DNA from: Nocardia sp. NBC_00403
Lineage (GTDB): Bacteria > Actinomycetota > Actinomycetes > Mycobacteriales > Mycobacteriaceae
NCBI RefSeq assembly: GCF_036046055.1
Contig: NZ_CP107939.1
Coordinates: forward strand, 744,001-808,000
Direction of reading: 5' to 3'
DNA: 64,000 nt
The notes under the pieces are model-generated. The model searched no databases. It saw only the letters and a list, made by a program, of their open reading frames with translations, and was not told the origin of the DNA. Below, one piece after another: positions 1 through 64,000 of the stretch; positions within the stretch are counted from its first letter, which is position 1, and each line of letters starts with the position of its first letter. The position numbers were made by a program, and so were the translations under genes.

Positions 1-144
1 TACGCCACGCAGAGCCGCCGCGCCCGCGCGGCATTGCCGAACGCCGGGCACGTCACCCTGCACGGCAGCGGGCACATCCCGTTCTACGACGACCCGGCCG
101 CCTGCGCGAAGGTGCTGCGGGACACGATCGCCGGTTGCCCGTAG
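1..144 (+). CDS. Alpha/beta hydrolase, C-terminal end (partial)
   Basis: The window opens inside this gene; frame 1 is open for 47 codons to a TAG stop at 142-144. The visible tail contains GHIPFYDDP, which resembles the stretch around the catalytic histidine of alpha/beta-hydrolase-fold enzymes, where a GH followed by a short 'ENP/DDP' turn precedes the last helix. The 5' part, with nucleophile and acid, lies outside, so the substrate cannot be named. It is convergent with the TetR gene, whose stop lies 4 bases further on. Confidence 0.6.
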   Translation, partial: YATQSRRARAALPNAGHVTLHGSGHIPFYDDPAACAKVLRDTIAGCP

Positions 145-148
145 CGCC

Positions 149-793
149 CTATCGGTCCGACCGTGGTGTGGTGAGGGTGCTCGGCTCCGCCGTACCGAGC
201 AGGATGCGCACCGCATTTCGCCAGCGGTGCTGGATGATTCGGTTCCGATCGAGATCACCGGTCAGCAGCGCACGCAGCGCGAGCCCGGTCATGATCTCGA
301 TAGTGAATTCGGTGATCGTCGGCACCCGGGGATCGTCGGGGAACTCCGCGCGGAAGAGGTCGCGAATGCTGTTGTGCATCAGATCGAACAGGCGCTGCTC
401 CAGCGGCAGGAAGGCCGTGAGCAGTTCCGGATCGGTGCGGGCGCCGACCCACATTTCCAGCGCGGCCAGGAAGGTCGGTCCGCTGAGCATCCGCATGGTC
501 AGCTCGACCGCCGTCTCCAGCCGATCGGATTCGGCGGGTATCGCCTCGAATTCCCTTGTCAGCTGGAGGAATCGACGTTGGGCAACATGCTCGACAGCAC
601 CGGCGAGCAGATCCGCCCTGGTCGGAAAATAGTGCTGCAGCGTGCCGCGCGGGACACCGGCCCGCTTCTGCACTTCGAGTGTGGTCGTGCCCGCATAGCC
701 GACCGCGACCAGGCTCTCCACCGCCGCGTCCAGGAGACGGGTGCGCATGCGTGCCCTGCGCTGCGCCTGCGTCTCCCGGACGCGTTCGGTCAT
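149..793 (-). CDS. TetR-family transcriptional regulator
   Basis: Predicted 214-residue repressor. Residues about 18-60 form the TetR DNA-binding domain, with the recognition segment VPRGTLQHYF at 47-56 following a TTTLEVQKRAG helix. The rest is a helical ligand domain. The ATG at 793 is chosen because it lies 4 bases after the stop of the upstream enoyl-CoA hydratase gene, whereas the longer frame to 859 runs into that gene. It is the last gene of a thiolase / hydratase / regulator operon. Its natural target would be the 3114-3139 palindrome at the head of that operon, with an acyl-CoA or related thioester as plausible inducer (inference). Confidence 0.9.
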   Translation of the reverse strand: MTERVRETQAQRRARMRTRLLDAAVESLVAVGYAGTTTLEVQKRAGVPRGTLQHYFPTRADLLAGAVEHVAQRRFLQLTREFEAIPAESDRLETAVELTMRMLSGPTFLAALEMWVGARTDPELLTAFLPLEQRLFDLMHNSIRDLFRAEFPDDPRVPTITEFTIEIMTGLALRALLTGDLDRNRIIQHRWRNAVRILLGTAEPSTLTTPRSDR

Positions 794-797
794 GGTG

Positions 798-1562
798 TCA
801 GCGTCCCTGCCACTGCGGTTCGCGCTTCTGCGCGAAGGCCAGTGCACCCTCGGCAGCATCCTTGGAAAACAGTGCGGGCAAAGCGATTTCGCCCTGCTTG
901 GCGAAACCCTCCGCGAGGCTCCAGTCCGGCGACTCGTCGATGATCCGCTTGCTCGCGGTGACCGAGAGCGGTGCGGCCGCTACAATTTCCGCCGCCAACG
1001 CCAATGCACCCGCCAACGCGCCACCGGGTTCGGTGACCCGGTTGACCAGCCCGAGCTGGTAGAGCCGCTCGGCGCCGATCCGGCCGCCGGTCAACGCGAG
1101 CTCGGCGGCCATCGGCCGCGGCAGGCGCTGGGTCAGGCGCAGCACACCGCCACCCGCGGCGACAAGACCGCGCTTCACCTCCGGAATGCCGAACTGCGCG
1201 TCGCTCGCCGCGACAATCAGATCACCGGCGAGCGCCAACTCGAAACCACCGGCGAGCGCGAACCCCTCGACCGCCGAAATCATCGGTTTGACAGGTGGTT
1301 TCGCGGCGATGCCGAGCGGACCCCGGCGCTGCGTCATCGGCATCTCTCCCTTGGCAGCCGCAACGAGATCCATTCCGGCGCTGAATGTTGCGCCCGCACC
1401 GGTGAGTACGAGCACGCGAGCGGAATCGTCGGCCTCGAACTCGTCGACGGCGGCCTCGATGGCCTGTGCGGTGGCCAGGTTGATGGCGTTGCGGGCCTCG
1501 GGACGGTTGACGGTCAGCAGCGTGATGGCATCGCGCCGTTCGACAAGGATCAGGTCGGTCAT
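798..1562 (-). CDS. Enoyl-CoA hydratase/isomerase (crotonase) family protein
   Basis: A 254-residue soluble crotonase-fold enzyme. The two oxyanion-hole segments are FSAGMDL (about 60-66) and GFALAGGFEL (100-109). Both catalytic glutamates of classical enoyl-CoA hydratases appear present: E108 in GGFE and E128 in IPE, in the positions of Glu144 and Glu164 of the rat enzyme (family knowledge, aligned by eye). It probably hydrates a 2-enoyl-CoA. The start ATG overlaps the stop of the upstream thiolase gene by 4 bases, implying translational coupling, and the TetR gene follows 4 bases downstream. The acyl chain it uses cannot be read from sequence. Confidence 0.92.
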   Translation of the reverse strand: MTDLILVERRDAITLLTVNRPEARNAINLATAQAIEAAVDEFEADDSARVLVLTGAGATFSAGMDLVAAAKGEMPMTQRRGPLGIAAKPPVKPMISAVEGFALAGGFELALAGDLIVAASDAQFGIPEVKRGLVAAGGGVLRLTQRLPRPMAAELALTGGRIGAERLYQLGLVNRVTEPGGALAGALALAAEIVAAAPLSVTASKRIIDESPDWSLAEGFAKQGEIALPALFSKDAAEGALAFAQKREPQWQGR

Positions 1563-3091
1563 CGGGCGGTCCTCTCGGTGAGCAGGGTGAGCTGGTCTGC
1601 GGCTGTGATGTCGACGGCGACGCCGAGCGGATCGCCGTCGGTGAACGCCGCGATGGTCTCGGCATCGGACACCCGCAACAGTATGCGTGCACCCTCGGGG
1701 TTGAGCGCGCTGATCACCACGGCCTCCGGCTCGTCGGCACGGTCGGGCCCGCTGCCCTTGCGATAGGCAACGGTGTAGGACTCGACGACGGCGGGCCCGG
1801 TGTAGCCGGGCGCTGTATCACGCCGTGCGACAGGCACTTCTGCCTCGACGGCCCGAAACAGTCGCGCGGGCGGGCGCGCCGAGTACACGCCGACACCGTG
1901 TTTGGTGATGTACCAACCCAGAGCGGTCGCCAGACCGTAGGACCCGGAGTCCGCGCGCAGCAGGCCGACCAGTGTCGCGAGGGCATGGGTGGTGTAGTTG
2001 TTGCCCGGCCCGCCGCCGAAGGTGAGTCCGCCGGTGACCGAGAGCGGCCGGGCGGGATCGTCGATCGGCAGACCGAGCGCCTCGGCCGCGACCTGCACCG
2101 CAACCGGGAAGCAGGAGTACAGGTCGAGGTGCGCCACCTCGTCGATGGCGATGCCTGCGGCCGCCAATGCGGCCTGCCCGGCAGCGGCGATGGCCGGCGA
2201 GGCGGCCAGATCCGCCCGCTCCGAGACGAACCATTCATCGGTGGCCGTCGCGCCACCGTGCGGGAAGACCCAGCGGTCGTGCGGGACGCCCGCCGCGTCG
2301 GCAGCGGCGGCGCTGCACACGATCAGACCGGCGCCCTGATCCACGGACAGATTCGCGACGAGCAGCTTCGGATACGGGGCCGACACCAGCCGGTTGGCCG
2401 GACTCGGCGTCACCAACTCCGCGATCGAATGCTCGGTGGGCTGCCAGGCATACGGGTTTCGCGCCGCCACCCCGGACAGCCGCGACCACAGCCCGCCGAT
2501 CCGCTCCCGATGCTCCTGTTCGCTCAGGCCGAGCCGTCCGCGCAGGGCAGTTTCCATCAGTGCATAGAAATAGACCGGGCCCCACAGTCCGGCCGCGGTC
2601 TCCATTTCGGTGTTGGGTCCGCGCTCGGAGCCGATGACGTCCGTCGGTCGCGCACCTTCCGGCTGCTCGGGCCAGTCGAGCGTGCCGCCGCCGCGAGTCG
2701 CGACGTTCCAGGAGGCGACCGCCTCTGCTCCGGTGAGCAGCGCGACGTCGGAGGTCCCCTCGGCGATCGCCTGCGCGACGGCGTTGAGCAGCCGTAGCGG
2801 CGCGTCGCCACCGAACCGTGCGGATCGCACCGTCCGCTTCGGGGCAGCGCCGAGTTCCGCGGCGACGAGTGCGCCGAGGTCCGGATAGGGACGACTGACC
2901 GGTGCCGCCGTGGCGATCAGGTCGGCCGCTCGGAGCAGTCGGTCGCCCGTGCCGCTGTCGGATCCCGCTCGACGCAGGGATTCGGCGGCGAGTTCGACAG
3001 GTCCGGGCAGTCCCGGCTCGCCCGGCCGGTGCACGATCTGCCCGGCGCCGACGAGCACCGGCGTTCGGGGGTCCATTCCCGCTGGCAGCAT
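1559..3091 (-). CDS. Thiolase-family acetyl-CoA acetyltransferase-like protein
   Basis: A 510-residue thiolase-superfamily protein of the long actinobacterial type with an extra C-terminal domain, rather than the usual ~390-400 residues. It starts MDPRTPVLVGAGQ and has the SVTGGLTFGGGPGNNY segment typical of this subgroup; the C-terminal ~80 residues form an added small domain. The nucleophilic-cysteine motif of degradative thiolases is not obvious, so it may act on sterol or lipid thioesters like the SCP2-type group. ATG 3091 is supported by a GGAGGA Shine-Dalgarno with a 4-base gap. First gene of the operon with the hydratase and TetR; its promoter overlaps the 3114-3139 palindrome. Confidence 0.85.
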   Translation of the reverse strand: MLPAGMDPRTPVLVGAGQIVHRPGEPGLPGPVELAAESLRRAGSDSGTGDRLLRAADLIATAAPVSRPYPDLGALVAAELGAAPKRTVRSARFGGDAPLRLLNAVAQAIAEGTSDVALLTGAEAVASWNVATRGGGTLDWPEQPEGARPTDVIGSERGPNTEMETAAGLWGPVYFYALMETALRGRLGLSEQEHRERIGGLWSRLSGVAARNPYAWQPTEHSIAELVTPSPANRLVSAPYPKLLVANLSVDQGAGLIVCSAAAADAAGVPHDRWVFPHGGATATDEWFVSERADLAASPAIAAAGQAALAAAGIAIDEVAHLDLYSCFPVAVQVAAEALGLPIDDPARPLSVTGGLTFGGGPGNNYTTHALATLVGLLRADSGSYGLATALGWYITKHGVGVYSARPPARLFRAVEAEVPVARRDTAPGYTGPAVVESYTVAYRKGSGPDRADEPEAVVISALNPEGARILLRVSDAETIAAFTDGDPLGVAVDITAADQLTLLTERTAR

Positions 3092-3113
3092 GTGTTCCTC
3101 CGCATCACGCTCC

Positions 3114-3139
3114 AGTTACCGTCAACATTGACGGTAACT
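3114..3139. promoter_or_regulatory. Palindromic TetR-type operator between divergent thiolase and crotonase genes
   Basis: Two perfectly complementary 12-base arms, AGTTACCGTCAA (3114-3125) and TTGACGGTAACT (3128-3139), are separated by the dinucleotide CA. The site lies 23 bases upstream of the thiolase start and 80 bases upstream of the + strand crotonase. A TTGACG box inside the right arm is 17 bases from TAGAAC, a possible plus-strand promoter that the operator would occlude. Regulation by the operon's own TetR is inference. Confidence 0.8.
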
Positions 3140-3218
3140 ATAGTTCCGATTAGAACAGGTGGCACCCCGGGCAGGCAATGGCCGATGACACGAACTGACC
3201 CACGGGTAAGATTCGAGA

Positions 3219-3980
3219 ATGGGCACTGACATCGCACTGCGGTTCGAGGGCGATCGCGCCTACGTCACGCTGGACCGACCCGACAAGCACAACGGCCTCA
3301 CCATCGAGATGCTGCGCGGGCTGGCCGATGCCGCACACACCATCGCCGACCGCAAAGACCTCCGGGCGGTCATCCTGTCCGGCAACGGCCCGAGCTTCAG
3401 CAGCGGCCTCGATGTCGCCCAGGCCACCAACGACCCACTGGCCGTCGCGCGCAGCTTCGTCCCGCTACCCTGGCGCGGCACCAACACCTTCCAGGAAGCC
3501 TGCTGGGCGTGGCGTCGACTCCAGATCCCGGTGATCGCAGCGGTGCACGGTCGCTGCTACGGCGGCGGCCTGCAGCTCGCATTGGCCGCGGACGTCCGAT
3601 TCGCTACGCCGGACGCGGAATTCTCGGTGATGGAAGCCAAGCACGGCCTGGTGCCGGATATGACCGGCGCCGCGACGCTTTCGCGCCTGATCGGCATCGA
3701 CAAGGCGCTGCTGCTGACCATGACCGCCGACCTCGTCGACGCCGCCTACGCCGAGCGCATCGGCCTGATCACCGAGGTCACTGTGGACCCGGTTGCGACC
3801 GCGGAAGAACTCGCCGACCGCATCGCGACCCGCTCCCCGCACGCCGTCGCAGGAGCCAAGCGGCTGTTCGATCGGTCCTGGCAGGCTTCCGCACGCCGCA
3901 CCTTCGCGATCGAGCGGGCCATTCAGCTGCCGCTGATCGTGCGGAAGGCGACCTCCCGGGCCAACAAACCACTGAAGTAG
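3219..3980 (+). CDS. Enoyl-CoA hydratase/isomerase family protein with altered catalytic site
   Basis: A 253-residue crotonase-fold protein. Oxyanion-hole segments are FSSGLDVA (about 60-67) and GRCYGGGLQL (111-120). The first catalytic glutamate of hydratases is replaced by Q119 (GGLQ), while E139 (VMEAK) remains and D147 (PDM) is present. Loss of one acid with retention of Glu plus Asp resembles crotonase isomerases more than hydratases, so an isomerase or other CoA role is possible (family knowledge, aligned by eye). It is divergent from the thiolase operon and shares its 127-base promoter region with the palindrome, suggesting a common pathway. Confidence 0.88.
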   Translation: MGTDIALRFEGDRAYVTLDRPDKHNGLTIEMLRGLADAAHTIADRKDLRAVILSGNGPSFSSGLDVAQATNDPLAVARSFVPLPWRGTNTFQEACWAWRRLQIPVIAAVHGRCYGGGLQLALAADVRFATPDAEFSVMEAKHGLVPDMTGAATLSRLIGIDKALLLTMTADLVDAAYAERIGLITEVTVDPVATAEELADRIATRSPHAVAGAKRLFDRSWQASARRTFAIERAIQLPLIVRKATSRANKPLK

Positions 3981-4144
3981 TCGTCAACTTTCACCGATCA
4001 ATGATGCAACCCCACCAATTCCTCCGGATTGGCTGTTAGCATTTTCCAACGATTTGCCAGCCAGTCGAAATGTGCCTCGAAACACACGAAGAGGGGTCGG
4101 TGCATCGAGCACACTTCGGCGAGAAACCGGAGGGCTCAAAGACT

Positions 4145-5251
4145 TTGACCAAAACCGGATCCATCCTGCTGTCCGCGCTGGCGGGTGCCACGGCCTTGCT
4201 CCTCACAGCGACTACCCCAGCCTCGGCAAACCCAAACGCAATCAACCCGTTTCCCGTGCTCAACGGCTCAAATGGGCTACCCAACCTGACTGGACGGACC
4301 AGGGCCGTTTTCCAGGTAACGGGCATGGCCAGCCCGAACAACACCCAGAGCTACAACGTGCTCGGCACCGATCTCGGCATCATGTGGGACAACGGAAGCG
4401 GCGAAATGCTAACCGCGTTCGGCGACACCGCCGGACTCGGTTTCCCGAATTTGCTCGCCGGTAGCATGTGGGCGTGGCGAAGCAATATTCTCGTGCGCAG
4501 CCATACTCAGGATCCGGCCAACGGCATATTCTTCGACAGTGTCGTGCGCGATGTATTCGGGCAGGCGCGCGACCTTATCCCCAGCCCCAAGATTCCTTTC
4601 ATCGAGATAAGCCGCATCCCCACCGCGGGCATCGCGGTCAACGACGTCCAGTACATGAGCCTCATGTCGGTGCACAGCTGGGATGACGTCGGGCAGTGGA
4701 CCACGAACTACTCCGGCCTCGCCGCCTCCGGCGACAATGGCGAGACGTGGGCCGAGCTGCCGGAGACCCGCAGGCCCAATGAAGGGGCCAACGCCAACTT
4801 CCAGATGAACGCCTTCATGAAAGACGGCGGGTATGTCTACGAATACGGCACCCGCTCCGGGCGCAACCGTGCGGCGTTCGTCGCCCGCGTGCGGGCCAAC
4901 GACATCGCCAACCTCGCCGAATACGAGTACTGGGACGGCGAGCGCTGGAAGAAGGACGACGTCAACGCGGCCGCGCCGATCATGTTCGGCGTCGGCGAGC
5001 TGTCGGTCATGTACAACCAGTACCTCGGCCAGTACGTCGCGCTGACGACCGATCAGTTCAATTCCGTGGTGATGCGCCGCGCACCATCACCGTCTGGTCC
5101 GTGGAGTGATCCCGAGGTGTTGATCGACACCAGGGAACTGCCTTCCGCATACGCGCCGTCGATCTTCCCGTACCAGACCGGTCGTGACCTGTACTTCCTC
5201 ACGACGGTCCACAGCCAGTACAACGTGATCCTGATGCGCACCACGTTGTGA
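4145..5251 (+). CDS. Secreted DUF4185 domain protein (copy 1)
   Basis: Predicted exported protein of 368 residues. I prefer the TTG at 4145 over ATG 4070: it follows a GGAGG sequence at 4129 and gives a compact signal peptide (basic MTKTG, hydrophobic core, cleavage after ASA at 28). The mature part is a DUF4185 domain, a beta-propeller-like secreted fold, with VLGTDLGIMWDNGSGEM, LTAFGDTAGLG, a DNGETW Asp-box-like turn and a terminal FPYQTGRDLYFL block. Related folds include glycan-acting enzymes, but no activity can be assigned. A close paralogue lies at 10757-11845, with fadE5 and other genes between. A terminator hairpin follows at 5321-5348. Confidence 0.88.
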   Translation: MTKTGSILLSALAGATALLLTATTPASANPNAINPFPVLNGSNGLPNLTGRTRAVFQVTGMASPNNTQSYNVLGTDLGIMWDNGSGEMLTAFGDTAGLGFPNLLAGSMWAWRSNILVRSHTQDPANGIFFDSVVRDVFGQARDLIPSPKIPFIEISRIPTAGIAVNDVQYMSLMSVHSWDDVGQWTTNYSGLAASGDNGETWAELPETRRPNEGANANFQMNAFMKDGGYVYEYGTRSGRNRAAFVARVRANDIANLAEYEYWDGERWKKDDVNAAAPIMFGVGELSVMYNQYLGQYVALTTDQFNSVVMRRAPSPSGPWSDPEVLIDTRELPSAYAPSIFPYQTGRDLYFLTTVHSQYNVILMRTTL

Positions 5252-5320
5252 CCACGGCCCGCGCGTCGGCACGGGTAGTCCGATGGCTCCGCGTCTGGAT
5301 CGGACGCAGCGCTCGACATA

Positions 5321-5348
5321 AGCCGGGGTCCAGCAATGGATCCCGGCT
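5321..5348 (+). terminator. Hairpin terminator after DUF4185 copy 1
   Basis: Arms AGCCGGGGTCCA (5321-5332) and TGGATCCCGGCT (5337-5348) pair at 11 of 12 positions around a GCAA tetraloop, 70 bases after the DUF4185 stop. There is no long T tract, as is usual in high-GC actinobacteria. Confidence 0.6.
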
Positions 5349-5414
5349 TCGCTGTCACACCGCCCTCAGTGCGCGCCTTGACCTCGAGTGGACTTCACGT
5401 ATGAGGCTTGCGGC

Positions 5415-6671
5415 ATGACTACTACCGCTCCCGCATCCGATGCCAGCGCATCCACCGAGACTGCCGCGGTGCGTGACTGGTTGCGCGCCAATGCCCATCC
5501 GGTGACCGGTACCGACGCCGACTACCGTGGCACCGACCTCGAACCATTGACCGACCGGCTCGCTGCCGCGACAGTGGTCGGACTCGGCGAATCGACCCGC
5601 TTCTCCCGGCAGACCTTCGGCGTGCGCTCGCGCATCTTCCGCACGCTCGTCGAGCGGCACGGCTTTCGTGCACTGGCGATTCAGGACAGCGCACGTTCCG
5701 GTGAGCGCTGGGACGATTACGTCCGGACCGGGGCGGGCGATCCCGAATCCGTGCTCGCGGGTGCGTGGCGACCGTGGCGCAGCGCCGAGACCGCCGAGGC
5801 GCTGACCTGGATTCGGGCTTTCAATCAGGAACATCCGGATGATCAGGTTCGCATCTTCGGCGTCGAGCCGCCGCATGCCGAACCCGCCGATTACGACGTG
5901 GTGCTCGACTACATACGGCACGCGGCGCCGCAACGGCTCACCGCGCTCGAATCTCATCTCACTCCTATCAGGACCGCCCACCAGGTGGACGAACACGTCC
6001 AGCGTCACCAGGGCATTCACCCTGGTCGTCCCTTCGTCGACGAGGCACGCGACGCGCTCGCGTTGCTCGACGGACTACCCGAATCGACCGAGCGCTCGAC
6101 CGCACTCGCCCACGCGCGCCTCATCCTTTCTTTCCATTCGAATAGCGTTGCGGGACAAGGCGGTTTCGACCGCAACGAGCAGCCGTCGGCCGACCGCGTC
6201 ATCGAATGGCACCGTGCGACCGGCGCCAGGATCGCCTACTGGGACGGCATCGCCCACACCTGCGCGCTCGCCCTCGGTGCCCAACCCGAGCAGAGCACAT
6301 TCCGCGGTGCGGGCAGCCACCTGCGCCGCCACTTCGGCACGGACTACGCGTCGGTGGCTATCGGCTTCCATCACGGCGACCTGGGCATGGCGATAGCCCC
6401 TGATCCCGCGCCCGATCTCATCGATGCAACGCTCGGCGCGGTGAACCTGCCCGCCTTCGCCGTCGACCTGCACGCGGCGGCCCCCGACGCGGTGCTCCGG
6501 TGGCGACTCGCACCGGCGAAGCTGCGCACCATCAGCGGGATCTACGACCCGACGCAGGACGCCGACGCGAACATGCTGGTCGGCTCGTTGATCGATGCGT
6601 TCGACCTGCTGATCCACATTCGGGAAACCACGCCGCTGCGCTGGCTGCCGGAGTTCGCACCGTCGAAATGA
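5415..6671 (+). CDS. Erythromycin-esterase-fold family protein, altered active-site motif
   Basis: A 418-residue protein (from ATG 5415, preceded by GAGG; a GTG at 5388 is the alternative) with the overall pattern of the erythromycin esterase / succinoglycan-biosynthesis protein family: VVGLGEST near 54-61, FRTLVERHGFRALAIQ after it, then a C-terminal half containing RIAYWDGIAHTCALALG and VAIGFHHGD. In characterised esterases the first block reads GE-x-TH and the histidine is catalytic; here R62 follows EST. The usual W-A-H-N block is also changed, to WDGIAHT. It may therefore be non-hydrolytic or use another residue, and macrolide resistance should not be assumed. No clear operon partner. 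Confidence 0.8.
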   Translation: MTTTAPASDASASTETAAVRDWLRANAHPVTGTDADYRGTDLEPLTDRLAAATVVGLGESTRFSRQTFGVRSRIFRTLVERHGFRALAIQDSARSGERWDDYVRTGAGDPESVLAGAWRPWRSAETAEALTWIRAFNQEHPDDQVRIFGVEPPHAEPADYDVVLDYIRHAAPQRLTALESHLTPIRTAHQVDEHVQRHQGIHPGRPFVDEARDALALLDGLPESTERSTALAHARLILSFHSNSVAGQGGFDRNEQPSADRVIEWHRATGARIAYWDGIAHTCALALGAQPEQSTFRGAGSHLRRHFGTDYASVAIGFHHGDLGMAIAPDPAPDLIDATLGAVNLPAFAVDLHAAAPDAVLRWRLAPAKLRTISGIYDPTQDADANMLVGSLIDAFDLLIHIRETTPLRWLPEFAPSK

Positions 6672-6729
6672 CCCGGCCCGTGTGCACAGCGCTGCGAGCC
6701 GGCCGCAGCCGGTCCATAGACTGACGGGT

Positions 6730-7437
6730 ATGGAGGCGGCCGATTGGGACGCGCGGTATGCGCAAGGTGAATTGGTCTGGGGCGCACCGCCGAACAGCAC
6801 GGTGGTCGAGCACGTCTATGGGCTGGAGCGACGCACCCCGCTGCAGCCCGACACCCCGGACGGCGGTGCACCGATGCTGCCGCGCGCCCTCGACCTCGCT
6901 TGCGGCGAGGGTCGAAACGCATTGTGGCTGGCCACGCACGGCTGGCAGGTGCACGCGGTCGACTACTCGCAGGTGGGGGTCGACAAAGGCCGCACCGTCG
7001 CGACCCGCTTGTCGCGCTCCGTGCGCAGCCGCATCACCTGGCAGTGCGCCGACGTCACCGACCTCGACGCGGCGGGTATCACCGGCCCGTACGAGCTGGT
7101 CCTGCTGGTCTTCCTGCACCTGCCCGCCGAGCAGCGCCGCACCCTGCTCCGTCGCTGTGCCGACCTGCTCGCCCCCGAAGGCACCCTGCTGATCCTCGGG
7201 CACGACACCACCAATCTCACCGACGGTTACGGCGGTCCTCAGGACCCGTCCATCCTCTTCACCCCCGAAGACATCGTCGCCGACCTCGGCCCGAAATCCG
7301 AACACCTCCAGGTCCGCATCGCCGACCGCGTCCTGCGCCCCACCGAAGAACGCGATGCCATCGATGCACTGGTCGTCGCGACCAGATCGGCAGCAGTACC
7401 CGACCGGCCGGCACTGGAATCCCAGACCGTCGAGTGA
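6730..7437 (+). CDS. Class I SAM-dependent methyltransferase
   Basis: A 235-residue Rossmann-fold methyltransferase. Motif I is LDLACGEGRN at about 54-63, followed by the acidic motif AVDYSQ near 77-82; the N-terminal WDARYAQGELVWGAPPN is typical of the TehB / thiopurine-methyltransferase-like group that act on small or metalloid substrates. LLVFLHLP supplies motif IV and APEGTLLILGH motif VI. ATG 6730 is used because the longer frame starts inside a low-quality leader. It lies 58 bases after the esterase-fold gene on the same strand, so co-transcription is possible. The methyl acceptor cannot be deduced. Confidence 0.88.
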   Translation: MEAADWDARYAQGELVWGAPPNSTVVEHVYGLERRTPLQPDTPDGGAPMLPRALDLACGEGRNALWLATHGWQVHAVDYSQVGVDKGRTVATRLSRSVRSRITWQCADVTDLDAAGITGPYELVLLVFLHLPAEQRRTLLRRCADLLAPEGTLLILGHDTTNLTDGYGGPQDPSILFTPEDIVADLGPKSEHLQVRIADRVLRPTEERDAIDALVVATRSAAVPDRPALESQTVE

Positions 7438-7526
7438 CCGACGATCCGCCTGCGCCGCGCTCAGCAGAGGCGGTTGCGCTCAGAAGTCCAACAGATAGTT
7501 CTGCTCAGAACCAGAAGCAGTGGTTA

Positions 7527-8138
7527 TCAGACTGCGCGTCCGGCCCATCGCCGCAGCGGCGGCGTCACGATGTCGGCGATCTCGGCGAATCCGCTGCGGA
7601 ACGAATGCGGTTGTCCAGCGATGGTTTCCACCAGCGTCGCGTCGGCGGCATCGGGCACGCCGAACGGGTCGCGCGCACCGTTGATCACCACTACCTCGAT
7701 GTCGCCGGTCGACCGCAGCTCCTCGACGCGGGTGTTCTCCGGCTTTCCCGGGGGATGCAGCGGAAAGGACAGTGCGATCACCCCGCTTGCCCCTGCGGCG
7801 GTCGCGGTGCGGCAGGCCACCCGGGCACCATTGCTGCGACCACCCTGGATCAGCGGGACCTTCGCGACCCGCTTACGCAGGTCCGCGACGATCTCGAGCC
7901 AGGCTTCGTCCTGCTTCACCGCCGAGCCCGGCGCGCGTCGTCCCGCGACCCGATAGGGCTGCACGACCCTGGCCACCGCGCCGCCGAGCTCGAGCGCACG
8001 ATCGCGCACCGTGAGCAGGTCTTTCGCGTCGACGCCACCTCCAGAGCCGTGCGTGAGCAGCAGCAGGAAGGCAGGGGTGCGCGGCTTGTCGAGCTCGATC
8101 TCGGCAGGCCCTGCGCTCGTCTCGATTCGCACACCCAA
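7527..8138 (-). CDS. Small alpha/beta hydrolase (KANL3/Tex30-like)
   Basis: A 203-residue single-domain alpha/beta hydrolase. LLLTHGSGGG (about 26-35) forms the oxyanion loop, G-R-S-N-G at 100-104 is the nucleophile elbow with S102, NGARDPFG carries the likely acid, and GQPHSF supplies H178, completing a Ser-Asp-His triad. This short architecture without a cap domain is that of the KANL3/Tex30 and dienelactone-hydrolase-like group. Substrate unknown. Transcribed toward the methyltransferase gene and away from the fadE5 promoter region. Confidence 0.85.
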   Translation of the reverse strand: MGVRIETSAGPAEIELDKPRTPAFLLLLTHGSGGGVDAKDLLTVRDRALELGGAVARVVQPYRVAGRRAPGSAVKQDEAWLEIVADLRKRVAKVPLIQGGRSNGARVACRTATAAGASGVIALSFPLHPPGKPENTRVEELRSTGDIEVVVINGARDPFGVPDAADATLVETIAGQPHSFRSGFAEIADIVTPPLRRWAGRAV

Positions 8139-8297
8139 CGGTAGCGCTCCAGCAATCAGGAAACATCGAGCGCAACAGGGCTTTCGTTCGGCAGTCGAGC
8201 CAGGTCGGCAACCCGCCTCTTACTCGAGCCGCGGTGGCGCGGCAACGCCTTCCGGTGTTTTCCGCGTCACATTGCCCGCTCGAGCCTTTGCCTCCCC

Positions 8298-8339
8298 ATT
8301 ACCGGCCGGTAATATGTTTCATAAGTTACCCGCGAGTAG
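8298..8339. promoter_or_regulatory. fadE5 upstream operator: perfect 16-bp palindrome plus a second half-conserved copy
   Basis: ATTACCGGCCGGTAAT at 8298-8313 is a perfect palindrome containing the core TTAC-CGGCCG-GTAA. A second, degenerate copy TTAC-CCGCGA-GTAG lies at 8326-8339, 27 bases further on. Both sit about 95-135 bases upstream of the fadE5 start. The same TTAC-N6-GTAA core recurs at 24563-24576 and 28967-28980, tying fadE5 to fadA2/fabG4 and a TetR gene. Confidence 0.75.
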
Positions 8340-8433
8340 CATGCGGAAACCCGGATGGCTACCCGGTGGCGACAACGGGCGGGAACGGCAAGCAACCGAC
8401 CGCACCAACTCAACGGAGAGTGAGTAGACAGAC

Positions 8434-10269
8434 ATGGGCCACTACAAGAGCAACGTCCGCGACCTGGAGTTCAACCTCTTCGAGGTACTCGGCCTCGGTG
8501 CGCTCCTCGACGGCGAAGCATACGGCGATCTCGACTCCGAGACCGTCAAGGAGATGCTCAACGAGGTGCGTCGCTTGGCCGAGGGTCCGCTGGCCGACTC
8601 GTTCGTCGACGGTGACCGCAACCCGCCGACCTTCGACCCCGAGACCCACACCGTCACTCTCCCCGAGTCCTTCAAGAAGTCCTACCGCGCGCTCGAAGAC
8701 GCGGGCTGGGCCAAGGTCGGCGTCCGTGAGGAGCTGGGCGGCCTCGGCGCGCCGAGCGCCGTCACCTGGGCGCTGGGCGAAATGATCCTCGGCGCCAACC
8801 CGCCTGCCCAGATGTACGCAGCGGGCGCGGGCTTCGCACAGGTCTTCTACAACAATGGCACCGATGAGCAGAAGAATTGGGCTCAGATCATCGCCGACCG
8901 CAACTGGGGCGCCACCATGGTGCTGACCGAGCCGGATGCCGGCTCCGACGTCGGCGCCGGGCGCACCAAGGCGATCGAGCAGGAAGACGGCACCTGGCAC
9001 ATCGAGGGCGTCAAGCGCTTCATCACCTCGGGTGACTCCGACGACCTGTTCGAGAACATCATGCACCTGGTGCTGGCCCGCCCCGAGGGCGCAGGGCCGG
9101 GCACCAAGGGTCTTTCGCTGTTCTACGTGCCGAAGTTCCACTTCGACTTCGAGACCGAGACCATCGGCGACCGCAACGGTGCCTTCGTCACCAATGTCGA
9201 GCACAAGATGGGCATCAAGGTTTCGGCCACCTGTGAGGTCACCTTCGGCGGCCACGGCATCCCCGCCAAGGGCTGGCTGGTCGGTGAGGTGCACAACGGC
9301 ATCGCGCAGATGTTCGACGTCATCGAGAACGCGCGCATGATGGTGGGCACCAAGGCCATCGCGACCCTCTCGACCGGTTACCTCAACGCGCTCGACTACG
9401 CCAAGCAGCGCGTCCAGGGTGCGGACCTGACCCAGATGACCGACAAGGCCGCTCCCCGCGTCACCATTACCCACCACCCGGACGTGCGTCGTTCGCTGGC
9501 CATGCAGAAGGCATACGCCGAGGGCCTGCGCGCCATCTACCTCTACACCGCCGCGCACCAGGATGCCGATATCGCGCAGCTGGTTTCCGGCGCCGACGAG
9601 GACGTGGCCTTCCGCGTCAACGATCTGCTGCTGCCGATCGTCAAGGGTGTCGGCTCCGAGCGGGCCTACCAGTACCTGACCGAATCGCTGCAGACCTTCG
9701 GTGGCTCCGGCTTCCTGCAGGACTACCCGATCGAGCAGTACATCCGCGACGCGAAGATCGACTCGCTGTACGAGGGCACCACCGCCATCCAGGCGCAGGA
9801 CTTCTTCTTCCGCAAGATCGCCCGTGACCGCGGCGTCGCGCTGGCCCACGTGGCCGGCCAGGTGCAGAAGTTCATCGAGTCGGAAGCAGGCAACGGTCGA
9901 CTGAAGGCCGAGCGCAAGCTGCTCGCCACCGCGCTGGAGGACGTGCAGGCCATGGCCGCCACGCTCACCGGCCACCTGATGGGCGCGCAGGCCGACCAGA
10001 CGGAGCTCTACAAGGTCGGTCTCGGCTCGGTGCGCTTCCTGCTCGCCGTCGGTGACCTGCTCATCGGCTGGCAGCTGCTGCGTCACGCCGAGGTTGCCAT
10101 CAAGGCCCTCGACAATGGCGCCACCGGTGCCGACGAGGCGTTCTACACCGGCAAGGTCGGTGTCGCGCAGTTCTTCGCCCGCAACGTGCTGCCGGAGCTG
10201 ACCGCCACCCGCGCCATCCTGTCGAACCTGGACAACGACATCATGGAGCTCGACGAAGCGGCGTTCTAA
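8434..10269 (+). CDS. fadE5: FadE5-type acyl-CoA dehydrogenase
   Basis: A 611-residue flavoprotein, the length of the large mycobacterial FadE5 group rather than the ~380-residue classical enzymes. N-terminal [20 protein letters not shown], the middle block [15 protein letters not shown] (flavin/acyl contact), [23 protein letters not shown] and the C-terminal [19 protein letters not shown] with the catalytic-base region are all intact. It oxidises acyl-CoA to 2-enoyl-CoA with FAD. ATG 8434 follows an AACGGAGAG ribosome site. In M. tuberculosis the homologue (Rv0244c) neighbours fadA2 (Rv0243); here 13 kb separates them, but the shared upstream operator suggests co-regulation. Confidence 0.95.
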
Positions 10270-10289
10270 TGCGGTAGCTGACTGCTACC

Positions 10290-10350
10290 CACAGCGAACA
10301 CAACACAGCGGCCCGGAGATTCTCCGGGCCGCTGTGTTGTGTTCGCTGTG
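10290..10350. terminator. Exceptionally long perfect hairpin terminator after fadE5
   Basis: The 30-base arms 10290-10319 and 10321-10350 are exactly complementary around a single central base at 10320. The inner part, GCGGCCCGGAGA with its complement, resembles the 11861-11894 terminator. It begins 21 bases after the fadE5 stop and ends 5 bases before the stop of the opposing HxlR remnant, so it can terminate in both directions. Confidence 0.85.
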
Positions 10351-10354
10351 TGCG

Positions 10355-10531
10355 CTAGTCGATCCGGTCTGCGTGCTCGGCGTCGAATTCGGCCTGCGAG
10401 CGCAGGATTGCGTCCTGGCTATCGCGTGACCATTCGACCAGCCCGAAGATCGGGAGGGACAGGCTATGGCCGCGCTCGGTCAGCGCGTATTCGACCTGTG
10501 GCGGATAGGTCGGCAGCCGCTGACAAGACCG
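10355..10531 (-). pseudogene. HxlR-family regulator, C-terminal remnant
   Basis: Reading the minus strand from an in-frame TGA (10532-10534) to a TAG stop (10355-10357) gives QRLPTYPPQVEYALTERG followed by HSLSLPIFGLVEWSRDSQDA and a charged tail. YPPQVEYALTERG plus LVEW is the wing and last helix of HxlR winged-helix regulators. The N-terminal two thirds, including the recognition helix, are missing and no start codon precedes the fragment. It is a decayed gene, probably truncated by the rearrangement that placed DUF4185 copy 2 here. Confidence 0.75.
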
Positions 10532-10756
10532 TCACGAACCACTTTTTGCCGATCTCCGACGAGATTAGCAACGATTCTCTTCGGGCCCCGCGTGCCGGAT
10601 CGCCTCGAAGGGGGAGGCGATGCGGCACGCGGGGCCGCATTTCGCTGCTGTTATCCGGTGCGGTCCGCCGACACAACACCGGCCGCCGGACATCCGACGG
10701 ACAGCGGGCACAATGATCGGGCAAGCCGCGCGTGTGCCGACGAAGGGACCGTTTGG

Positions 10757-11845
10757 ATGAACCGCTCGCTGCCCGCTCTTGCCAGAATCGGCGTACTCGC
10801 CGTCGCATTCGCTGTCGCGTTCGCGGGTCCGGCCGGCGCCGATCCGAACAATGTCAATCCGATTCCCGGGCTCAACGGCCAGCCGCGCGGACTACCGCGG
10901 CTGCCGGGTCCGGCCCAGGCGATCTTCCAGGTGACCGGAATCGATAGCCCCAATCACACCCAGAACGTCAACGTGCTCGGCACCGATCTCGGCATCATGT
11001 GGGACGACGGCGGCGGCCGGATGATCACCGCCTTCGGTGACAGCGCCGGGCTCGGCGTGCCCAACCTGCTCGCGGGCAGCATCTGGGCTTGGAACAGCAA
11101 CGTCCTGTTCCGCAGCACCACCAAGGACCCGGCCAACGGCATCATCTTCGACAGCGTGGTGCCCAACCCGCTGCCGAGCCCGAAGATTCCGGGCATCGAG
11201 ATCAGCTTCATTCCGACCGCGGGCATCTCAGTGGGCGGCGTGCAGTTCATGAGCATGATGTCGGTGCGCGAATGGGGCGACCACGGCAAGTGGGCCACCA
11301 ACTTCTCCACCCTCGCGGCCTCCGGCGACGGCGGTCGGACCTGGGCCCAGTTGACCAACACCCGGCGCGCGAATGTGGACGGCCACGAAAAGTTTCAGCA
11401 GAACGCCTTCTTGAAGGACGCGGGATATATCTACCGCTACGGCACGCCCGGTGGCCGCAACAACCCCGGATTCGTCTCAAGGGCAAAGGAAGCCGATATC
11501 GCGAATATCGACGGCTATGAATATTGGGACGGCGGCGCATGGCAGCCCGGTGACGCGAATACCGCGGCGCCGATCGTCGGGGATGTCGCCGAGCTGTCGG
11601 TGCTGTGGAACGACTATCTCGGCAAGTTCGTCATGCTCACCACCGACCCGGCCAATTCCGTTGTCATGCGCACCGCGTCGGCTCCACAGGGCCCATGGGG
11701 CGATCCGCAGGTTCTCGTGAGCGGGCCATCATTGCCGACTGCCTACGCGCCCATGATCTTTCCGTACCAGACCGGGCGGGACCTCTACTTCATGCTGACC
11801 GTGCACACTCAATACAACGTGATCCTGCTGCGAACTCCATTGTGA
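10757..11845 (+). CDS. Secreted DUF4185 domain protein (copy 2)
   Basis: A 362-residue exported protein starting at ATG 10757 behind a GAAGGGA site. The signal peptide is MNRSLPALARIGVL... with cleavage after GAG/GA near residue 27. The mature domain is collinear with copy 1 at 4145: VLGTDLGIMWDDGGGRM, ITAFGDSAGLGVPNLLAGS, MSMMSVREWGDHGKW, GDGGRTWAQL, PYQTGRDLYFML and a terminal QYNVILLRTPL. The two proteins look more than half identical by eye, so they arose by duplication. Upstream frames reaching 10466 overlap the HxlR remnant and are not coding. Role unknown; extracytoplasmic glycan or lipid binding or hydrolysis is a guess. Confidence 0.9.
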   Translation: MNRSLPALARIGVLAVAFAVAFAGPAGADPNNVNPIPGLNGQPRGLPRLPGPAQAIFQVTGIDSPNHTQNVNVLGTDLGIMWDDGGGRMITAFGDSAGLGVPNLLAGSIWAWNSNVLFRSTTKDPANGIIFDSVVPNPLPSPKIPGIEISFIPTAGISVGGVQFMSMMSVREWGDHGKWATNFSTLAASGDGGRTWAQLTNTRRANVDGHEKFQQNAFLKDAGYIYRYGTPGGRNNPGFVSRAKEADIANIDGYEYWDGGAWQPGDANTAAPIVGDVAELSVLWNDYLGKFVMLTTDPANSVVMRTASAPQGPWGDPQVLVSGPSLPTAYAPMIFPYQTGRDLYFMLTVHTQYNVILLRTPL

Positions 11846-11860
11846 CGGATGGCGAAACAA

Positions 11861-11894
11861 CACAAGCGGCCCGGATTTCTCCGGGCCGCTTGTG
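11861..11894. terminator. Bidirectional terminator between DUF4185 copy 2 and a small exported protein gene
   Basis: Perfect 15-base arms CACAAGCGGCCCGGA (11861-11875) and TCCGGGCCGCTTGTG (11880-11894) enclose a TTTC loop. It lies between two converging genes and serves both. Confidence 0.85.
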
Positions 11895-11918
11895 GATCGA
11901 CGCGCAATCGAGCGCTTA

Positions 11919-12119
11919 TCAGCCTGCCGTAGGGACGGTCGGCAGCGGCTTGACGCCACCCGAACCGGTCGCCAGCAGCTTCGCAAGGCCGGTGGCGAGG
12001 TTGCCCGAGCCGGTGGGAGCCGGGACGGGGGCGGGGGTCTCGGCGGCGGCGATACCCGAACCAGCGAGGACGATACCGGCAGCGGCGACGGCGGCACCGA
12101 ACAGACGAATCTTGCGCAT
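11919..12119 (-). CDS. Small exported protein, 66 residues
   Basis: Encodes a 66-residue protein with a textbook signal peptide: MRKIRLFG basic start, AAVAAAGIVLAGSGIAA core, cleavage after AAA near residue 26. The ~40-residue mature peptide is rich in Pro, Gly, Ala and Leu (PAPVPAPTGSGN, then LATGLAKLLATGSGG) and has no cysteines. A similar tiny exported protein lies at 12472-12702, with the same signal-peptide style and a shared LLxxLxxGSxG-like end. Function unknown; no family recognised. Confidence 0.75.
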   Translation of the reverse strand: MRKIRLFGAAVAAAGIVLAGSGIAAAETPAPVPAPTGSGNLATGLAKLLATGSGGVKPLPTVPTAG

Positions 12120-12426
12120 GAAAACTCTTCTTCCTTATTCCTCATCCGACCGCGTTTGCGATCGTCTGCGCATTTCTATCACGGTAGATTTTCGATCAGG
12201 GTCGTGACTATGAACACCACGCAAACGGATAGTTACCAGTTCTGCACACGACCTGGTGGTTCGCTGCGAGGAGACGCAGCTCGCCGTCGGAACAAATAAT
12301 CAGCGGCGGAAGAATGCTGGCCACCGCCTCGTGGCTCGTGATATTGCGAACCGGCCCCGCGCCGATTAAGTCATCGGCCGCTCGGGAACCTTGGCACAGC
12401 AGTAGGTTTCGAACGCAAGAAACAAG

Positions 12427-12458
12427 AATTGCCCCACCTCATGCGAGGTGGGGCAATT
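12427..12458. terminator. Terminator after the second small exported protein gene
   Basis: Perfect 14-base arms AATTGCCCCACCTC (12427-12440) and GAGGTGGGGCAATT (12445-12458) around an ATGC loop, 14 bases past the stop of the minus-strand gene at 12472. On the minus strand it is followed by CTTGTTTCTTGCG. Confidence 0.85.
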
Positions 12459-12471
12459 TCGGTACCGTGAA

Positions 12472-12702
12472 TTACGGAGTCGTGGGAGTGGTGCCCGCCG
12501 AGCCGGATGCCAGCGCCTTGAGAAGTACCGGAAGCAGCGCCGCCGAGCCGGTACCGCCCGGGGCCGGCTCACCGGGGGCGATGGTGCCGATTTCCTGCAG
12601 GACGATGCCCTGGTCGACGGTGGCGGACGCCAGGCCCGAGCCCGCGCCGATCACAGCAGCAGCAGCGATAACGACCACACCGAACACGCGAAGCTTGCTC
12701 AT
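12472..12702 (-). CDS. Small exported protein, 76 residues
   Basis: A 76-residue protein from ATG 12702, which follows a TAGGGGTAG ribosome site. It has signal peptide MSKLRVFGVVVIAAAAVIG with likely cleavage after ASA near 28, then a short neutral mature peptide (VDQGIVLQEIGTIAPGEPAP, ending LLKALASGSAG). It resembles the neighbouring 11919-12119 product in layout but is not obviously a duplicate. No known domain. A 7-base inverted repeat sits 32 bases upstream of its start and may be its operator. Confidence 0.75.
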   Translation of the reverse strand: MSKLRVFGVVVIAAAAVIGAGSGLASATVDQGIVLQEIGTIAPGEPAPGGTGSAALLPVLLKALASGSAGTTPTTP

Positions 12703-12733
12703 TGAATATCTACCCCTAGAAATGTCTGTCGCC

Positions 12734-12751
12734 GATAACACGTTTGTTATC
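12734..12751. promoter_or_regulatory. Inverted repeat upstream of the small exported protein gene
   Basis: GATAACA (12734-12740) and TGTTATC (12745-12751) are perfect inverted arms around CGTT, in an AT-rich pocket just upstream of the minus-strand gene starting at 12702. Candidate operator; the binding protein is unknown. Confidence 0.45.
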
Positions 12752-13358
12752 AACGAAAGATGTTCTATCACAACGCTTCAACTGCCAGCGAGCAGCTACG
12801 CGACCCTTCTGACCGGCAAGAGTTGCCGCACCGTTGCGAGTCTTTCGAAATGAAATCCACGATTGATCGGACTCGAGCCGAGCTGCCGGGCGGTCCGCCC
12901 CGCGCCCGCCCCGCACAAACTTCACCGCCGACAAGTCATCCGGCGAGGCTGCAGCTGGCACGATAGGCCGCACAGCATCGAGCACACGCCGAGATCGCAC
13001 CAATGACCTTGCACAATGGGCCCATTGGACGATCCTCGAGAGAGCCGAGAGGCATGCCCATAGAAATGGGGTGTACCCAGCTACCCACAAGTTATGTTGA
13101 GAAGTATTTCACAGAAATTATCTGTAACATTTCCGGGCTCGCGGAGATGGTGAGGTGATTCGCCTTTATCCGCTCGAGCCGAACAGCCAACGCGCACTTG
13201 GTGATCGGCAGGCCATTCCCGTACAGCCCCGCCTCCGGAACTGTACGGGTAGCGCCGCCGCCCGCAACCTCAGGTCTCGCCCGGGCGGGAAGGCGGGCTC
13301 GAGGCGGCCTCCGCAGGTTCCTCGGCGACTCCCCCGGTGCCGACGCGCGAAGCCCGAC
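12752..13358. other. 600-base intergenic region without a convincing gene
   Basis: No frame here has a credible start or protein-like composition. It contains an AT-rich patch at about 13085-13130 and a perfect hairpin with 9-base arms CCCGTACAG (13218-13226) and CTGTACGGG (13241-13249). The hairpin could end transcription of the minus-strand VanW gene that stops at 13359. An unannotated small RNA starting near 13130 on the plus strand cannot be excluded. Confidence 0.5.
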
Positions 13359-15296
13359 CTACTCGCACTTGACGACAGGGATCGGGTCGTACTTCACGGT
13401 CCGAGTCGCACGCGAGACTTCCCGGCCGGTTTTGTGATCGGTGATGACGCGGGTATCGGACACGGTGAACCCGGGGGCACCCTCGGAGGCGATGCAATCC
13501 TTGCCCTTCGGGAGGGTGACCGTCTTGGGTTCGGTCGGCTTGTCTCGTTCGCCGGTGATGGACTCGACATCGACGGTCTTGGTGCCCCAGAGCCGGACCG
13601 TGACGTCGGAGTCGGTGGTGAGAGTCTCGATGTATACGCCGTTGGGGGTGTTGTTGCGGAAGCGCAGGTCGATGGCACCGTCGAAGACGGTGGCCTCGCG
13701 AGCGGCGGGGTAGCGCGAGATGTAGTAGCTGTGCTCGGTGTGGCCCGCGTCCTCGAGGCCCGCGAAGTAGGAGGCGTTGTAGAGGGTGGTGGCGAATTGG
13801 CTGATCCCGCCGCCGACGGCGGTGCTCGGTCGACCGTGATCGATGATGCCGGATTCGACGTAGCCTTCGGCCGTACCGCGCGGGCCGGTGAAGTCGTTGA
13901 GCGAGAACGTATCTCCAGGTTTGACGATGGCGCCGTTCACCTTCCGCGCGACCACCCGGATATTCACCCCGGAGGGGCCGCTGAAGCCGTTGGTGGTGAA
14001 TTGGCCCATGACGTCGGTGACGCCGAGGCCCTGTGCTGCCTCGGTGGTGAGCTTGGGGTCGACCTTCTCGTAGACGGCGTGAGCGGTGCGTTCCTGTGGC
14101 ATGACAACGAGATTCGGCAGCTGCTCGAGCGTCTTCGGCCAGTTGATCTTGTCGCCGACAATCGCCGGAACGACCTTCGCCGCGCCACCGGCCAGACTGA
14201 ATGTCGCGTCCTTCGCCTCCACTTCGGAGGCGGCGAGCTGGGGCGCCAGCAAACCGGTCGCGAGCTCCTGGTTGAAGGTCGCAGCGAGTCCGCCATTCCC
14301 ATCGGGCGCGAAAGACAAGATGGTCGCGATCTGCTCCGGCTCCAGCTTGGCCGCTGCACCGTTGCCCGCAAAGGTGATCGGTGCGCGCACTGCGGGCTCT
14401 GCGACCTCACGCAATGCCCGATCGACCGCTTCCGGGCGGACGGTCATGGGCGCGGCCGTCTCCGGCAGATCGATCAGCGTGCCGTAGATCCAGTTGTCGA
14501 TCAGCGCTGCGCGCGCCGCGGGCTCGTCGAGCACCCGCCCCGGCACCGGCGGCACAGCTACCGGTCTGCCACCCTCGAATCTGATGGTGCCTTCGACCGT
14601 CGGCCGGTCGTGCACCCGCAACGCGGTGAGCTGACGATCCAGCGCCGAGTTGTCGACCACACTGGCGATCGGCACCGCGCGGGTGGTGAACAGTGATGTC
14701 AGCCTGGTGACCGGATTCAGCGGCTGCGAGCCGATGCGTTCCCAGGTGGTCGCCCAGTCCACTTCCAGCCCCGCGGTGCTCGGCAGCAGCTTGGTCTGCA
14801 TATCGGCGATCTGCACGGGCAGTTCATGCCCGGAACGCGGGCCGAGCACTGCACGCAGCCTGGTGTCCGCGGTGGCGGTATCGAGGCCGCCCACGCTGAC
14901 GCCGGCGACCTCGACACCGCGCGGCACTTCCCCAGCGGACAACAGCAGGTCAGCCACATACACAGATCCGGCCACCGCGATGAAGGCGCCGATCCCGATG
15001 CCGATCTTCTTGACGAGGGGCGCCTTCGGTGACCCGCTCACCTCGGGTTGCGACTGTGGCCGCGGTTCCTGGCGCCGAGACCAGCGCTCGGTAGCGGCTT
15101 CGCTGACCGGCGGGCGACGGGGTGGCTGCACCCTGGCGGTCGTCCGCAGGGGTTGGGTGGGCGTCGAGTCGTCAGCCCAGCCGGTGGACGCGTCCGGTAA
15201 CGGAGAACGGGTCGATTCGAGGAGCTGACGCAGTCCGACTTCGCCGCTTTCGTGTCTGCCGTGACCGTCACGCCCGGCGCTCGATTCGCTCGTCAC
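13359..15296 (-). CDS. VanW-family membrane-anchored cell-wall protein
   Basis: A 645-residue protein from a GTG at 15296, chosen because a perfect GGGAGGA lies 6 bases upstream; the frame extends to 15560 without such a signal. An acidic, proline-rich cytoplasmic N-terminus (1-95) precedes one membrane helix (97-118, GIGIGAFIAVAGSVYVADLL). Outside are repeated peptidoglycan-binding_4-like modules (PRGVEVAGVSVGGLDTATAD and later PGRVLDEPAARAAL). The C-terminal VanW domain has GGGISQFATTLYNA and DLRFRNNTPNGVYI. Such proteins are extracellular wall-associated factors; VanW itself is not required for glycopeptide resistance, so resistance is not implied. Confidence 0.9.
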   Translation of the reverse strand: MTSESSAGRDGHGRHESGEVGLRQLLESTRSPLPDASTGWADDSTPTQPLRTTARVQPPRRPPVSEAATERWSRRQEPRPQSQPEVSGSPKAPLVKKIGIGIGAFIAVAGSVYVADLLLSAGEVPRGVEVAGVSVGGLDTATADTRLRAVLGPRSGHELPVQIADMQTKLLPSTAGLEVDWATTWERIGSQPLNPVTRLTSLFTTRAVPIASVVDNSALDRQLTALRVHDRPTVEGTIRFEGGRPVAVPPVPGRVLDEPAARAALIDNWIYGTLIDLPETAAPMTVRPEAVDRALREVAEPAVRAPITFAGNGAAAKLEPEQIATILSFAPDGNGGLAATFNQELATGLLAPQLAASEVEAKDATFSLAGGAAKVVPAIVGDKINWPKTLEQLPNLVVMPQERTAHAVYEKVDPKLTTEAAQGLGVTDVMGQFTTNGFSGPSGVNIRVVARKVNGAIVKPGDTFSLNDFTGPRGTAEGYVESGIIDHGRPSTAVGGGISQFATTLYNASYFAGLEDAGHTEHSYYISRYPAAREATVFDGAIDLRFRNNTPNGVYIETLTTDSDVTVRLWGTKTVDVESITGERDKPTEPKTVTLPKGKDCIASEGAPGFTVSDTRVITDHKTGREVSRATRTVKYDPIPVVKCE

Positions 15297-15618
15297 GAAC
15301 CGTCCTCCCCGCTCGAGATGAAAAGGGACCTCGCACGGTTGCGAGTCTCCGCCAACCATAGTGGCCGCTACCGGCATGGTCCGCAGAGCACAGATCTGCA
15401 GCAAACCTTGCGCAAAAGGGCCCGCGGAGAACATGGAAGGGCCCCACGCAGTTGCCGGGTCGGGGGTCTGGCAACTACGCGGAGCCGATTGGAATATCGC
15501 CACCCCGAACCAGAGCGTTACACCCGCTGCACGCGACCGTGGCCGACCGGCGCGGGACAATCGACCAGGACAGGACTCTCACTATCAGGGCTCGAATACA
15601 CGAGGGAGATGGATGGGT

Positions 15619-16650
15619 ATGCAGCTGGGAATGATCGGTCTAGGCCGGATGGGCGGCAATATCGTGCGCCGCATCGTCAAGGACGGGCACACCGCCGTCG
15701 GCTACGAACGCAAACCTGAGCGCATCGACGAACTGACTGCCGAGCTGGGCACCGCGAAATTCCAGGGCGCCACCGAACTGGCGGACTTCGTCGGCAAGCT
15801 GGAGACACCGCGCGTGGTCTGGGTGATGATCCCGGCAGGCGCCACCGGTGCGGTCATCGATCAACTGGCCGAGGTGCTCGAACCGGGCGACATCATCATC
15901 GACGGCGGCAACAGCCGCTACCACGAGGACCTCGTACGCGCCGAGCAGTTGCGGCCCAAGGGAATTCACTACGTGGACATCGGTACCTCGGGGGGCGTCT
16001 TCGGCCTCGAGCGCGGCTTCTGCCTGATGATCGGCGGCGAGGCCGAACAGGTGAAGTACCTCGATCCACTCCTGAAATCCATCGCTCCCGGTGTCGAGGC
16101 CGCCGAGCGGACACCGGGCCGCACCGGCGAACCGTCCGCGGCCGAGCAGGGCTACCTGCACTGCGGCCCGGCCGGTGCGGGCCACTTCGTGAAGATGGTG
16201 CACAACGGCATCGAGTACGGCGCCATGCAGGCCTATGCCGAGGGGCTGAACATCCTGCACAAGGCGAATATCGGCGCGAACCACGACGCTCGGTTCTCCG
16301 CCGAGGAGACACCGCTCGAGCATCCCGAGTACTACCGGTACGCGATCGACATCCCCGAGGTCACCGAGGTGTGGCGGCGCGGCTCGGTAGTCGCCTCATG
16401 GTTGCTGGACCTGACCGCGGGCGCCCTCTACGCCGATCCGAACCTCGATTCGTTCGACGGCCGGGTCTCGGATTCGGGCGAGGGCCGGTGGACCCTCGAC
16501 GCCGCGATCGACACCGGAGTCCCCGCACCCGTCCTCGCGGCGTCGCTGTTCGCGCGATTCTCCTCGCGCGGCGAATCGCTGTACGCGGACAAGATGCTTT
16601 CGGCTATGCGGCAGGCCTTCGGCGGGCACAACGAGCTGCCGGAGCAGTAG
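15619..16650 (+). CDS. gnd: 6-phosphogluconate dehydrogenase, decarboxylating, short form
   Basis: A 343-residue enzyme of the short (GndA/YqeC-like) class, compared with ~470 residues for the long class. MQLGMIGLGRMG opens the Rossmann domain with GLGRMG at 7-12; IIIDGGNSRYHED, GGVFGLERGFCLMIGG, and GPAGAGHFVKMVHNGIEYG are the substrate-binding signature with the catalytic Lys and His. It converts 6-phosphogluconate to ribulose 5-phosphate and CO2, making NAD(P)H. GAGGGAG at 15602-15608 is 10 bases from ATG 15619 and 4 from ATG 15613, so the start could be two codons earlier. Apparently monocistronic. Confidence 0.9.
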   Translation: MQLGMIGLGRMGGNIVRRIVKDGHTAVGYERKPERIDELTAELGTAKFQGATELADFVGKLETPRVVWVMIPAGATGAVIDQLAEVLEPGDIIIDGGNSRYHEDLVRAEQLRPKGIHYVDIGTSGGVFGLERGFCLMIGGEAEQVKYLDPLLKSIAPGVEAAERTPGRTGEPSAAEQGYLHCGPAGAGHFVKMVHNGIEYGAMQAYAEGLNILHKANIGANHDARFSAEETPLEHPEYYRYAIDIPEVTEVWRRGSVVASWLLDLTAGALYADPNLDSFDGRVSDSGEGRWTLDAAIDTGVPAPVLAASLFARFSSRGESLYADKMLSAMRQAFGGHNELPEQ

Positions 16651-16927
16651 CCGGTCGACGTCGCTGTCGAGCCGGTCGATGGTCTGCATACCGAAGAGGT
16701 CCAGCCCGGCCGGTAATCAGCACGTCCTGGCATCGGGTACGAAACAGACCGGCGATCGCAAGCCCGGCCGATTCGGCCCGGAGTCCGGCGCCGTCTCCGC
16801 TACCACGGCCCCGGGGCAGGCAGACACTGCCGCCGGACACGGAGGGGCTATCCGAAACGTGCCGTCTCAGACACAATGAACTCGAGGGCGACGTCCGCTA
16901 CCGCGGTCCGGAAGGTGGGTTGACTTC

Positions 16928-18682
16928 ATGGTCGAGAAACATGTGGTGCGCAACGGCGAGGTGGACATTGCCGTCTTCGAGCAGGGCAATCCGGCGGGCC
17001 CGACGGTCTTGCTGCTGCACGGCTGGCCCGATAGCCACCATCTGTGGAACAACGTCGTACCGGAACTCACCGAGCGATTCCGGGTGCTGAGCGTGGACAA
17101 CCGCGGGCACGGCGAGTCGTCCAACCCACCCGGCACCAACGCCATTTCGGTGGCGAATTTCGCGGCGGACTACGTCGCGGTGATCGAGGCGCTCGGCAAT
17201 GGCGAGCCCGTCCACGTGCTCGCGCACGACTGGGGCAGCATCGCGATGTGGGAGGTGATCGCGCGGCCCGACGCCCAGCGACTTGTCGCGTCGTTCACTT
17301 CGGTCTCCGGCCCCAGCCTCGCGCACACCGCGAGTTGGGCACGCAGCAGGCTGGCCAGGCCGACGCCGCGCAATATCGCGCTCCCGCTGGCACAACTCGG
17401 CTCGTTCGCCTATTCGGGCGTTTTCTCACTGCCGGTACTTCCGCAAGCCGTGATCGCGGCGGGGATGAGCGAAGAGCGTTGGCGGACCTGGCTTTCCCGC
17501 GCCGAGGGAGCGGCCCCCGACCAGATCCACTTGGCCCCCACGTTCAAGCAGGACATGGCGAACGGCCTGCGCATCTACCGATCGACCTGGGCCACCAATC
17601 CGCTGCGCGGCCGCGCGCAGCACACCTCGGTTCCGGTGCAGATCATTATCGGCACCCGCGATCCCGCGGTGCGGCAGTCGAGTTACTCCGATGAGGACCA
17701 CTGGGTCGACGCGGTGTGGTTGCGCGTGGTGCAGGGCGGGCATTGGCTGCCGTTCTCCCACCCGCGACTACTCGCCTCAGCGGCCGTCGAATTGATCGAC
17801 GCGATGGCAGGCGCGCCACAGTCGCGCGCCCTGCGGCGCGCGCGAATGGGTGTGCTGCGCAAGCCGTTCGAGGACCAGCTGGTGGTGATCACCGGTGGCG
17901 GCAGCGGGATCGGGCGGGAAACCGCCCTCGCCTTCGCCGAGGAAGGCGCGGAGATCGTGGTGTCGGATATCGACATCACCGCCGCCGAGGCGACCGTCGC
18001 GCTGATTTCCCGGTCGGACGGCCGCGCCCACGCCTATGAACTGGATGTCTCCGACGAAGCGGCAGTGCGCAAGCACGCCGACCGCGTGATCGCCGAGCAC
18101 GGCGTGCCCGACGTGCTGATCAACAATGCGGGCATCGGCCAGGCCGGACGCTTCCTCGACACCTCCACCGAAGATTTCCAGCGCGTGCTGAATGTGAACC
18201 TCAACGGAGTCGTCAACGGCTGCCGCGCCTTCGCCGGTCACATGATCGAGCGCGGACTCGGCGGACACATCGTGAACCTCTCCAGCATGGCCGGTTATAT
18301 GCCACAGCAGGGATTCACCGCCTACTCCACAAGCAAGGCAGCCGTTTTCATGTTCTCCGACTGCCTACGCGCCGAACTGGCAAAGCACAGCATCGGCGTC
18401 AGCACCATCTGCCCCGGCATCGTGCACACCAATATCGTGCGCAACACCAGGATGTCGGGCGTTTCGCCCGAAGAAGAGGCACGCAGGCAGCAGCGCTACG
18501 ACCGCCTCTACCAACGGCGCGGCTACGGACCGGAGAAAGTGGCCCGGCAGATCGTGCGAGCGGTGCAGAAGGACCGGCAAGTCGTTCCGGTGACGCCAGA
18601 AGCACGGTTGCAGTATATCATCGGACGACTCGCCCCCGGCCTGGTCCGCTTCGCCGCCGCCCGCGTCAGGCTGGTGCGCTGA
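16928..18682 (+). CDS. ephD: EphD-like alpha/beta hydrolase - short-chain dehydrogenase fusion
   Basis: A 584-residue two-domain protein. Residues 1-300 are an epoxide-hydrolase-type alpha/beta hydrolase: HGWPDSHHLW (31-40) is the oxyanion HGxP motif, HDWGS has nucleophile D101 and GGHWLPFSHP carries the catalytic His. Residues about 315-584 are a classical SDR: ITGGGSGIGRE, NNAGIG, and Y-x3-K (YSTSK, near 466-470). This fusion and length match mycobacterial EphD (Rv2214c, 592 residues by memory), an envelope-associated enzyme linked to mycolic-acid modification. The hydrolase could open an epoxide and the SDR reduce or oxidise the product. The accessory island begins just after the stop. Confidence 0.92.
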   Translation: MVEKHVVRNGEVDIAVFEQGNPAGPTVLLLHGWPDSHHLWNNVVPELTERFRVLSVDNRGHGESSNPPGTNAISVANFAADYVAVIEALGNGEPVHVLAHDWGSIAMWEVIARPDAQRLVASFTSVSGPSLAHTASWARSRLARPTPRNIALPLAQLGSFAYSGVFSLPVLPQAVIAAGMSEERWRTWLSRAEGAAPDQIHLAPTFKQDMANGLRIYRSTWATNPLRGRAQHTSVPVQIIIGTRDPAVRQSSYSDEDHWVDAVWLRVVQGGHWLPFSHPRLLASAAVELIDAMAGAPQSRALRRARMGVLRKPFEDQLVVITGGGSGIGRETALAFAEEGAEIVVSDIDITAAEATVALISRSDGRAHAYELDVSDEAAVRKHADRVIAEHGVPDVLINNAGIGQAGRFLDTSTEDFQRVLNVNLNGVVNGCRAFAGHMIERGLGGHIVNLSSMAGYMPQQGFTAYSTSKAAVFMFSDCLRAELAKHSIGVSTICPGIVHTNIVRNTRMSGVSPEEEARRQQRYDRLYQRRGYGPEKVARQIVRAVQKDRQVVPVTPEARLQYIIGRLAPGLVRFAAARVRLVR

Positions 18683-18709
18683 CACCAGAGGGATTCGAAC
18701 CCACACTGT

Positions 18710-18756
18710 CGCCACCGTCGCGGCACCCGAGTCCGGCATGCGGACACGGAGAGGCG
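18710..18756 (+). repeat. Left 47-bp direct repeat bounding the accessory island
   Basis: This segment aligns with 23099-23145 at 41 of 47 positions without gaps, including an 18-base exact stretch at 18720-18737. It begins 28 bases after the ephD stop. Just before it, at 18687-18704, a minus-strand GGGTTCGAATCCC resembles a tRNA T-arm, although no complete tRNA folds around it. Confidence 0.8.
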
Positions 18757-18945
18757 CCAGCGCGCCGACTGAACCGGCAGGATTTTGCCGATTCCGCTGA
18801 CTTCTCACACCAGATCGCCAGTCCGCAGCTCAAACCGGCGAGATTCTGCCGAATCTTTTCTACCTCCGGCCGCACCGGTCTCGAACAACGCTACCGCCGC
18901 GACACGCTGCTGCTCGGACAACGAACTTCGTGCATGCATAAAACT

Positions 18946-18993
18946 GCTCCCCGGAGATCGGAACTGAGTTTCTCAGTCCAACTTCCGGGGAGC
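18946..18993. terminator. Compound hairpin upstream of the chitin-binding-like gene
   Basis: Outer arms GCTCCCCGGA (18946-18955) and TCCGGGGAGC (18984-18993) are perfectly complementary and enclose a second hairpin, ACTGAG (18963-18968) with CTCAGT (18972-18977). It could terminate the ephD transcript or be a structured RNA; the sequence does not decide between them. Confidence 0.5.
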
Positions 18994-19125
18994 GGTTCAC
19001 ACACGCGGCCCGCCCCTTCGCCGTTCCCTGCCCGAGGCAACAACAACTCTCTCTCGAGCGGATCATGATCGGGCGGGTCCTATGTCATGATGCGAGGTCT
19101 GCGACAACAACTGAAGGAGACGATC

Positions 19126-19419
19126 GTGAGATTCGTGCGTGTCCTCGTTTTGCCCGCTGCGACGTTGCTGGCCGGTTCGGGGTTGTTGCTTGCCGCAGCA
19201 TCTCCAGCTCTGGCCGAAAGGTATGCAGACAGCGTTGCCGATTACACCTGCCCCAAGCCGGACGGGTACTTCGAGTATCCGAACGATCGAAGCAAATACA
19301 TAGAGTGCAGGGGCAATACCGCGACCATTCAGTCATGCCCTTCGGGCCTGATCTGGAATCGCACTGGCGAGTACTGCGACTGGCCTGCCAGCGCGGGTGC
19401 GGCGGCTCGCCGAGAGTGA
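19126..19419 (+). CDS. Small exported protein with a peritrophin-A/CBM14-like chitin-binding domain
   Basis: A 97-residue protein from GTG 19126, 6 bases after AAGGAG. The signal peptide (MRFVRVLVLPAATLLAGSGL...) is cut after ALA at 30. The mature domain reads C42-PKPDGYFEYPNDRSKYIE-C61, then C71-PSGLIWN and YC84DWP, matching the CBM14 pattern C...YxxC..G.....C..GL.WN....CDWP. Canonical domains have six cysteines paired 1-3, 2-6 and 4-5; here positions 2 (R55) and 6 are both absent, consistent with loss of one whole disulfide. It may bind chitin or another N-acetylglucosamine polymer outside the cell (inference). It lies in the accessory island. Confidence 0.8.
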   Translation: MRFVRVLVLPAATLLAGSGLLLAAASPALAERYADSVADYTCPKPDGYFEYPNDRSKYIECRGNTATIQSCPSGLIWNRTGEYCDWPASAGAAARRE

Positions 19420-19711
19420 GCGGCGCCGTACCCATGGAGAGACCAACGGAGCGCGCTGTTCGACTCGAACCCGGAGCAGATCCCGCTCGCGCGGGTAGTG
19501 CTTGAACCCGGTCTGGCGCGCGACATCGGCGTGCTGGCGATCTCGTTGCCGGTCGTGGCCTCGAAACCCCGATGTGCACGAGATCGCCCTGCGCCGAACC
19601 GTTTTTCCAGCTGCCGTTTGCGGTGATCTCGCAGAATTGCCAGCAGTGGTCGAGGCGCCCGCAGTTTGGAGCAGCCGATGCCACAAATCGCCATTATGGT
19701 CCGATCTATGG
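19420..19711. other. Gene-free stretch with possible decayed coding sequence
   Basis: About 290 bases between the chitin-binding-like gene and the interrupted GNAT gene. Several long overlapping frames exist on the minus strand, but none has a convincing start or recognisable motif, and codon usage is unlike neighbours. It is probably degraded accessory DNA. Confidence 0.4.
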
Positions 19712-19799
19712 ATGACGAAGTATCAGTGCGACTCGGGACTGGCGAGTCCCCGATATCGAGTCCGCCCGGTAGTAGAGCCGGGTGGTATTCGATCCAGGT

Positions 19800-20639
19800 T
19801 CAGTTGATGTCGCAGGCCACGGGGTGGTGGGTGTGGCTGCAGCGGGCAGCGTACTCGGCCGGGGTGAGATAGCCCAGCGCCGAGTGACGGTGCCGCAGGT
19901 TGTGCTCGGTCTTGAAGTCGCCGATGACCACCCGGGCCTCGAGCAGGCTCGTCCAGTGGTTGCGGTTGAGGCACTCGGCGCGCAGCCGTCGGTTGAACGA
20001 CTCGATGTAGCCGTTGTTCCACGGCGTCCCGGGCGGGATATAGGAGATACCCACCCGGTCGGCGCAGAACTGTTGCAGCGCTGCCGAAATCATCTCCGGC
20101 CCGTTGTCCATGCGCAGCACCAGCGGTGGGCCGCCTCGGGCGGTGAACACCTTCTCCAGCTCGGTCACGAGCTTCTCGGCGGTGATCGAGCGTTCCACGA
20201 GGTGCAGCACCGACTCGCGGGTGTGCTCGTCGATCATCGACGCGATCTTTACCGCCTTGCCGTCGACGGTCGAATCGAACTGGAAATCCAACGCCCACAC
20301 CACTTTTGGTGCGTCGGCGTCGATCCTGGGCGCCGAGGAGGCGCCGGCCCGCTTGCGTGGTGAGTGCGCCCGCACCTGCAGCCCCTCGTCTTTCCACAAC
20401 CGGTGCACCTTCTTCTTGTTCACCTCCCGGCCGTCGTCGTGGCGCAGCGCGGCCCAGGCACGGCGAAACCCATGGCCGGGATGTTTCGTGGCATAGGCGC
20501 GCAGCCAGGCCCGCAGATCGGCGTCCGGATCGGCCGGGGTCGCCGCGACCGGGATACGCCGGTAGGTGGCTCGGGCGAGCCCAACAACCTTGCACGCGAA
20601 CCGTTCCGACAGGCTCTGAACTTCTCTGAGCATGTCCAC
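19800..20639 (-). CDS. IS3-family transposase OrfB (DDE catalytic part)
   Basis: Encodes the integrase-core transposase, 279 residues from a GTG at 20639, although it is probably made only as a fusion with OrfA. The acidic triad is D118 (WALDFQ), D178 (LRMDNGPEM) and E213 (GYIESFN), with the DD-35-E spacing of IS3. HGFRRAWAALRHDDGREVNKKKVHRLW is the HTH_21 segment and PGTPWNNGYIESFNRRLRAEC the conserved C-terminal signature. The frame is open upstream to the orfA frameshift site, where ILGPAAKRRAVDMLREV joins the two parts. Confidence 0.93.
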   Translation of the reverse strand: MDMLREVQSLSERFACKVVGLARATYRRIPVAATPADPDADLRAWLRAYATKHPGHGFRRAWAALRHDDGREVNKKKVHRLWKDEGLQVRAHSPRKRAGASSAPRIDADAPKVVWALDFQFDSTVDGKAVKIASMIDEHTRESVLHLVERSITAEKLVTELEKVFTARGGPPLVLRMDNGPEMISAALQQFCADRVGISYIPPGTPWNNGYIESFNRRLRAECLNRNHWTSLLEARVVIGDFKTEHNLRHRHSALGYLTPAEYAARCSHTHHPVACDIN

Positions 20640-20662
20640 GGCGCGGCGCTTGGCAGCCGGGC

Positions 20663-20953
20663 CTAGAATTTTCCCTTCGCAATCTCCCGCAACGCGTCCT
20701 TCTCCAACTCCGCATCGGCCAGCAGCCGCTTCAACCGCGTGTTCTGCTCCCGCAACTCCTTGAGCTCCTTGGCGGCGTCGGTGTCCATGCCACCGAACTG
20801 GCGGCGCCAGTTGTACAGCGTCGCCGCCGACACTCCCAACTCGGCCGCGATCTGTTCGCCGGTCTTGCCTTCCGCGGCCAACTCATCGGCGCGGCGCAGC
20901 TTGCGCACGATGTCCTCTGCGGAATGCCGCTTCCGACCAGCCATGTCACTCAT
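20663..20953 (-). CDS. IS3-family transposase OrfA (HTH protein)
   Basis: A 96-residue protein with an N-terminal helix-turn-helix (HSAEDIVRKLRRADEL, then IAAELGVSAATLYNWRRQFG) that binds the element ends, followed by a leucine-zipper-like coiled coil (KELKELREQNTRLKRLLADAELEKDALRE). ATG 20953 follows GGAAGGGACG. It ends ...AKGKF-stop at the slippery heptamer, so termination yields OrfA alone and frameshifting yields OrfAB. Confidence 0.93.
   Translation of the reverse strand: MSDMAGRKRHSAEDIVRKLRRADELAAEGKTGEQIAAELGVSAATLYNWRRQFGGMDTDAAKELKELREQNTRLKRLLADAELEKDALREIAKGKF
20669..20675 (-). promoter_or_regulatory. Programmed -1 ribosomal frameshift site GGGAAAA
   Basis: The minus strand reads AAG GGA AAA TTC TAG at the end of orfA. 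G-GGA-AAA fits the X-XXY-YYZ slippery heptamer; a -1 slip changes the reading to ATT CTA GGC CCG and enters the orfB frame without a stop. Confidence 0.8.
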
Positions 20954-21384
20954 CGTCCCTTCCAGCCCTCACCAGGGCCAACAGGACTCTAATATCAAGC
21001 GGTCTCATTCATTGGGGACGGGCCAGGACCGCCTCCGACGCACGGCGACACTTCGACGCAATCTGCGCGCTCTACGACGCCGCGTTCTCGCAACCGCCGT
21101 TCGTGTGGCCGGACACCGAGTCGCAGCGCCACCGGAAGATGCTGACTGGCATGATCGAGTCGCCGGACTTCGGAATCGCGATAGCCGCCGCTGCGGACAC
21201 ATTGATCGGATTCGTCTACGGGACAACGCTTTCGACTACGACCGGATGGTGGAAGGGATTCCAGCAGCAGGTCCCTGCGGAGGTGACGGCCGAGTGGCCC
21301 GGCCGCACCTTCGCAGTCATAGATCTCGTTTCGACATCGCGGCGCGCCTGCCCAATCAGAGCGTCGACCGCTGGACGTCGCGGG

Positions 21385-22002
21385 CTACGGCAACTTGCCC
21401 TTCAGAAGGCGGGCAACGTCGACATTCTGTAGATACCGTCGGATGCGTTCGCCGAATTCGGGTGCGCCCGCAGATTTCAGCGCCTCGGGGAGGGACTTGC
21501 CGTCTCTCCTAACCCAGTAGACGAGCTGTTCCCGCATGGCGATCTGTACCAGTTCCGGCCTGGAGTCGTCGACAAGCTCGAAAAAATCGTCAGCTGTGTA
21601 GATCTCGTATGGAAGCTCGTCAAGGTTGTTGAAGTCTTTGTCATTTGCTGTCAGGACGATATCGGCACCAGCGTGGACAGCCGCGGCATGGATGTGCGCG
21701 TCTCCGGGGTCACGGTACACAAGCGTTTCGTCGACATGGTAGCCCCTGATGAGGGCGCCGTCACCAAAGGTTTCCTCGATCTTTCGACGGATCCCGCCCA
21801 CCTGCTTATCGGAGAGGAAGGGGTTGTCCTTGCGCTTGTGGTAGACGACCTCAGCCATGACGTCTTCGGTCCAGAGGACCTCGAACATGCCGTGGCCGCC
21901 ACGTAGGTACAGCAGCGATAACCAGTCACGAAGGGTCCTTGAATAGAGGATATTTGCATCGACAAGGACCCTGGTTACCCGCCCGCTGACCATGGCGGAC
22001 AT
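21385..22002 (-). CDS. PIN-domain toxin (VapC-like ribonuclease)
   Basis: A 205-residue PIN protein. RVLVDANILYSR supplies the first catalytic acid (D15), WTEDVMAEVV the second acidic cluster, and DPGDAHIHAAAVHAGADIVLTANDKDF the third and fourth. The longer length and the C-terminal ~50 residues place it with the PIN_3 group rather than the ~130-residue VapC group. It should be a Mg-dependent ribonuclease toxin, silenced by the HTH protein encoded 45 bases upstream (22048-22518). Its end overlaps the degraded 3' side of the GNAT pseudogene. Confidence 0.85.
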   Translation of the reverse strand: MSAMVSGRVTRVLVDANILYSRTLRDWLSLLYLRGGHGMFEVLWTEDVMAEVVYHKRKDNPFLSDKQVGGIRRKIEETFGDGALIRGYHVDETLVYRDPGDAHIHAAAVHAGADIVLTANDKDFNNLDELPYEIYTADDFFELVDDSRPELVQIAMREQLVYWVRRDGKSLPEALKSAGAPEFGERIRRYLQNVDVARLLKGKLP

Positions 22003-22047
22003 GCTACAAGCGGGTGGGCACCGCGACTGGTCGAAAACCGGTGGCGC

Positions 22048-22518
22048 TCAATCAATGACGCCGAGCTCATCCTCGAGTGCTCGCAGCTCATCGAATGCCT
22101 TGCTCTGCGCAGCCAGTTGACTTCTCCGGTAGGCAAGCACGTCTTTGCTGTAGAGCCGGGCATGTGAGCCGACCTTGTGCGACGCGATCTTGCCGTCCTT
22201 GATGAGCTTCATCAACGTTGGTCGCGACACTCGTAGCATCTGCGCAGCGGTAGTGGTAGTGACCTCGTTGGGGATGCTGCCGACTGTGATCGTGCAGCCG
22301 CGACTAACCAGATCGACAACCTGCATGACAAGCTTGGCCAGTTCAGCCGGCATCCGCACGTGCTGATCAGCATTTGGGCCGACGACCACGTCCACCGTCT
22401 TGCTTGTCGAGGCCGAGCCGACCAGTCGCTCTACGAGGGCCTTTACATCGCGCGCCTGCTGGATTTCACTGGAGCCGATCGGCACGAGAGCCTTGTCCTC
22501 ACGCATCAATATGTCCAC
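22048..22518 (-). CDS. Excisionase-type helix-turn-helix antitoxin
   Basis: A 156-residue DNA-binding protein from GTG 22518, preceded by GAAGGGGG with an 8-base gap. Residues about 88-130 form a MerR/excisionase-like helix-turn-helix (TTTTAAQMLRVSRPTLMKLI, then DGKIASHKVGSHARLYSKDV). The N-terminal ~85 residues are likely dimerisation and the C-terminal tail (QSKAFDELRALEDELGVID) is acidic, suited to blocking the PIN active site. It lies directly upstream of the PIN gene on the same strand, the usual antitoxin-first order. Autoregulation is likely through the repeats at 22551-22616. Confidence 0.82.
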   Translation of the reverse strand: MDILMREDKALVPIGSSEIQQARDVKALVERLVGSASTSKTVDVVVGPNADQHVRMPAELAKLVMQVVDLVSRGCTITVGSIPNEVTTTTAAQMLRVSRPTLMKLIKDGKIASHKVGSHARLYSKDVLAYRRSQLAAQSKAFDELRALEDELGVID

Positions 22519-22550
22519 TGGTTCGACCCCCTTCTGTTGTCAGACGTATC

Positions 22551-22616
22551 TAAATCTGACTAAATCTTACGCACCTTACACATATATGTGCAACCAATTT
22601 TCGCTTATATGTGCAA
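22551..22616. promoter_or_regulatory. Repeat-rich promoter/operator of the HTH/PIN module
   Basis: Upstream of the antitoxin start are TAAATCT repeated at 22551-22557 and 22561-22567 (one helical turn apart), a perfect 12-base palindrome CACATATATGTG at 22579-22590, and TATATGTGCAA repeated at 22583-22593 and 22606-22616. The region is strikingly AT-rich for this genome. It fits a conditional toxin-antitoxin operator with several antitoxin sites. Confidence 0.65.
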
Positions 22617-22693
22617 GGGCGATGGTCGCTGAGCTGCGCGGATAGGTCCGGCGGTGTGCAGAGCCCCACGACTCTGCCCGAGCACCGCCTCTA

Positions 22694-22804
22694 TCAGCGG
22701 CTCTCTTGATCCTTGTGTCGCCAGAACATGGCAAGCACTTTCCGCGCGACCTCGCGGCGGTCTTTATCGCGGGCGAAGACCCCGGCGAGGCTCAGGACGT
22801 ACAT
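22694..22804 (-). CDS. Possible 36-residue protein
   Basis: A short frame, MYVLSLAGVFARDKDRREVA continuing RKVLAMFWRHKDQESR, with a hydrophobic start and a strongly charged, helix-forming body and good codon usage. No ribosome site is obvious and the frame stays open upstream, so it could be the C-terminal remnant of a longer protein. No function can be given. Confidence 0.35.
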   Translation of the reverse strand: MYVLSLAGVFARDKDRREVARKVLAMFWRHKDQESR

Positions 22805-22950
22805 CAAGGCGCAAGACACACAGCGCGATGGTCCCGCCACCGGTGGCAATACCAGAGAAAGCTCCAAACACGATGGACCCCAGTTGGTTTGGAGATGACC
22901 TCACGCTCGAGTGACGTCGCGGCCGGGCGGTCCGGCATGGATACGACAAA

Positions 22951-22986
22951 AGGGGTATCCGATCGGGAAACCGACCGAATACCCCT
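22951..22986 (-). terminator. Rho-independent terminator of the fadA2 transcript
   Basis: Arms AGGGGTAT (22951-22958) and ATACCCCT (22979-22986) extend inward through CGATCGG / CCGACCG around GAAA. On the minus strand the stem is followed by TTTTGTCGT, a T run unusual for this genome. It lies about 160 bases after the fadA2 stop. Confidence 0.8.
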
Positions 22987-23098
22987 CTCGTCGTGTGCTC
23001 ACTTTCAGCCGTCCCTACAGGACAACTGATTTCGTCAGCACATGGGTAACTCACCGGGTACCGGCGAACTCACCCATCACCTCTCCGCCGGCCGCCGA

Positions 23099-23145
23099 CG
23101 CCACCCTTGCGGCACCCGAGTCCGGCCTGAAGACGCGGAGAGGCG
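23099..23145 (+). repeat. Right 47-bp direct repeat bounding the accessory island
   Basis: Aligns with 18710-18756 at 41 of 47 positions. It ends 2 bases before the fadA2 stop codon. Here it also forms part of a large stem: CCTCTCCGC at 23080-23088 can pair with GCGGAGAGG at 23135-23143, the latter inside the repeat. Confidence 0.8.
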
Positions 23146-23147
23146 GG

Positions 23148-24464
23148 TTAGCGCTCCAGGATGGCTACGACACCCTGACCACCCGCAGCGCAGATGGAGA
23201 TCAGCGCGCGGCCGGATCCCTTCTCCGCCAGCATCTTCGCGGCGGAGGCGACGATGCGGCCGCCGGTGGCGGCGAACGGGTGGCCCGCGGCGAGCGAGGA
23301 GCCGTTGACATTGAGCTTGCTGCGGTCGATCGAGCCGAGCGCGCCGTCGAGGCCGAGGCGCTCCTTGCAGTAGGCGTCGGACTCCCAGGCCTGCAGGGTC
23401 GCGAGCACCACGGAGGCGAAGGCTTCGTGGATTTCGTAGTAGTCGAAGTCCTGCAGAGTCAGGCCGTTGCGGGCCAGCATGCGGGGCACCGCGTAGGTCG
23501 GGGCCATCAGCAGGCCGTCGGGGCCGTGGATGTAATCGACGGCGGCGACCTCGCTGTCCACCAGGTGCGCGAGCACCGGCAGGTTGCGCTCGGCGGCCCA
23601 TTCATCGCTGGACAGCAGCACCGCGGAGGCGCCGTCGGTCAGCGGGGTGGAGTTGCCCGCGGTCATGGTGGCCGCGCCCGCCTTCACACCGAAGACCGGC
23701 TTCAGGGTGGCCAGCTTCTCGACGGTCGAGCCGGGGCGCAGGTTGTCGTCGCGGGTCAGGCCGAGGAACGGGGTGATCAGGTCGTCGAAGAAGCCACGGT
23801 CGTAGGCGGCCGCCATGTTCTTGTGCGACAGGTAGGCCAGCTCGTCCTGCGCCTCGCGGGCGACACCGAACTCCTTGGCGGTGATGGCGGCGTGCTCACC
23901 CATCGACAGCCCGGTGCGCGGCTCGGCGTTGCGCGGGATCTCGATGCCGAGCATGCCGGGACGCAGCTGGCCGACCAGCTTGAGCCGGTCCTTGTTGCTC
24001 TTGGCGCGGTTGGCGTCGAGCATCCACTCGCGCATGCCTTCGCTGACGCCGATCGGAGCGTCGGAGGTGGTGTCGGTGCCACCGCCGACACCCGCGTCGA
24101 TGCGACCGGCCGCGATCGCATCACCGACGGTGACGATCGCCTGCAGGCCGGTGCCGCAGGCGAGCTGCAGGTCGTGGGCCGGGGTGTAGGGGCTGAGCTT
24201 GCTGCCGAGCACGCTCTCGCGGACCATGCCGTGCTCGCCGACGCGCTTGAGCACCGCGCCGCCGACGACCATGCCGAGGCGCTCGCCCTGCAGGTTGAAC
24301 CGGCTGACAAGGCCGTCGAGCGCGGCAGTGAACATGTCCTGGTTGGAGGCGTGGGCGTAGGCCTTGTCGGAGCGGGCGAACGGAATCCGGTTGCCGCCCA
24401 CGATCGCAACCGGGCGGGGGGCCTTCTTGGCCGTGCTCTTCGCCGAACGGGCTTTGGTTGTCAC
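23148..24464 (-). CDS. fadA2: FadA2-type acetyl-CoA acyltransferase (thiolase)
   Basis: A 438-residue degradative thiolase. The start is GTG 24464, with GGAG 6 bases upstream; the frame to 24539 lacks a site. Catalytic elements: LQLACGTGLQ with the acyl-accepting cysteine, NVNGSSLAAGHPFAATGGR (the NxxGGxxAxGHPxGxTG signature in FadA2 form), EIHEAFA with His, and SICAAGGQG with the second cysteine. It cleaves 3-ketoacyl-CoA with CoA. Divergent from fabG4-htdX across a 243-base region holding the TTAC-N6-GTAA operator, the gene pairing known from mycobacteria (Rv0243/Rv0242c). Confidence 0.95.
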   Translation of the reverse strand: MTTKARSAKSTAKKAPRPVAIVGGNRIPFARSDKAYAHASNQDMFTAALDGLVSRFNLQGERLGMVVGGAVLKRVGEHGMVRESVLGSKLSPYTPAHDLQLACGTGLQAIVTVGDAIAAGRIDAGVGGGTDTTSDAPIGVSEGMREWMLDANRAKSNKDRLKLVGQLRPGMLGIEIPRNAEPRTGLSMGEHAAITAKEFGVAREAQDELAYLSHKNMAAAYDRGFFDDLITPFLGLTRDDNLRPGSTVEKLATLKPVFGVKAGAATMTAGNSTPLTDGASAVLLSSDEWAAERNLPVLAHLVDSEVAAVDYIHGPDGLLMAPTYAVPRMLARNGLTLQDFDYYEIHEAFASVVLATLQAWESDAYCKERLGLDGALGSIDRSKLNVNGSSLAAGHPFAATGGRIVASAAKMLAEKGSGRALISICAAGGQGVVAILER

Positions 24465-24558
24465 TCGAGTCTCCAGGTCTCGTCGGGGTTGGCCGGCGCC
24501 CCGGTGCTCGCACGGAAATTTCCGTGCGGATCGGCGCACCGTCGCGTTGGTTTACTTT

Positions 24559-24580
24559 AAACTTACTCTGGAGTAAGTTT
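24559..24580. promoter_or_regulatory. Palindromic operator between fadA2 and fabG4
   Basis: AAACTTACTC (24559-24568) and GAGTAAGTTT (24571-24580) are perfect 10-base inverted arms around TG. The core TTAC-TCTGGA-GTAA at 24563-24576 matches the sites upstream of fadE5 and of the TetR gene at 28335-28934. Placed to control both divergent genes. Confidence 0.85.
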
Positions 24581-24707
24581 GTTGTCGACACCGTACCCCG
24601 CGCAAGTGCGTAATTTCGCCTGGGGACGTGCAGTGAACGAGCAACACCGGTCGGCCGGCAGCCACCGGCGAGTCGAGCACACACACGACACAGAAAAGGG
24701 AGAAACA

Positions 24708-26066
24708 GTGGCAGCGAACAAGAGCAAGGGTGCTCCCAACCTCTACGGATCGTTCGTACACTCTGCCCCCGGACAGTTCCTGGCGAGCAAGCTGGGCCTG
24801 CCGCAGCCGCAGACCCTGCGCCGCTACACCAAGGGCGAGCCGCCGCTGCCCGGCCCGGTGCTGCTCGGCGGCAAGGGCCGCGTCGCAGAGCCGGTGCGCA
24901 CCCTGCTGTCGGACTACACCTTCGCCGACGCACCGAGCCAGGGCGCGAAGTACGGTGCGCTGGTCTTCGACGCCACCGGCATCGGCTCGATCGAGGACCT
25001 TTCGCAGCTCTACGAGTTCTTCCAGCCCGCCATGCGCAGTGTCGCCGCGTCGGGCCGCATCGTGGTGATCGGCACCACCCCCGAGCTCACCGCGAGCGTG
25101 GACGAGCAGATCGCCCAGCGCGCGCTGGAGGGCTTCACCCGCAGCGTCGCCAAGGAACTGCTGCGCGGCGCCACCGCCCAGCTGGTGTACCTGCACCCGG
25201 AGGCGGCCCCGACCGCGACCGGACTGGAATCCACCCTGCGCTTTCTGCTTTCGGCCAAGTCGGCGTTCGTCGACGGCCAGGTCATCCGGGTCGGCAAGGA
25301 CGACGCGGCCGCGCCCGCCAGCTGGGATCGCCCGCTCGAGGGCAAGGTCGCCGTGGTCACCGGCGCGGCCCGCGGCATCGGCGCGACCATCGCCGAGGTG
25401 TTCGCCCGTGACGGCGCCACCGTGATCGTCGCCGACATCCCAGCCGCGGGCGAGGCGCTCTCGGCCACCGCCAACAAGGTCGGCGGCACCGCGCTCGCAC
25501 TGGACGTCACCGCGCCCGACGCCGCGGAAAAGCTGGCCGAATTCGCCACCGAACGTTTCGGCGGCATCGACATCGTCGTGCACAACGCGGGCATCACCCG
25601 TGACAAGCTGCTCGCCAATATGGACGAGGGCCGCTGGAAATCGGTCATCAACGTGAACCTCGCTGCGCCGCACCGCATTACCGAGGGCCTGGTCGCCCGT
25701 GGCGCGCTCAAGGAAGGTGGCCGCGTGATCGACGTGTCCTCCATCGCGGGCATCGCGGGCAACCGCGGTCAGACCAACTACGGCGCCTCCAAGGCCGGTG
25801 TCATCGGCATGGTCAACGCCGAGGCGCCGAAGCTGGCCGAGAAGGGCATCACCATCAATGCGGTCGCGCCCGGCTTCATCGAGACCGCGATGACCGCCGC
25901 CATCCCGCTTGCGACCCGTGAGGCGGGCCGCCTGATGAGCTCGCTGCTGCAGGGCGGCGAGACCGTCGACGTGGCCGAGACCATCGCCTACTTTGCGAGC
26001 CCGGCGTCGAACGCGGTGAGCGGCAACGTGGTTCGGGTCTGCGGGCAGAGCCTGATCGGAGCATGA
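24708..26066 (+). CDS. fabG4: FabG4-type high-molecular-weight 3-oxoacyl reductase
   Basis: A 452-residue SDR from GTG 24708 behind AGGGAG; mycobacterial FabG4 is 454 residues by memory. Residues 1-205 form a degenerate flavodoxin-like/Rossmann domain ([20 protein letters not shown]), and 210-452 the catalytic [20 protein letters not shown] cofactor loop, [34 protein letters not shown] with Ser-Tyr-Lys, and [11 protein letters not shown]. It reduces 3-oxoacyl-CoA/ACP using NADH. The stop overlaps the htdX start (ATGA), so the two are coupled and likely act in sequence on the same acyl chain. Confidence 0.95.
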
Positions 26067-26959
26067 TGGCACGGGCGGGAACAGGTCGGGAGAAGACGCA
26101 GTTGATCACACTTACCGAACCTCCGAAGAACAGCAGCCTGTTCGTCAAGGCCGCACTCGGCGCGGTCCCGGTGCCGCTGGTCTCGGCACGCAAGTCCACC
26201 CTGCCGGATCGGACCGTCCGGCTCGAGGGTTTCAAGGTGGACCCGGACCACCTTGCCGCGTACTGCCGGGCGACCGGACTGCGGTTCAACGACTCGCTGC
26301 CGCTGACCTACCCGTTCATCCTGAGCTTCCCGCTTGCCATGCAACTGGTGGTGGCGCGCGACTTTCCGTTCGTCGCGGTGGGTGCGGTGCACGCACAGAA
26401 CCTGATCGAGCGCACCCGCGAGATCTCGGTGAGCGAGCCGCTGGACTTCACGACGCACATCGAGAACCTGCGCGAGCACCCGAAGGGTCTGCTCGTCGAT
26501 GCGGTAACCGAGGTCAACGTCGGCAGGGAGCTGGTGTGGCGTCAGGTCACCACCTTCCTGCACCAGCAGCGCACCTCACTGTCGGGTGGACCGAAGCCGG
26601 AGCCGAAGCCGGACGAGGTTCCGCCGCCGCCGCTGCGCACGATGCGGGTGGATCAGAAGACGATCACCCGGTACGCGTCCGCGTCCGGTGATCACAATCC
26701 GATCCACACTTCCGCGTTGGGCGCCAAGGCTTTCGGCTTCCCGAAGGCGATCGCGCACGGCATGTGGTCGGCGGCGAACATCCTCGGCAATATCGAGGGC
26801 CGCATCCCGGAGCAGACGACCTACGCGGTCAAGTTCGGCAAGCCGATTCTGCTGCCGTCCACGGTGAACGTGTACGCGGATCAGGTCGACGGTGGCTGGG
26901 ATCTGGCGTTGCGCAACCCGAAGAAGGGTTACCCGCACCTGACTGCCACGCTGCGCTGA
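26063..26959 (+). CDS. htdX: HtdX-type (R)-3-hydroxyacyl dehydratase, MaoC/double hotdog
   Basis: A 298-residue double-hotdog hydratase. The N-terminal hotdog includes [18 protein letters not shown]; a Pro/Lys linker ([15 protein letters not shown]) follows; the C-terminal hotdog carries [20 protein letters not shown], the hydratase-2 motif with catalytic Asp and His, then IAHGMWSAA. It interconverts (R)-3-hydroxyacyl and 2-enoyl thioesters. It starts at ATG 26063 (or the adjacent ATG 26066), overlapping the fabG4 stop by 4 bases. A strong terminator follows directly, ending the fabG4-htdX operon. Confidence 0.93.
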
Positions 26960-26969
26960 ACAAAGCTGG

Positions 26970-27008
26970 AGCCGGAGCCGCACCTCGAATGCAGGTGCGG
27001 CTCCGGCT
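26970..27008 (+). terminator. Terminator after htdX
   Basis: Perfect 16-base arms AGCCGGAGCCGCACCT (26970-26985) and AGGTGCGGCTCCGGCT (26993-27008) with a 7-base loop, followed by TTTCC. It sits between converging htdX and the DUF5685 gene. Confidence 0.92.
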
Positions 27009-27036
27009 TTTCCGGCACGCTGTCGACGACAATGTC

Positions 27037-28212
27037 TCAGCAGTCGCAGCCGCAGTCACAGCAATTGCCGCAGTCACAGCAATTACCACAGCAGTCACCA
27101 CAATCGCAGCAGTTACCGCAGTCGCAATTCTTGATCCAGGCGTCTTTGCGCCGGCCGGAGCACGGGCTGGTGTGGTCGGCGCAGCAGGCGTGGCCGGTGC
27201 AGTAGACACCTAGGACCAAGGCGAGAGCTTCGCCCAGGCCGGGGCGGCGCGTCGGCGGGCGGTGCCCGGTGTTGGGCGGACCGGGGTACTGCAAGGTCAC
27301 CTTGTCGCGGGATGTGTTGCAGGCGTTAGCAGTTGCGCCGACGCCGCGGCCCACCTTGCGTACCAGGGCGTGCAGCGGGTCCAGCAGCATCCAGCGGACG
27401 GTTGGCACCTGATCCAGCCCGGCCGCGGAGACGGCCGCGCGGACCTGAGAGTCCGATTGCCGCAGTAGGTCATAAGCCTCCGGCATGGTCGTTCCGGTGG
27501 CCGCGAGCGGGTTGAACCGACCGCGCGTGCTGTCCGCGTCGAAATCCTCGACAGCGTCGGCGAGATGCGCGATACGGCCGAAATGTCTACCCGCCTCGCG
27601 CAATGCGGCGATGTTCTCCGGACGGTCGGCCAGCACCGCGGTGTGCCCGAACAATTCCGAGGCACAGATCTGGGTCGGTGCGGTCAGCTGATCCAGGGTC
27701 GGCCGTGCGCGCGTCGACTGTGCACCACCCACGCGACGTTCGAGTTCGACCTGCGAATCTATCGCGGCGACAAGAGGTTCCACGTTCAGCCCGATCAGGC
27801 TCGCCTGCGAACGTGCCCGCTCGGCCCACCGGCCGGAAACCTTGGCCATCGGCCGTCTGGTCAGCGCCGAACTGTCACCGTCCTGGACATGATCGCGAAT
27901 CTTGGCCGCGCCCAACAACAGTGATGCCGTCGATGCCAGCAGCACACCCGGCGAGTCGGCAGCGGCAACCGTGGCCCGCTGCATGCCGCGCAACGCGCAC
28001 GGCCCCGCGGCGGTCCGCGCCATCGGCCCGGAGAGCTGAGCCTCGGTCAGCACGCTCAGCACGATCGCATCGGTATTGGTCGCCGTCCGCGCCAACTGCC
28101 CGTGCCCGTCGCGCAATCCCAGACACAGCCCACACATATGGGTGCGCCACTCCGTCGCGTCGATGCCGTACTTCTCCGCGCCATGCGAACACGGCCGCAA
28201 CATCCCGAACAA
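27037..28212 (-). CDS. DUF5685-like protein with a cysteine-repeat tail
   Basis: A 391-residue protein. The main part (1-340) is helical and resembles the DUF5685 family: MFGMLRPCSHGAEKYGIDATEWRTHMCGLCLGLRD has a Cys-rich start, and FGRIAHLADAVEDFDADSTRGRFNPLA gives an Asp-rich segment reminiscent of isoprenoid-synthase helices (by eye only). The last ~30 residues are almost entirely Cys, Asp, Asn and Gly in repeats of the type CDCGNCC, encoded by a repeating ~18-base unit at 27037-27130. With more than 15 cysteines, the tail could bind several metal ions. It stands alone between htdX and the TetR gene; function unknown. Confidence 0.82.
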   Translation of the reverse strand: MFGMLRPCSHGAEKYGIDATEWRTHMCGLCLGLRDGHGQLARTATNTDAIVLSVLTEAQLSGPMARTAAGPCALRGMQRATVAAADSPGVLLASTASLLLGAAKIRDHVQDGDSSALTRRPMAKVSGRWAERARSQASLIGLNVEPLVAAIDSQVELERRVGGAQSTRARPTLDQLTAPTQICASELFGHTAVLADRPENIAALREAGRHFGRIAHLADAVEDFDADSTRGRFNPLAATGTTMPEAYDLLRQSDSQVRAAVSAAGLDQVPTVRWMLLDPLHALVRKVGRGVGATANACNTSRDKVTLQYPGPPNTGHRPPTRRPGLGEALALVLGVYCTGHACCADHTSPCSGRRKDAWIKNCDCGNCCDCGDCCGNCCDCGNCCDCGCDC

Positions 28213-28334
28213 TTCCGCCCCGTCCCTCCCCGGCTGCCACCGAATCAGCCGGTCCTTACTCGATGAACTCCCGCACTCTGTCAGCCCGTCGACGACGTGG
28301 CAAGCCGAGCGGCAATCATCTCGCCAGAGCCGAG

Positions 28335-28934
28335 CTACTCGGCTTTCTTGCGACCCGCGAGGCCGCGCCAGGCGAGGTCGTCGAGGAGGTCGACGGCTTC
28401 GCCGACTTCGATCCCCCCGGCGGCCACGCGGTCGGCGATCGCTTCGCCCGCGCCGATGACCGCTACGGCCACCACGTCGAAGTTGGTGCCAGGCTCGGCA
28501 TGCTTCGCGCTGGACTCGAGCAGTTTGGCGGTGAGCTCGATGACGCGCTCGCGGGCGTTCTCGATCTCCGAGGCGAAGGCTTGCTGCCCGATCGCCTGGC
28601 GGTAGAGGACCTGCCAGGAGCGACGGTTGCTGTCGACGAAACCGAGGAAACCCTCCAGCGCGGTACGGACCTGCTCGTGCGGGGACAACTGCGGGTTGCC
28701 CGCCGGTGCCACCGACTCGATGAATCGCAGCCCCTCGCGCTGGATGCAGGCGCGGAACAACTCGTCCTTGGAGCCGTAGTAGAGATACAGCATCGGCTTG
28801 GAGATCTTGGCCTCGGCGGCGATCGCATCCATCGAGGTGTCGTGGAAGCCTTTGCGCGAGAACACCTCGACCGCGGCGTCGAGCATCTGCTGCTCACGAA
28901 CCGCCCGAGGAAGTCGCTTCGTCCCGCCAGCCAT
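28335..28934 (-). CDS. TetR-family regulator, Rv0238-like
   Basis: A 199-residue TetR repressor. Residues about 10-57 are the DNA-binding domain (MLDAAVEVFSRKGFHDTSMD, then AIAAEAKISKPMLYLYYGSK). The C-terminal domain is helical and ends GLAGRKKAE. The position between htdX and lpqI matches Rv0238 in M. tuberculosis (memory). Its own promoter region has TTAC-TCCAAG-GTAA at 28967-28980, the core also found at fadA2/fabG4 and fadE5. It is therefore the leading candidate for the repressor of this lipid set, probably relieved by an acyl-CoA (inference). Confidence 0.92.
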   Translation of the reverse strand: MAGGTKRLPRAVREQQMLDAAVEVFSRKGFHDTSMDAIAAEAKISKPMLYLYYGSKDELFRACIQREGLRFIESVAPAGNPQLSPHEQVRTALEGFLGFVDSNRRSWQVLYRQAIGQQAFASEIENARERVIELTAKLLESSAKHAEPGTNFDVVAVAVIGAGEAIADRVAAGGIEVGEAVDLLDDLAWRGLAGRKKAE

Positions 28935-28966
28935 CCACTCTCCTACCGCATGGTGAAGTTCCTATA

Positions 28967-28980
28967 TTACTCCAAGGTAA
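28967..28980. promoter_or_regulatory. TTAC-N6-GTAA site upstream of the TetR gene
   Basis: TTACTCCAAGGTAA lies 33 bases upstream of the TetR start, in a local AT-rich segment. Its half-sites are identical to those of the 24563-24576 and 8299-8312 sites. Consistent with autoregulation. Confidence 0.7.
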
Positions 28981-29178
28981 GTTCCGTGGGTTGGATTTGC
29001 TCACCAGTCGCCCGATATCGCGGTGATGAGATGTCACAACGCCAGGGACGATCCGCCGACCCGGAGTTGATCGGCCCGGTGATCATGCCGGACTCGACGC
29101 GTCCCGTCACCTGACTCTGTACATCTCTGGGAACGCCGGGCGATCACGGATCGAGCCCGCGCTCCGCACACACGACAA

Positions 29179-29208
29179 CCGCCGTCCCCGATCACTGCGG
29201 GACGGCGG
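29179..29208 (-). terminator. Terminator after lpqI
   Basis: Perfect 10-base arms CCGCCGTCCC (29179-29188) and GGGACGGCGG (29199-29208) with a 10-base loop, 29 bases past the lpqI stop on the minus strand. Confidence 0.7.
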
Positions 29209-29236
29209 CCTCGGACAACACGGCTCGAGCGTCAGC

Positions 29237-30415
29237 TCAGCAGGTCAGCGCGCCCTTGTAGCGCGCGATACGCAGCACAGAGGCATCGACGCGGGCGGCA
29301 GGCAGGCGACCGCTCGACACCGCCTCTTCGAGACGATCGAGCACCTGCGGTACCGCGTCGGTGGTTATCCACAGGGCGTTGTCGGCGCCCGCGACCAGCG
29401 CCGCCTCGACCGCCTCCTCGATACTCATCCGGCTGGTGATCGCGGCCATGCCGCCGAGATCGTCGGTGAAGATGACGCCACGGAAAGGCGCGGCGCCGTA
29501 TCCGGTGCCGTCCCGCAGCAGCGACATGGCCTCGGGACTGATACTGGCGGGGATGCCGGGGGTGGTGAGGCCGGGCACGTCGAGATGACCGACCATGACC
29601 GCAGCGCCGGAGTTGATCAGGGTGCGGAACGGAGCGAGGTCGACGGTCTGCAGTTGGTCCAGCGGCGGGGTGCGAACCGCGCCCGTGTGGGAGTCACCGG
29701 AGCCGGAGCCGTGGCCCGGGAAGTGCTTCATCACCGTGCCGACGCCGACCTCGCGCATGGCGCGGATGTAGGCGTCCGCGTAGCGGGTCACCACGGCCGG
29801 ATCATCGGAGAACGAACGGTCACCGATGACGGAATCGTCGGGCTGGCTGCTCACGTCCACGTCGGGCGCGAAATCCACCGTCACGCCGAGGTCCTTCAGC
29901 GCCTTGCCCCTGGTCAGCGTGGCGTCGTAGAACTGTTCGGGCGTCATGGTCTGCGCGGTCACCCGTGCCGAGGGCGCGACGCCGATCAAGTCCTTGACTC
30001 GAGAGACGCGGCCGCCCTCCTCATCGATGGTCACCATCAGCGGAACCTTGGCCGCGGCCGTGACCTGGCCGATCTGACCGTCGGCCAGCAGTGCCTGCTC
30101 CGTCCAGCCGCCGACGAAGATACCGCCCACCTGTTCGGTGCCCACCACATTCGTGGCATCGGCGGCGCCGGTGACCCCGACGGTCAACAGCTGCGCCAGC
30201 TTCTGACGTGGCGTGAATCGCGCGAGATAGTCGGCCGCGCAATCCGGTTTTGCCGATGCAGTGCCGGGTACCCCCGATGCGGATCCCGGCAGCGCGTCGG
30301 TCGGCTGCGCCCGCGAGGTTGTCGTGGCGGTAATGGTGTCACCGCTCGAGCACGAGGTCGCGACGGCGGCGAGGATAGCGAGCAGAACGAGAGGCGTCTT
30401 CCGCATGAGTGTCAA
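29237..30415 (-). CDS. lpqI: LpqI lipoprotein, GH3 beta-N-acetylglucosaminidase (NagZ type)
   Basis: A 392-residue lipoprotein. Residues 1-22 are a lipoprotein signal ending ATSC, with Cys22 the likely acylated residue, followed by a Ser/Thr/Pro linker. The rest is a GH3 domain: LMVTIDEEGGRVSR, VDFAPDVDV, MKHFPGHGSGSGDSH with the bacterial NagZ-type Asp-His dyad as acid/base, and FTDDLGGMAAI containing the nucleophilic Asp. It removes N-acetylglucosamine from muropeptides during wall recycling. Adjacent to the TetR gene, as in Mycobacterium. An 18-base palindrome lies 13 bases upstream of the start. Confidence 0.93.
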   Translation of the reverse strand: MTLMRKTPLVLLAILAAVATSCSSGDTITATTTSRAQPTDALPGSASGVPGTASAKPDCAADYLARFTPRQKLAQLLTVGVTGAADATNVVGTEQVGGIFVGGWTEQALLADGQIGQVTAAAKVPLMVTIDEEGGRVSRVKDLIGVAPSARVTAQTMTPEQFYDATLTRGKALKDLGVTVDFAPDVDVSSQPDDSVIGDRSFSDDPAVVTRYADAYIRAMREVGVGTVMKHFPGHGSGSGDSHTGAVRTPPLDQLQTVDLAPFRTLINSGAAVMVGHLDVPGLTTPGIPASISPEAMSLLRDGTGYGAAPFRGVIFTDDLGGMAAITSRMSIEEAVEAALVAGADNALWITTDAVPQVLDRLEEAVSSGRLPAARVDASVLRIARYKGALTC

Positions 30416-30427
30416 CGGTAATCGCAG

Positions 30428-30445
30428 ACCCCGACGCGTCGGGGT
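30428..30445. promoter_or_regulatory. 18-bp perfect palindrome upstream of lpqI
   Basis: ACCCCGACGCGTCGGGGT is a perfect palindrome with no spacer, 12 bases upstream of the lpqI ATG. So close to the start it would act as a repressor site or in the leader RNA. The remaining 275 bases up to the stress-protein gene show no other feature. Confidence 0.5.
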
Positions 30446-30720
30446 GCGACCCGCCGCAGCGGACGAGCGCCCTACCCTGCCCAGTTGGGTTTACGGTGAC
30501 CAGCTGCGGTGTTGGGCGACCGATCGCGCGGCTGGCCGGTCCGGTGCGGGGATTCGCTTGGCCCCGAACAGTATTCCGGCAATCGGGGCGCCGGCCGCCT
30601 GCCTACATCGACCATTCACCCATTTCGTGCGGCCGATTGCCCGCGCGCGGCGCGGCCGCCACAGTGACCTCCCGGAGTAGCCTGATTGCGTAGCCATGTG
30701 ACTCCGACCAGGAGGTCATC

Positions 30721-31200
30721 GTGCCCTGCGATCTGATGCTCATTGCTTATGACGGCTCCGAGAATGCCAAGCGGGCCATCGAATACGCCGGACGGTTCCT
30801 TTCCGCGAACCGGGCCGTGGTGCTGACCGCATGGGAACCGATGGTGCGCCAAGCCGCGCGCCTGTCCGGCCTGTCCGGAGTGATGCAGCCGGAATGGGTG
30901 CCCGACGAAGAGGTCGAGGACATCGCCTACGTCGACGCCCGCAGCGTGAACACCGAGGGCGTCCGGCTGGCCAAGCTCGCCGGCCTGAATGCCGAGGCGC
31001 GCACCACCGAATGCACCACGACGATCTGGAACGCCATTGTCGAATGCGCCGACGACCTCGACGTCGACATCATCGTCGCAGGCACTCGTGGCGCCACCGG
31101 CATCCGCGCCCTGCTGCACAGCAGCGTCGCCGACGCCGTCCTCAAGCACTGCCACCGGCCCGTCCTGATGGTGCCGCCGGGCAAGGAGCCCCGGCGCTAG
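30721..31200 (+). CDS. Universal stress protein (UspA fold)
   Basis: A 159-residue single-domain Usp, starting at GTG behind AGGAGG. LMLIAYDGSENAKRAIEYAG is the N-terminal strand and helix; the C-terminal AGTRGATGIRALLHSSVADA matches the ATP-binding pattern G-x2-G-x9-G/S-(S/T), so it probably binds ATP. The nearest genes on this strand, isochorismate synthase and the aftD group, are separated by an intergenic repeat, so it is likely monocistronic. Confidence 0.92.
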   Translation: MPCDLMLIAYDGSENAKRAIEYAGRFLSANRAVVLTAWEPMVRQAARLSGLSGVMQPEWVPDEEVEDIAYVDARSVNTEGVRLAKLAGLNAEARTTECTTTIWNAIVECADDLDVDIIVAGTRGATGIRALLHSSVADAVLKHCHRPVLMVPPGKEPRR

Positions 31201-31332
31201 CCCGACGAGTGGCAGCTCGTGGAGAGACTCCGCGGCATGTTGCAGCGGCCATGCGCCACCGACTCGGCGGCGCGACCGCAGCGGTGAGATATGGGTCGCT
31301 GATGGGCGGTGCGTGCGGGGTGGCGGTGTTAG

Positions 31333-31398
31333 GCGGCTGCCTCGCCTTCGCTCGGCCCGGCGCAATAGCGGCTGCCTCGCCTTCGCTCGGCCCGGCGC
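31333..31398 (+). repeat. 31-bp tandem direct repeat, two exact copies
   Basis: The 31-base unit beginning GCGGCTGCCTCGCC occurs at 31333-31363 and again, identical, at 31368-31398, giving a 35-base period. It lies in the leader of the isochorismate synthase gene, about 50 bases before its ATG. The unit resembles the TCGCCTTCGCTCGGC-type intergenic repeats common in actinobacteria. Confidence 0.8.
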
Positions 31399-31445
31399 GA
31401 CTGGCGACGGACTCCGTCCGGCAGTGCGATTAGGGTCGAGGGATC

Positions 31446-32540
31446 ATGGACGGTTTTCTGCTCGCTCAGCCAGGTGGTGTTGTTCGCGCGTCCGGTAGGC
31501 GGATCGCGTTCGACGAACCGACGCGAGCGGTGGCGGCACTGCGCGACGGCACCGCGAAGCTGGTGGTCGGCGCGCTGCCGTTCGATCCGCGGCAGCCCGC
31601 CGCGCTGAGCGTCCCGGAACGGGCACAGCACACTGCGGGACCATGGCGGCCCGCCGCCCTGCCCGAGCTACCCGCGGTGGCGGTGGTCACCGAGATACCC
31701 AGTCCGGCAGAGCATGTCGCGCGGGTGACGAAGCTGGTCGAGCAGTTGCAGGATCCTGGGCAGCGGCTGCGCAAGGTCGTTGCCGCCAGATCGGTACTGG
31801 CGCAGGCACAGGATGTACTCGATCCGGAGTTGGTGGCCGGACATCTGCTCACCAGGCATCCGCACGCCAATGTGTTCGCGGTCGACCTGACACCCGCGGG
31901 ACGAGCAGGTGTCACGCTGGTCGGCGCTACGCCGGAAGTTCTGGTCGCGCGCCATGGCACCACCGTCACGCTGCGGCCGCTCGCAGGCACGCTGCCACGG
32001 CTCGCCGATCCCGAGGCGGACGCGGCGCAGGCACGCGAATTGTTGGCCAGCGACAAGAATCGTGACGAGCATGCCTTCGTCGTCGACTGGATCCGGGAGA
32101 AACTCACCCCGGTGTGCGCGCAGCTGAGCATCCCCGACGGTCCGGAGCTGATCAACACCCATGAGGTCTGGCACCTCGCCACACCGATCACCGGCCGACT
32201 GCGCGACCCCGCGACCACCGCCCTGGATCTGGCGCTGCTGCTGCATCCCACACCGGCGGTCTGCGGGACGCCGACCGACTTGGCACTCGACACGATCACT
32301 CACATGGAAGAGGACCGCGGCTTCTACGGCGGCGCGGTGGGCTGGTGCGACGAGTACGGCGATGGCGAGTGGGTTGTCGCCATCCGCTGTGCGGAACTCT
32401 CGGCCGACGGCCGCTCGGTGCGCGCCTTCGCGGGCGGCGGCATCGTCGCCGCCTCCGATCCACACGCCGAACTCGACGAGACCACAGCCAAACTCCGCAC
32501 CCTGCTCGGCAGCCTGCACTGCGCGATCCCGGAAGGCTGA
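31446..32540 (+). CDS. Isochorismate synthase
   Basis: A 364-residue chorismate-binding enzyme of the EntC/DhbC/MenF size. RLRKVVAARSVLAQA contains the catalytic-base lysine region, GATPEVLVAR the SPE-like motif, LRPLAGTLPRL and SDKNRDEHAFVVDWIRE the Mg/substrate segment (KDxxEHxxVV), and HEVWHLATPITGRL, HPTPAVCGTP and MEEDRGFYGGAVGW complete the family blocks. It converts chorismate to isochorismate, the first step toward salicylate siderophores or menaquinone. No siderophore genes are adjacent here, so the end product is undecided. Confidence 0.92.
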   Translation: MDGFLLAQPGGVVRASGRRIAFDEPTRAVAALRDGTAKLVVGALPFDPRQPAALSVPERAQHTAGPWRPAALPELPAVAVVTEIPSPAEHVARVTKLVEQLQDPGQRLRKVVAARSVLAQAQDVLDPELVAGHLLTRHPHANVFAVDLTPAGRAGVTLVGATPEVLVARHGTTVTLRPLAGTLPRLADPEADAAQARELLASDKNRDEHAFVVDWIREKLTPVCAQLSIPDGPELINTHEVWHLATPITGRLRDPATTALDLALLLHPTPAVCGTPTDLALDTITHMEEDRGFYGGAVGWCDEYGDGEWVVAIRCAELSADGRSVRAFAGGGIVAASDPHAELDETTAKLRTLLGSLHCAIPEG

Positions 32541-32839
32541 TCCGGTTCCAACAAGCGGTCCGCCGACGGCGGCCCGAGAACGTGCCCATTCGACCCGGAG
32601 TCACAGCCACCACCGCGACATCCATGACGGAATACAGCGCCGTGCGGATCGACAAGCTTGTCCGTCGGCTCCGGGCCGTAACCGCGCCGGATGGATCGTT
32701 TGTCGAGCGGTCGCAATCGGTGGATGTCAGCGGCTGCGCCCGTTGATGTCGGTTATCGACGGGCTGAACGCACGCGAAGCGCAGTGTTACTGCTAGGTTG
32801 ACCCGGAATGTGCCTGCATCGATGTATTGGAGTGCCGCG
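32541..32839 (+). other. Intergenic region with a doubtful 40-codon frame
   Basis: About 300 bases separate isochorismate synthase from the DUF2613 gene. A frame at 32624-32746 (MTEYSAVRIDKLVRRLRAVT...) has protein-like composition but no ribosome site and no recognised family, so it is not called as a gene. The promoter of the DUF2613-aftD unit should lie in the last 90 bases. Confidence 0.3.
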
Positions 32840-33010
32840 ATGAAGTTTGCTGTCCCTGGTGTTGCGAGTGCGGTCGCCGGCGCCGTGCTGGGCGCGATCG
32901 CGGTGTTGATCATCACCGTGGCTGTGCAGCAGAACACGCGTCCGGACATCGACCACACCGGTGATTCCGACTCCTCGCTGCTCAACAGCGTCGAGTACGG
33001 CAGCCGCTGA
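32840..33010 (+). CDS. DUF2613 small membrane protein (Rv0236A-like)
   Basis: A 56-residue protein: MKFAVPGVASAVAGAVLGAI begins a single N-terminal hydrophobic helix (about 5-30), followed by a short polar tail (QQNTRPDIDHTGDSDSSLLN, then SVEYGSR). It is conserved next to aftD in mycobacteria as Rv0236A (memory). Its TGA stop lies within CTGACC, which may be where AftD translation begins, suggesting coupling. It may be an AftD partner (inference). Confidence 0.85.
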   Translation: MKFAVPGVASAVAGAVLGAIAVLIITVAVQQNTRPDIDHTGDSDSSLLNSVEYGSR

Positions 33011-33135
33011 CCTCCGCTTCATCCGCCGACTCGCTCGGCTCCTCCGCAGCGGCGCCCAGCCGAGACGGCGGGCCGCACGGCTCGGGTCGCGAGATCGGCG
33101 CCGCCCCGCTCGGTAGACGATGGTTCGTCGGGACC

Positions 33136-36100
33136 GTGGTCGCGGCGTTCCTGCTGACGTTTCTGCAGGCGCCCGGCCGCACGGTCGCCGACACCAAGTA
33201 CGACCTGGCGCAGAATCCGCTGGGTTTCCTCGAACGCGCCGCCCACCTGTGGAGCAGTCAGGCCCCGATGGGCCAGGTGCAGAACCAGGCGTACGGGTAC
33301 TTCTTTCCGCACGGCGCGTTTTTCTCCGCAGGGCATGTACTCGGTTTGCCCGCCTGGGTGACACAACGGATCTGGTGGGCACTGCTGCTGCTCGCCGGGT
33401 TCTGGGGCATCATCCGGCTCTGCGAGACACTCGGCATCGGCAGCCGCGGGTCCCGCATTATCGCGGCTGTCGCCTTCGCACTGTCGCCGCGCGTACTGAC
33501 CACCCTCGGCTCGATCTCCTCGGAGACGCTGCCGATGATGCTCGCACCGTGGGTCCTGCTCGGTCCCGCCGCGCTGGGCACCGCATACCGCCGCCGCGGC
33601 GCGACCTCCCCCGCAGGCAGCGCGCTCGCGCTGGCACTGATGGGTTCGGTCAACGCGGTGGCGACCGTCGCCGCCTTCCTGCCCGCACTGTTGTGGTGGG
33701 CGGCCGCCTCGCCACTGTTCAACCCGGCACGCACCGCTCGGCGGAGCACGCCGGGCTGCACATCAGCAGCGGCTACCTCAGCTCCGGCGCACGGCTCGGA
33801 CCGAACCCGGCCCGGCAGCGCATCAGCGGCGAGCGGCTCACCGCTACCCAGGCAAGCGCAACACCCGGGCGGAACTGGCATCGAGCGTGCTCGTTCGGCG
33901 TCCCGTCAGGCGAATCGAGACTGGTGGCGGTTCACCCGGGCGTGGATTCCACTGCTCATGCTCGCCACGTTCTGGTGGGCGGTGCCACTGCTGCTGCTCG
34001 GCAAGGTGAGCCCGCCATTTTTGGATTACATCGAATCCTCGGGGGTGACCACCCAGTGGGCGTCGCTCGGTGAGGTGCTGCGCGGCACCGACAGCTGGAC
34101 GCCGTTCGTGTCGCCGGAACGCATCGCGGGCGCGGTGCTGGTCACCCAGCCCGCGGCCGTACTCGCGACCGGGCTGCTCGCGGCGGCGGGGATGGCAGGG
34201 CTTGCCATGCGATCGATGCCGTATCGGGGCCGGCTCGCACTCATTCTGATCGTCGGCCTTGTCGGGATTTGCGCCGGTTACGCGGGCGAGTTGAGCGGAC
34301 CGTTCGCGGAGTCGGTGCGGACCTTCCTGGATTCCGGCGGTGCACCACTGCGCAATGTGCACAAGCTGGAGCCGTTGATCCGGCTTCCGCTCGTGCTCGG
34401 CCTCGCGCATCTGCTTGCCAGGGTGCCGCTGCCCGCTGCGGTGCCGATGCCGGTATGGCGCAGTGCGTTCGCGCATCCGGAGCGGGATCGGTCGGTGGCG
34501 GTGGCCGCGCTGATTCTCACTGCGCTGGTGCTGTCCACCTCGCTGGCGTGGACAGGGAAGTTGGCGCCACGTGGTTCCTACGAGCACATCCCCGAGTATT
34601 GGCAGCACACCGCGGACTGGCTGGCACACAACGCCTCCGATACCCGCGCGCTGATCGTGCCCGGCGCACCGTTCGGCAGTCAGGTATGGGGACTGACCCG
34701 TGACGAACCGCTGCAGGCGCTCGCGAGCACGCCGTGGGCGGTACGGGACGCCGTGCCGCTGAACCCGCCCGGCACCATCCGCGCGATGGATTCGGTGCAG
34801 CGGCTGATCGCCGACGGCAGGCCATCGACCGGACTCGCCACGACACTCGCCGATCAGGGCATCGGAATCCTGGTGCTGCGCAACGATCTCGACCCGGAAA
34901 CCTCCCGCTCGACCCGGCCGATGCTGGCGCACCAGGCGCTCGACGGCTCGCCGGGGCTGACAAAGGTGACCGAATTCGGCGCGCCCATCGAGACGGCCGT
35001 CATCGCCGAGGACCTGGTCGCGGATGGCGACCTGCGCCCCGTGTACCCGGCCATCGAGATCTACCGGGTCGACGTGCCGCCGCCGGGAACTCCCGCCGAC
35101 GTCCGCAGCGGGCCGGGTGCCCCGAAATCTTTTCCCGGCGCCTACACGGTGCCGCTGGCGACGGTGCCGGTGATCCAAGGCGGGCCCGAAGTGCTGGAAC
35201 GGCTGCGGCGCGACCGCGGAAAGGCCGATACACCGGTACTTCTCGCGTCCGACGCGAGCAAAGCCGGGCTGCCGATCGGTCCGTTGACCGTGACGGATAC
35301 CCCGATGGACCGGGAAGCCGATTTCGGCAGGGTCGACAACCATAATTCCGCGCTGCGCGCCACCGAGGACGCCCGCCGCACCCACAATCTGGTGCCGGAC
35401 TACCCGGTGCCCGGTGCGGATTTGGTGCGCGGGGAATGGTCGGGCGCGACGATCACCGCGTCCAGCTCGGCGGGCGATGCCACCCAGCTCGGCGGCGCGG
35501 CGCCGGGCAGCTCCACCGCGGCGGTGGTCGACGACGACCCGTCGACCGCGTGGATCAGCAACGGCATCGAACGCGCACTCGGACAATGGCTTCGACTCGA
35601 CCTCGACCAGCCGATCAGCTCCGGACTGCTGCACCTGTCCACCAGTGCCGCCGCGATCGGGGACCCCGTGAAATGGGTGGAGGTGCGCACTGCGAACGGC
35701 AGCGTCTCGGCCCGGATATCCGAACCCGGTGCGCCGGTGTCCATCTCGCTGCCCGCCGGACGGACGAACTGGCTGTCCATCACCGCCATCCGAACCGAAA
35801 CCGGCACGCGGGGTGGACAGTTCGGCATCAGTGAAATCACGCTGGAGGACTACACCGTCCGTGACAAACCGGTGCGCGTCGATATCCGGCATCGGACCGT
35901 GCTGCCACCGCCGCCGTCCGGCGCCCAGGTGCAGGCATGGGATCTCGGGCAGGAATTCCCCGGCCGCAGTGCCTGTTTCGATGCGCCGGATCGAGTGCGG
36001 TGCAGCAAGGGGCTCGCCCTCGCCCCGGAGGAACCCGGCACTTTCGAACGCACGATCTCGGTTCCCGCACCCGTGACGGTCACCCCGCAGCTGACCGTCC

Positions 36101-37893
36101 GCACCAGGCAGGGGCCAGCTTTGGCGGCACTGCTCACCGACCACACCCGACCGGTGGCCCGCGGCCGAGCCGATGTCGGTGATCTGCGCGGCTCCGCGTT
36201 CGCGGCCACCGACGGTGATCCGCGCACCAGCTGGACCGCACCGGAGGGTTCGGTCCGTAACCTCACCGGCGGCAAGCCGACACTGACGATCGAGCTGCCG
36301 GAGCCTGCCCTCGTGACCGGGCTGGAACTGACCTCCTCCGCGGGCGGACTGCCCGCCGCACCCACCGCGGTGGTGGTCAATCTGGGTGACGGGCCGCAGG
36401 TGCGTGAAATCGAGCCGCGAGAGCCGGGCGCACCCGTCCGAATCTCGCTGCACCCCAGCGTCACCGACCGCATCGAACTCAGTGTGCAGACATGGCAAGA
36501 CGTGCTCGACCGCACCGCGCTCGGCTTCGTCGTCACCCAGCCGCCCGGGCTCGCAGAGGTCACCGTGCTGGGGCCGGACTACCCCGTACCGGCCGCGCTC
36601 GATCGGCACATCACCATTGCGTGCACGGACGGACCCACGATCGCCCTCGGCGGACGCTTCGTCCACACCACTCTCACCGCAACCGTCGACGAGCTACGCT
36701 CCGGCGCACCGATCGCCGCCCGGGTCTGCCCGAATTCCGAACTACCCCAGCCTGATTCCGAGAGTTCCGACATCGCCGTCGCACCCGGCCGAGCCGACGT
36801 CACCGTCGCACCCACCGATCTCTTCTTCGTCGACCGACTACGCCTGGACCGGACCGATCTCACCACCGAGGCGAGGACCGACGCCGAGAACCCGGCACAG
36901 ACCGGCTCGAATGCCCCGCTAGCGCCGGACGCCCAGCAGTTACCCGCGTCCGAGGCCGACACGCAGCGTCGAGAAGATTCGATGCCCGGCACCCGACTGC
37001 TGGTGCTGCCGCTCAGCAACAACGTCGGCTGGCGGGCGCAGACAGCGGACGGCACCATCCTCGACCCTGTCATCGTCGACGGCTGGCAGCAGGCCTGGCT
37101 TGTTCCCGCAGCCGCCAAGGGCCCATTCACCATCGAGTTCCCCGCAGATCGCTGGTACCGCCTCGGCATCTTCGGTGGGCTGCTGCTCCTGATCCCCCTT
37201 GTCGCACTCGCGATCCCGCTTCGACCACGCAAGCATCGGAAGCCGATCGGCATTGGGACATCACCTGATACGGCCGTCCCCGCGGACTCGGACGTGGCAC
37301 GCGACTCCTCGGATATCGACCGCACGGACTCGCGCGCCGACCACGCCGCCTCGGATGTCGATCCCACAGGCTCGAGCGACAACCACACCACAGGGGACGC
37401 CGATCCCACAGGCTCGAGCGACAACCACACCACAGGGGACGTCAACCTCACCGACTTGCGCGACAACCACACCGGCGAAAACGTCGACCCCACCGACTCC
37501 AGCGACAACCACACCGCTTCGGACGCCGCACACTCCAGCTTCGCCACGGGCCAGACCCCCGGCACCGAAGATCGATCCACTCCTGTCAACCGGAGCAATC
37601 GCCTGCTCGGGGAGATCGGGCTGAGCGCAGCCATCACCGTGATCGCAGGACCGGTCGGAACCGTTTTGACGATCGCGGGTATCGCAGGGGCCAGATTCGC
37701 CCCCCGTGCGGTGTCGAAAAGCCTTGCGGCCCTGGCTGGTCTGGGGACCGCTGTCGCCGCAGCGGCGCTGTCCACCGGACCGTGGCGTGCCCCTGGCGGA
37801 TACATGGGCGGCTCGCTGTGGGTGCAGGTGCCCGCGCTGATCGCCGTGATCGCGGTGGGAGTCGCCGCGCTCGCACCGCGTAAGACCGACTGA
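33136..37893 (+). CDS. aftD: AftD-type alpha-(1->3)-arabinofuranosyltransferase
   Basis: A very large membrane GT-C enzyme (1585 residues from GTG 33136). The N-terminal ~450 residues hold the multi-helix glycosyltransferase core; VADTKYDLAQNPLGFLERA and NQAYGYFFPHGAFF match mycobacterial AftD, with the acidic motif in the first loop. The periplasmic part has two discoidin-like carbohydrate-binding modules (about 770-900 and 1010-1110) and ends in membrane helices. It branches arabinan in arabinogalactan and lipoarabinomannan. GTG 33136 probably misses about 43 residues: the open frame starts at CTG 33007 and APLGRRWF aligns with the known N-terminus. A Ser/Pro-rich insert (200-255) and a 14-residue repeat tract (1394-1463) are additions. 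Confidence 0.93.
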   Translation: MVAAFLLTFLQAPGRTVADTKYDLAQNPLGFLERAAHLWSSQAPMGQVQNQAYGYFFPHGAFFSAGHVLGLPAWVTQRIWWALLLLAGFWGIIRLCETLGIGSRGSRIIAAVAFALSPRVLTTLGSISSETLPMMLAPWVLLGPAALGTAYRRRGATSPAGSALALALMGSVNAVATVAAFLPALLWWAAASPLFNPARTARRSTPGCTSAAATSAPAHGSDRTRPGSASAASGSPLPRQAQHPGGTGIERARSASRQANRDWWRFTRAWIPLLMLATFWWAVPLLLLGKVSPPFLDYIESSGVTTQWASLGEVLRGTDSWTPFVSPERIAGAVLVTQPAAVLATGLLAAAGMAGLAMRSMPYRGRLALILIVGLVGICAGYAGELSGPFAESVRTFLDSGGAPLRNVHKLEPLIRLPLVLGLAHLLARVPLPAAVPMPVWRSAFAHPERDRSVAVAALILTALVLSTSLAWTGKLAPRGSYEHIPEYWQHTADWLAHNASDTRALIVPGAPFGSQVWGLTRDEPLQALASTPWAVRDAVPLNPPGTIRAMDSVQRLIADGRPSTGLATTLADQGIGILVLRNDLDPETSRSTRPMLAHQALDGSPGLTKVTEFGAPIETAVIAEDLVADGDLRPVYPAIEIYRVDVPPPGTPADVRSGPGAPKSFPGAYTVPLATVPVIQGGPEVLERLRRDRGKADTPVLLASDASKAGLPIGPLTVTDTPMDREADFGRVDNHNSALRATEDARRTHNLVPDYPVPGADLVRGEWSGATITASSSAGDATQLGGAAPGSSTAAVVDDDPSTAWISNGIERALGQWLRLDLDQPISSGLLHLSTSAAAIGDPVKWVEVRTANGSVSARISEPGAPVSISLPAGRTNWLSITAIRTETGTRGGQFGISEITLEDYTVRDKPVRVDIRHRTVLPPPPSGAQVQAWDLGQEFPGRSACFDAPDRVRCSKGLALAPEEPGTFERTISVPAPVTVTPQLTVRTRQGPALAALLTDHTRPVARGRADVGDLRGSAFAATDGDPRTSWTAPEGSVRNLTGGKPTLTIELPEPALVTGLELTSSAGGLPAAPTAVVVNLGDGPQVREIEPREPGAPVRISLHPSVTDRIELSVQTWQDVLDRTALGFVVTQPPGLAEVTVLGPDYPVPAALDRHITIACTDGPTIALGGRFVHTTLTATVDELRSGAPIAARVCPNSELPQPDSESSDIAVAPGRADVTVAPTDLFFVDRLRLDRTDLTTEARTDAENPAQTGSNAPLAPDAQQLPASEADTQRREDSMPGTRLLVLPLSNNVGWRAQTADGTILDPVIVDGWQQAWLVPAAAKGPFTIEFPADRWYRLGIFGGLLLLIPLVALAIPLRPRKHRKPIGIGTSPDTAVPADSDVARDSSDIDRTDSRADHAASDVDPTGSSDNHTTGDADPTGSSDNHTTGDVNLTDLRDNHTGENVDPTDSSDNHTASDAAHSSFATGQTPGTEDRSTPVNRSNRLLGEIGLSAAITVIAGPVGTVLTIAGIAGARFAPRAVSKSLAALAGLGTAVAAAALSTGPWRAPGGYMGGSLWVQVPALIAVIAVGVAALAPRKTD
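37315..37524 (+). repeat. 42-bp in-frame tandem repeats inside aftD, five copies
   Basis: Five consecutive 42-base units, at 37315, 37357, 37399, 37441 and 37483, each encode a 14-residue motif close to VDPTGSSDNHTTGD. Units two and three are nearly identical; the outer ones have drifted. They lie in a hydrophilic cytoplasmic or linker segment between the last membrane helices. Confidence 0.9.
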
Positions 37894-37911
37894 CACACGG
37901 ACAAGCCGATA

Positions 37912-37929
37912 GCCGGGAGACTTCCCGGC
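37912..37929 (+). terminator. Short hairpin after aftD
   Basis: GCCGGGA (37912-37918) and TCCCGGC (37923-37929) pair perfectly around GACT, 19 bases after the aftD stop. Short stem, so moderate confidence. Confidence 0.5.
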
Positions 37930-38172
37930 CGCTGCCGCGCCGCACACGCACGAACGAATCCGACGCTGCGGCTGATTCGACGTGCGCTACCTCGATCTGT
38001 CGAGCGCCGTTGGCAGGGCCGTGAGTTCGCTGCGCCCGGCTGCTGCCGAGCGGAATCGAGGGACCACCACTGGCTACCCCAGCACCATCGACGTTCCGGT
38101 TTGCCTGCCGACTATTCCGGCGTCGTTGTGCGTTTCGAGTGGTCCGGCGACGCAGTTGCTAGGTTCGGGGGC

Positions 38173-38673
38173 GTGACCGACTGTGTGGAATGCGGCTTCG
38201 TGTACGACCTCGCCATGGCCCGCGCGGTACCGGAATTGGCTCGCGGCCATGCCGCGGAGTACGCGACCCTGCTGCGCGGCGACCACGAGGAACTGCGACG
38301 ACGATCGCGGCCGGAGGTGTGGTCACCGCTGGAATACGCCTGCCACATGCGGGATGTCCTGCTCGCACAACGTGAGCGGGTGCTGCTCACCCGCCGAGAG
38401 GACACGCCGACGGCACAGAACATGGGCCGAGACGAGCGCGTCGAATACGAGGGGTACGCCGAGCAGCAACCGGCGGACGTGGCCCGTCAACTCGGCGACG
38501 CGGCCCTGCTATTCGCCAACGTGCTCGACCGGTTGGCGCCCGTGGACTGGGATCGCACGATCATCTACCTCTTCCCCGAACCGCAGGAACGTTCGGTGCG
38601 CTGGGTCGCCGTGCACACACTGCACGAACTACGCCACCACCTGCTCGACATGCGCCGTCAACTCGAGGACTGA
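38173..38673 (+). CDS. DinB/DUF664-like four-helix-bundle protein
   Basis: A 166-residue protein from GTG 38173. The DinB/mycothiol-transferase-like fold is suggested by a helix with WSPLEYACHMRDVL (His in helix 2) and the C-terminal RWVAVHTLHELRHHLLDMRR, where paired histidines usually coordinate a metal. With the central E/D, this gives a plausible three-His metal site. Related enzymes add thiols such as mycothiol, or are stress proteins; the specific reaction is unknown. The first residues (TDCVECGFVYD) hold a CxxC pair not standard for the family. Its 3' end overlaps the acyltransferase gene by 16 bases. Confidence 0.85.
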   Translation: MTDCVECGFVYDLAMARAVPELARGHAAEYATLLRGDHEELRRRSRPEVWSPLEYACHMRDVLLAQRERVLLTRREDTPTAQNMGRDERVEYEGYAEQQPADVARQLGDAALLFANVLDRLAPVDWDRTIIYLFPEPQERSVRWVAVHTLHELRHHLLDMRRQLED

Positions 38674-39848
38674 CCGGCCGATCGAGCGCGATCGCGGCGG
38701 CGAGCGAAACGGCGGGCGGGTTCCTCGACGAGGGCGTAGCCGGCCGCGGCGACAGGCAGGGTGAGGGCGATGGTGAGCGCAAGGACGTAGGCGAAATTGC
38801 CGTGGAACGGGAGGATTCCGAAGACCGGGAAGACGACCGACAGCACGACGAGATGCCAGAGGAAAATGCCGTAGGACCAGCGGCCGATAGTCGCGGCGAC
38901 GGAAGATTCCAGCCACCGGTGTGGGCGTGCGGTCGGCGGTCGCAGCACTAAGGGCGCGAGCAGGGCGAAACCGATGATAGTGCCGAGGCCCATTTTCGCC
39001 GCGTACTGCCAGGGTTCGGCGCGGGTCAGGCCGGCGGGGCCGCCGAGATCGGTGGCGGAGAACAGGAAAGCGGCGAGCGCGACGGTCCACATCAGTGGTT
39101 TGTTGCCCGCGATCCGACGCCAGCGCGATAGCGAATCCGTATTATCGACGAGCTCGGCGAGCAGCATGCCTGCCGCGAACCACGGCAGATAACCGGGCAG
39201 CCAGTTGTCGGAGTGAATCGCGTCGGGAGTCGGCACCGGAATGAAGTTCCAGCTGAGCGTCACCACCGCCAAGGTGACGATCGCGGGGATGCGCCAGCGG
39301 GCGGCGCCGCCACGCAACCGGATAAACGCGAACGCCAACAGCGGCAACACAAGATAGAAGGCCACCTCGACCGACAGGCTCCACATCTGCGTGAGCCCAT
39401 CGGTGAGCGTCAACGGCACGAACACCTGCAACAAACCGAGGTTCGCCACCCACACCCGCAGGCCTGCGGTGCTTGCCGCACTGGGCAGCAGCACCAATGC
39501 CACGCACACCACCACCCAGTACGCGGGCAGAATGCGCGCCGCGCGATGCCGCAGGTAGTAGCCGACAGTGGGCGCGCCGCCGTGGCCGCGCGCCGCCGCG
39601 GCATGCGGACGCCAGAGCAGAAAACCGGAGAGCGCGAAGAAGATCGCGACTGCCATATCGAAGCGTTCCCAGATCCGGCCGAGCACCGGCGTTCCCGCGG
39701 CACCGGTCTGGAAGGCGACGTGGGTGACGACGACGCCGAGCGCCGCCATGCCGCGCATGCCTTCCAGCGCGGGCAGGAAGCCGCGGGGTCGGGTGGGTAC
39801 GGCCGTCGCTGTGGCTGCGGCGGTCGGCGCGGGCATGGTTGCGGTCAT
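38658..39848 (-). CDS. Acyltransferase-3 membrane protein, TmaT candidate
   Basis: A 396-residue integral membrane O-acyltransferase with about ten helices. FLPALEGMRGMAALGVVVTH carries the conserved R-G-x-A-A-L-x-V-x-x-x-H start of the acyltransferase_3 family, and FALSGFLLWRP, YLRHRAARILPAYW and MWSLSVEVAFYLVLPLL are further family blocks. ATG 39848 follows GGAG. By position next to the DUF3068 gene it corresponds to Rv0228 and to corynebacterial TmaT, which acetylates trehalose monomycolate before MmpL transport (recalled literature). Its donor and substrate here are inferred. Confidence 0.88.
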   Translation of the reverse strand: MTATMPAPTAAATATAVPTRPRGFLPALEGMRGMAALGVVVTHVAFQTGAAGTPVLGRIWERFDMAVAIFFALSGFLLWRPHAAAARGHGGAPTVGYYLRHRAARILPAYWVVVCVALVLLPSAASTAGLRVWVANLGLLQVFVPLTLTDGLTQMWSLSVEVAFYLVLPLLAFAFIRLRGGAARWRIPAIVTLAVVTLSWNFIPVPTPDAIHSDNWLPGYLPWFAAGMLLAELVDNTDSLSRWRRIAGNKPLMWTVALAAFLFSATDLGGPAGLTRAEPWQYAAKMGLGTIIGFALLAPLVLRPPTARPHRWLESSVAATIGRWSYGIFLWHLVVLSVVFPVFGILPFHGNFAYVLALTIALTLPVAAAGYALVEEPARRFARRRDRARSAGQSSS

Positions 39849-40053
39849 CGAGCTCCAGTCTGCCTTGTGCGCTCGCCCAGGTGAGAACCCCCCGTTTCAC
39901 ACTTCACGCTAAACTCGGGCGATTTCCGGGTCGATTCCGGCCTCGACACCGCATGGTACGACACCGGACTGTTAGTGTCGGGGCTCACGAGTGCCGTGGC
40001 GTGCCCGCAGTACTCGCCGGAATGACCGGTGTTCTACGACGAGGAGAGTTTGC

Positions 40054-41229
40054 ATGGCACTGAGTGCCGGAACCAGAAGGACGGTGGCCTGCCTGCTCGT
40101 GGGTCTCGGCGCGTTGCTGATTGTCGCAGCGGTGATGATCCCGACGTACACCGTCAGCAAACTGGCAAAGACTCCGCTCGACCTCGAGATCACGACCATC
40201 GCCACCAGCCAGCCCGGCTCGGAAAGCCTTGTGCTCGACTCCAAGTCGCTCACGGCACCCGAAGGCTCGGCCAAGGTCGACACCAATGTGCCGCTGGTTT
40301 CGCAGCGGTTCCTCACGGTCGAAGATCCCTCCGATGCCAGCGAGATGACCATCCAGGCTGGTCAGACGCTGCGCCGCATCGATAAGCAGGCCGACACCGG
40401 GCTGCTCACCGCGACCGTCGACCGGGTCACCATCGACCGCAAGAACGGCATGCCGGTCGACAAGGAGCCCAACGGCTCCATCGCGGTCTCGGTGAACAAG
40501 GAGGGCCAGAGCATCGCGGACCCGGTTCAGCACACCGGTCTGCAGTACCGATTCCCCATCGGCACCGAGAAGAAGACCTACCCGTACTTCGACATCAACG
40601 CGCGCAAGTCCTACGACGCCAACTTCGTCGAAGAGACCGAGATCAACAGCATGAAGGTCTACCACTTCCAGCAGCACGTCCCGGTGACGAACATGTGGGA
40701 CGTGGTGCAGGCGCCGACCAACAGGCTGAGCCTGCCCGCCGCCAAGTGGGGCGTCGAAGGCGGTGAAACCCCGGTCACCATGACCCGGTGGTACACCAAC
40801 ATCCGCGACCTGTGGGTCGAGCCAGACACCGGCACCGTGATCAAGGGTGGCGAGCAGCCGCACCTGTTCTACGCGCGCAGCGGCGACAAGCCCGAGGTCA
40901 CCGCACTGAAGTCGAACCTTATCTTCGACGAGAACACCGTCGAGTCGCAGATCTCGGTGGCCAAGGAGAACATCGACAAGCTGTCGCTGTTCGGCCGCAT
41001 CATGCCGATCATCTTCGGTGTTCTCGGTGCGATCGCCCTGATCGCCGGTGTCGTCCTCGGCATCCGTGGCGGCGCGAGCCCCGCCACCGCTCCGCGCGGC
41101 GGCACCCAGGCTCCGCGCGGTGGCACTCCGGCCCAGCCTGGCAGCGGTGCCGCGGCGACCGCTGTGCACCCGCATCGCGGCGCGGACGACGCACCCACCG
41201 AGCAGATCAATATCAACAAGCGCCCCTGA
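40054..41229 (+). CDS. DUF3068 envelope protein (Rv0227c-like)
   Basis: A 391-residue protein from ATG 40054 with GAGGAG 7 bases upstream. One membrane helix at each end (about 10-32, CLLVGLGALLIVAAVMIPTY, and about 330-352, IMPIIFGVLGAIALIAGVVL) anchors a large extracytoplasmic domain, with a short Pro/Ala/Gly cytoplasmic tail. FPIGTEKKTYPYFD and RWYTNIRDLWVEPDTGTVIK are DUF3068 blocks. The corynebacterial homologue is reported to be needed for lipomannan maturation (memory). It is divergent from the TmaT-like acyltransferase across a 205-base promoter region. Confidence 0.9.
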   Translation: MALSAGTRRTVACLLVGLGALLIVAAVMIPTYTVSKLAKTPLDLEITTIATSQPGSESLVLDSKSLTAPEGSAKVDTNVPLVSQRFLTVEDPSDASEMTIQAGQTLRRIDKQADTGLLTATVDRVTIDRKNGMPVDKEPNGSIAVSVNKEGQSIADPVQHTGLQYRFPIGTEKKTYPYFDINARKSYDANFVEETEINSMKVYHFQQHVPVTNMWDVVQAPTNRLSLPAAKWGVEGGETPVTMTRWYTNIRDLWVEPDTGTVIKGGEQPHLFYARSGDKPEVTALKSNLIFDENTVESQISVAKENIDKLSLFGRIMPIIFGVLGAIALIAGVVLGIRGGASPATAPRGGTQAPRGGTPAQPGSGAAATAVHPHRGADDAPTEQININKRP

Positions 41230-41258
41230 CAGCGAAAGCGCTGATAGCAAGCATTGTC

Positions 41259-41295
41259 GAACTCGGCCCCCGGCTTCCCGCCGGGGGCCGAGTTC
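41259..41295. terminator. Bidirectional terminator after the DUF3068 gene
   Basis: Perfect 16-base arms GAACTCGGCCCCCGGC (41259-41274) and GCCGGGGGCCGAGTTC (41280-41295) around TTCCC, between converging genes ending at 41229 and 41304. Confidence 0.92.
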
Positions 41296-41303
41296 GTTTC
41301 CGT

Positions 41304-41669
41304 TCAGGGCAGCGGCGCACCCAAGGGATAGGCAACCGGGTGCCGGGGTTGATAGAGCAGCATCGTCCCGGCGCCTGGAATGCGCATGCCGATGCAGCGG
41401 CCGAAGGCCCGCTCCGCGACATCGCCCTCGAATTGCGCTCCGCGCTCCGCCAATTCGGCAATGGTGTGGTCCAGGTCGTCGCACATGAGCGAAATCTCGT
41501 GCGTGGGTGGGCCATCGGCCGGATGCACCCCCAGCTCACTCGGCCCGGTTCCGAAGATGAGCCAGCCGGCGTTGGCATCGACATTCGGCCAGCGCAGCAC
41601 ATCGCGGAAGAACGCGCGTGCCGCGTCGGGATCTTCCGCGTAGACCAGGGTGTGCACAGCGGTGATCAT
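41304..41669 (-). CDS. VOC-superfamily (glyoxalase/dioxygenase-like) protein
   Basis: A 121-residue single vicinal-oxygen-chelate domain from ATG 41669: ITAVHTLVYAEDPDAARAFF with the first metal-side His, FGTGPSELGVHPADGP with the next, MCDDLDHTIAELAERGAQFE, and the closing RIPGAGTMLLYQPRHP. Two beta-alpha-beta-beta-beta modules fit this length. A longer frame to 42443 is only the shadow of the flippase gene. Function could be lyase, dioxygenase or drug binding; the sequence does not decide. Confidence 0.85.
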   Translation of the reverse strand: MITAVHTLVYAEDPDAARAFFRDVLRWPNVDANAGWLIFGTGPSELGVHPADGPPTHEISLMCDDLDHTIAELAERGAQFEGDVAERAFGRCIGMRIPGAGTMLLYQPRHPVAYPLGAPLP

Positions 41670-41707
41670 GGGGCTGATCGTAGGTGAGCGCGGCCGGTGT
41701 CCGTGGC

Positions 41708-42976
41708 TCAACCAGCGAGGTGCTGCGGCTCGGCCCGCCCCGGCTGATCCGCGGTGCGCAAGACGACCAGAGCGACAATGAGTGTCGTTGCGACCGCGAT
41801 GCACACGGCGATGGTGATCAGCGACGCCACCGAACGCGCCAGCGACAGCATGAGCGTCACCTCGACCGCGAGACCGACCCAGGTCACCGCGGCAAGCGAG
41901 GTGCGGTCCACCGCGATCGCCGACAACAGCGCTCCTTGCAGCACCGCGAGGATGGCGCCTTGCAGTGCGAAAACCCACAGCAGGCCCTCGATCGGCGCAT
42001 AGTCCCGCCCCGCGAACAACGGTGCCAGCGGTGCCGCGACGGCCGCGCCGAGCACCGCGACCACCCCGATGCCGGACAGCACCGCGAGCGCATCCCGGAT
42101 CGCACGCGCCGAATGCGTCGGCTGCGCCATCCGCGGGTACAGCACCACACCGACCGCCTGCGGCAACCAGAAGGCGATCTTCGCGGCGATGGCGCCCAGG
42201 GCGTACCGGCTGGCGTCCTCCTCGCCCAAGACGATCCGCGCAACGATCAGATCGGCCGACGACAGCGCCATCAATGCCGCCTGCGCCTGCGCGGCCCGCA
42301 GCACCGGGAGTACGCCGACGAAGCTCGGACCGCGGTCGACAGCGTCGAGTGCCTCGCGGTCGGTGCCCGACAGCGCGGGCGGTGATCCGACTACACACCG
42401 CGCGAAAACCGCCGCCGTGGCGATCCCGAGCGCCGCCGCGCACAAGGCAGCAGCCGCACCGCCCCCCAGCCCGAGCACCGCAAGCGCGGGCGCGACCCGT
42501 GCCACGCCTGCCGTGCCGAGGACGACAGCCAATGCCCGAAACCGCCTGCCGCCCTGCAGCATGCCTTGCTCACCGGACAGCACCACCAACGCGGGCGCCG
42601 CACCCAGCGCGGCGGCCGACGCCGCGACTCCGACACTCAGTGCCGCCGTCACCAACGGCACCAGCACCGCAGCGACCACCGCGACGATCACCGCGCATCG
42701 CCACTGCAATCCGCGCAGCGCCGCGACACTCGCGCCCCGCACCAACTCTCGTGCCACCACATTCTGCAAAGCCAGCGCAGGCACCGCACACAACAACTGC
42801 ACCGCGAGCAGACTCGCGAACTCGCTGTAGCCGGTAACCCCCAGCCACCGCCCGGCCAGCAACTGCAGCAGATACCCCGCCACATTGGCGGTCATCGCTC
42901 CCGCTGTCACCAACGTCAGATCCGCCACAACGGGTAGGCGACGGACATCAGGCACGCAGCCATCGTCCCACTTCAC
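41708..42976 (-). CDS. MOP/polysaccharide-flippase-like membrane protein
   Basis: A 422-residue protein with about twelve hydrophobic helices and short loops, for example LTLVTAGAMTANVAGYLLQL, WRCAVIVAVVAAVLVPLVTA, and near the end VTLMLSLARSVASLITIAVC. GRWLGVTGYSEFASLLAVQLL is the Wzx/MviN-like start of lipid-linked sugar flippases. The start may instead be GTG 42955. It is divergent from the 43288 membrane gene, and its neighbours are glycosyltransferases and an envelope methyltransferase, so it probably moves a lipid-linked glycan across the membrane (inference). Confidence 0.8.
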   Translation of the reverse strand: MKWDDGCVPDVRRLPVVADLTLVTAGAMTANVAGYLLQLLAGRWLGVTGYSEFASLLAVQLLCAVPALALQNVVARELVRGASVAALRGLQWRCAVIVAVVAAVLVPLVTAALSVGVAASAAALGAAPALVVLSGEQGMLQGGRRFRALAVVLGTAGVARVAPALAVLGLGGGAAAALCAAALGIATAAVFARCVVGSPPALSGTDREALDAVDRGPSFVGVLPVLRAAQAQAALMALSSADLIVARIVLGEEDASRYALGAIAAKIAFWLPQAVGVVLYPRMAQPTHSARAIRDALAVLSGIGVVAVLGAAVAAPLAPLFAGRDYAPIEGLLWVFALQGAILAVLQGALLSAIAVDRTSLAAVTWVGLAVEVTLMLSLARSVASLITIAVCIAVATTLIVALVVLRTADQPGRAEPQHLAG

Positions 42977-43011
42977 CGGCCATCACGCCCGCCCCGCCCC
43001 GGTCGTCGACA

Positions 43012-43134
43012 CCCGCACCCACCCCGGCGGTGGCGAAGTATCGCCCACAACCCACACCCACCCCCGCGGTCGCGAAGTATCGCCCACAACCCACACCCAC
43101 CCCCGCGGTCGCGAAGTATCGCCCACAACCCACA
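43012..43134 (+). repeat. 39-bp tandem repeat, about three copies
   Basis: A 39-base unit containing GCGAAGTATCGCCCACAACC recurs at 43012, 43051 and 43090 (the marker GAAGTA is at 43035, 43074 and 43113). Copies two and three are almost identical and the first is degenerate; a fourth breaks down into CCCACAACC runs. It lies between the divergent flippase and GT-C-like genes. In the plus frame it would read 13-residue AKYRPQPTPTPAV repeats, open into the downstream gene. Confidence 0.88.
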
Positions 43135-43287
43135 ACCCACAGCCCACACCCCATCTGCCCGAGGCCTCGCACCCGGCACCAGCAACCAGTAGTGGGCAAT
43201 GCACCACAGTCCGCCCACAACGCTCGCCGCACCTGGACTTGCCCCGGCAACGCCGGAGGTCGCGACCGGGACGTAGGGTCGACAACC

Positions 43288-45426
43288 GTGAGCGACGGGC
43301 AGGCTCGGCACGACCGGTGGGCGAGGTTGGTCCCTGCCGGCTACAGCGCGATATTGGCGCTGCTCATCACCGGTCCGCTGCTCGGCTCCGGCTATCTGCT
43401 GCTGCGCGATGCGGTGAGCACCCCGCGTTCCTATCCGACGGACTCCGCTCTCGGTCTCGGCGACGCCGCTCCGCGGGCCGTCCCGCAGGACGCGCTGATC
43501 GTGGTGCTGTCACCGATCGTGGACGGCGGCCTGATCGTCAAGGCGATACTGCTCGTCGCGCTGTGGGCCGCCGGATACGGCGCTGCGATCCTGGCCCGCG
43601 AGCTGCTGCGGGTGACCACGGGCCCGCAACTGGTGGCGACCACCGTCGCGCTGTGGAATCCCTACGTAGCCGAACGCCTGCTGCAAGGTCATTGGAGTCT
43701 GCTGGCCGGATACGCTGCACTCCCTTGGACAGCGTTGGCCGCCTACCGGATTCGGTCATCCACGCATCTCCGCCGAGCGCGCGGCACCCGCCGACCCGAC
43801 GATGCACCCCACTCGACCGATGCGCTCGGCCGTACCTTCCAGGTAAAGGGCGGAGGGCGAACGGCGTTCGGGCACTGGGGGGCGTTGGCCGCGTGCCTCG
43901 CCGCTGCTGGGCTCACGCCGACGGGCGCGTTGCTGGCCGGGTTCATGGCACTTGTGCTGGTCGGACGCCGAAACATAGTGGGAACGGTGGTGCTGCTGCT
44001 GGCCGCGTCCGCGCCATGGTTGACCGCGACAGCACTGTCCGCGGCCGGTTCCGAACCCTCCGACCCGGCAGGCATTGCCGCCTTCGCCGCCCGCGCCGAA
44101 CCAGGCCTCGGCACACTCGGCAGCTTGGCCGGGCTCGGCGGCATCTGGAATTCGGATGCCGTTCCGAACTCCCGCACCACACTGCTCGCCCTCGTCGGCA
44201 CCTTTTTCCTACTCGCAGTTGTCGCGACGGGCATCCGCGCCGTTGTCGCCGGAAATACCTCTGCGGGAATCTATTTCATCGCCCACAGCCAACGCGCAGG
44301 CGTACAGACGCGGCGACGACTGCTGGTCCTGGCCGCCGTCGCCATCGCGCTGCCCGCGTTGGGCGCTACAGCGTGGGGCCGGGATGTGCTGGAGTGGCTC
44401 GTCACCTCGGTCCCCGGCGCGGGTCTGCTTCGCGACACCCAGAAATACGTAGCGCTCGCGATGCCCGCATATGCGCTGTGCGCGGCGGCCGGATGCAATG
44501 CCGTCGCCCAGTTGTTCGCATCGAAGGACCGCCCAGCGGCGAATGCCACACTGGCACAGCCGCATTGCCAGTCCACGGATGAGATACCAAGGGCCGCATC
44601 CCCGCTGCGCTCCTCAGCTACAGCCGCAGCGGCATCTCGGACGGAACCAGCATCGGAACCAGCATCGGAACCAGCATCGGAACCAGCATCGGAACCAGCA
44701 TCGGAACCAGCATCGGAACCAGCATCGGAACCAGCATCGGAACCAGCATCGGAACCAGCATCGACGAACACGGTGACGAGGTCGCCGGAAGGGCGCAAGA
44801 CTGCGGCCGTAATATCGCTGACCGCAACGATATTCATCGCGCTGCTGACCCTGCCGATGTTCGACCTCGGATGGGGCGTGAGTGGCGCGATCCGGCCCGT
44901 GCACTATCCGATCGGGTGGCAGCGGGTCGCGGAGCGGATCGTTGGGCCCGGCGATGTCGCGGTGCTGCCCGGCGGCATGTTCCGCCGGTTTCCGTATAGT
45001 GGTCGCGCACCGGTTTTGGATCCGGCGCCACGGATGCTGCCCCACGATGTCCTGCAAACCGGCGAGCTTCCGGTGCACGGCCGCACTGTCGCGGGCGAAG
45101 GCGCACGCGCGCGGGAGGTGGAAAGTCTGCTGCTGCACGGCGGGACGGCAACAGGCCTGGCAAAACTGGGCGTCGGCTGGGTCCTGCTGGAGCGCACCAC
45201 CCCCGGCCCGCTCGGCGAGTCGAAAAATTCTCTCGCCCAGCTCGACCCGGTCTACAGCGACACCCATCTCGCGCTGTACCGAGTGCCCGAAGCCGCCGAC
45301 CGGGACACCGAATCCCACTCCACACGCCGCACCATCTCTGCGGCCGCTCACCTCTTGTGGGTCGCCTTACTCATCGGCGGCCTGCTCCTCGCATCCTGGT
45401 CACCTCGAACACCACAGCACCAGTAG
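43288..45426 (+). CDS. Large membrane protein, GT-C-like (Rv0226c-like)
   Basis: A 712-residue protein from GTG 43288 with roughly ten N-terminal helices and a periplasmic C-terminal region before a last helix (AAHLLWVALLIGGLLLASW). LWNPYVAERLLQGHWSLLAGYAALPW is characteristic of this actinobacterial family and of GT-C glycosyltransferase-like proteins. Between helices it carries ten exact EPAS repeats (residues about 453-492). The adjacent 39-base repeats would add a Pro-rich N-terminus if translation began at 43030, but no ribosome site supports that. It probably works in lipid-linked mannan or arabinan assembly with the GT4 gene (inference). Confidence 0.82.
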   Translation: MSDGQARHDRWARLVPAGYSAILALLITGPLLGSGYLLLRDAVSTPRSYPTDSALGLGDAAPRAVPQDALIVVLSPIVDGGLIVKAILLVALWAAGYGAAILARELLRVTTGPQLVATTVALWNPYVAERLLQGHWSLLAGYAALPWTALAAYRIRSSTHLRRARGTRRPDDAPHSTDALGRTFQVKGGGRTAFGHWGALAACLAAAGLTPTGALLAGFMALVLVGRRNIVGTVVLLLAASAPWLTATALSAAGSEPSDPAGIAAFAARAEPGLGTLGSLAGLGGIWNSDAVPNSRTTLLALVGTFFLLAVVATGIRAVVAGNTSAGIYFIAHSQRAGVQTRRRLLVLAAVAIALPALGATAWGRDVLEWLVTSVPGAGLLRDTQKYVALAMPAYALCAAAGCNAVAQLFASKDRPAANATLAQPHCQSTDEIPRAASPLRSSATAAAASRTEPASEPASEPASEPASEPASEPASEPASEPASEPASEPASTNTVTRSPEGRKTAAVISLTATIFIALLTLPMFDLGWGVSGAIRPVHYPIGWQRVAERIVGPGDVAVLPGGMFRRFPYSGRAPVLDPAPRMLPHDVLQTGELPVHGRTVAGEGARAREVESLLLHGGTATGLAKLGVGWVLLERTTPGPLGESKNSLAQLDPVYSDTHLALYRVPEAADRDTESHSTRRTISAAAHLLWVALLIGGLLLASWSPRTPQHQ
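44644..44763 (+). repeat. Ten exact copies of a 12-bp unit inside the membrane protein gene
   Basis: GAACCAGCATCG is repeated ten times without a mismatch, encoding (Glu-Pro-Ala-Ser)10. Perfect identity implies recent slippage expansion. The unit is in frame, so copy-number changes preserve the gene. Confidence 0.95.
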
Positions 45427-45756
45427 CCGACCCGGCATCACCCAGCGTCATCCGACGAGTGCAGCTCGACAGGCCATGCCTTCGAGTCACATCGAACTAC
45501 TCGGCGAGACTTGATGAGTGGCACACCTCGGAGGCGCTTCTCAGCGCATCGCCACCACCCTTGTGCCGCACACCGATGGGCGTCGCCCGAGAATGGGACG
45601 AGCCAGAACACCGGCCGGGTGGGGAAGTCGGGTTTGGAGCGGGATCCATCACGCCGAAGACCTGACGTCAGGGCCGAGCGTCCAGGCCGAGCGGGACAGT
45701 CACGGCCCGAGCTGGACAGTCACGGTCCACAAGACTGTCGGCGACCAGCTGGACGG
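45427..45756. other. 330-base intergenic region without a gene
   Basis: Lies between the end of the membrane gene and the stop of the convergent GT4 gene. The only structure seen is GGACAGTCACGG occurring twice 20 bases apart near 45700-45730. No frame with credible start and composition was found. Confidence 0.5.
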
Positions 45757-46923
45757 TTAGGGACCAGGCGGGAAGAGGCCGGAGGTGTGTTGCCCTCTCG
45801 CGGCCGCGGCGAGGACTTGGTAGACGCCGTTTCCTGTTTGTTTCCAGGAGAATTCGTTGGCGCGGGCGCGGGCTTTTTCGCCCATGACGGTGCGGGCTTC
45901 GGTGTCGTCGATGAGGTCACCGACCGAGTCGGAGAGTTGGGCGAGGTCGTCGACGAGCAGACCGGTCACGCCGTCGACGATGGAGTCGGTGAGGCCGCGG
46001 GAGCTGCGGTAGCCGATGGTGGGGACGCCGTGTTGGGCGGCTTCGATGACGGCCAGGCCCCAACCTTCTTTGCGGGAGGGCAGGACATGCACCCAGGCGT
46101 GGGCGAGCAACTCGTGCTTGCGGCGTTCGTCGACGTGGCCGTGGAAGGTGACCGCGTCGGCGATGCCGAGGTCAGCGGCGTTGGTCTTCAGGTTGTCGGC
46201 CCACCAGCCGTCGCCGATCACGTCCAGGTGCAGGCCGGGAATGCGGGTGCGCAGCCGGGCGACGACGGCCAACGCGTCTTCGATCTGCTTGTGCGGCACC
46301 AGGCGGGAGAGCACCACGATGCGGGGGTTCGGGGTGCGTGTCGCCGCGGCACCGGTCGGTGCGTCCGCGGGGACGGGTTCGGCGCCGTTGCGGACCACCG
46401 CGATGCGCGACCGGTCGACCCCGAGCGTGGCGAGTTCCTCGGCCGAAGGCAGCGAGACGGTCAGGTATTGGTTGCGACGATGCGCCCGCGGGGACAGCCG
46501 CGACTCGATGAACCAACCGATCCGGCCGACAAGGCGACCGGCAACCGGCCATTGCTCGCGGTGTCCGTGATGGACGAGCACAACCGACGGCGCGTTGGTC
46601 GCGGCGGCCGCGAAGAACGGGATTCCGTTCTGGGTGTCGATCACCGCGTCGGGTCGCAGCCCGCGCAGCGACCCGACACCGAGCCTGCCGAGCGCGATGG
46701 CGGCCAGGGCCCGCGGATACACGGAGTAGCGCCCGCCGGCCCGACTGATGTCGATGCCGTCGATGCGTTCCCGCTTCGGCGCTCCGGGATAACGGGCGGT
46801 TCGCAAGGTGACCTTGACTCCGCGGGCGGCCAGCTGGGCGCCGACCTGCTCCAGATACCGTTCGCTGCCGCCGCCCTGCGGGTGCCCGGTGTCACGCCAG
46901 CACAGCAGGAGGACTTCGCGCAC
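45757..46923 (-). CDS. GT4-family glycosyltransferase (Rv0225-like)
   Basis: A 388-residue GT-B enzyme from GTG 46923, preceded by GAGAGAAG; the longer frame to 46995 is less likely. The N-terminal acceptor domain begins with a loop containing HPQGGGSERYLEQVGAQLAA; the C-terminal donor domain has VLSRLVPHKQIEDAL, GDGWWADNLK, FHGHVDERRK and SRKEGWGLAVIEAAQHGVPT, which includes the retaining-GT4 E-x7-E motif. It transfers a sugar, probably mannose from GDP-mannose, to an envelope glycolipid (donor inferred). It sits opposite the methyltransferase, as Rv0225/Rv0224c do in M. tuberculosis. Confidence 0.9.
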   Translation of the reverse strand: MREVLLLCWRDTGHPQGGGSERYLEQVGAQLAARGVKVTLRTARYPGAPKRERIDGIDISRAGGRYSVYPRALAAIALGRLGVGSLRGLRPDAVIDTQNGIPFFAAAATNAPSVVLVHHGHREQWPVAGRLVGRIGWFIESRLSPRAHRRNQYLTVSLPSAEELATLGVDRSRIAVVRNGAEPVPADAPTGAAATRTPNPRIVVLSRLVPHKQIEDALAVVARLRTRIPGLHLDVIGDGWWADNLKTNAADLGIADAVTFHGHVDERRKHELLAHAWVHVLPSRKEGWGLAVIEAAQHGVPTIGYRSSRGLTDSIVDGVTGLLVDDLAQLSDSVGDLIDDTEARTVMGEKARARANEFSWKQTGNGVYQVLAAAARGQHTSGLFPPGP

Positions 46924-47092
46924 TGTAGAGCTTCTCTCGGTCGGCAGGTCCCGATCGGGGACGTCGGATATCGCCCAACACCCTAACCTGTGCATGCGTC
47001 CACATCCTGCCCACCGGCCCTGATATCGCGTATTGCCTCCTCCGGTGGCAGTGGTTGGAGCGAATTGCGGGCGTTATGCGAGACTCACCGCC

Positions 47093-47914
47093 GTGCCGAG
47101 AGCTGAAAGTACGCCAGCGGAAGCCGAGGCGGCAGGCTCGCCGCGGCAGGCCGGGCGCGCCATATCCCGGTTTGCGCGGCGGGCGACATTGCGGCGGTCG
47201 ATGCGGTTACTCAGCAGCTTCCGGTTCGAGCAGAGCGATCCCGCGCTGTTCTACGGCGAGCTGGCCGGCGACAGTGCGGCGATGATCGGCGACTTCTATG
47301 CCGACGTGACCGGACGCGGGTTGCAGGACGCGACCATTCTCGATGTGGGCGGCGGTCCCGGCTATTTCGCCGACGAGTTCATCAAGACCGGCGCGCGGTA
47401 CATCCCGGTAGAGCCGGATCCCTCGGAGATGCACGCCGCCGGGTTGTCGGTGCCGGGTGCGGTCCGCGGGTCGGGGATGGCACTGCCGTTTCGAGATGAC
47501 GCGGTGGACATCTGCTTTTCCTCGAATGTGGCCGAGCATGTGCCGTACCCGTGGGTGATGGCCGACGAAATGGTGCGGGTGACCCGGCCCGGCGGGTTGA
47601 TCGTGCTCTCCTACACGGTGTGGCTCGGACCGTTCGGCGGGCACGAGACCGGACCGTGGCACTACCTGGGTGGGGAGTACGCGGCACGCCGGTATCGGCG
47701 CAAGCACGGGCGGGAGCCGAAGAATCGATTCGGCAAGTCGATGTTCGCCGTCCCAGCGGTGGACGGATTACGTTGGGCGGCAAGCACTCCCGCCGACGTC
47801 CGGACGATCTTCCCGCGCTACCACCCGCGCTGGGCCTGGTGGTTGGTCCGCATACCGTTGCTGCGCGAGCTGTTGGTGAGCAACCTGGTGGTCGTCGCCA
47901 CCAAGAGCCGCTAA
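47093..47914 (+). CDS. SAM-dependent methyltransferase (Rv0224c-like)
   Basis: A 273-residue class I methyltransferase from GTG 47093. FARRATLRRSMRLLSSFRFEQ precedes motif I, ILDVGGGPGYFADEF; YIPVEPDPSEM is the acidic second motif, and MALPFRDDAVDICFSSNVAEH the UbiE-like motif IV. The C-terminus (WWLVRIPLLRELLVSNLVVV) is hydrophobic and may hold it at the membrane. Divergent from the GT4 gene across 170 bases. Probably methylates a glycolipid or glycan made by its neighbours (inference). Its stop overlaps the convergent small gene by 4 bases. Confidence 0.9.
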   Translation: MPRAESTPAEAEAAGSPRQAGRAISRFARRATLRRSMRLLSSFRFEQSDPALFYGELAGDSAAMIGDFYADVTGRGLQDATILDVGGGPGYFADEFIKTGARYIPVEPDPSEMHAAGLSVPGAVRGSGMALPFRDDAVDICFSSNVAEHVPYPWVMADEMVRVTRPGGLIVLSYTVWLGPFGGHETGPWHYLGGEYAARRYRRKHGREPKNRFGKSMFAVPAVDGLRWAASTPADVRTIFPRYHPRWAWWLVRIPLLRELLVSNLVVVATKSR

Positions 47915-48219
47915 GGCTGCCGCTCCAGCCAGCCGCGCCGCCAGCTGCGCCTGCCGCAGGTTCCGTACGACGACTCGCCCCAGGGCGATTCCTGAATGGC
48001 GAGGCCGACAGTCTCCAGCGTGGTCAGCGCGAGTAGGTCGGCCAGCATCTCCACAGTTGCCACCGCCTCCGCCGCCTGCATGGCCGCGGTGGCCTGCTCG
48101 ATTGTCAGCGTGCGGCCCGGCAGGAACGAAACGACCCAGCCACCTACACCGACGCTTTTAGCTTGATGCTCGGTTTGATCGCTCGTCATCAGCGACCGCC
48201 CGATCACTTGCACCGCCAT
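47911..48219 (-). CDS. Conserved-looking small protein, 102 residues
   Basis: From ATG 48219 this frame gives MAVQVIGRSLMTSDQTEHQA, then SVGVGGWVVSFLPGRTLTIE and a helix-rich Ala segment, ending in a basic, Trp-rich tail. The WVVSFLPGRTLTxxQA pattern recalls short actinobacterial proteins often seen near phages, but I cannot name a family. The frame extends to 48429, but that part would overlap the aldehyde dehydrogenase operator. Convergent with the methyltransferase gene. Confidence 0.6.
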   Translation of the reverse strand: MAVQVIGRSLMTSDQTEHQAKSVGVGGWVVSFLPGRTLTIEQATAAMQAAEAVATVEMLADLLALTTLETVGLAIQESPWGESSYGTCGRRSWRRGWLERQP

Positions 48220-48383
48220 GGCTCTGACTCCCCAACTGCGATATCGGTTCATGAATCGAGCGAGCTGATCAGTAGCTAAAGCATCCTCTTTCCAGCAACA
48301 GAACGCAATAGTGCGTTCTCTGAAAAGCGAACCGACAGGTTGGAATTCGCGCTGCTCAGCGCGATGGCCGAGGAGAAAACTGG

Positions 48384-48424
48384 AACAGGTTACAGACAAG
48401 TGAGCCACAAAACTGTAACGTGTT
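48384..48424. promoter_or_regulatory. Inverted-repeat operator at the aldehyde dehydrogenase start
   Basis: AACAGGTTACAG (48384-48395) and CTGTAACGTGTT (48413-48424) are inverted at 11 of 12 positions with a 17-base spacer. The right arm ends 3 bases before the ATG at 48428, so no Shine-Dalgarno fits between them; the mRNA may be nearly leaderless, with the operator covering the promoter. Confidence 0.7.
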
Positions 48425-48427
48425 CTC

Positions 48428-49873
48428 ATGCACTACGACAGCTTGTTCATCGGCGGCCAATGGACCGCGCCAGCCGGCACCGAGCGGCTCCAGGTCATCT
48501 CGCCCGCCACGGTCGAGACGGTGGGCAGCGTCCCGGTGGTCGTTCGCGACGACGTCGACGCCGCGGTTGCCGCCGCCCGGCACGCCTTCGACCACGGCCC
48601 ATGGCCGTCCACCCCGCCGGAGGAGCGCGCCCAGGTCCTCAGCCGCGCCGCGCGCCTGATCGAGGAGCGCTCCGCCGACCTGCTCGCCACGCTCACCGCG
48701 GAAATGGGCGCACCGGCGATGATCGCCATGACGCTCAACCAGATCCCCGCGGTCGCCGCGCTCGACGCCTACGCCGCACTGGCAAAGTCCTTCCCCTGGA
48801 ACGAAACTCGCACCGGAGTGTTCGGCACCTCCCGGGTCTCGCGCGAGCCGCGCGGCGTCGTCGCGGCCGTGACCGCGTGGAACGTTCCGCTTTTCCTCGC
48901 GGCCAACAAGCTCGCCCCCGCGTTGCTGGCCGGCTGCACCGTGGTGCTCAAGCCCGCACCGCTGACCCCGCTGACCGCCAACAAGATCGCCGATATCTTC
49001 ACCGAAGCCGGCCTGCCCGCCGGCGTGCTTTCGGTACTGCCCGCAGAGGCGGAGGCCGCCGAGTACCTCGTCTCGCACCCCGGCGTCGACAAGGTCACCT
49101 TCACCGGGAGCACCGCGGTCGGCCGTAAGATCGGCGCAATCGCGACCGGCCAGCTCAAGAGCGTGTCCTTGGAGCTCGGTGGCAAATCCGCCGCAATCCT
49201 GTTGCCCGATATGGATGTGGCCGCCAATATCCCGGTGCTCGCCTTCTCCGGCCTGATGAACAGCGGCCAGGGCTGCGTCGCGCAGACCCGCATCCTCGCG
49301 CCGCGCAGCCGGTACGACGAAATCCTCGAGGCGCTGGTCGAGCACGTGCGCACGATGAAGGTCGGCGATCCCACCGACCCGACGGTGATACTCGGCCCGC
49401 TGATTTCGGAGCGGCAGCGCGAGCGCGTCGAGGGCTACATCGCCAAGGGTAAGGAAGAAGGCGCGCGACTGGTGCTCGGTGGCGGCCGTCCCGCCGACCT
49501 GGATCGCGGCTGGTTCGTCGAGCCGACGATCTTCGCCGATGTGGACAACTCCTCGACCATCGCCCAGGAGGAAATCTTCGGCCCCGTGCTGTCGGTGATC
49601 CCCTACGACACCGAGGACGAGGCGGTGGCCATCGCCAACGACTCGGTATATGGCCTGGCAGGCTCGGTGTGGACGACCGATGTCGAACACGGTGCCGAGA
49701 TCGCGGCGCGGGTGCGCACCGGCACCTACGCGATCAATTGGTACGCCTTCGATCCCAGCTCGCCTTTCGGCGGGTACAAGAGCTCGGGCCTGGGCCGCGA
49801 GAACGGCCCCGAGGGTCTCGACTCCTTCTGCGAGCAGAAGTCGGTGCTCATGCCACTCGGCTGGACGGGGTGA
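48428..49873 (+). CDS. NAD(P)-dependent aldehyde dehydrogenase (Rv0223c-like)
   Basis: A 481-residue ALDH-superfamily enzyme. TAWNVPLFLAANKLAPALLA is the cofactor-binding loop, FTGSTAVGRKI the Rossmann region, LELGGKS carries the general-base Glu (about 248), and NSGQGCVAQTRI the catalytic Cys (about 282). EEIFGPVLSVI and SPFGGYKSSGLGRENGPEG close the substrate and oligomer regions. It oxidises an aldehyde to the acid; the preferred chain is not known. An inverted-repeat operator abuts the start codon. The small 47911-48219 gene runs divergently. Confidence 0.93.
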   Translation: MHYDSLFIGGQWTAPAGTERLQVISPATVETVGSVPVVVRDDVDAAVAAARHAFDHGPWPSTPPEERAQVLSRAARLIEERSADLLATLTAEMGAPAMIAMTLNQIPAVAALDAYAALAKSFPWNETRTGVFGTSRVSREPRGVVAAVTAWNVPLFLAANKLAPALLAGCTVVLKPAPLTPLTANKIADIFTEAGLPAGVLSVLPAEAEAAEYLVSHPGVDKVTFTGSTAVGRKIGAIATGQLKSVSLELGGKSAAILLPDMDVAANIPVLAFSGLMNSGQGCVAQTRILAPRSRYDEILEALVEHVRTMKVGDPTDPTVILGPLISERQRERVEGYIAKGKEEGARLVLGGGRPADLDRGWFVEPTIFADVDNSSTIAQEEIFGPVLSVIPYDTEDEAVAIANDSVYGLAGSVWTTDVEHGAEIAARVRTGTYAINWYAFDPSSPFGGYKSSGLGRENGPEGLDSFCEQKSVLMPLGWTG

Positions 49874-50122
49874 TCAACTCCCCGCCATGACCACCCGCAG
49901 CACGGGCCGGTGATCACGCCCCCTGGCAATCGGCGTGTCGACGATCTCGACGCGCCAGCCGGGGGGCAATACCGCCTGCAGTCGGCCAGCGGCCCGCCGC
50001 AGCGGCGTGCTCGCGGTCGCCGGCTCGATTCCGGCAAACCGGGGCGCCCGCCCACTGGTCTCCAGATTCGTCATGCTCCCAACCACCTCTCGCGCTTCGA
50101 TCTCATCGTTGGTCACGCGCAT
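49874..50122 (-). CDS. Hypothetical protein, 82 residues
   Basis: The frame begins at ATG 50122 (MRVTNDEIEAREVVGSMTNL) and its second half, RLQAVLPPGWRVEIVDTPIA, then RGRDHRPVLRVVMAGS, looks like a genuine small alpha/beta fold. Composition fits coding DNA, but no ribosome site is clear and no family is recognised. It converges on the aldehyde dehydrogenase gene with no gap. The 267 bases upstream to 50390 hold no other gene, only a 10-base palindrome CAGTTAACTG at 50156. Confidence 0.45.
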   Translation of the reverse strand: MRVTNDEIEAREVVGSMTNLETSGRAPRFAGIEPATASTPLRRAAGRLQAVLPPGWRVEIVDTPIARGRDHRPVLRVVMAGS

Positions 50123-50390
50123 CGCGGAGTCACGAGTCGATAAGGAAAAGTCGATCAGTTAACTGTTGGCAATCAAATGTAAGTCACCTACGGGCAAACC
50201 GCACACTCCAGGCAACCACCCGAAGCGCGATCCGGCAAGCCCTACCTAGCTACCAGTCCGCGATTATCGCGGCGAGCTGTACTCGCCATCGCGACCGTCT
50301 CGTCGGAGATTAGCGCATCCCCGCGGTGCGGCCGCCCGCATCGCACCGGACGCATAAACCGGCCCGCCCGCGCCTCCCGGCCGCCTCGGG

Positions 50391-51341
50391 TCATCGGCGC
50401 AACGACCTGCGATACCCCGCGGGCGTCGTGCCTGTCGCGGCGCGCAGGTGCACCCGCATTGCGGTGACGCTGCCGAATCCGGATTGCGCCGCAACGACCT
50501 CGACCGGCAACTCGGTGGTTTCCAGCAATTCCCGAGCACGCGCCGTGCGCTGCGCCTCCAGCCATCGTCGCGGCGTGGTGCCCACCGCCGTCTTGAATCG
50601 GCGAATAAAGGTGCGCTCACTCATCAAGGCGTGCGCGGCCAGCGCCGAAACATCGGGCGCAGCCGCCGGATTCGCCGCGGCCCACGCCATGGTCGCGGCA
50701 AGACCACCGCCGAAACCGTTGGTGCTCATGGCATCCGGGATGTACTGAGCCTGCCCGCCTTCGCGATGCGGTGGTGTCACGTTCCATCGGGCCAGCTCCG
50801 CTGCGGCGGCCGCGCCCAGCTCGCGGCGCACGATGTGCAGGCACAGGTCGAGACTCGCGGACAACCCGGCGGAGGTGAGAACGTCACCGTCGTCGATGTA
50901 CAGCGCGGCGGGGTCGAGCTTCACCGCAGGAAACAGCTCGGCGAAATCATGACAGTAGGCCCAGTGCGTCGTCGCCGGCCTGCCGTCCAGCAATCCGGCC
51001 CAGCCCAGCACGAACGCACCGACACACACGCTGACCATGGTCGCGCCGCGCGCCGCGGCGGCCTGCAGCGCATCCAGCGCAGCGTCCGGCGGCGGCAACG
51101 TCGGCAAACCGATGCCGGGCACCACCACGATGTCCGCCTCCGCCATCACCTCCAGCCCGTGCGCGACGTGCAGATCGAATCCGCTCGGCGTCCACACCGG
51201 CCCCGGCCGCACTGAGCACGTCTCCAGCTCGAATCCGACCGCGACACCGAATTTTCCCGGCCCGTGCCGGAACGCCTGCACGATGCAACCCAGGTCATAG
51301 GTCATAACGCCGTCGAGCGCGAGTGCGACAACCTTCTTCAT
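50391..51341 (-). CDS. GlxA-like regulator: DJ-1/PfpI domain fused to AraC DNA-binding domain
   Basis: A 316-residue transcription factor. Residues 1-180 are a DJ-1/PfpI domain: VVALALDGVMTYDLG start, VVVPGIGLPTLPPPDA, and SVCVGAFVLGWAGLLDGRPA with the conserved Cys elbow and ATTHW. Residues about 210-316 hold the AraC tandem helix-turn-helix (DVSALAAHALMSERTFIRRF and VEVVAAQSGFGSVTAMRVHL). Such proteins sense a metabolite with the DJ-1 domain. The 31-base motif at 51359-51389 lies 18 bases upstream of its start and recurs upstream of the HD-hydrolase gene at 52979. Confidence 0.92.
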   Translation of the reverse strand: MKKVVALALDGVMTYDLGCIVQAFRHGPGKFGVAVGFELETCSVRPGPVWTPSGFDLHVAHGLEVMAEADIVVVPGIGLPTLPPPDAALDALQAAAARGATMVSVCVGAFVLGWAGLLDGRPATTHWAYCHDFAELFPAVKLDPAALYIDDGDVLTSAGLSASLDLCLHIVRRELGAAAAAELARWNVTPPHREGGQAQYIPDAMSTNGFGGGLAATMAWAAANPAAAPDVSALAAHALMSERTFIRRFKTAVGTTPRRWLEAQRTARARELLETTELPVEVVAAQSGFGSVTAMRVHLRAATGTTPAGYRRSLRR

Positions 51342-51358
51342 CGCCTCAGTTTGGCATG

Positions 51359-51389
51359 AATCCGAGTATTACTGGCATTCTCGCCACTC
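51359..51389. promoter_or_regulatory. 31-bp regulatory motif, copy 1 (upstream of the DJ-1/AraC gene)
   Basis: Matches 52885-52915 at 27 of 31 positions, same orientation. The core is an inverted repeat ACTGGC-N6-GCCACT (5 of 6 pairs). It lies directly upstream of the regulator start, consistent with autoregulation. Confidence 0.75.
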
Positions 51390-51475
51390 ACATTCAGGGC
51401 CTGCGGTTCTTGCCCGAGTTGATCGCGTCGCGGTATCTGCTGGTCTCGGCGCTACCGATCCTCGTCCGCGGTGGT

Positions 51476-51658
51476 GTGCGGGACGTTCGCGGTGCCGGGG
51501 TTTTCGAACCGGAACGGGGGCGGTGCCGGGCACGGTACGCGCTGATACTCGAGGTCGCGGTGCTGGGCGGCGGGGCGGCGGCACTGTCGTCCGCTGTGGT
51601 GCTGGTGACGTACCAGGCTCTCGCGTATTTCCGGGCGGGCCGGCTGCTCGCGCATTGA
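51476..51658 (+). CDS. Possible small single-helix membrane protein
   Basis: From GTG 51476 a 60-residue frame contains RYALILEVAVLGGGAAALSS and then AVVLVTYQALAYF, a plausible membrane helix with a polar, Arg-rich start. The remainder of the 51390-51698 region shows no other gene. No ribosome site is convincing, so this is tentative. Confidence 0.35.
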   Translation: MRDVRGAGVFEPERGRCRARYALILEVAVLGGGAAALSSAVVLVTYQALAYFRAGRLLAH

Positions 51659-51698
51659 GACAATCGGAAGCGGTACGAAGTGTCGAAAGGATTTGGTT

Positions 51699-52100
51699 GT
51701 GACCGTTCAACCGAGCGGCGTGGAGCCGCGGCCGGACTTGGTGGATCGTTCGGCGCCCTTACTGCCCGCAGGCAGTGAGATACGGCAGGTATTCATCGGC
51801 CAGGCCGCGCCGAGCTTCCTCTTCTTCCTGATCACATATCTCACCGGCCTCACCATGTTCTGGAACAGATACCGTTGCGTGGCGGTCACTCCGGACGCCA
51901 TCTACGTGCTGGAGAGCAGCAAACTGTCCGGCGGCGCGAAACCACAGCATCTGCTGGGCACGATGCCCCGCGATACCCGGGTCGGCCCGGTCTCCGGCCG
52001 CTGGGCACAGGTGACGCTGCTCGGTGAACGGCACTGGGTGCACAGGCGCTTTCACGACCAGATCGCCGCGGCAGACCGTGAGGCCGGCGTCACCGGATGA
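51699..52100 (+). CDS. Membrane-associated protein, PH-like, 133 residues
   Basis: From GTG 51699, with AAAGGA 7 bases upstream. The N-terminal part ends in a hydrophobic stretch FLFFLITYLTGLTMFW (about 44-60), followed by a small beta-rich domain: YRCVAVTPDAIYVLESSKLS and PRDTRVGPVSGRWAQVTLLG, ending HRRFHDQIAAADREAG. This pattern, a membrane segment followed by a 'what the protein displays by default' beta domain, recalls bacterial PH-like domains. Function unknown. It lies in the 1.5-kb segment between the two regulator motifs. Confidence 0.65.
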   Translation: MTVQPSGVEPRPDLVDRSAPLLPAGSEIRQVFIGQAAPSFLFFLITYLTGLTMFWNRYRCVAVTPDAIYVLESSKLSGGAKPQHLLGTMPRDTRVGPVSGRWAQVTLLGERHWVHRRFHDQIAAADREAGVTG

Positions 52101-52167
52101 CTCAGCCGGATGGCTGCGGCGGTTCGTGAGAATGCCTAGGGCAGAGTGGATTGCTACAGTCTCGGCT

Positions 52168-52635
52168 GTGCGCACAGTCACTTCCAAGGTCCGTATCGAA
52201 GCCCCCAGAGAGATCGTGTGGGCGGTGCTGACCGACCCCGAATACGTCAAGCAATGGCAGTACGGCAGCGTCTTGAGCACTGACTGGTCCGTCGGCTCGC
52301 CGATTCGTTTCACCAACGAGTGGGACGGCACAACGTTCGAACAGTGGGGCAGCGTGCTCCTCGTCGATGCCCCCGCGCAGTTGCGGTACTCGCTGTTCGC
52401 TCCCCGCCCGGACCTCGAGGACAAGCCGGAGAACTACTTCACGATGGGCTATGGGCTCGAGGACGCCGTGGGCGCAACGGAGTTGACGATCACGCAGGAA
52501 GACCCCCGCGAGAATGCCGGCGACGAGGACGAAGGCGAGGAGGGAGAGAGCCCCGTGCTCGCGGCCTTGAAGAACCTTGCCGAGTCGGTGGCGGTGAACC
52601 AGCAGGCTGAGACCCGCTCGGTCGGCCCGGCATAG
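52168..52635 (+). CDS. SRPBCC (START/AHSA1-like) domain protein
   Basis: A 155-residue protein from GTG 52168. RTVTSKVRIEAPREIVWAVL, TDPEYVKQWQYGS and SVLLVDAPAQLRYSLFAP form the SRPBCC/AHSA1 helix-grip fold, a cavity binding hydrophobic ligands or assisting chaperones. A TACAGT -10-like hexamer at 52155-52160 ends 7 bases before the GTG and there is no ribosome site, suggesting a leaderless mRNA; ATG 52132 is the alternative. The C-terminal tail is acidic (AGDEDEGEEGES). It is one of two genes between the regulator motifs. Ligand unknown. Confidence 0.8.
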   Translation: MRTVTSKVRIEAPREIVWAVLTDPEYVKQWQYGSVLSTDWSVGSPIRFTNEWDGTTFEQWGSVLLVDAPAQLRYSLFAPRPDLEDKPENYFTMGYGLEDAVGATELTITQEDPRENAGDEDEGEEGESPVLAALKNLAESVAVNQQAETRSVGPA

Positions 52636-52884
52636 GAAGCGAGCAGCAGCGTGCAATGGGTGATGGCCTACGACGCCATCTCCTTGGCGCTGAGCAGTGC
52701 TGCGCCGCACAGGGATACCGGAACCTATGGGCCACACGCGCACTCAGGCATGAGCGGTCCGCTGCATCGGCTGACCTGAGCACGCGCGTACCGCATCGAC
52801 AACGACAAGGCCGGAAGGTGCACCGTGGCGGCTGCACCCAGCGCCAGAACTTCGTCCAGGCTTTTCGCCGTGCGGATTGGCGTA

Positions 52885-52915
52885 AATCCGAGCGTTACTG
52901 GCATTTCCGCCACTC
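52885..52915. promoter_or_regulatory. 31-bp regulatory motif, copy 2 (upstream of the HD-hydrolase gene)
   Basis: 27 of 31 positions match 51359-51389, same orientation; the ACTGGC-N6-GCCACT core is identical in both. It ends 63 bases before the GTG at 52979, a sensible activator position. The 249 bases from 52636 to 52884 have no convincing gene. Confidence 0.75.
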
Positions 52916-52978
52916 GTCGGTAGTCCGCTCAGCGGCTTCACTGAACAGCGAGAAGCGTTCGAGGAGAAGGAGGGCAAC

Positions 52979-53731
52979 GTGGGTGCGCCTGCTGGGATCG
53001 ACTGGGAATGGGCGACGCGGACCGGAGGGACGCTCTCCGGAGCACAGCACCGACAGTTGGCGGTTGAACTGGCGCGGACGCTGCCGAAACTGAGTGGTGC
53101 GCAGCTCAAACGCGTGCTCGGAAGACACGGCACCGGGCGGCTGGAGTTCGCCGGGTTGCGGGTGCCCGATTCGAAACTCGCCAAGGCGGCGGAAACCGAA
53201 GCCCGCGAATCACTTTCGATCCACCTGCTCGAGCATTCGTATCGCACCTATTTCTTCGGGCGGGTGCTCGCCGAGCTCGACAGTATTCGCTACGACGACG
53301 AATTGGTTTATGTCGCCTGCCTGCTACATGACCTCCAGCTCGAAAACCCCACTCCGGGCAGGTGTTTCGCGGTAGCAGGTGGCGAACGAGCGGCAGCGTT
53401 CGCGGCGCGCGAGGGCGCGGATCCGGAACGCGCACAGGAAATCGGAGCCGCGATTGCCGCACACATCACCACTGGTGTCGCCAACGATCTGAGCGATCCC
53501 GGCGGCTTCGTATCCGCGGGCGCCTCGGTGGATGTGATCGGGGCGCGCTTCCCGGAACTGGACCCGGACTGGGTCGCGCAACTGTTGCAACGGCATCCGC
53601 GTCACGATGCGAAGCGTCATCTGATCGCCGCGTTCAAGGCCGAGGCCGAAGCCGTACCGAAGGGCCGCACCGCCTTGCTGAACAGTGTCGGCTTTCTGCA
53701 ACTCGTCCGAATGGCTCCGTACTCCGAATAA
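52979..53731 (+). CDS. HD-domain hydrolase, cyanamide-hydratase-like
   Basis: A 250-residue protein from GTG 52979, directly behind GAAGGAGGG. The HD metal site reads: SIHLLEHSYRTYFF (first His), VACLLHDLQLE (the HD pair, about 117-118) and IGAAIAAHITTGV (later His). The arrangement, with a C-terminal HDAKRHLIAAFKAEAEA, resembles cyanamide hydratase / HD-type nitrile or isonitrile-converting enzymes. It should be a metal-dependent hydrolase of a small molecule. Its upstream motif matches that of the DJ-1/AraC regulator gene, whose DJ-1 domain resembles isonitrile hydratase folds. A perfect terminator follows. Confidence 0.85.
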   Translation: MGAPAGIDWEWATRTGGTLSGAQHRQLAVELARTLPKLSGAQLKRVLGRHGTGRLEFAGLRVPDSKLAKAAETEARESLSIHLLEHSYRTYFFGRVLAELDSIRYDDELVYVACLLHDLQLENPTPGRCFAVAGGERAAAFAAREGADPERAQEIGAAIAAHITTGVANDLSDPGGFVSAGASVDVIGARFPELDPDWVAQLLQRHPRHDAKRHLIAAFKAEAEAVPKGRTALLNSVGFLQLVRMAPYSE

Positions 53732-53747
53732 CCTGCCGGATAAACGA

Positions 53748-53785
53748 ATTCGCCCGCACCATTGACGAAAATGGTGCGGGCGAAT
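53748..53785. terminator. Bidirectional terminator between the HD gene and pckG
   Basis: Perfect 16-base arms ATTCGCCCGCACCATT (53748-53763) and AATGGTGCGGGCGAAT (53770-53785) around GACGAA, followed by CAATTT. It serves both converging genes. Confidence 0.95.
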
Positions 53786-53801
53786 CAATTTCGGGGCGCT
53801 A

Positions 53802-55634
53802 TCAGCCCAGACGTTCCTTCAGCGCCTCGAACTCGTCGCGCACGCCGGAAGGCAGTTTGTCGCCGACGAACTCGAACCACTCCTCGATCAGCGGAATCTC
53901 CTTGCGCCACTCGTCGGCGTCGACGGCGAGCGCCTCGTCGACGTCGGCGGCGTCGACCTCGAGACCCACCAGGTCCATCTGCGCCGCGGTGGGCACGTTG
54001 CCGATCGCGGTCGCCTCGGCCTCGGCCGAGCCCTCGATGCGGCCGACGATCCACTCCAGCACGCGGGAGTTCTCACCGAATCCCGGCCACAGGAAGCGGC
54101 CGTCGGCGCCGCGGCGGAACCAGTTGACGTAGAAAATCTTCGGCAGCTTGTTCGCATCCGCGTTCTTGCCGACGTTGATCCAGTGGTTCAGGTAGTCACC
54201 GACGTGGTAGCCCATGAACGGGATCATCGCCATCGGGTCGCGGCGCACGGTGCCGACCTTGCCCTCGGCCGCGGCGGTCTGCTCCGAGGAGAGGGTCGCG
54301 CCCATGAAAACGCCGTGCTGCCAGTCGAAGGACTCGGTCACCAGCGGGACCGTGGTCTTGCGGCGACCGCCGAACAGGATCGCCGAGATCGGCACGCCCT
54401 GCGGGTCGTCCCACTCGGGCGCCAGGATCGGGCACTGCGACATCGGCGTGCAGTAGCGCGAGTTCGGGTGGGCGGCAAGGGTTTCGGTCTCCCGCAGGTG
54501 CCAGTCGTTGCCCTTCCAGTCGATCAGGTGATCGGGCTCGCCCTCCAGGCCCTCCCACCACACGTCGTTGTGGTCGGTCAGCGCGACGTTGGTGTAGACG
54601 GTGTTGCCCGCGTTCATGGTGGCCATGGCGTTGGGGTTGGAGCTGTAGTTGGTGCCCGGCGCGACGCCGAAGAAGCCGAACTCCGGGTTCACCGCGTAGA
54701 GGCGGCCGTCCTTGCCGAAGCGCATCCAGGCGATGTCGTCGCCGAGGGTTTCCGCGCGCCAGCCGGGAACCGTCGGCTGGATCATCGCGAGGTTGGTCTT
54801 GCCGCAGGCGCTCGGGAAGGCGGCGGCGATGTAGTAGGCCTTGTTCTCCGGGGAGATCAGCTTGAGGATCAGCATGTGCTCGGCCAGCCAGCCCTCGTCA
54901 TGGGCCATGGCCGAGGCGATGCGTAGCGAGTAGCACTTCTTGCCGAGCAGCGCGTTGCCGCCGTAGCCGGAGCCGTAGCTCCAGATCTCGCGGTCCTCGG
55001 GGTAGTGGGTGATGTACTTGGTGTCGTTGCACGGCCACGGCACGTCGGCCTGGCCCTCGGCCAGCGGCGCGCCGACGGAGTGCAGCGCCTTCACGAACGG
55101 CTTGTCGGTGCCGAGCTTCTCCAGCGCGGCGGCGCCCATCCGGGTCATCACGCGCATCGACACGACCACGTACTCGGAGTCGGTGATCTCGACGCCCAGC
55201 TTGGGGTCCTCGGCGCCGAGCGGGCCCATGCAGAACGGCACCACGTACATGGTGCGGCCCTTCATCGAGCCGCGGTACAGCTCGGTCATGGTCGCGCGCA
55301 TCTCGGCGGGGTCGACCCAGTTGTTGGTCGGGCCCGCGTCGGCCTCGGTCTTCGAACAGATATAGGTGCGCGACTCGACTCGAGCCACGTCGGAGGGGTC
55401 GGAAAGTGCGAGGAAGGAGTTCGGCTTCTTCTTCTCGTCGAGTCGCTTGAACGTGCCCGCCGCAACGAGTTGGTTGGTCAGCCGATCCCATTCGTCATCG
55501 GAACCGTCCGCCCAGACCACTCGCTCCGGCTGAGTGAGTTCTGCGACTTCCTGTACCCAGGCGAGTAGTTCGCTGTGCTCGGTCGGCGTTTTGCCGTCGG
55601 ATCCACGAAGACCAGGAATGGTCGCTGAGGTCAT
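53802..55634 (-). CDS. pckG: Phosphoenolpyruvate carboxykinase (GTP)
   Basis: A 610-residue GTP-type PEPCK from ATG 55634, with CAGGAG upstream; the M. tuberculosis enzyme is 606 residues by memory. [17 protein letters not shown] is the kinase-1a P-loop containing the reactive active-site Cys, and [32 protein letters not shown] and [20 protein letters not shown] carry metal-, oxaloacetate- and GTP-binding residues. It converts oxaloacetate plus GTP to PEP, CO2 and GDP, the first step of gluconeogenesis, essential for growth on lipids. The ~250 bases upstream to the GTPase gene hold its promoter and no certain gene. Confidence 0.97.
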
Positions 55635-55889
55635 GAAAAACTCTCCTGAGATGGGCGGCTCTACGATGCTTCCGTCTGGCCTCCAGGCCCATGACCAGCG
55701 CGAACACACCGAGCGCCACCATTGGCGGGAAGGCACCCGCTACGACCAGTCGAATGCACGTCCCGGCTGGACGGCGTACATGGACGAAGCGGACGCCCAG
55801 GTTCCTGATTAGAGGTTAACGCGATGTGACGACCAGTACGGAATCGGGTACAGATCGGGTTGTCTCTCGAGTACCCAATAGATACCGAT

Positions 55890-57446
55890 TCACTCTGGCG
55901 AAATCCGCCGATCGATGATCTCGATATCGCGTTCGCACGCGGCGAGTTGTCCGGGTTGTTCGGCAGCGGTACGTCGCAAACGCGCCTCCAATTCGGCAAC
56001 GCGGCGATCGGTCGCGACGATTCGCGCGGTGCTCGAACGCACCACGCGCTCGGCGAGCGTGGTCTCCATTTCCACGAGCGCGGTCGCCGCCCGCTGCTCG
56101 AGCTGGGCTTTCACATTGACCAACGCGTCCGACACCCATTGCCTGACGTGCGCGCGGTCGGCAACCTGTCTGCGCGCTCGCACCACCCAGCCCGCCGCGC
56201 CTGCCCCGAGCAAAAGCGTCACCGGCACGCTCGCGACGTCCAGCGTCGACACCAGCGCGAGTGGCGAAACCAACAGTCGGCCGAGGCCGACACCCGCCGA
56301 CGCGCCGAGCGCGATCATGAGGTGATCTTCGACACCTCGGTGCCGCGGTTCCGGGTCAGGGCCCACCCGGGGTGCGGGATCACGCCGCCGGGCGGCCGGC
56401 TCGACTGTCGAACCGTCGACCCGCACAGCCAGCTCGGCCAGCCTCCGCTCGACCTCCAGGTCCACAGCACCGGTCAGCTCGGTCACCGCCTGCTGCAACC
56501 GGTCCGGATAGTCGCCCAGCTGGGACGGGCGCATTCGATCGAGTTCGCCACGCGCGGCGGTGTGCAGCGCCCGCACCCGAGAGCCGACATCGGTCATCAG
56601 GTCGACCCTGGCCAGGTGCAGTTGGCTGCGCAGCGTCGACAGCACCGTCGCCCGGCCACCGTCGCGGCCCGCGAGCAGCGTGGTTCGTTCTTCCCGCCAC
56701 TGCGCGGGTTCGGCGCCGGAACGCAGCGCCGCGACCTGATCCACCACCCGCTGGCGGGTATCGGCCAGCACTCGGGCGGTGACGGCCGCGAGCCTGCCCT
56801 CGCTATCGGCTTCGGCGCCCGCGGATGCCGCGGCGAGTTCGGCGTGCAGTGCGGTCAGTCCGGAGCGATCCAGCAGGCCGGCGTCGCCGCCCGCGCGGGC
56901 CGCCACCGCGAGCCGGGCCGAGACCGGCACGATATCCAGGTCGGCAGCGCCCTGCGCGGCGAGCAGTTCGAGATTGTGTGCGCGGACCGCGCGCCAGTCC
57001 TGATAGGCGTGGATCCCGTTCATCGCGAGCAGGATTCGAGCGCCGTCGGCACGCAGCCGTCGCACCAGCCGCAGCGTATCGGCGCCGAGTGAGCTGCCCG
57101 CGTCGAGCAGGATCAGTGCGACCGCCGCGGGCGCCGCCCCCGACGGGGAGGTTGTTTCGACGGCCGCGCTCGCGTCGGCCACTGGATCCGACAGCAGGAT
57201 CCGAGGCTCGAACCGCGCCAATTCGGTGCGCAACAGCGTGGTGTTGGCGTCATTGGGCCCGATCAACGTGACCGCCGATGCGCCGCCGGTTCCGACAACG
57301 GCGCGCATGAGTGCCATGCCCTGCGGATTCCACCGCGCAACCACCGCCTCGACATCGGGCGGCAGCGGCGGCGCATCGGGCGCGCGCGATGCCTGCGGCT
57401 GATCGGCCGGTGAAAGTGCCTGCTCCGGTTGCTCAGAGTCCGGCAC
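55890..57446 (-). CDS. Dynamin-like/GTPase-partner membrane protein (Rv0209/Rv0210-like)
   Basis: A 518-residue protein. A Pro-rich N-terminus leads into an alpha/beta domain (VTLIGPNDANTTLLRTELAR, a degenerate P-loop; ILLDAGSSLGADTLRLVRRL), then long Arg/Glu-rich coiled-coil helices (LEVERRLAELAVRVD), two adjacent hydrophobic helices near 400-430 (LMIALGASAGVGLGRLLVSP, VPVTLLLGAGAAGWVV) and a terminal coiled coil. The layout resembles a bacterial dynamin-like protein with impaired nucleotide binding. It overlaps the upstream GTPase gene by 14 bases, so the pair probably forms a hetero-complex acting at the membrane (inference). Confidence 0.8.
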   Translation of the reverse strand: MPDSEQPEQALSPADQPQASRAPDAPPLPPDVEAVVARWNPQGMALMRAVVGTGGASAVTLIGPNDANTTLLRTELARFEPRILLSDPVADASAAVETTSPSGAAPAAVALILLDAGSSLGADTLRLVRRLRADGARILLAMNGIHAYQDWRAVRAHNLELLAAQGAADLDIVPVSARLAVAARAGGDAGLLDRSGLTALHAELAAASAGAEADSEGRLAAVTARVLADTRQRVVDQVAALRSGAEPAQWREERTTLLAGRDGGRATVLSTLRSQLHLARVDLMTDVGSRVRALHTAARGELDRMRPSQLGDYPDRLQQAVTELTGAVDLEVERRLAELAVRVDGSTVEPAARRRDPAPRVGPDPEPRHRGVEDHLMIALGASAGVGLGRLLVSPLALVSTLDVASVPVTLLLGAGAAGWVVRARRQVADRAHVRQWVSDALVNVKAQLEQRAATALVEMETTLAERVVRSSTARIVATDRRVAELEARLRRTAAEQPGQLAACERDIEIIDRRISPE

Positions 57447-58572
57447 TGCTCATCCGCTCCCATAGTCGGATGTAGCCGTTGTGGACGCGCAGGGCGGCGC
57501 GACGGGCAGCGGGCGACATATCGCTGGAGACAACCGCCCGCCAGCGCGCGGCCCTGGCCAGCGCGTCGTCGGCATCGGCGGGCGAGGGCGAACGGTACCC
57601 GGCCGCAAGGTGCGCGACATCGGGGCAGGCGAGTCCGGCGCACAGACCCATCCACAGCGCGTCGTCGCCGACGAGATAGTCCTCGAGGATGTCGCGGGCG
57701 TGGCCACCTTCGCCGGGCACCGCGGCGGCCGCGAGCCGGGCCAGCTCGTCGAGCAGCACGCCACCGCGCAGCGCCGAAACCTGCTCGTAGCGGCGGTGCA
57801 GGGTCTGGTGCAGCGCGTCGATGCCGCTCACCGCGTGCAGGATTTGCAGCAGGGCGTGCGGGGTGAGCTCGGGGTCCTGGCGCAGTGCGATGAGTGCGGA
57901 GCTCACGCCGTAGAGATCCCAGCGGTGCAGTAACTGCTCCCGTTCCGCGACATCGGGCCCGGCCGATGACGAGACGAACAGATCGGGAGACAGCGTCAGC
58001 GCGGGATCGGTGGTGCCTGCCAGTCGTTGCAGCGTCGCCATATCGGCATCGTTCAACGCGCCGGCCCTGGTGCGCACCGCCAACGAAGCGACCACCGGCA
58101 GCGTGAGAATGCCCAGCTCACTGCTGTATTGCTCGGCGGCGGCGACTGCATCGCCCCAGCGCGAACCGACCGCGTCGGCCTTGTTCAACACCACGACGGT
58201 GTGTTCGGGCGGCAGGGTGGCCAGGATGCGGCGGTCGGCGGGCAGCGGTGCGCCGGAGAGGACATAGACGATGATGTCGGCGTCGAGCACCGGGTCGGAC
58301 GCGCCCGGTTCGTCCACCGGACCGGTCTCCACTGCGGACATGAGCGCCAGCGCATGCAGCACCGTACTGCGGCCGGCGTGCGCGCGACCGGTCACCTGGA
58401 TCCGCGGCGGCCTGCGCCACCGAGCGCTGACTACGCCGACCTGATTCGACAGCTGCGGATCGTTGCCTGCGCCCGAGCGCAGCATGGCGATCAAATGGTC
58501 GAGTTGGTCGAGTTCACGCGCGGGTCCGCCGGGTCGGGCGGCAGGCCCGTTGGTTTCGGTGGCTGTCGACAT
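57433..58572 (-). CDS. GTPase-like protein, partner of the 55890-57446 product
   Basis: A 379-residue soluble P-loop protein. IQVTGRAHAGRSTVLHALAL holds the Walker A/G1-like sequence G-x4-G-R-S-T (Arg replaces the usual Lys), VLDADIIVYVLSGAPLPADR the G3 region, and TVVVLNKADAV the G4 motif NKxD typical of guanine specificity. The C-terminal half is helical and Ala-rich. The missing Walker A Lys suggests weak or altered GTP hydrolysis. First gene of a two-gene operon; in M. tuberculosis the homologous pair follows pckA in the same direction (memory), and here it lies upstream of pckG on the same strand. Confidence 0.8.
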   Translation of the reverse strand: MSTATETNGPAARPGGPARELDQLDHLIAMLRSGAGNDPQLSNQVGVVSARWRRPPRIQVTGRAHAGRSTVLHALALMSAVETGPVDEPGASDPVLDADIIVYVLSGAPLPADRRILATLPPEHTVVVLNKADAVGSRWGDAVAAAEQYSSELGILTLPVVASLAVRTRAGALNDADMATLQRLAGTTDPALTLSPDLFVSSSAGPDVAEREQLLHRWDLYGVSSALIALRQDPELTPHALLQILHAVSGIDALHQTLHRRYEQVSALRGGVLLDELARLAAAAVPGEGGHARDILEDYLVGDDALWMGLCAGLACPDVAHLAAGYRSPSPADADDALARAARWRAVVSSDMSPAARRAALRVHNGYIRLWERMSSAGL

Positions 58573-58638
58573 AGCTGCACACCCCCTTTACGGTGCGCAA
58601 TTCTGTCAGACGCCGGACCTGAAGACGGTGCGGACCGC

Positions 58639-59421
58639 TCAGCTTCCGCTGAAGTATTTGTTCGCGGTGCGCACGGCCCAGTTCGGCGCGTACTTGGCGG
58701 CGACGGCGAGCACCTTTGCCTGGGTACCGATTTCGTAGTGCACCTTCGGCAGCCGTCCACGTTTGCGGGTGACTTCCCAGATACCGGAGGCGACATCTGC
58801 TGCGGTGAGCCGCACGCCGAGCGACTTCGTCGACGCGGTCTCCACACCGTCCACCATCGCGGTCGCCACGAACAACGGCCACACCGCGATCACCCGGATA
58901 TCGTGCCGCTCCCATTCGAGATCCAATGCCTCTGTGAGGCTTTTTACCGCGGACTTGGTCGCGCCGTAGCTGGCGAGCTGGGGTTGCCCGTAGATCGCCG
59001 ATGCCGAGCACAAATTCACCACCTGCGCGCCGGGAGTGGCCCGCAGCAACGGGAACGCCGCGTGCGTGCCGTTGATGACGCCGCCCAGATTGACATCGAC
59101 GATCGCCTGATGGGTGGCCAGATCGATGGACTCGAAGGGACCTGCGCGCAGGATCCCCGCGTTGTTGATCAGGATGTCGAGCCGGCCCGCATCGGCGGCG
59201 AACTCCGTGAGCCGCTCGGCCCAGTGGGTGTTGTTGGTCACATCGAGCACCCCGGTTCGCACAGTGCCGCCTGCGCCAGTGATGTCACCCGCGAGCCTGG
59301 TCAGCCCCACCTCGTCGATGTCGTAGGCGCCGACGTGATACCCGTGCGCAGCGAAAAGCAGCGCCGTCGCCCGGCCGATTCCGGCCGCCGCGCCCGTGAT
59401 GATCACCGTCGGTCCGCTCAT
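58639..59421 (-). CDS. Short-chain dehydrogenase/reductase
   Basis: A 260-residue classical SDR from ATG 59421. VIITGAAAGIGRATALLFAA is the TGxxxGIG cofactor loop, AYDIDEVGL the strand selecting NAD(H) through Asp, NNAGILRAG the NNAG motif, and NLCSASAIYGQPQLASYGATKSA holds Ser and Y-x3-K. The C-terminus (KVLAVAAKYAPNWAVRTANKYFSG) is amphipathic and may touch the membrane. It ends 66 bases before the GTPase gene start and is divergent from the lipase across 173 bases. Substrate unknown. Confidence 0.92.
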   Translation of the reverse strand: MSGPTVIITGAAAGIGRATALLFAAHGYHVGAYDIDEVGLTRLAGDITGAGGTVRTGVLDVTNNTHWAERLTEFAADAGRLDILINNAGILRAGPFESIDLATHQAIVDVNLGGVINGTHAAFPLLRATPGAQVVNLCSASAIYGQPQLASYGATKSAVKSLTEALDLEWERHDIRVIAVWPLFVATAMVDGVETASTKSLGVRLTAADVASGIWEVTRKRGRLPKVHYEIGTQAKVLAVAAKYAPNWAVRTANKYFSGS

Positions 59422-59594
59422 GTCGGGGAGTCTAGTGCGGTGCCGAGCCCCTCCCAGGTGCTTCACAGAGTTAACGTCGTTCGCTTACGCTGCTGTGATG
59501 GTCGGCACCATACTCGCTGCGCAGCTATGCTTTTCGATCGCGGCAAGCCGGCCGGCGCAGACGAGCCGTCGGCGCTGCTCGATGAGGAGGTGCG

Positions 59595-60941
59595 ATGACC
59601 GTCGACGTCATCGGCGTTGTCGGCCCGGACCCGAATCATGGATTCGACCGCAAGCCGTTGTTGCCGAGCAACGATCCGTTCCTCCGGCCGCCGAAGGGCT
59701 TCGCCGCCAAAGCGGCGGGCACCGTCCTGCGCAGTCGCAGGGTCGATCTGGCCCTGCTCGGTGTTGTCTCGCAACAGGTTTCGGCGTGGCAACTGCTCTA
59801 CCGCAGCTGTGACATGCACGGCACACCCGAGGTAGCGATCACCACGGTGCTGCTACCGCTGGGCGCCGACTCGAGCGAAGATCGGCCACTGCTTGCTTTC
59901 CAGACCGCCATGGACGCGGTCGCGGAGAGATGTTCGCCCTCCTACGCGCTGCGGCGCGGATCGCACGCACTCGGATCGGTCACCCAGCTCGAATGGCTGC
60001 TCGTCGCGAACGCGCTGCGGCGCGGCTGGGCGGTGACCATCGCCGATCACGAAGGCCCGCACGGGAACTTCGGCGCCCCACGCGAACCCGGCTACCGCGG
60101 GCTCGACGGCATTCGCGCGGCACTGAATTTCGGGCCGCTGGGCCTGTGTTCCGACACCAGGGTCGCGGTATGGGGCTATTCCGGTGGCGGCATGGCCAGC
60201 TCCTGGCTGGTCGAGATGGCGCCGACCTACGCGCCGGAGATCGATATCGTCGGTGCGGTGCTCGGCGCACCGGTCGGCGACCCAGGCCAGGTCTTCGCCC
60301 GGCTCAACGGCGGCCGCTACGCCGGGCTGCCCGCCATCGTCATCGCGGTGCTGCGCAGGCTGTACCCCGCCCTCGGCACGGTGTTCGACAACGACCTCGC
60401 CCCCGAAGGTCACCGGCTCATCGCACGCGCGGAACGGGCGACGCCGTTCTCGGCCATCACGGGCCTGACCAAGAAGGACGTCGGCGCCTACCTGACCCGC
60501 CCGCTCGACGAGGTGCTCGCCGCCCCCGATCTGCAAGCCATGCTCGACGACCTGAAGCTCGGCTACGCGACCCCGGCCTGCCCGTTGCTCGTCGTGCAAC
60601 CGGTCCATGACCAGATCATCCACGTGGACGGCATCGATGCGCAGGTCGATCGGTACCGGCGCGGTGGCGCCACGGTCACCTACGTGCGCGATCGTCTCAG
60701 CGAACACTTCTCGCTGCTGCCGCTCGCTACCCCGATCAGCCTCAATTGGCTGGCCGACCGACTCGAAGGTCAACCGGTGCGCGACACCGGCGACTCGACG
60801 GTCTGGTCGGTCGCGGCCTCACCCGCCGGACTGCGCGGCCTGCTGGAAATGGCCGTGACCGCGGCCAAGGTCGCGCTCGGCAGGCCGCTGATGCAGGAGG
60901 CGGAACCCACATCCCGAATCCCCCGCGAACGCGCCGCCTGA
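59595..60941 (+). CDS. Secretory-lipase (LIP) family alpha/beta hydrolase
   Basis: A 448-residue protein of the LIP/CalA-like lipase group. VAVWGYSGGGMASSWLVEM has the GxSxG nucleophile, with the Ser at about 196; VQPVHDQIIH the acid Asp; SEHFSLLPLATP the His. A ~120-residue helical insert between them is the lid (IVIAVLRRLYPALGTVFDND, LTKKDVGAYLTRPLDEVL). No signal peptide is visible, so it is intracellular or membrane-associated despite the family name. It hydrolyses esters of medium or long acyl chains. Divergent from the SDR, which could be functionally linked. Confidence 0.88.
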   Translation: MTVDVIGVVGPDPNHGFDRKPLLPSNDPFLRPPKGFAAKAAGTVLRSRRVDLALLGVVSQQVSAWQLLYRSCDMHGTPEVAITTVLLPLGADSSEDRPLLAFQTAMDAVAERCSPSYALRRGSHALGSVTQLEWLLVANALRRGWAVTIADHEGPHGNFGAPREPGYRGLDGIRAALNFGPLGLCSDTRVAVWGYSGGGMASSWLVEMAPTYAPEIDIVGAVLGAPVGDPGQVFARLNGGRYAGLPAIVIAVLRRLYPALGTVFDNDLAPEGHRLIARAERATPFSAITGLTKKDVGAYLTRPLDEVLAAPDLQAMLDDLKLGYATPACPLLVVQPVHDQIIHVDGIDAQVDRYRRGGATVTYVRDRLSEHFSLLPLATPISLNWLADRLEGQPVRDTGDSTVWSVAASPAGLRGLLEMAVTAAKVALGRPLMQEAEPTSRIPRERAA

Positions 60942-61095
60942 CCACCCGGTCACCCCCGCCACAGTGTCGCGTCGGGCGACCGACAGGCGGTGTGGTTCGA
61001 ACGACCTGCAAACCAGCCGCTAGCGGCACAGTTTCGACCGGCCCGCAAGCGACCGCAAGCGGCCGATTGCCGCCCCGATCACCCGATGCTGGACA

Positions 61096-61905
61096 ATGGA
61101 TGCCGTGAACGACGCCGCGAACCACACTGCCGAGTCAGTTCCGGAACCACCGTCCACACCATCGGTACCGGCTGACAACGAACCCCGACGGGGCACCGCC
61201 TCCCGCCTGTACCCCCGCGTCACGAGCTTCCGCTCGCGCCGGGGCGCGCTGACCCCGACCCAGCAGCAATCCTGGGCTCGCACCTGGCCGCGCATCGGCG
61301 GCGAGGTCTCCGACGAGCGCCTCGACGCCACCGCCTGGTTCGGCCGTGCAGCCCCCCTCGTCATCGAGATCGGTTGTGGCACAGGCACCGCCACCGCCGC
61401 GATGGCACAGGCCGAACCGCACCTGAACCTGATCGGCATCGAGGTCTACAAGCCGGGCCTCGCCCAACTCGTGCAGCGAATCGAGCGCGAGCACATCGAG
61501 AACATCCGGCTGCTGCGCGGCGACGCCGTCGATGTGCTGGAGAATATGATTGCCGAGCAGTCGCTGACGGGCGTCCGAGTCTTCTTCCCCGACCCGTGGC
61601 CCAAGGCGCGCCATCACAAGCGGCGGCTGCTGCAGCCCGCCACCTTCGCCCTCATCGCGAGCAGGCTCCGCCCCGGCGGCGTGTTGCATGTCGCCACCGA
61701 TCACGCCGACTACGCTGAGCACATCGCCACGGTCGGCGCCGCGGAATCCCAGCTCATCGGCCTGAACGAGACCACGGGTGGGGTCAGTGCCGAGCATCGG
61801 GACAGCGCCCCGATCGGCTTCGAGCGGCCGGTTACCAAATTCGAAGGCAAAGCGCATCGCGCTGGAAGTGCCATCACCGAGTTCATATGGGGGAAGATCG
61901 AATGA
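61096..61905 (+). CDS. trmB: tRNA (guanine-N7-)-methyltransferase
   Basis: A 269-residue SAM enzyme. A Pro-rich N-terminal extension (1-40) precedes RLYPRVTSFRSRRGALTPTQ; VIEIGCGTGTATAAMAQ is motif I, LIGIEVYKPGLAQLVQRIER motif II, and FFPDPWPKARHHKRRLLQP the TrmB signature binding the target guanine. It makes m7G46 in the variable loop of tRNAs. The same gene precedes the NYN and mmpL3 genes in mycobacteria (Rv0208c), as here. A hairpin lies between it and the next gene. Confidence 0.97.
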   Translation: MDAVNDAANHTAESVPEPPSTPSVPADNEPRRGTASRLYPRVTSFRSRRGALTPTQQQSWARTWPRIGGEVSDERLDATAWFGRAAPLVIEIGCGTGTATAAMAQAEPHLNLIGIEVYKPGLAQLVQRIEREHIENIRLLRGDAVDVLENMIAEQSLTGVRVFFPDPWPKARHHKRRLLQPATFALIASRLRPGGVLHVATDHADYAEHIATVGAAESQLIGLNETTGGVSAEHRDSAPIGFERPVTKFEGKAHRAGSAITEFIWGKIE

Positions 61906-61912
61906 TGAGCGA

Positions 61913-61960
61913 GCGAACAATTAGCTCAGCCGTCATGGCGGTCATGACGGAGTTGTGCGC
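61913..61960. repeat. Hairpin between trmB and the NYN gene
   Basis: CCGTCATG (61930-61937) and CATGACGG (61943-61950) pair perfectly around GCGGT; outer flanks GCGAACAA and TTGTGCGC extend the stem with one mismatch. It may attenuate transcription or protect the mRNA in the trmB-NYN-mmpL3 unit. Confidence 0.5.
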
Positions 61961-61975
61961 TAGCGAGGCGGAGTC

Positions 61976-62704
61976 ATGAGCATCAGTGAGATAGCCCCCG
62001 AGGTCGTGGATGTTGTCGGGGAGATGCACGGCACCGGACCGGAGGTGCTCGGCGGTGTGACTTCCGATGTGCGCCGAGTCCTGCTGGTGTGGGACGCCCC
62101 CAACCTCGACATGGGTCTGGGCGCGATCCTCGGTGGCCGCCCTACCGCTGCCTACCGCCCCCGTTTCGATGCGCTCGGCCGCTGGCTGCTCGCGCGCACG
62201 GCCGAGCTGTCGGTGGGCAGCACCTACCGGGTCGAGCCGGAAGCGACCGTCTTCACCAATATCGCCAGCGGCACCGCGGACGTGGTCCGCCCGTGGGTCG
62301 AAGCGCTGCGCAATGTCGGCTACGCCGTGTTCGCGAAGCCCAAGATCGATGAGGACTCCGATGTCGACGCGGACATGCTCGCGCACATCGAACTACGCAG
62401 CCGCGGTGCCGGGCTGGCAGGCATCATGGTCGCCTCCGCCGACGGCCAGGCATTCCGTGAGCCGCTCGAGGAGCTCGCCGCACACGGAGTCCCTGTTCAG
62501 GTACTCGGCTTCCGCGAGCATGCGAGTTGGGCCGTCACATCCGATACCCTCGAATTCATCGACCTCGAGGACATCCCGGGCGTGTTCCGTGAACCGCTGC
62601 CCCGGGTCAGCCTCGACTCGCTGCCCGATGAAGGTGCTTGGCTGCAGCCGTTCCGGCCGCTGTCGGCACTGCTCACCTCTCGCCCCTCGCAAGGAGTCGC
62701 TTAG
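61976..62704 (+). CDS. NYN-domain (PIN-like nuclease) protein (Rv0207c-like)
   Basis: A 242-residue protein. RRVLLVWDAPNLDMGLGAIL is the NYN start with the first catalytic Asp and Asn; FAKPKIDEDSDVDADMLAHI gives the acidic metal-binding cluster, and IMVASADGQAFREPLEELAA the SxDgDF-like region, so most PIN-like active-site residues are present. It probably cleaves RNA. The stop TAG overlaps the mmpL3 GTG by one base (TAGTG), so translation is coupled. Its position next to mmpL3 is conserved in mycobacteria; the reason is unknown. Confidence 0.9.
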   Translation: MSISEIAPEVVDVVGEMHGTGPEVLGGVTSDVRRVLLVWDAPNLDMGLGAILGGRPTAAYRPRFDALGRWLLARTAELSVGSTYRVEPEATVFTNIASGTADVVRPWVEALRNVGYAVFAKPKIDEDSDVDADMLAHIELRSRGAGLAGIMVASADGQAFREPLEELAAHGVPVQVLGFREHASWAVTSDTLEFIDLEDIPGVFREPLPRVSLDSLPDEGAWLQPFRPLSALLTSRPSQGVA

Positions 62705-64000
62705 TGTTTACACGCTGGGGCGATCTGGTCTATCGGTGGCGCTTCGCCGTAATCGGCGTGGTGACGGCCGCTCTCTTGGCATTGGGCGGATACGGCCTCG
62801 GCCTCGAAGACCACCTCAGCTCCAGCGGGTGGGACGATCCCACGTCACAATCCGCGCAGGCCGCGCGGTTGTCCGACCAAGCGTTCGGCCGCAATCACAA
62901 CAGCGACGTGATCGTGCTGTACACCGCGCCGGACGGTCGGACGATCGACGATCCCGAGTTCAGGCAGAAGATCGTCGACAGTCTCAACAGCCTGCCGCGC
63001 GAGCACCCGAACGAGATCACCAAGATCAACGGTGCCTACTGGCAGACAGAGACCGGCCCCGCCTCACCGATGACGTTCGGCTCGAAGGACAAGAAGTACA
63101 CCTTCGCCTCGATCGCCATCCAGGGCGACAACGACACCGACATGGTCCGGAACTTCCGGAATGTGAAGGACGTCTTCGCCATCCCCGGTATCGACGTGCA
63201 GGTCGCCGGTCTGCAAGCGGTGGCAGGCACACTCAACGACACCATCAAGAGCGACTCCAAGCGGATGGAGATGCTGGCCATCCCCGCCGTCGCGATCTTG
63301 CTGTTCTTCATATTCGGCGGCGTCGTCGCGGCCGCGCTGCCCTTGATCGTCGGCGGTCTCACGGTGATCGGCGCCAACGGCATCGTGATGTTCCTGACGA
63401 GGTTCACCGAGGTGAACTCCTTCGTCTCCAGCGTTGTTTCCATGATCGGCCTCGGTCTGGCGATCGACTACGGCCTGTTCATCGTGAGTAGATACCGCGA
63501 GGAACTCGCCGAGGGCTACGACACCAAAGCCGCGGTACGGCGCTCGGTGATGACCGCGGGTCGCACCGTCGTGTTCTCCGCGACGATGATCATCGCCAGC
63601 CTCGGCGGCATGCTGCTGTTCCCGCAGGGCTTCCTGAAGTCGATCGCCTACGGCTGTATCGCCACCGTGGCGCTCGCGGCGCTGACCGCCATCACGATCC
63701 TGCCCGCGATGCTCGGCGTTCTCGGGCCGAAGGTCGACTTCCTCGGCCTCAAGCGGGTCCGCAAGACCAAGACCGCCGAGGAAATCGAGAACGGCTTCTG
63801 GGGCAAGTCCACCCGCTGGGTGATGCAACATCCGCTCAAGATCGCGATCCCGATCTGCATCGGCCTGCTGCTGTTGATCATTCCGGTCAAGAACCTCGCG
63901 TTCGGCGGCATCAACGAGCGGTATCTGCCGCCGGACAACAGCACTCGGCTCGCGCAGGCGAAGTTCGATTCGATCTTCCCGCTACGCAAGTCCGATCCGA
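62704..64000 (+). CDS. mmpL3: MmpL3-type RND transporter, 5' part (partial)
   Basis: The first 432 codons of an RND-superfamily exporter; the gene runs past the window end. GTG 62704 overlaps the NYN stop. TM1 is VIGVVTAALLALGGYGLGLE; the first periplasmic porter domain follows (about 40-180), then helices 2-6 (AIPAVAILLFFIFGGVVAAA, VVSMIGLGLAIDYGLFIVSR). LAIDYGLF holds the Asp-Tyr pair of the proton relay (D near 255; D256-Y257 in M. tuberculosis by memory). MmpL3 exports trehalose monomycolate to the outer membrane and is essential in mycobacteria. The TmaT-like and AftD genes in this window feed the same envelope. Confidence 0.96.
   Translation, partial: MFTRWGDLVYRWRFAVIGVVTAALLALGGYGLGLEDHLSSSGWDDPTSQSAQAARLSDQAFGRNHNSDVIVLYTAPDGRTIDDPEFRQKIVDSLNSLPREHPNEITKINGAYWQTETGPASPMTFGSKDKKYTFASIAIQGDNDTDMVRNFRNVKDVFAIPGIDVQVAGLQAVAGTLNDTIKSDSKRMEMLAIPAVAILLFFIFGGVVAAALPLIVGGLTVIGANGIVMFLTRFTEVNSFVSSVVSMIGLGLAIDYGLFIVSRYREELAEGYDTKAAVRRSVMTAGRTVVFSATMIIASLGGMLLFPQGFLKSIAYGCIATVALAALTAITILPAMLGVLGPKVDFLGLKRVRKTKTAEEIENGFWGKSTRWVMQHPLKIAIPICIGLLLLIIPVKNLAFGGINERYLPPDNSTRLAQAKFDSIFPLRKSDP

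Follow-up and report, generated by a model that had tools for sequence, protein, structure and literature searches.

The GATase-1-like domain carried by one subfamily of AraC regulators is a DJ-1-type domain. A close parallel for the locus described here is the carnitine switch formed by one such protein, CdhR of Pseudomonas aeruginosa, and its divergent target caiX; the portion of the CdhR study drawn on (PMC5806209) reports binding to direct GGTCGC repeats separated by a 15 bp spacer (6 + 15 = 21 bp), a 34 bp footprint within the divergent spacer and an effect on the regulator's own gene, places GbdR in the same subfamily and describes the sites of SouR and ArgR as similar. Similarly, the Streptomyces global regulator AdpA possesses a DJ-1-like domain, which in this protein serves dimerisation (PMC9239190, in part), and has the consensus binding sequence TGGCSNGWWY (PMC4021200, in part). 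DJ-1 domains are also found as free enzymes, such as the isonitrile hydratase InhA. Among HD-domain proteins, a 2020 review names Ddi2 as the single known lyase of the superfamily, the yeast enzyme having H...HD metal ligands and no fourth Asp (PMC8177086, in part), and yeast DDI2/3 are under the control of the zinc-finger protein Fzf1 (PMC11442136, in part). In the available text of a Neorhizobium paper, a cyanamide hydratase is named only in the gene table.

We analysed a 64,000-nucleotide stretch of the genome of Nocardia sp. NBC_00403 (contig NZ_CP107939.1, positions 744,001 to 808,000; 'the window'), in which a DJ-1/PfpI and AraC-type regulator gene, REG (50391-51341, minus strand, 316 aa), neighbours an HD-domain enzyme gene, HD (52979-53731, plus strand, 250 aa). 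Both genes had been named as such in a preliminary description made from the letters of the sequence, and Pfam identifies the same domains. REG contains PF01965 followed by the helix-turn-helix (HTH) PF12833, each above its cut-off, and is thus a GATase-1/DJ-1-like AraC protein of the GbdR/CdhR type; it falls short of the FtrA equivalog cut-off (NF006902; 308.5 vs 425 bits), and its attached AraC HTH sets it apart from the free-standing InhA class. Among solved structures, the HTH is closest to that of AdpA, and Arg243 and Arg247 within it are invariant in all 34 aligned rows; the corresponding arginines of AdpA are presumably those that read TGGC. The DJ-1 domain is closest to isonitrile hydratases, sharing with InhA the cysteine elbow SVC(V/T)G (SVCVG in REG) and the ATTHWAY stretch, although InhA is a free enzyme and the REG domain is fused to one that binds DNA. 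Cys106 of the elbow and His126 are present in 33 of 34 aligned rows, that is, in every row with a residue at these positions; Cys130 is likewise found in 33 of 34 and Cys42 and Cys167 in all 34. With these conserved cysteines, the domain may be a sensor of an electrophilic or cyano/isocyano compound. Modification of Cys62 in the DJ-1-like domain of AdpA alters DNA binding (PMC9239190, in part), but this is no direct precedent for Cys106, since Cys62 is exposed on the surface and the other AdpA cysteines are unmodified.

The HD protein is predicted to adopt the Ddi2 fold, and yeast Ddi2 is its best match among solved structures in both fold and sequence, at 19-20% identity. H86, H117, D118 and A182 occur in 42 of 42 aligned rows, their positions being counted on a phmmer alignment rather than a structure-based map, and the metal-ligand pattern is H...HD without the fourth Asp, as in the Ddi2 type (Thr157 in Ddi2). 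The predicted fold and these residues support placing HD nearer to the cyanamide hydratase Ddi2 than to phosphohydrolases of the HD type, in keeping with the earlier suggestion that both protein families have relatives acting on nitrile, isonitrile or cyanamide compounds. The solved-structure list includes no bacterial cyanamide hydratase, which says nothing about the existence of one. HD does not reach the cut-off of the cyanamide family TIGR03401 (58.3 vs 109.85 bits), which was exceeded in none of 197 class genomes, and it is not classified here as a cyanamide hydratase, an enzyme that hydrates cyanamide to urea. It is possible, though we rather doubt it, that REG does regulate HD but that the enzyme is simply a phosphohydrolase or nucleotidase of the common HD type, the unit then serving the turnover of nucleotides or metabolites rather than the hydration of a toxin. 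The missed cut-off would fit such an enzyme, as would the source names of the 120 relatives listed, many of which are called 'phosphohydrolase' or 'HD domain-containing protein'. Relatives on plasmids comprise matches to HD only, all of them below 60% identity (55 records).

The two genes are linked by a repeated sequence. The 31-mers at 51359-51389 and 52885-52915 agree at 27 of 31 bases, reproducing the coordinates and identity first given for the motif, and the similarity extends to 40 bp on the plus strand: operator copy 1, on the REG side (51350-51389; matrix score 62.9, with the matrix described below), lies 8 bp upstream of the REG start codon, and copy 2 is on the HD side (52876-52915; 52.7). 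Both copies fit the layout TGKC-N17-TGKC-N6-GMCA exactly, as TGGC-N17-TGGC-N6-GCCA at 51352-51386 and 52878-52912, and so have direct half-sites at a 21 bp period. Had the 31-mer been common throughout the genome, the proposed link would have failed; no third copy within three mismatches is present in the window or in the 8,725,101-base genome, a looser 37-base pattern likewise has no further copy in the whole genome, and 100 shuffles of the window gave no match to the 31-mer within three mismatches. The open reading frame at 51323-51658 overlaps both REG and copy 1 and matches no Pfam family, and so is probably not a gene. Between the copies, 51390-52875 (plus strand) contains an open reading frame without a Pfam match (51693-52100) and one with an AHSA1/SRPBCC domain (52024-52635). 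This inserted DNA, including the SRPBCC gene, is probably a bystander; a role for it as part of the system was rejected, as other split genomes have different DNA at this place and unsplit ones have none.

Among 150 genomes of the genus, 56 have an HD match at E <= 1e-60; removal of three with only 44-48% paralogs (G277, G278 and G302) leaves 53, for which any second or third match to a paralog was disregarded. REG is present in 50 of these, in pieces in G355 and G270. The search for REG itself gave 49 genomes, 48 of them among the 53; the one outside, G277, combines a partial match to HD (152 aa) with an intact site next to REG. In 37 of the 50 the genes are divergent, with a spacer of 73-145 bp that lacks the DNA inserted in the window; three have spacers of 200-372 bp (G026, G034 and G264), in nine the genes lie over 1 kb apart, and the remaining genome, G329, has REG on a different contig. 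Most of the fetched loci share a recurrent neighbourhood of methyltransferase, aldehyde dehydrogenase, REG, HD and PEP carboxykinase. Alignment of 17 spacers of 103-115 bp reveals a single conserved block, AGTTTGgCAcgAATCcgAGcatTAcTGtCATtycyGCCACTcg, which has the layout TGGC-N17-TG(G/T)C-N6-GCCA, a direct repeat with a 21 bp period plus an inverted half-site. Beside it the spacer varies, except that a hexamer resembling a -35 element, cTTgACT, is conserved towards HD; the window has TTCACT at this place (52937-52942, plus strand), a putative HD promoter element, and no HD -10 element was recognised by eye in the alignment. The usual layout in relatives, as their sequences establish, is therefore a divergent pair with one predicted operator between the genes, and the proposal that the pair was once divergent and later split is supported by this comparison.

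The site appears to belong to REG. It was scored with a matrix built from these 17 sites, six of which belong to genomes included in the scoring, while others are identical sequences under a second handle (e.g. L045 and G273); 260 shuffled upstream regions had a mean score of -37.1 and a maximum of -3.7. A site scoring 28.1 to 72.8 is found within 250 bp of HD in 49 of the 50 REG genomes, and in the remaining one, G264, it lies at the REG end of the spacer (59.5). By contrast, the three HD genomes without a REG ortholog, in which the best REG-like protein is 43-46% identical and which are separate on the HD gene tree, score -30.0, -17.7 and 11.1, the last being a decayed site in G261 that still exceeds all shuffles. 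With at most one mismatch, the layout can also be seen in front of 16 of 20 DJ-1/AraC genes that lack an HD neighbour and of 19 of 28 beside a distant HD, leaving nine distant pairs without it, compared with 34 of 2400 random 330 bp windows; the exact layout precedes 10 of the 20 and 11 of the 28, and none of the 2400. As the pattern was fixed after inspection of 19 of the 28 HD-linked spacers and the 20 unlinked genes were fetched afterwards, the latter, 43-50% identical to REG, are the fairer test, although several look closely related to one another. The idea that the layout is specific to HD partners was accordingly discarded in favour of one general to the regulator family. Its occurrence before unlinked family members, the correspondence of its presence to that of REG and the similarity of CdhR and AdpA sites make it very likely that the conserved site is the REG operator. 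Its absence or decay in the three genomes found without REG further suggests that REG likely switches HD on.

Beyond the genus, distant HD loci were gathered through searches of relatives, of the class and of the order, taking one best match per genome among the matches listed; these 77 loci, which represent 76 places (G124 was fetched twice, neither copy being among the 28 below), are not independent species samples. A REG-like gene lies within about 1.5 kb in 28 of them, divergent in 20, in the same direction in five and without a placed orientation in three, where the HD query fell below threshold. As a control, 40 stretches (800 kb, with one REG-like gene) gave such a gene in 5 of 1360 overlapping 3.5 kb windows. 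The other 49 loci have no such regulator within this distance, so the pairing is frequent but not universal, and the HD enzyme would often be controlled otherwise.

Whether HD is a target of REG can be judged from genomes in which the genes have come apart. On the HD tree the nine split genomes fall into five distinct groups, and several kinds of DNA separate the two genes. The HD-side site is kept in all ten split or unlinked genomes, with a score of at least 28.1. The REG-side copy scores well in four (G000, G343, G360 and G359; 41.8-62.9) and lower in G265 and G009 (30.9 and 28.7); it has decayed or disappeared in G339, G272, G254 and G329 (10.8, 7.1, -31.7 and -5.3). It outscores the HD-side copy in four of the nine split genomes (G000, G360, G265 and G359). 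The HD-side copy is thus the one that is never lost, though not always the better one. These scores bear on an explanation we regard as improbable, in which the operator serves mainly for autoregulation of REG and the HD-side copy is left over from the ancestral spacer and does nothing for HD. The position of the site directly before REG, its presence before most HD-unlinked family members and the four genomes with a higher REG-side score all agree with this; the universal retention at HD, set against decay or loss at REG in four of the ten, and the absent or decayed HD-side site in all three genomes without REG argue against it. It is very hard to credit that the repeat arose simply as a segmental duplication or as the scar of a mobile element, with the two genes linked by positional coincidence: the window copies do flank inserted DNA, and L036/L056 (Nocardia asiatica; G026) has a 200 bp spacer with two tandem sites and no cargo, but the site is conserved in 17 genomes within a fast-changing spacer, has persisted at HD in each of the five split groups and has a family-wide layout, and a scar or chance repeat was rejected on this conservation across genomes together with the site's uniqueness in the genome. 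For the preferred reading, control of HD by REG, the tandem sites of N. asiatica plausibly represent a step preceding the split, with duplication occurring first and insertion between the copies second.

We consider it likely that the roughly 40 bp site is the REG operator, that REG activates HD and that HD, like Ddi2, is a metal-dependent hydratase, its substrate being a small compound, perhaps a cyano or isocyano one. A REG dimer would bind the 21 bp direct repeat, with the inverted half-site, directly before the -35 region of HD, acting as a class I activator like CdhR; activation rather than repression is suggested by the location of the site upstream of the -35-like hexamer and by the CdhR precedent. 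REG would also control its own gene, given how close the site lies to its start codon. The DJ-1 domain, through its conserved cysteines, would sense a small molecule, and the HD product would probably destroy a small toxic one. More tentatively, and at odds we would put well below even, the locus may exemplify a switch widespread in Actinobacteria, with a DJ-1 domain akin to isonitrile hydratases detecting a toxin of the cyano or isocyano type and inducing the Ddi2-like hydratase by which this toxin is destroyed. This would be a bacterial equivalent of the cyanamide response in yeast, with regulatory components unrelated to the yeast ones.

Such a switch would resemble that of CdhR in its GATase-1-like AraC protein, divergent target, 21 bp half-site period and predicted effect on the regulator's own gene. 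It differs in that its target is a Ddi2-like HD enzyme rather than a carnitine operon and in its TGGC/TGTC half-site with an extra inverted copy. The TGGC core is shared with the AdpA consensus, although AdpA is a global regulator and the full REG site occurs only twice in its own genome. Where yeast employs a zinc-finger protein, HD is predicted to be under a DJ-1/AraC protein. A search of the titles and abstracts listed from an open-access library found no description of an HD hydratase controlled by a DJ-1/AraC protein, consistent within that scope with the initial impression that no system of this form had been described. Of the detoxification unit initially envisaged, the shared motif as a very likely REG operator and the ancestral divergence have held up, while detoxification, and a nitrile, isonitrile or cyanamide as ligand or substrate, stay at the level of candidates.

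Judged by comparison of sequences, this is a real, conserved unit of regulator, predicted operator and enzyme, familiar in its kind of regulation but new in its kind of target. The absences of the regulator and the splitting of the genes act as natural experiments that tie the site to the regulator without bench work. The operator layout provides a simple way to predict the targets of many uncharacterised DJ-1/AraC regulators in Actinobacteria, and a bacterial Ddi2-like branch with its own predicted switch and mapped operator means that screening for inducers with a reporter could lead to the substrate.

Several genomes of the genus depart from the simple pairing of the DJ-1/PfpI and AraC-type regulator gene with that of the Ddi2-like HD-domain metalloenzyme. 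Where the two lie on separate contigs (genome G329; loci L138 and L139), one carries the HD gene, its predicted regulator site and phosphoenolpyruvate (PEP) carboxykinase, and the other the regulator and an aldehyde dehydrogenase, the site having stayed with the HD gene and not with the regulator. In G343 (L125), the HD is 93% identical to that of the window but the insert matches the inserted DNA of the G009, G265, G359 and G360 group, hence recombination may have exchanged the HD gene together with its site; by eye, the insert's ORFs resemble a regulator of the HxlR type and a protein that binds NAD(P). The HD gene of G277 (L140:3703-4280) looks broken or truncated, as the match adjoining the regulator and intact site spans only residues 100-250. 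G008 harbours two tandem HD paralogs (L043:9374-10876), 44% and 29% identical to the window's HD, and no regulator ortholog was found around them within the stretch covered.

The operator layout itself extends beyond HD partners. Allowing at most one mismatch, TGKC-N17-TGKC-N6-GMCA was found upstream of 16 of 20 DJ-1/AraC genes not adjoining HD (L229-L248), ten having exact matches. This pattern is possibly an operator code across the DJ-1/AraC family in Actinobacteria.
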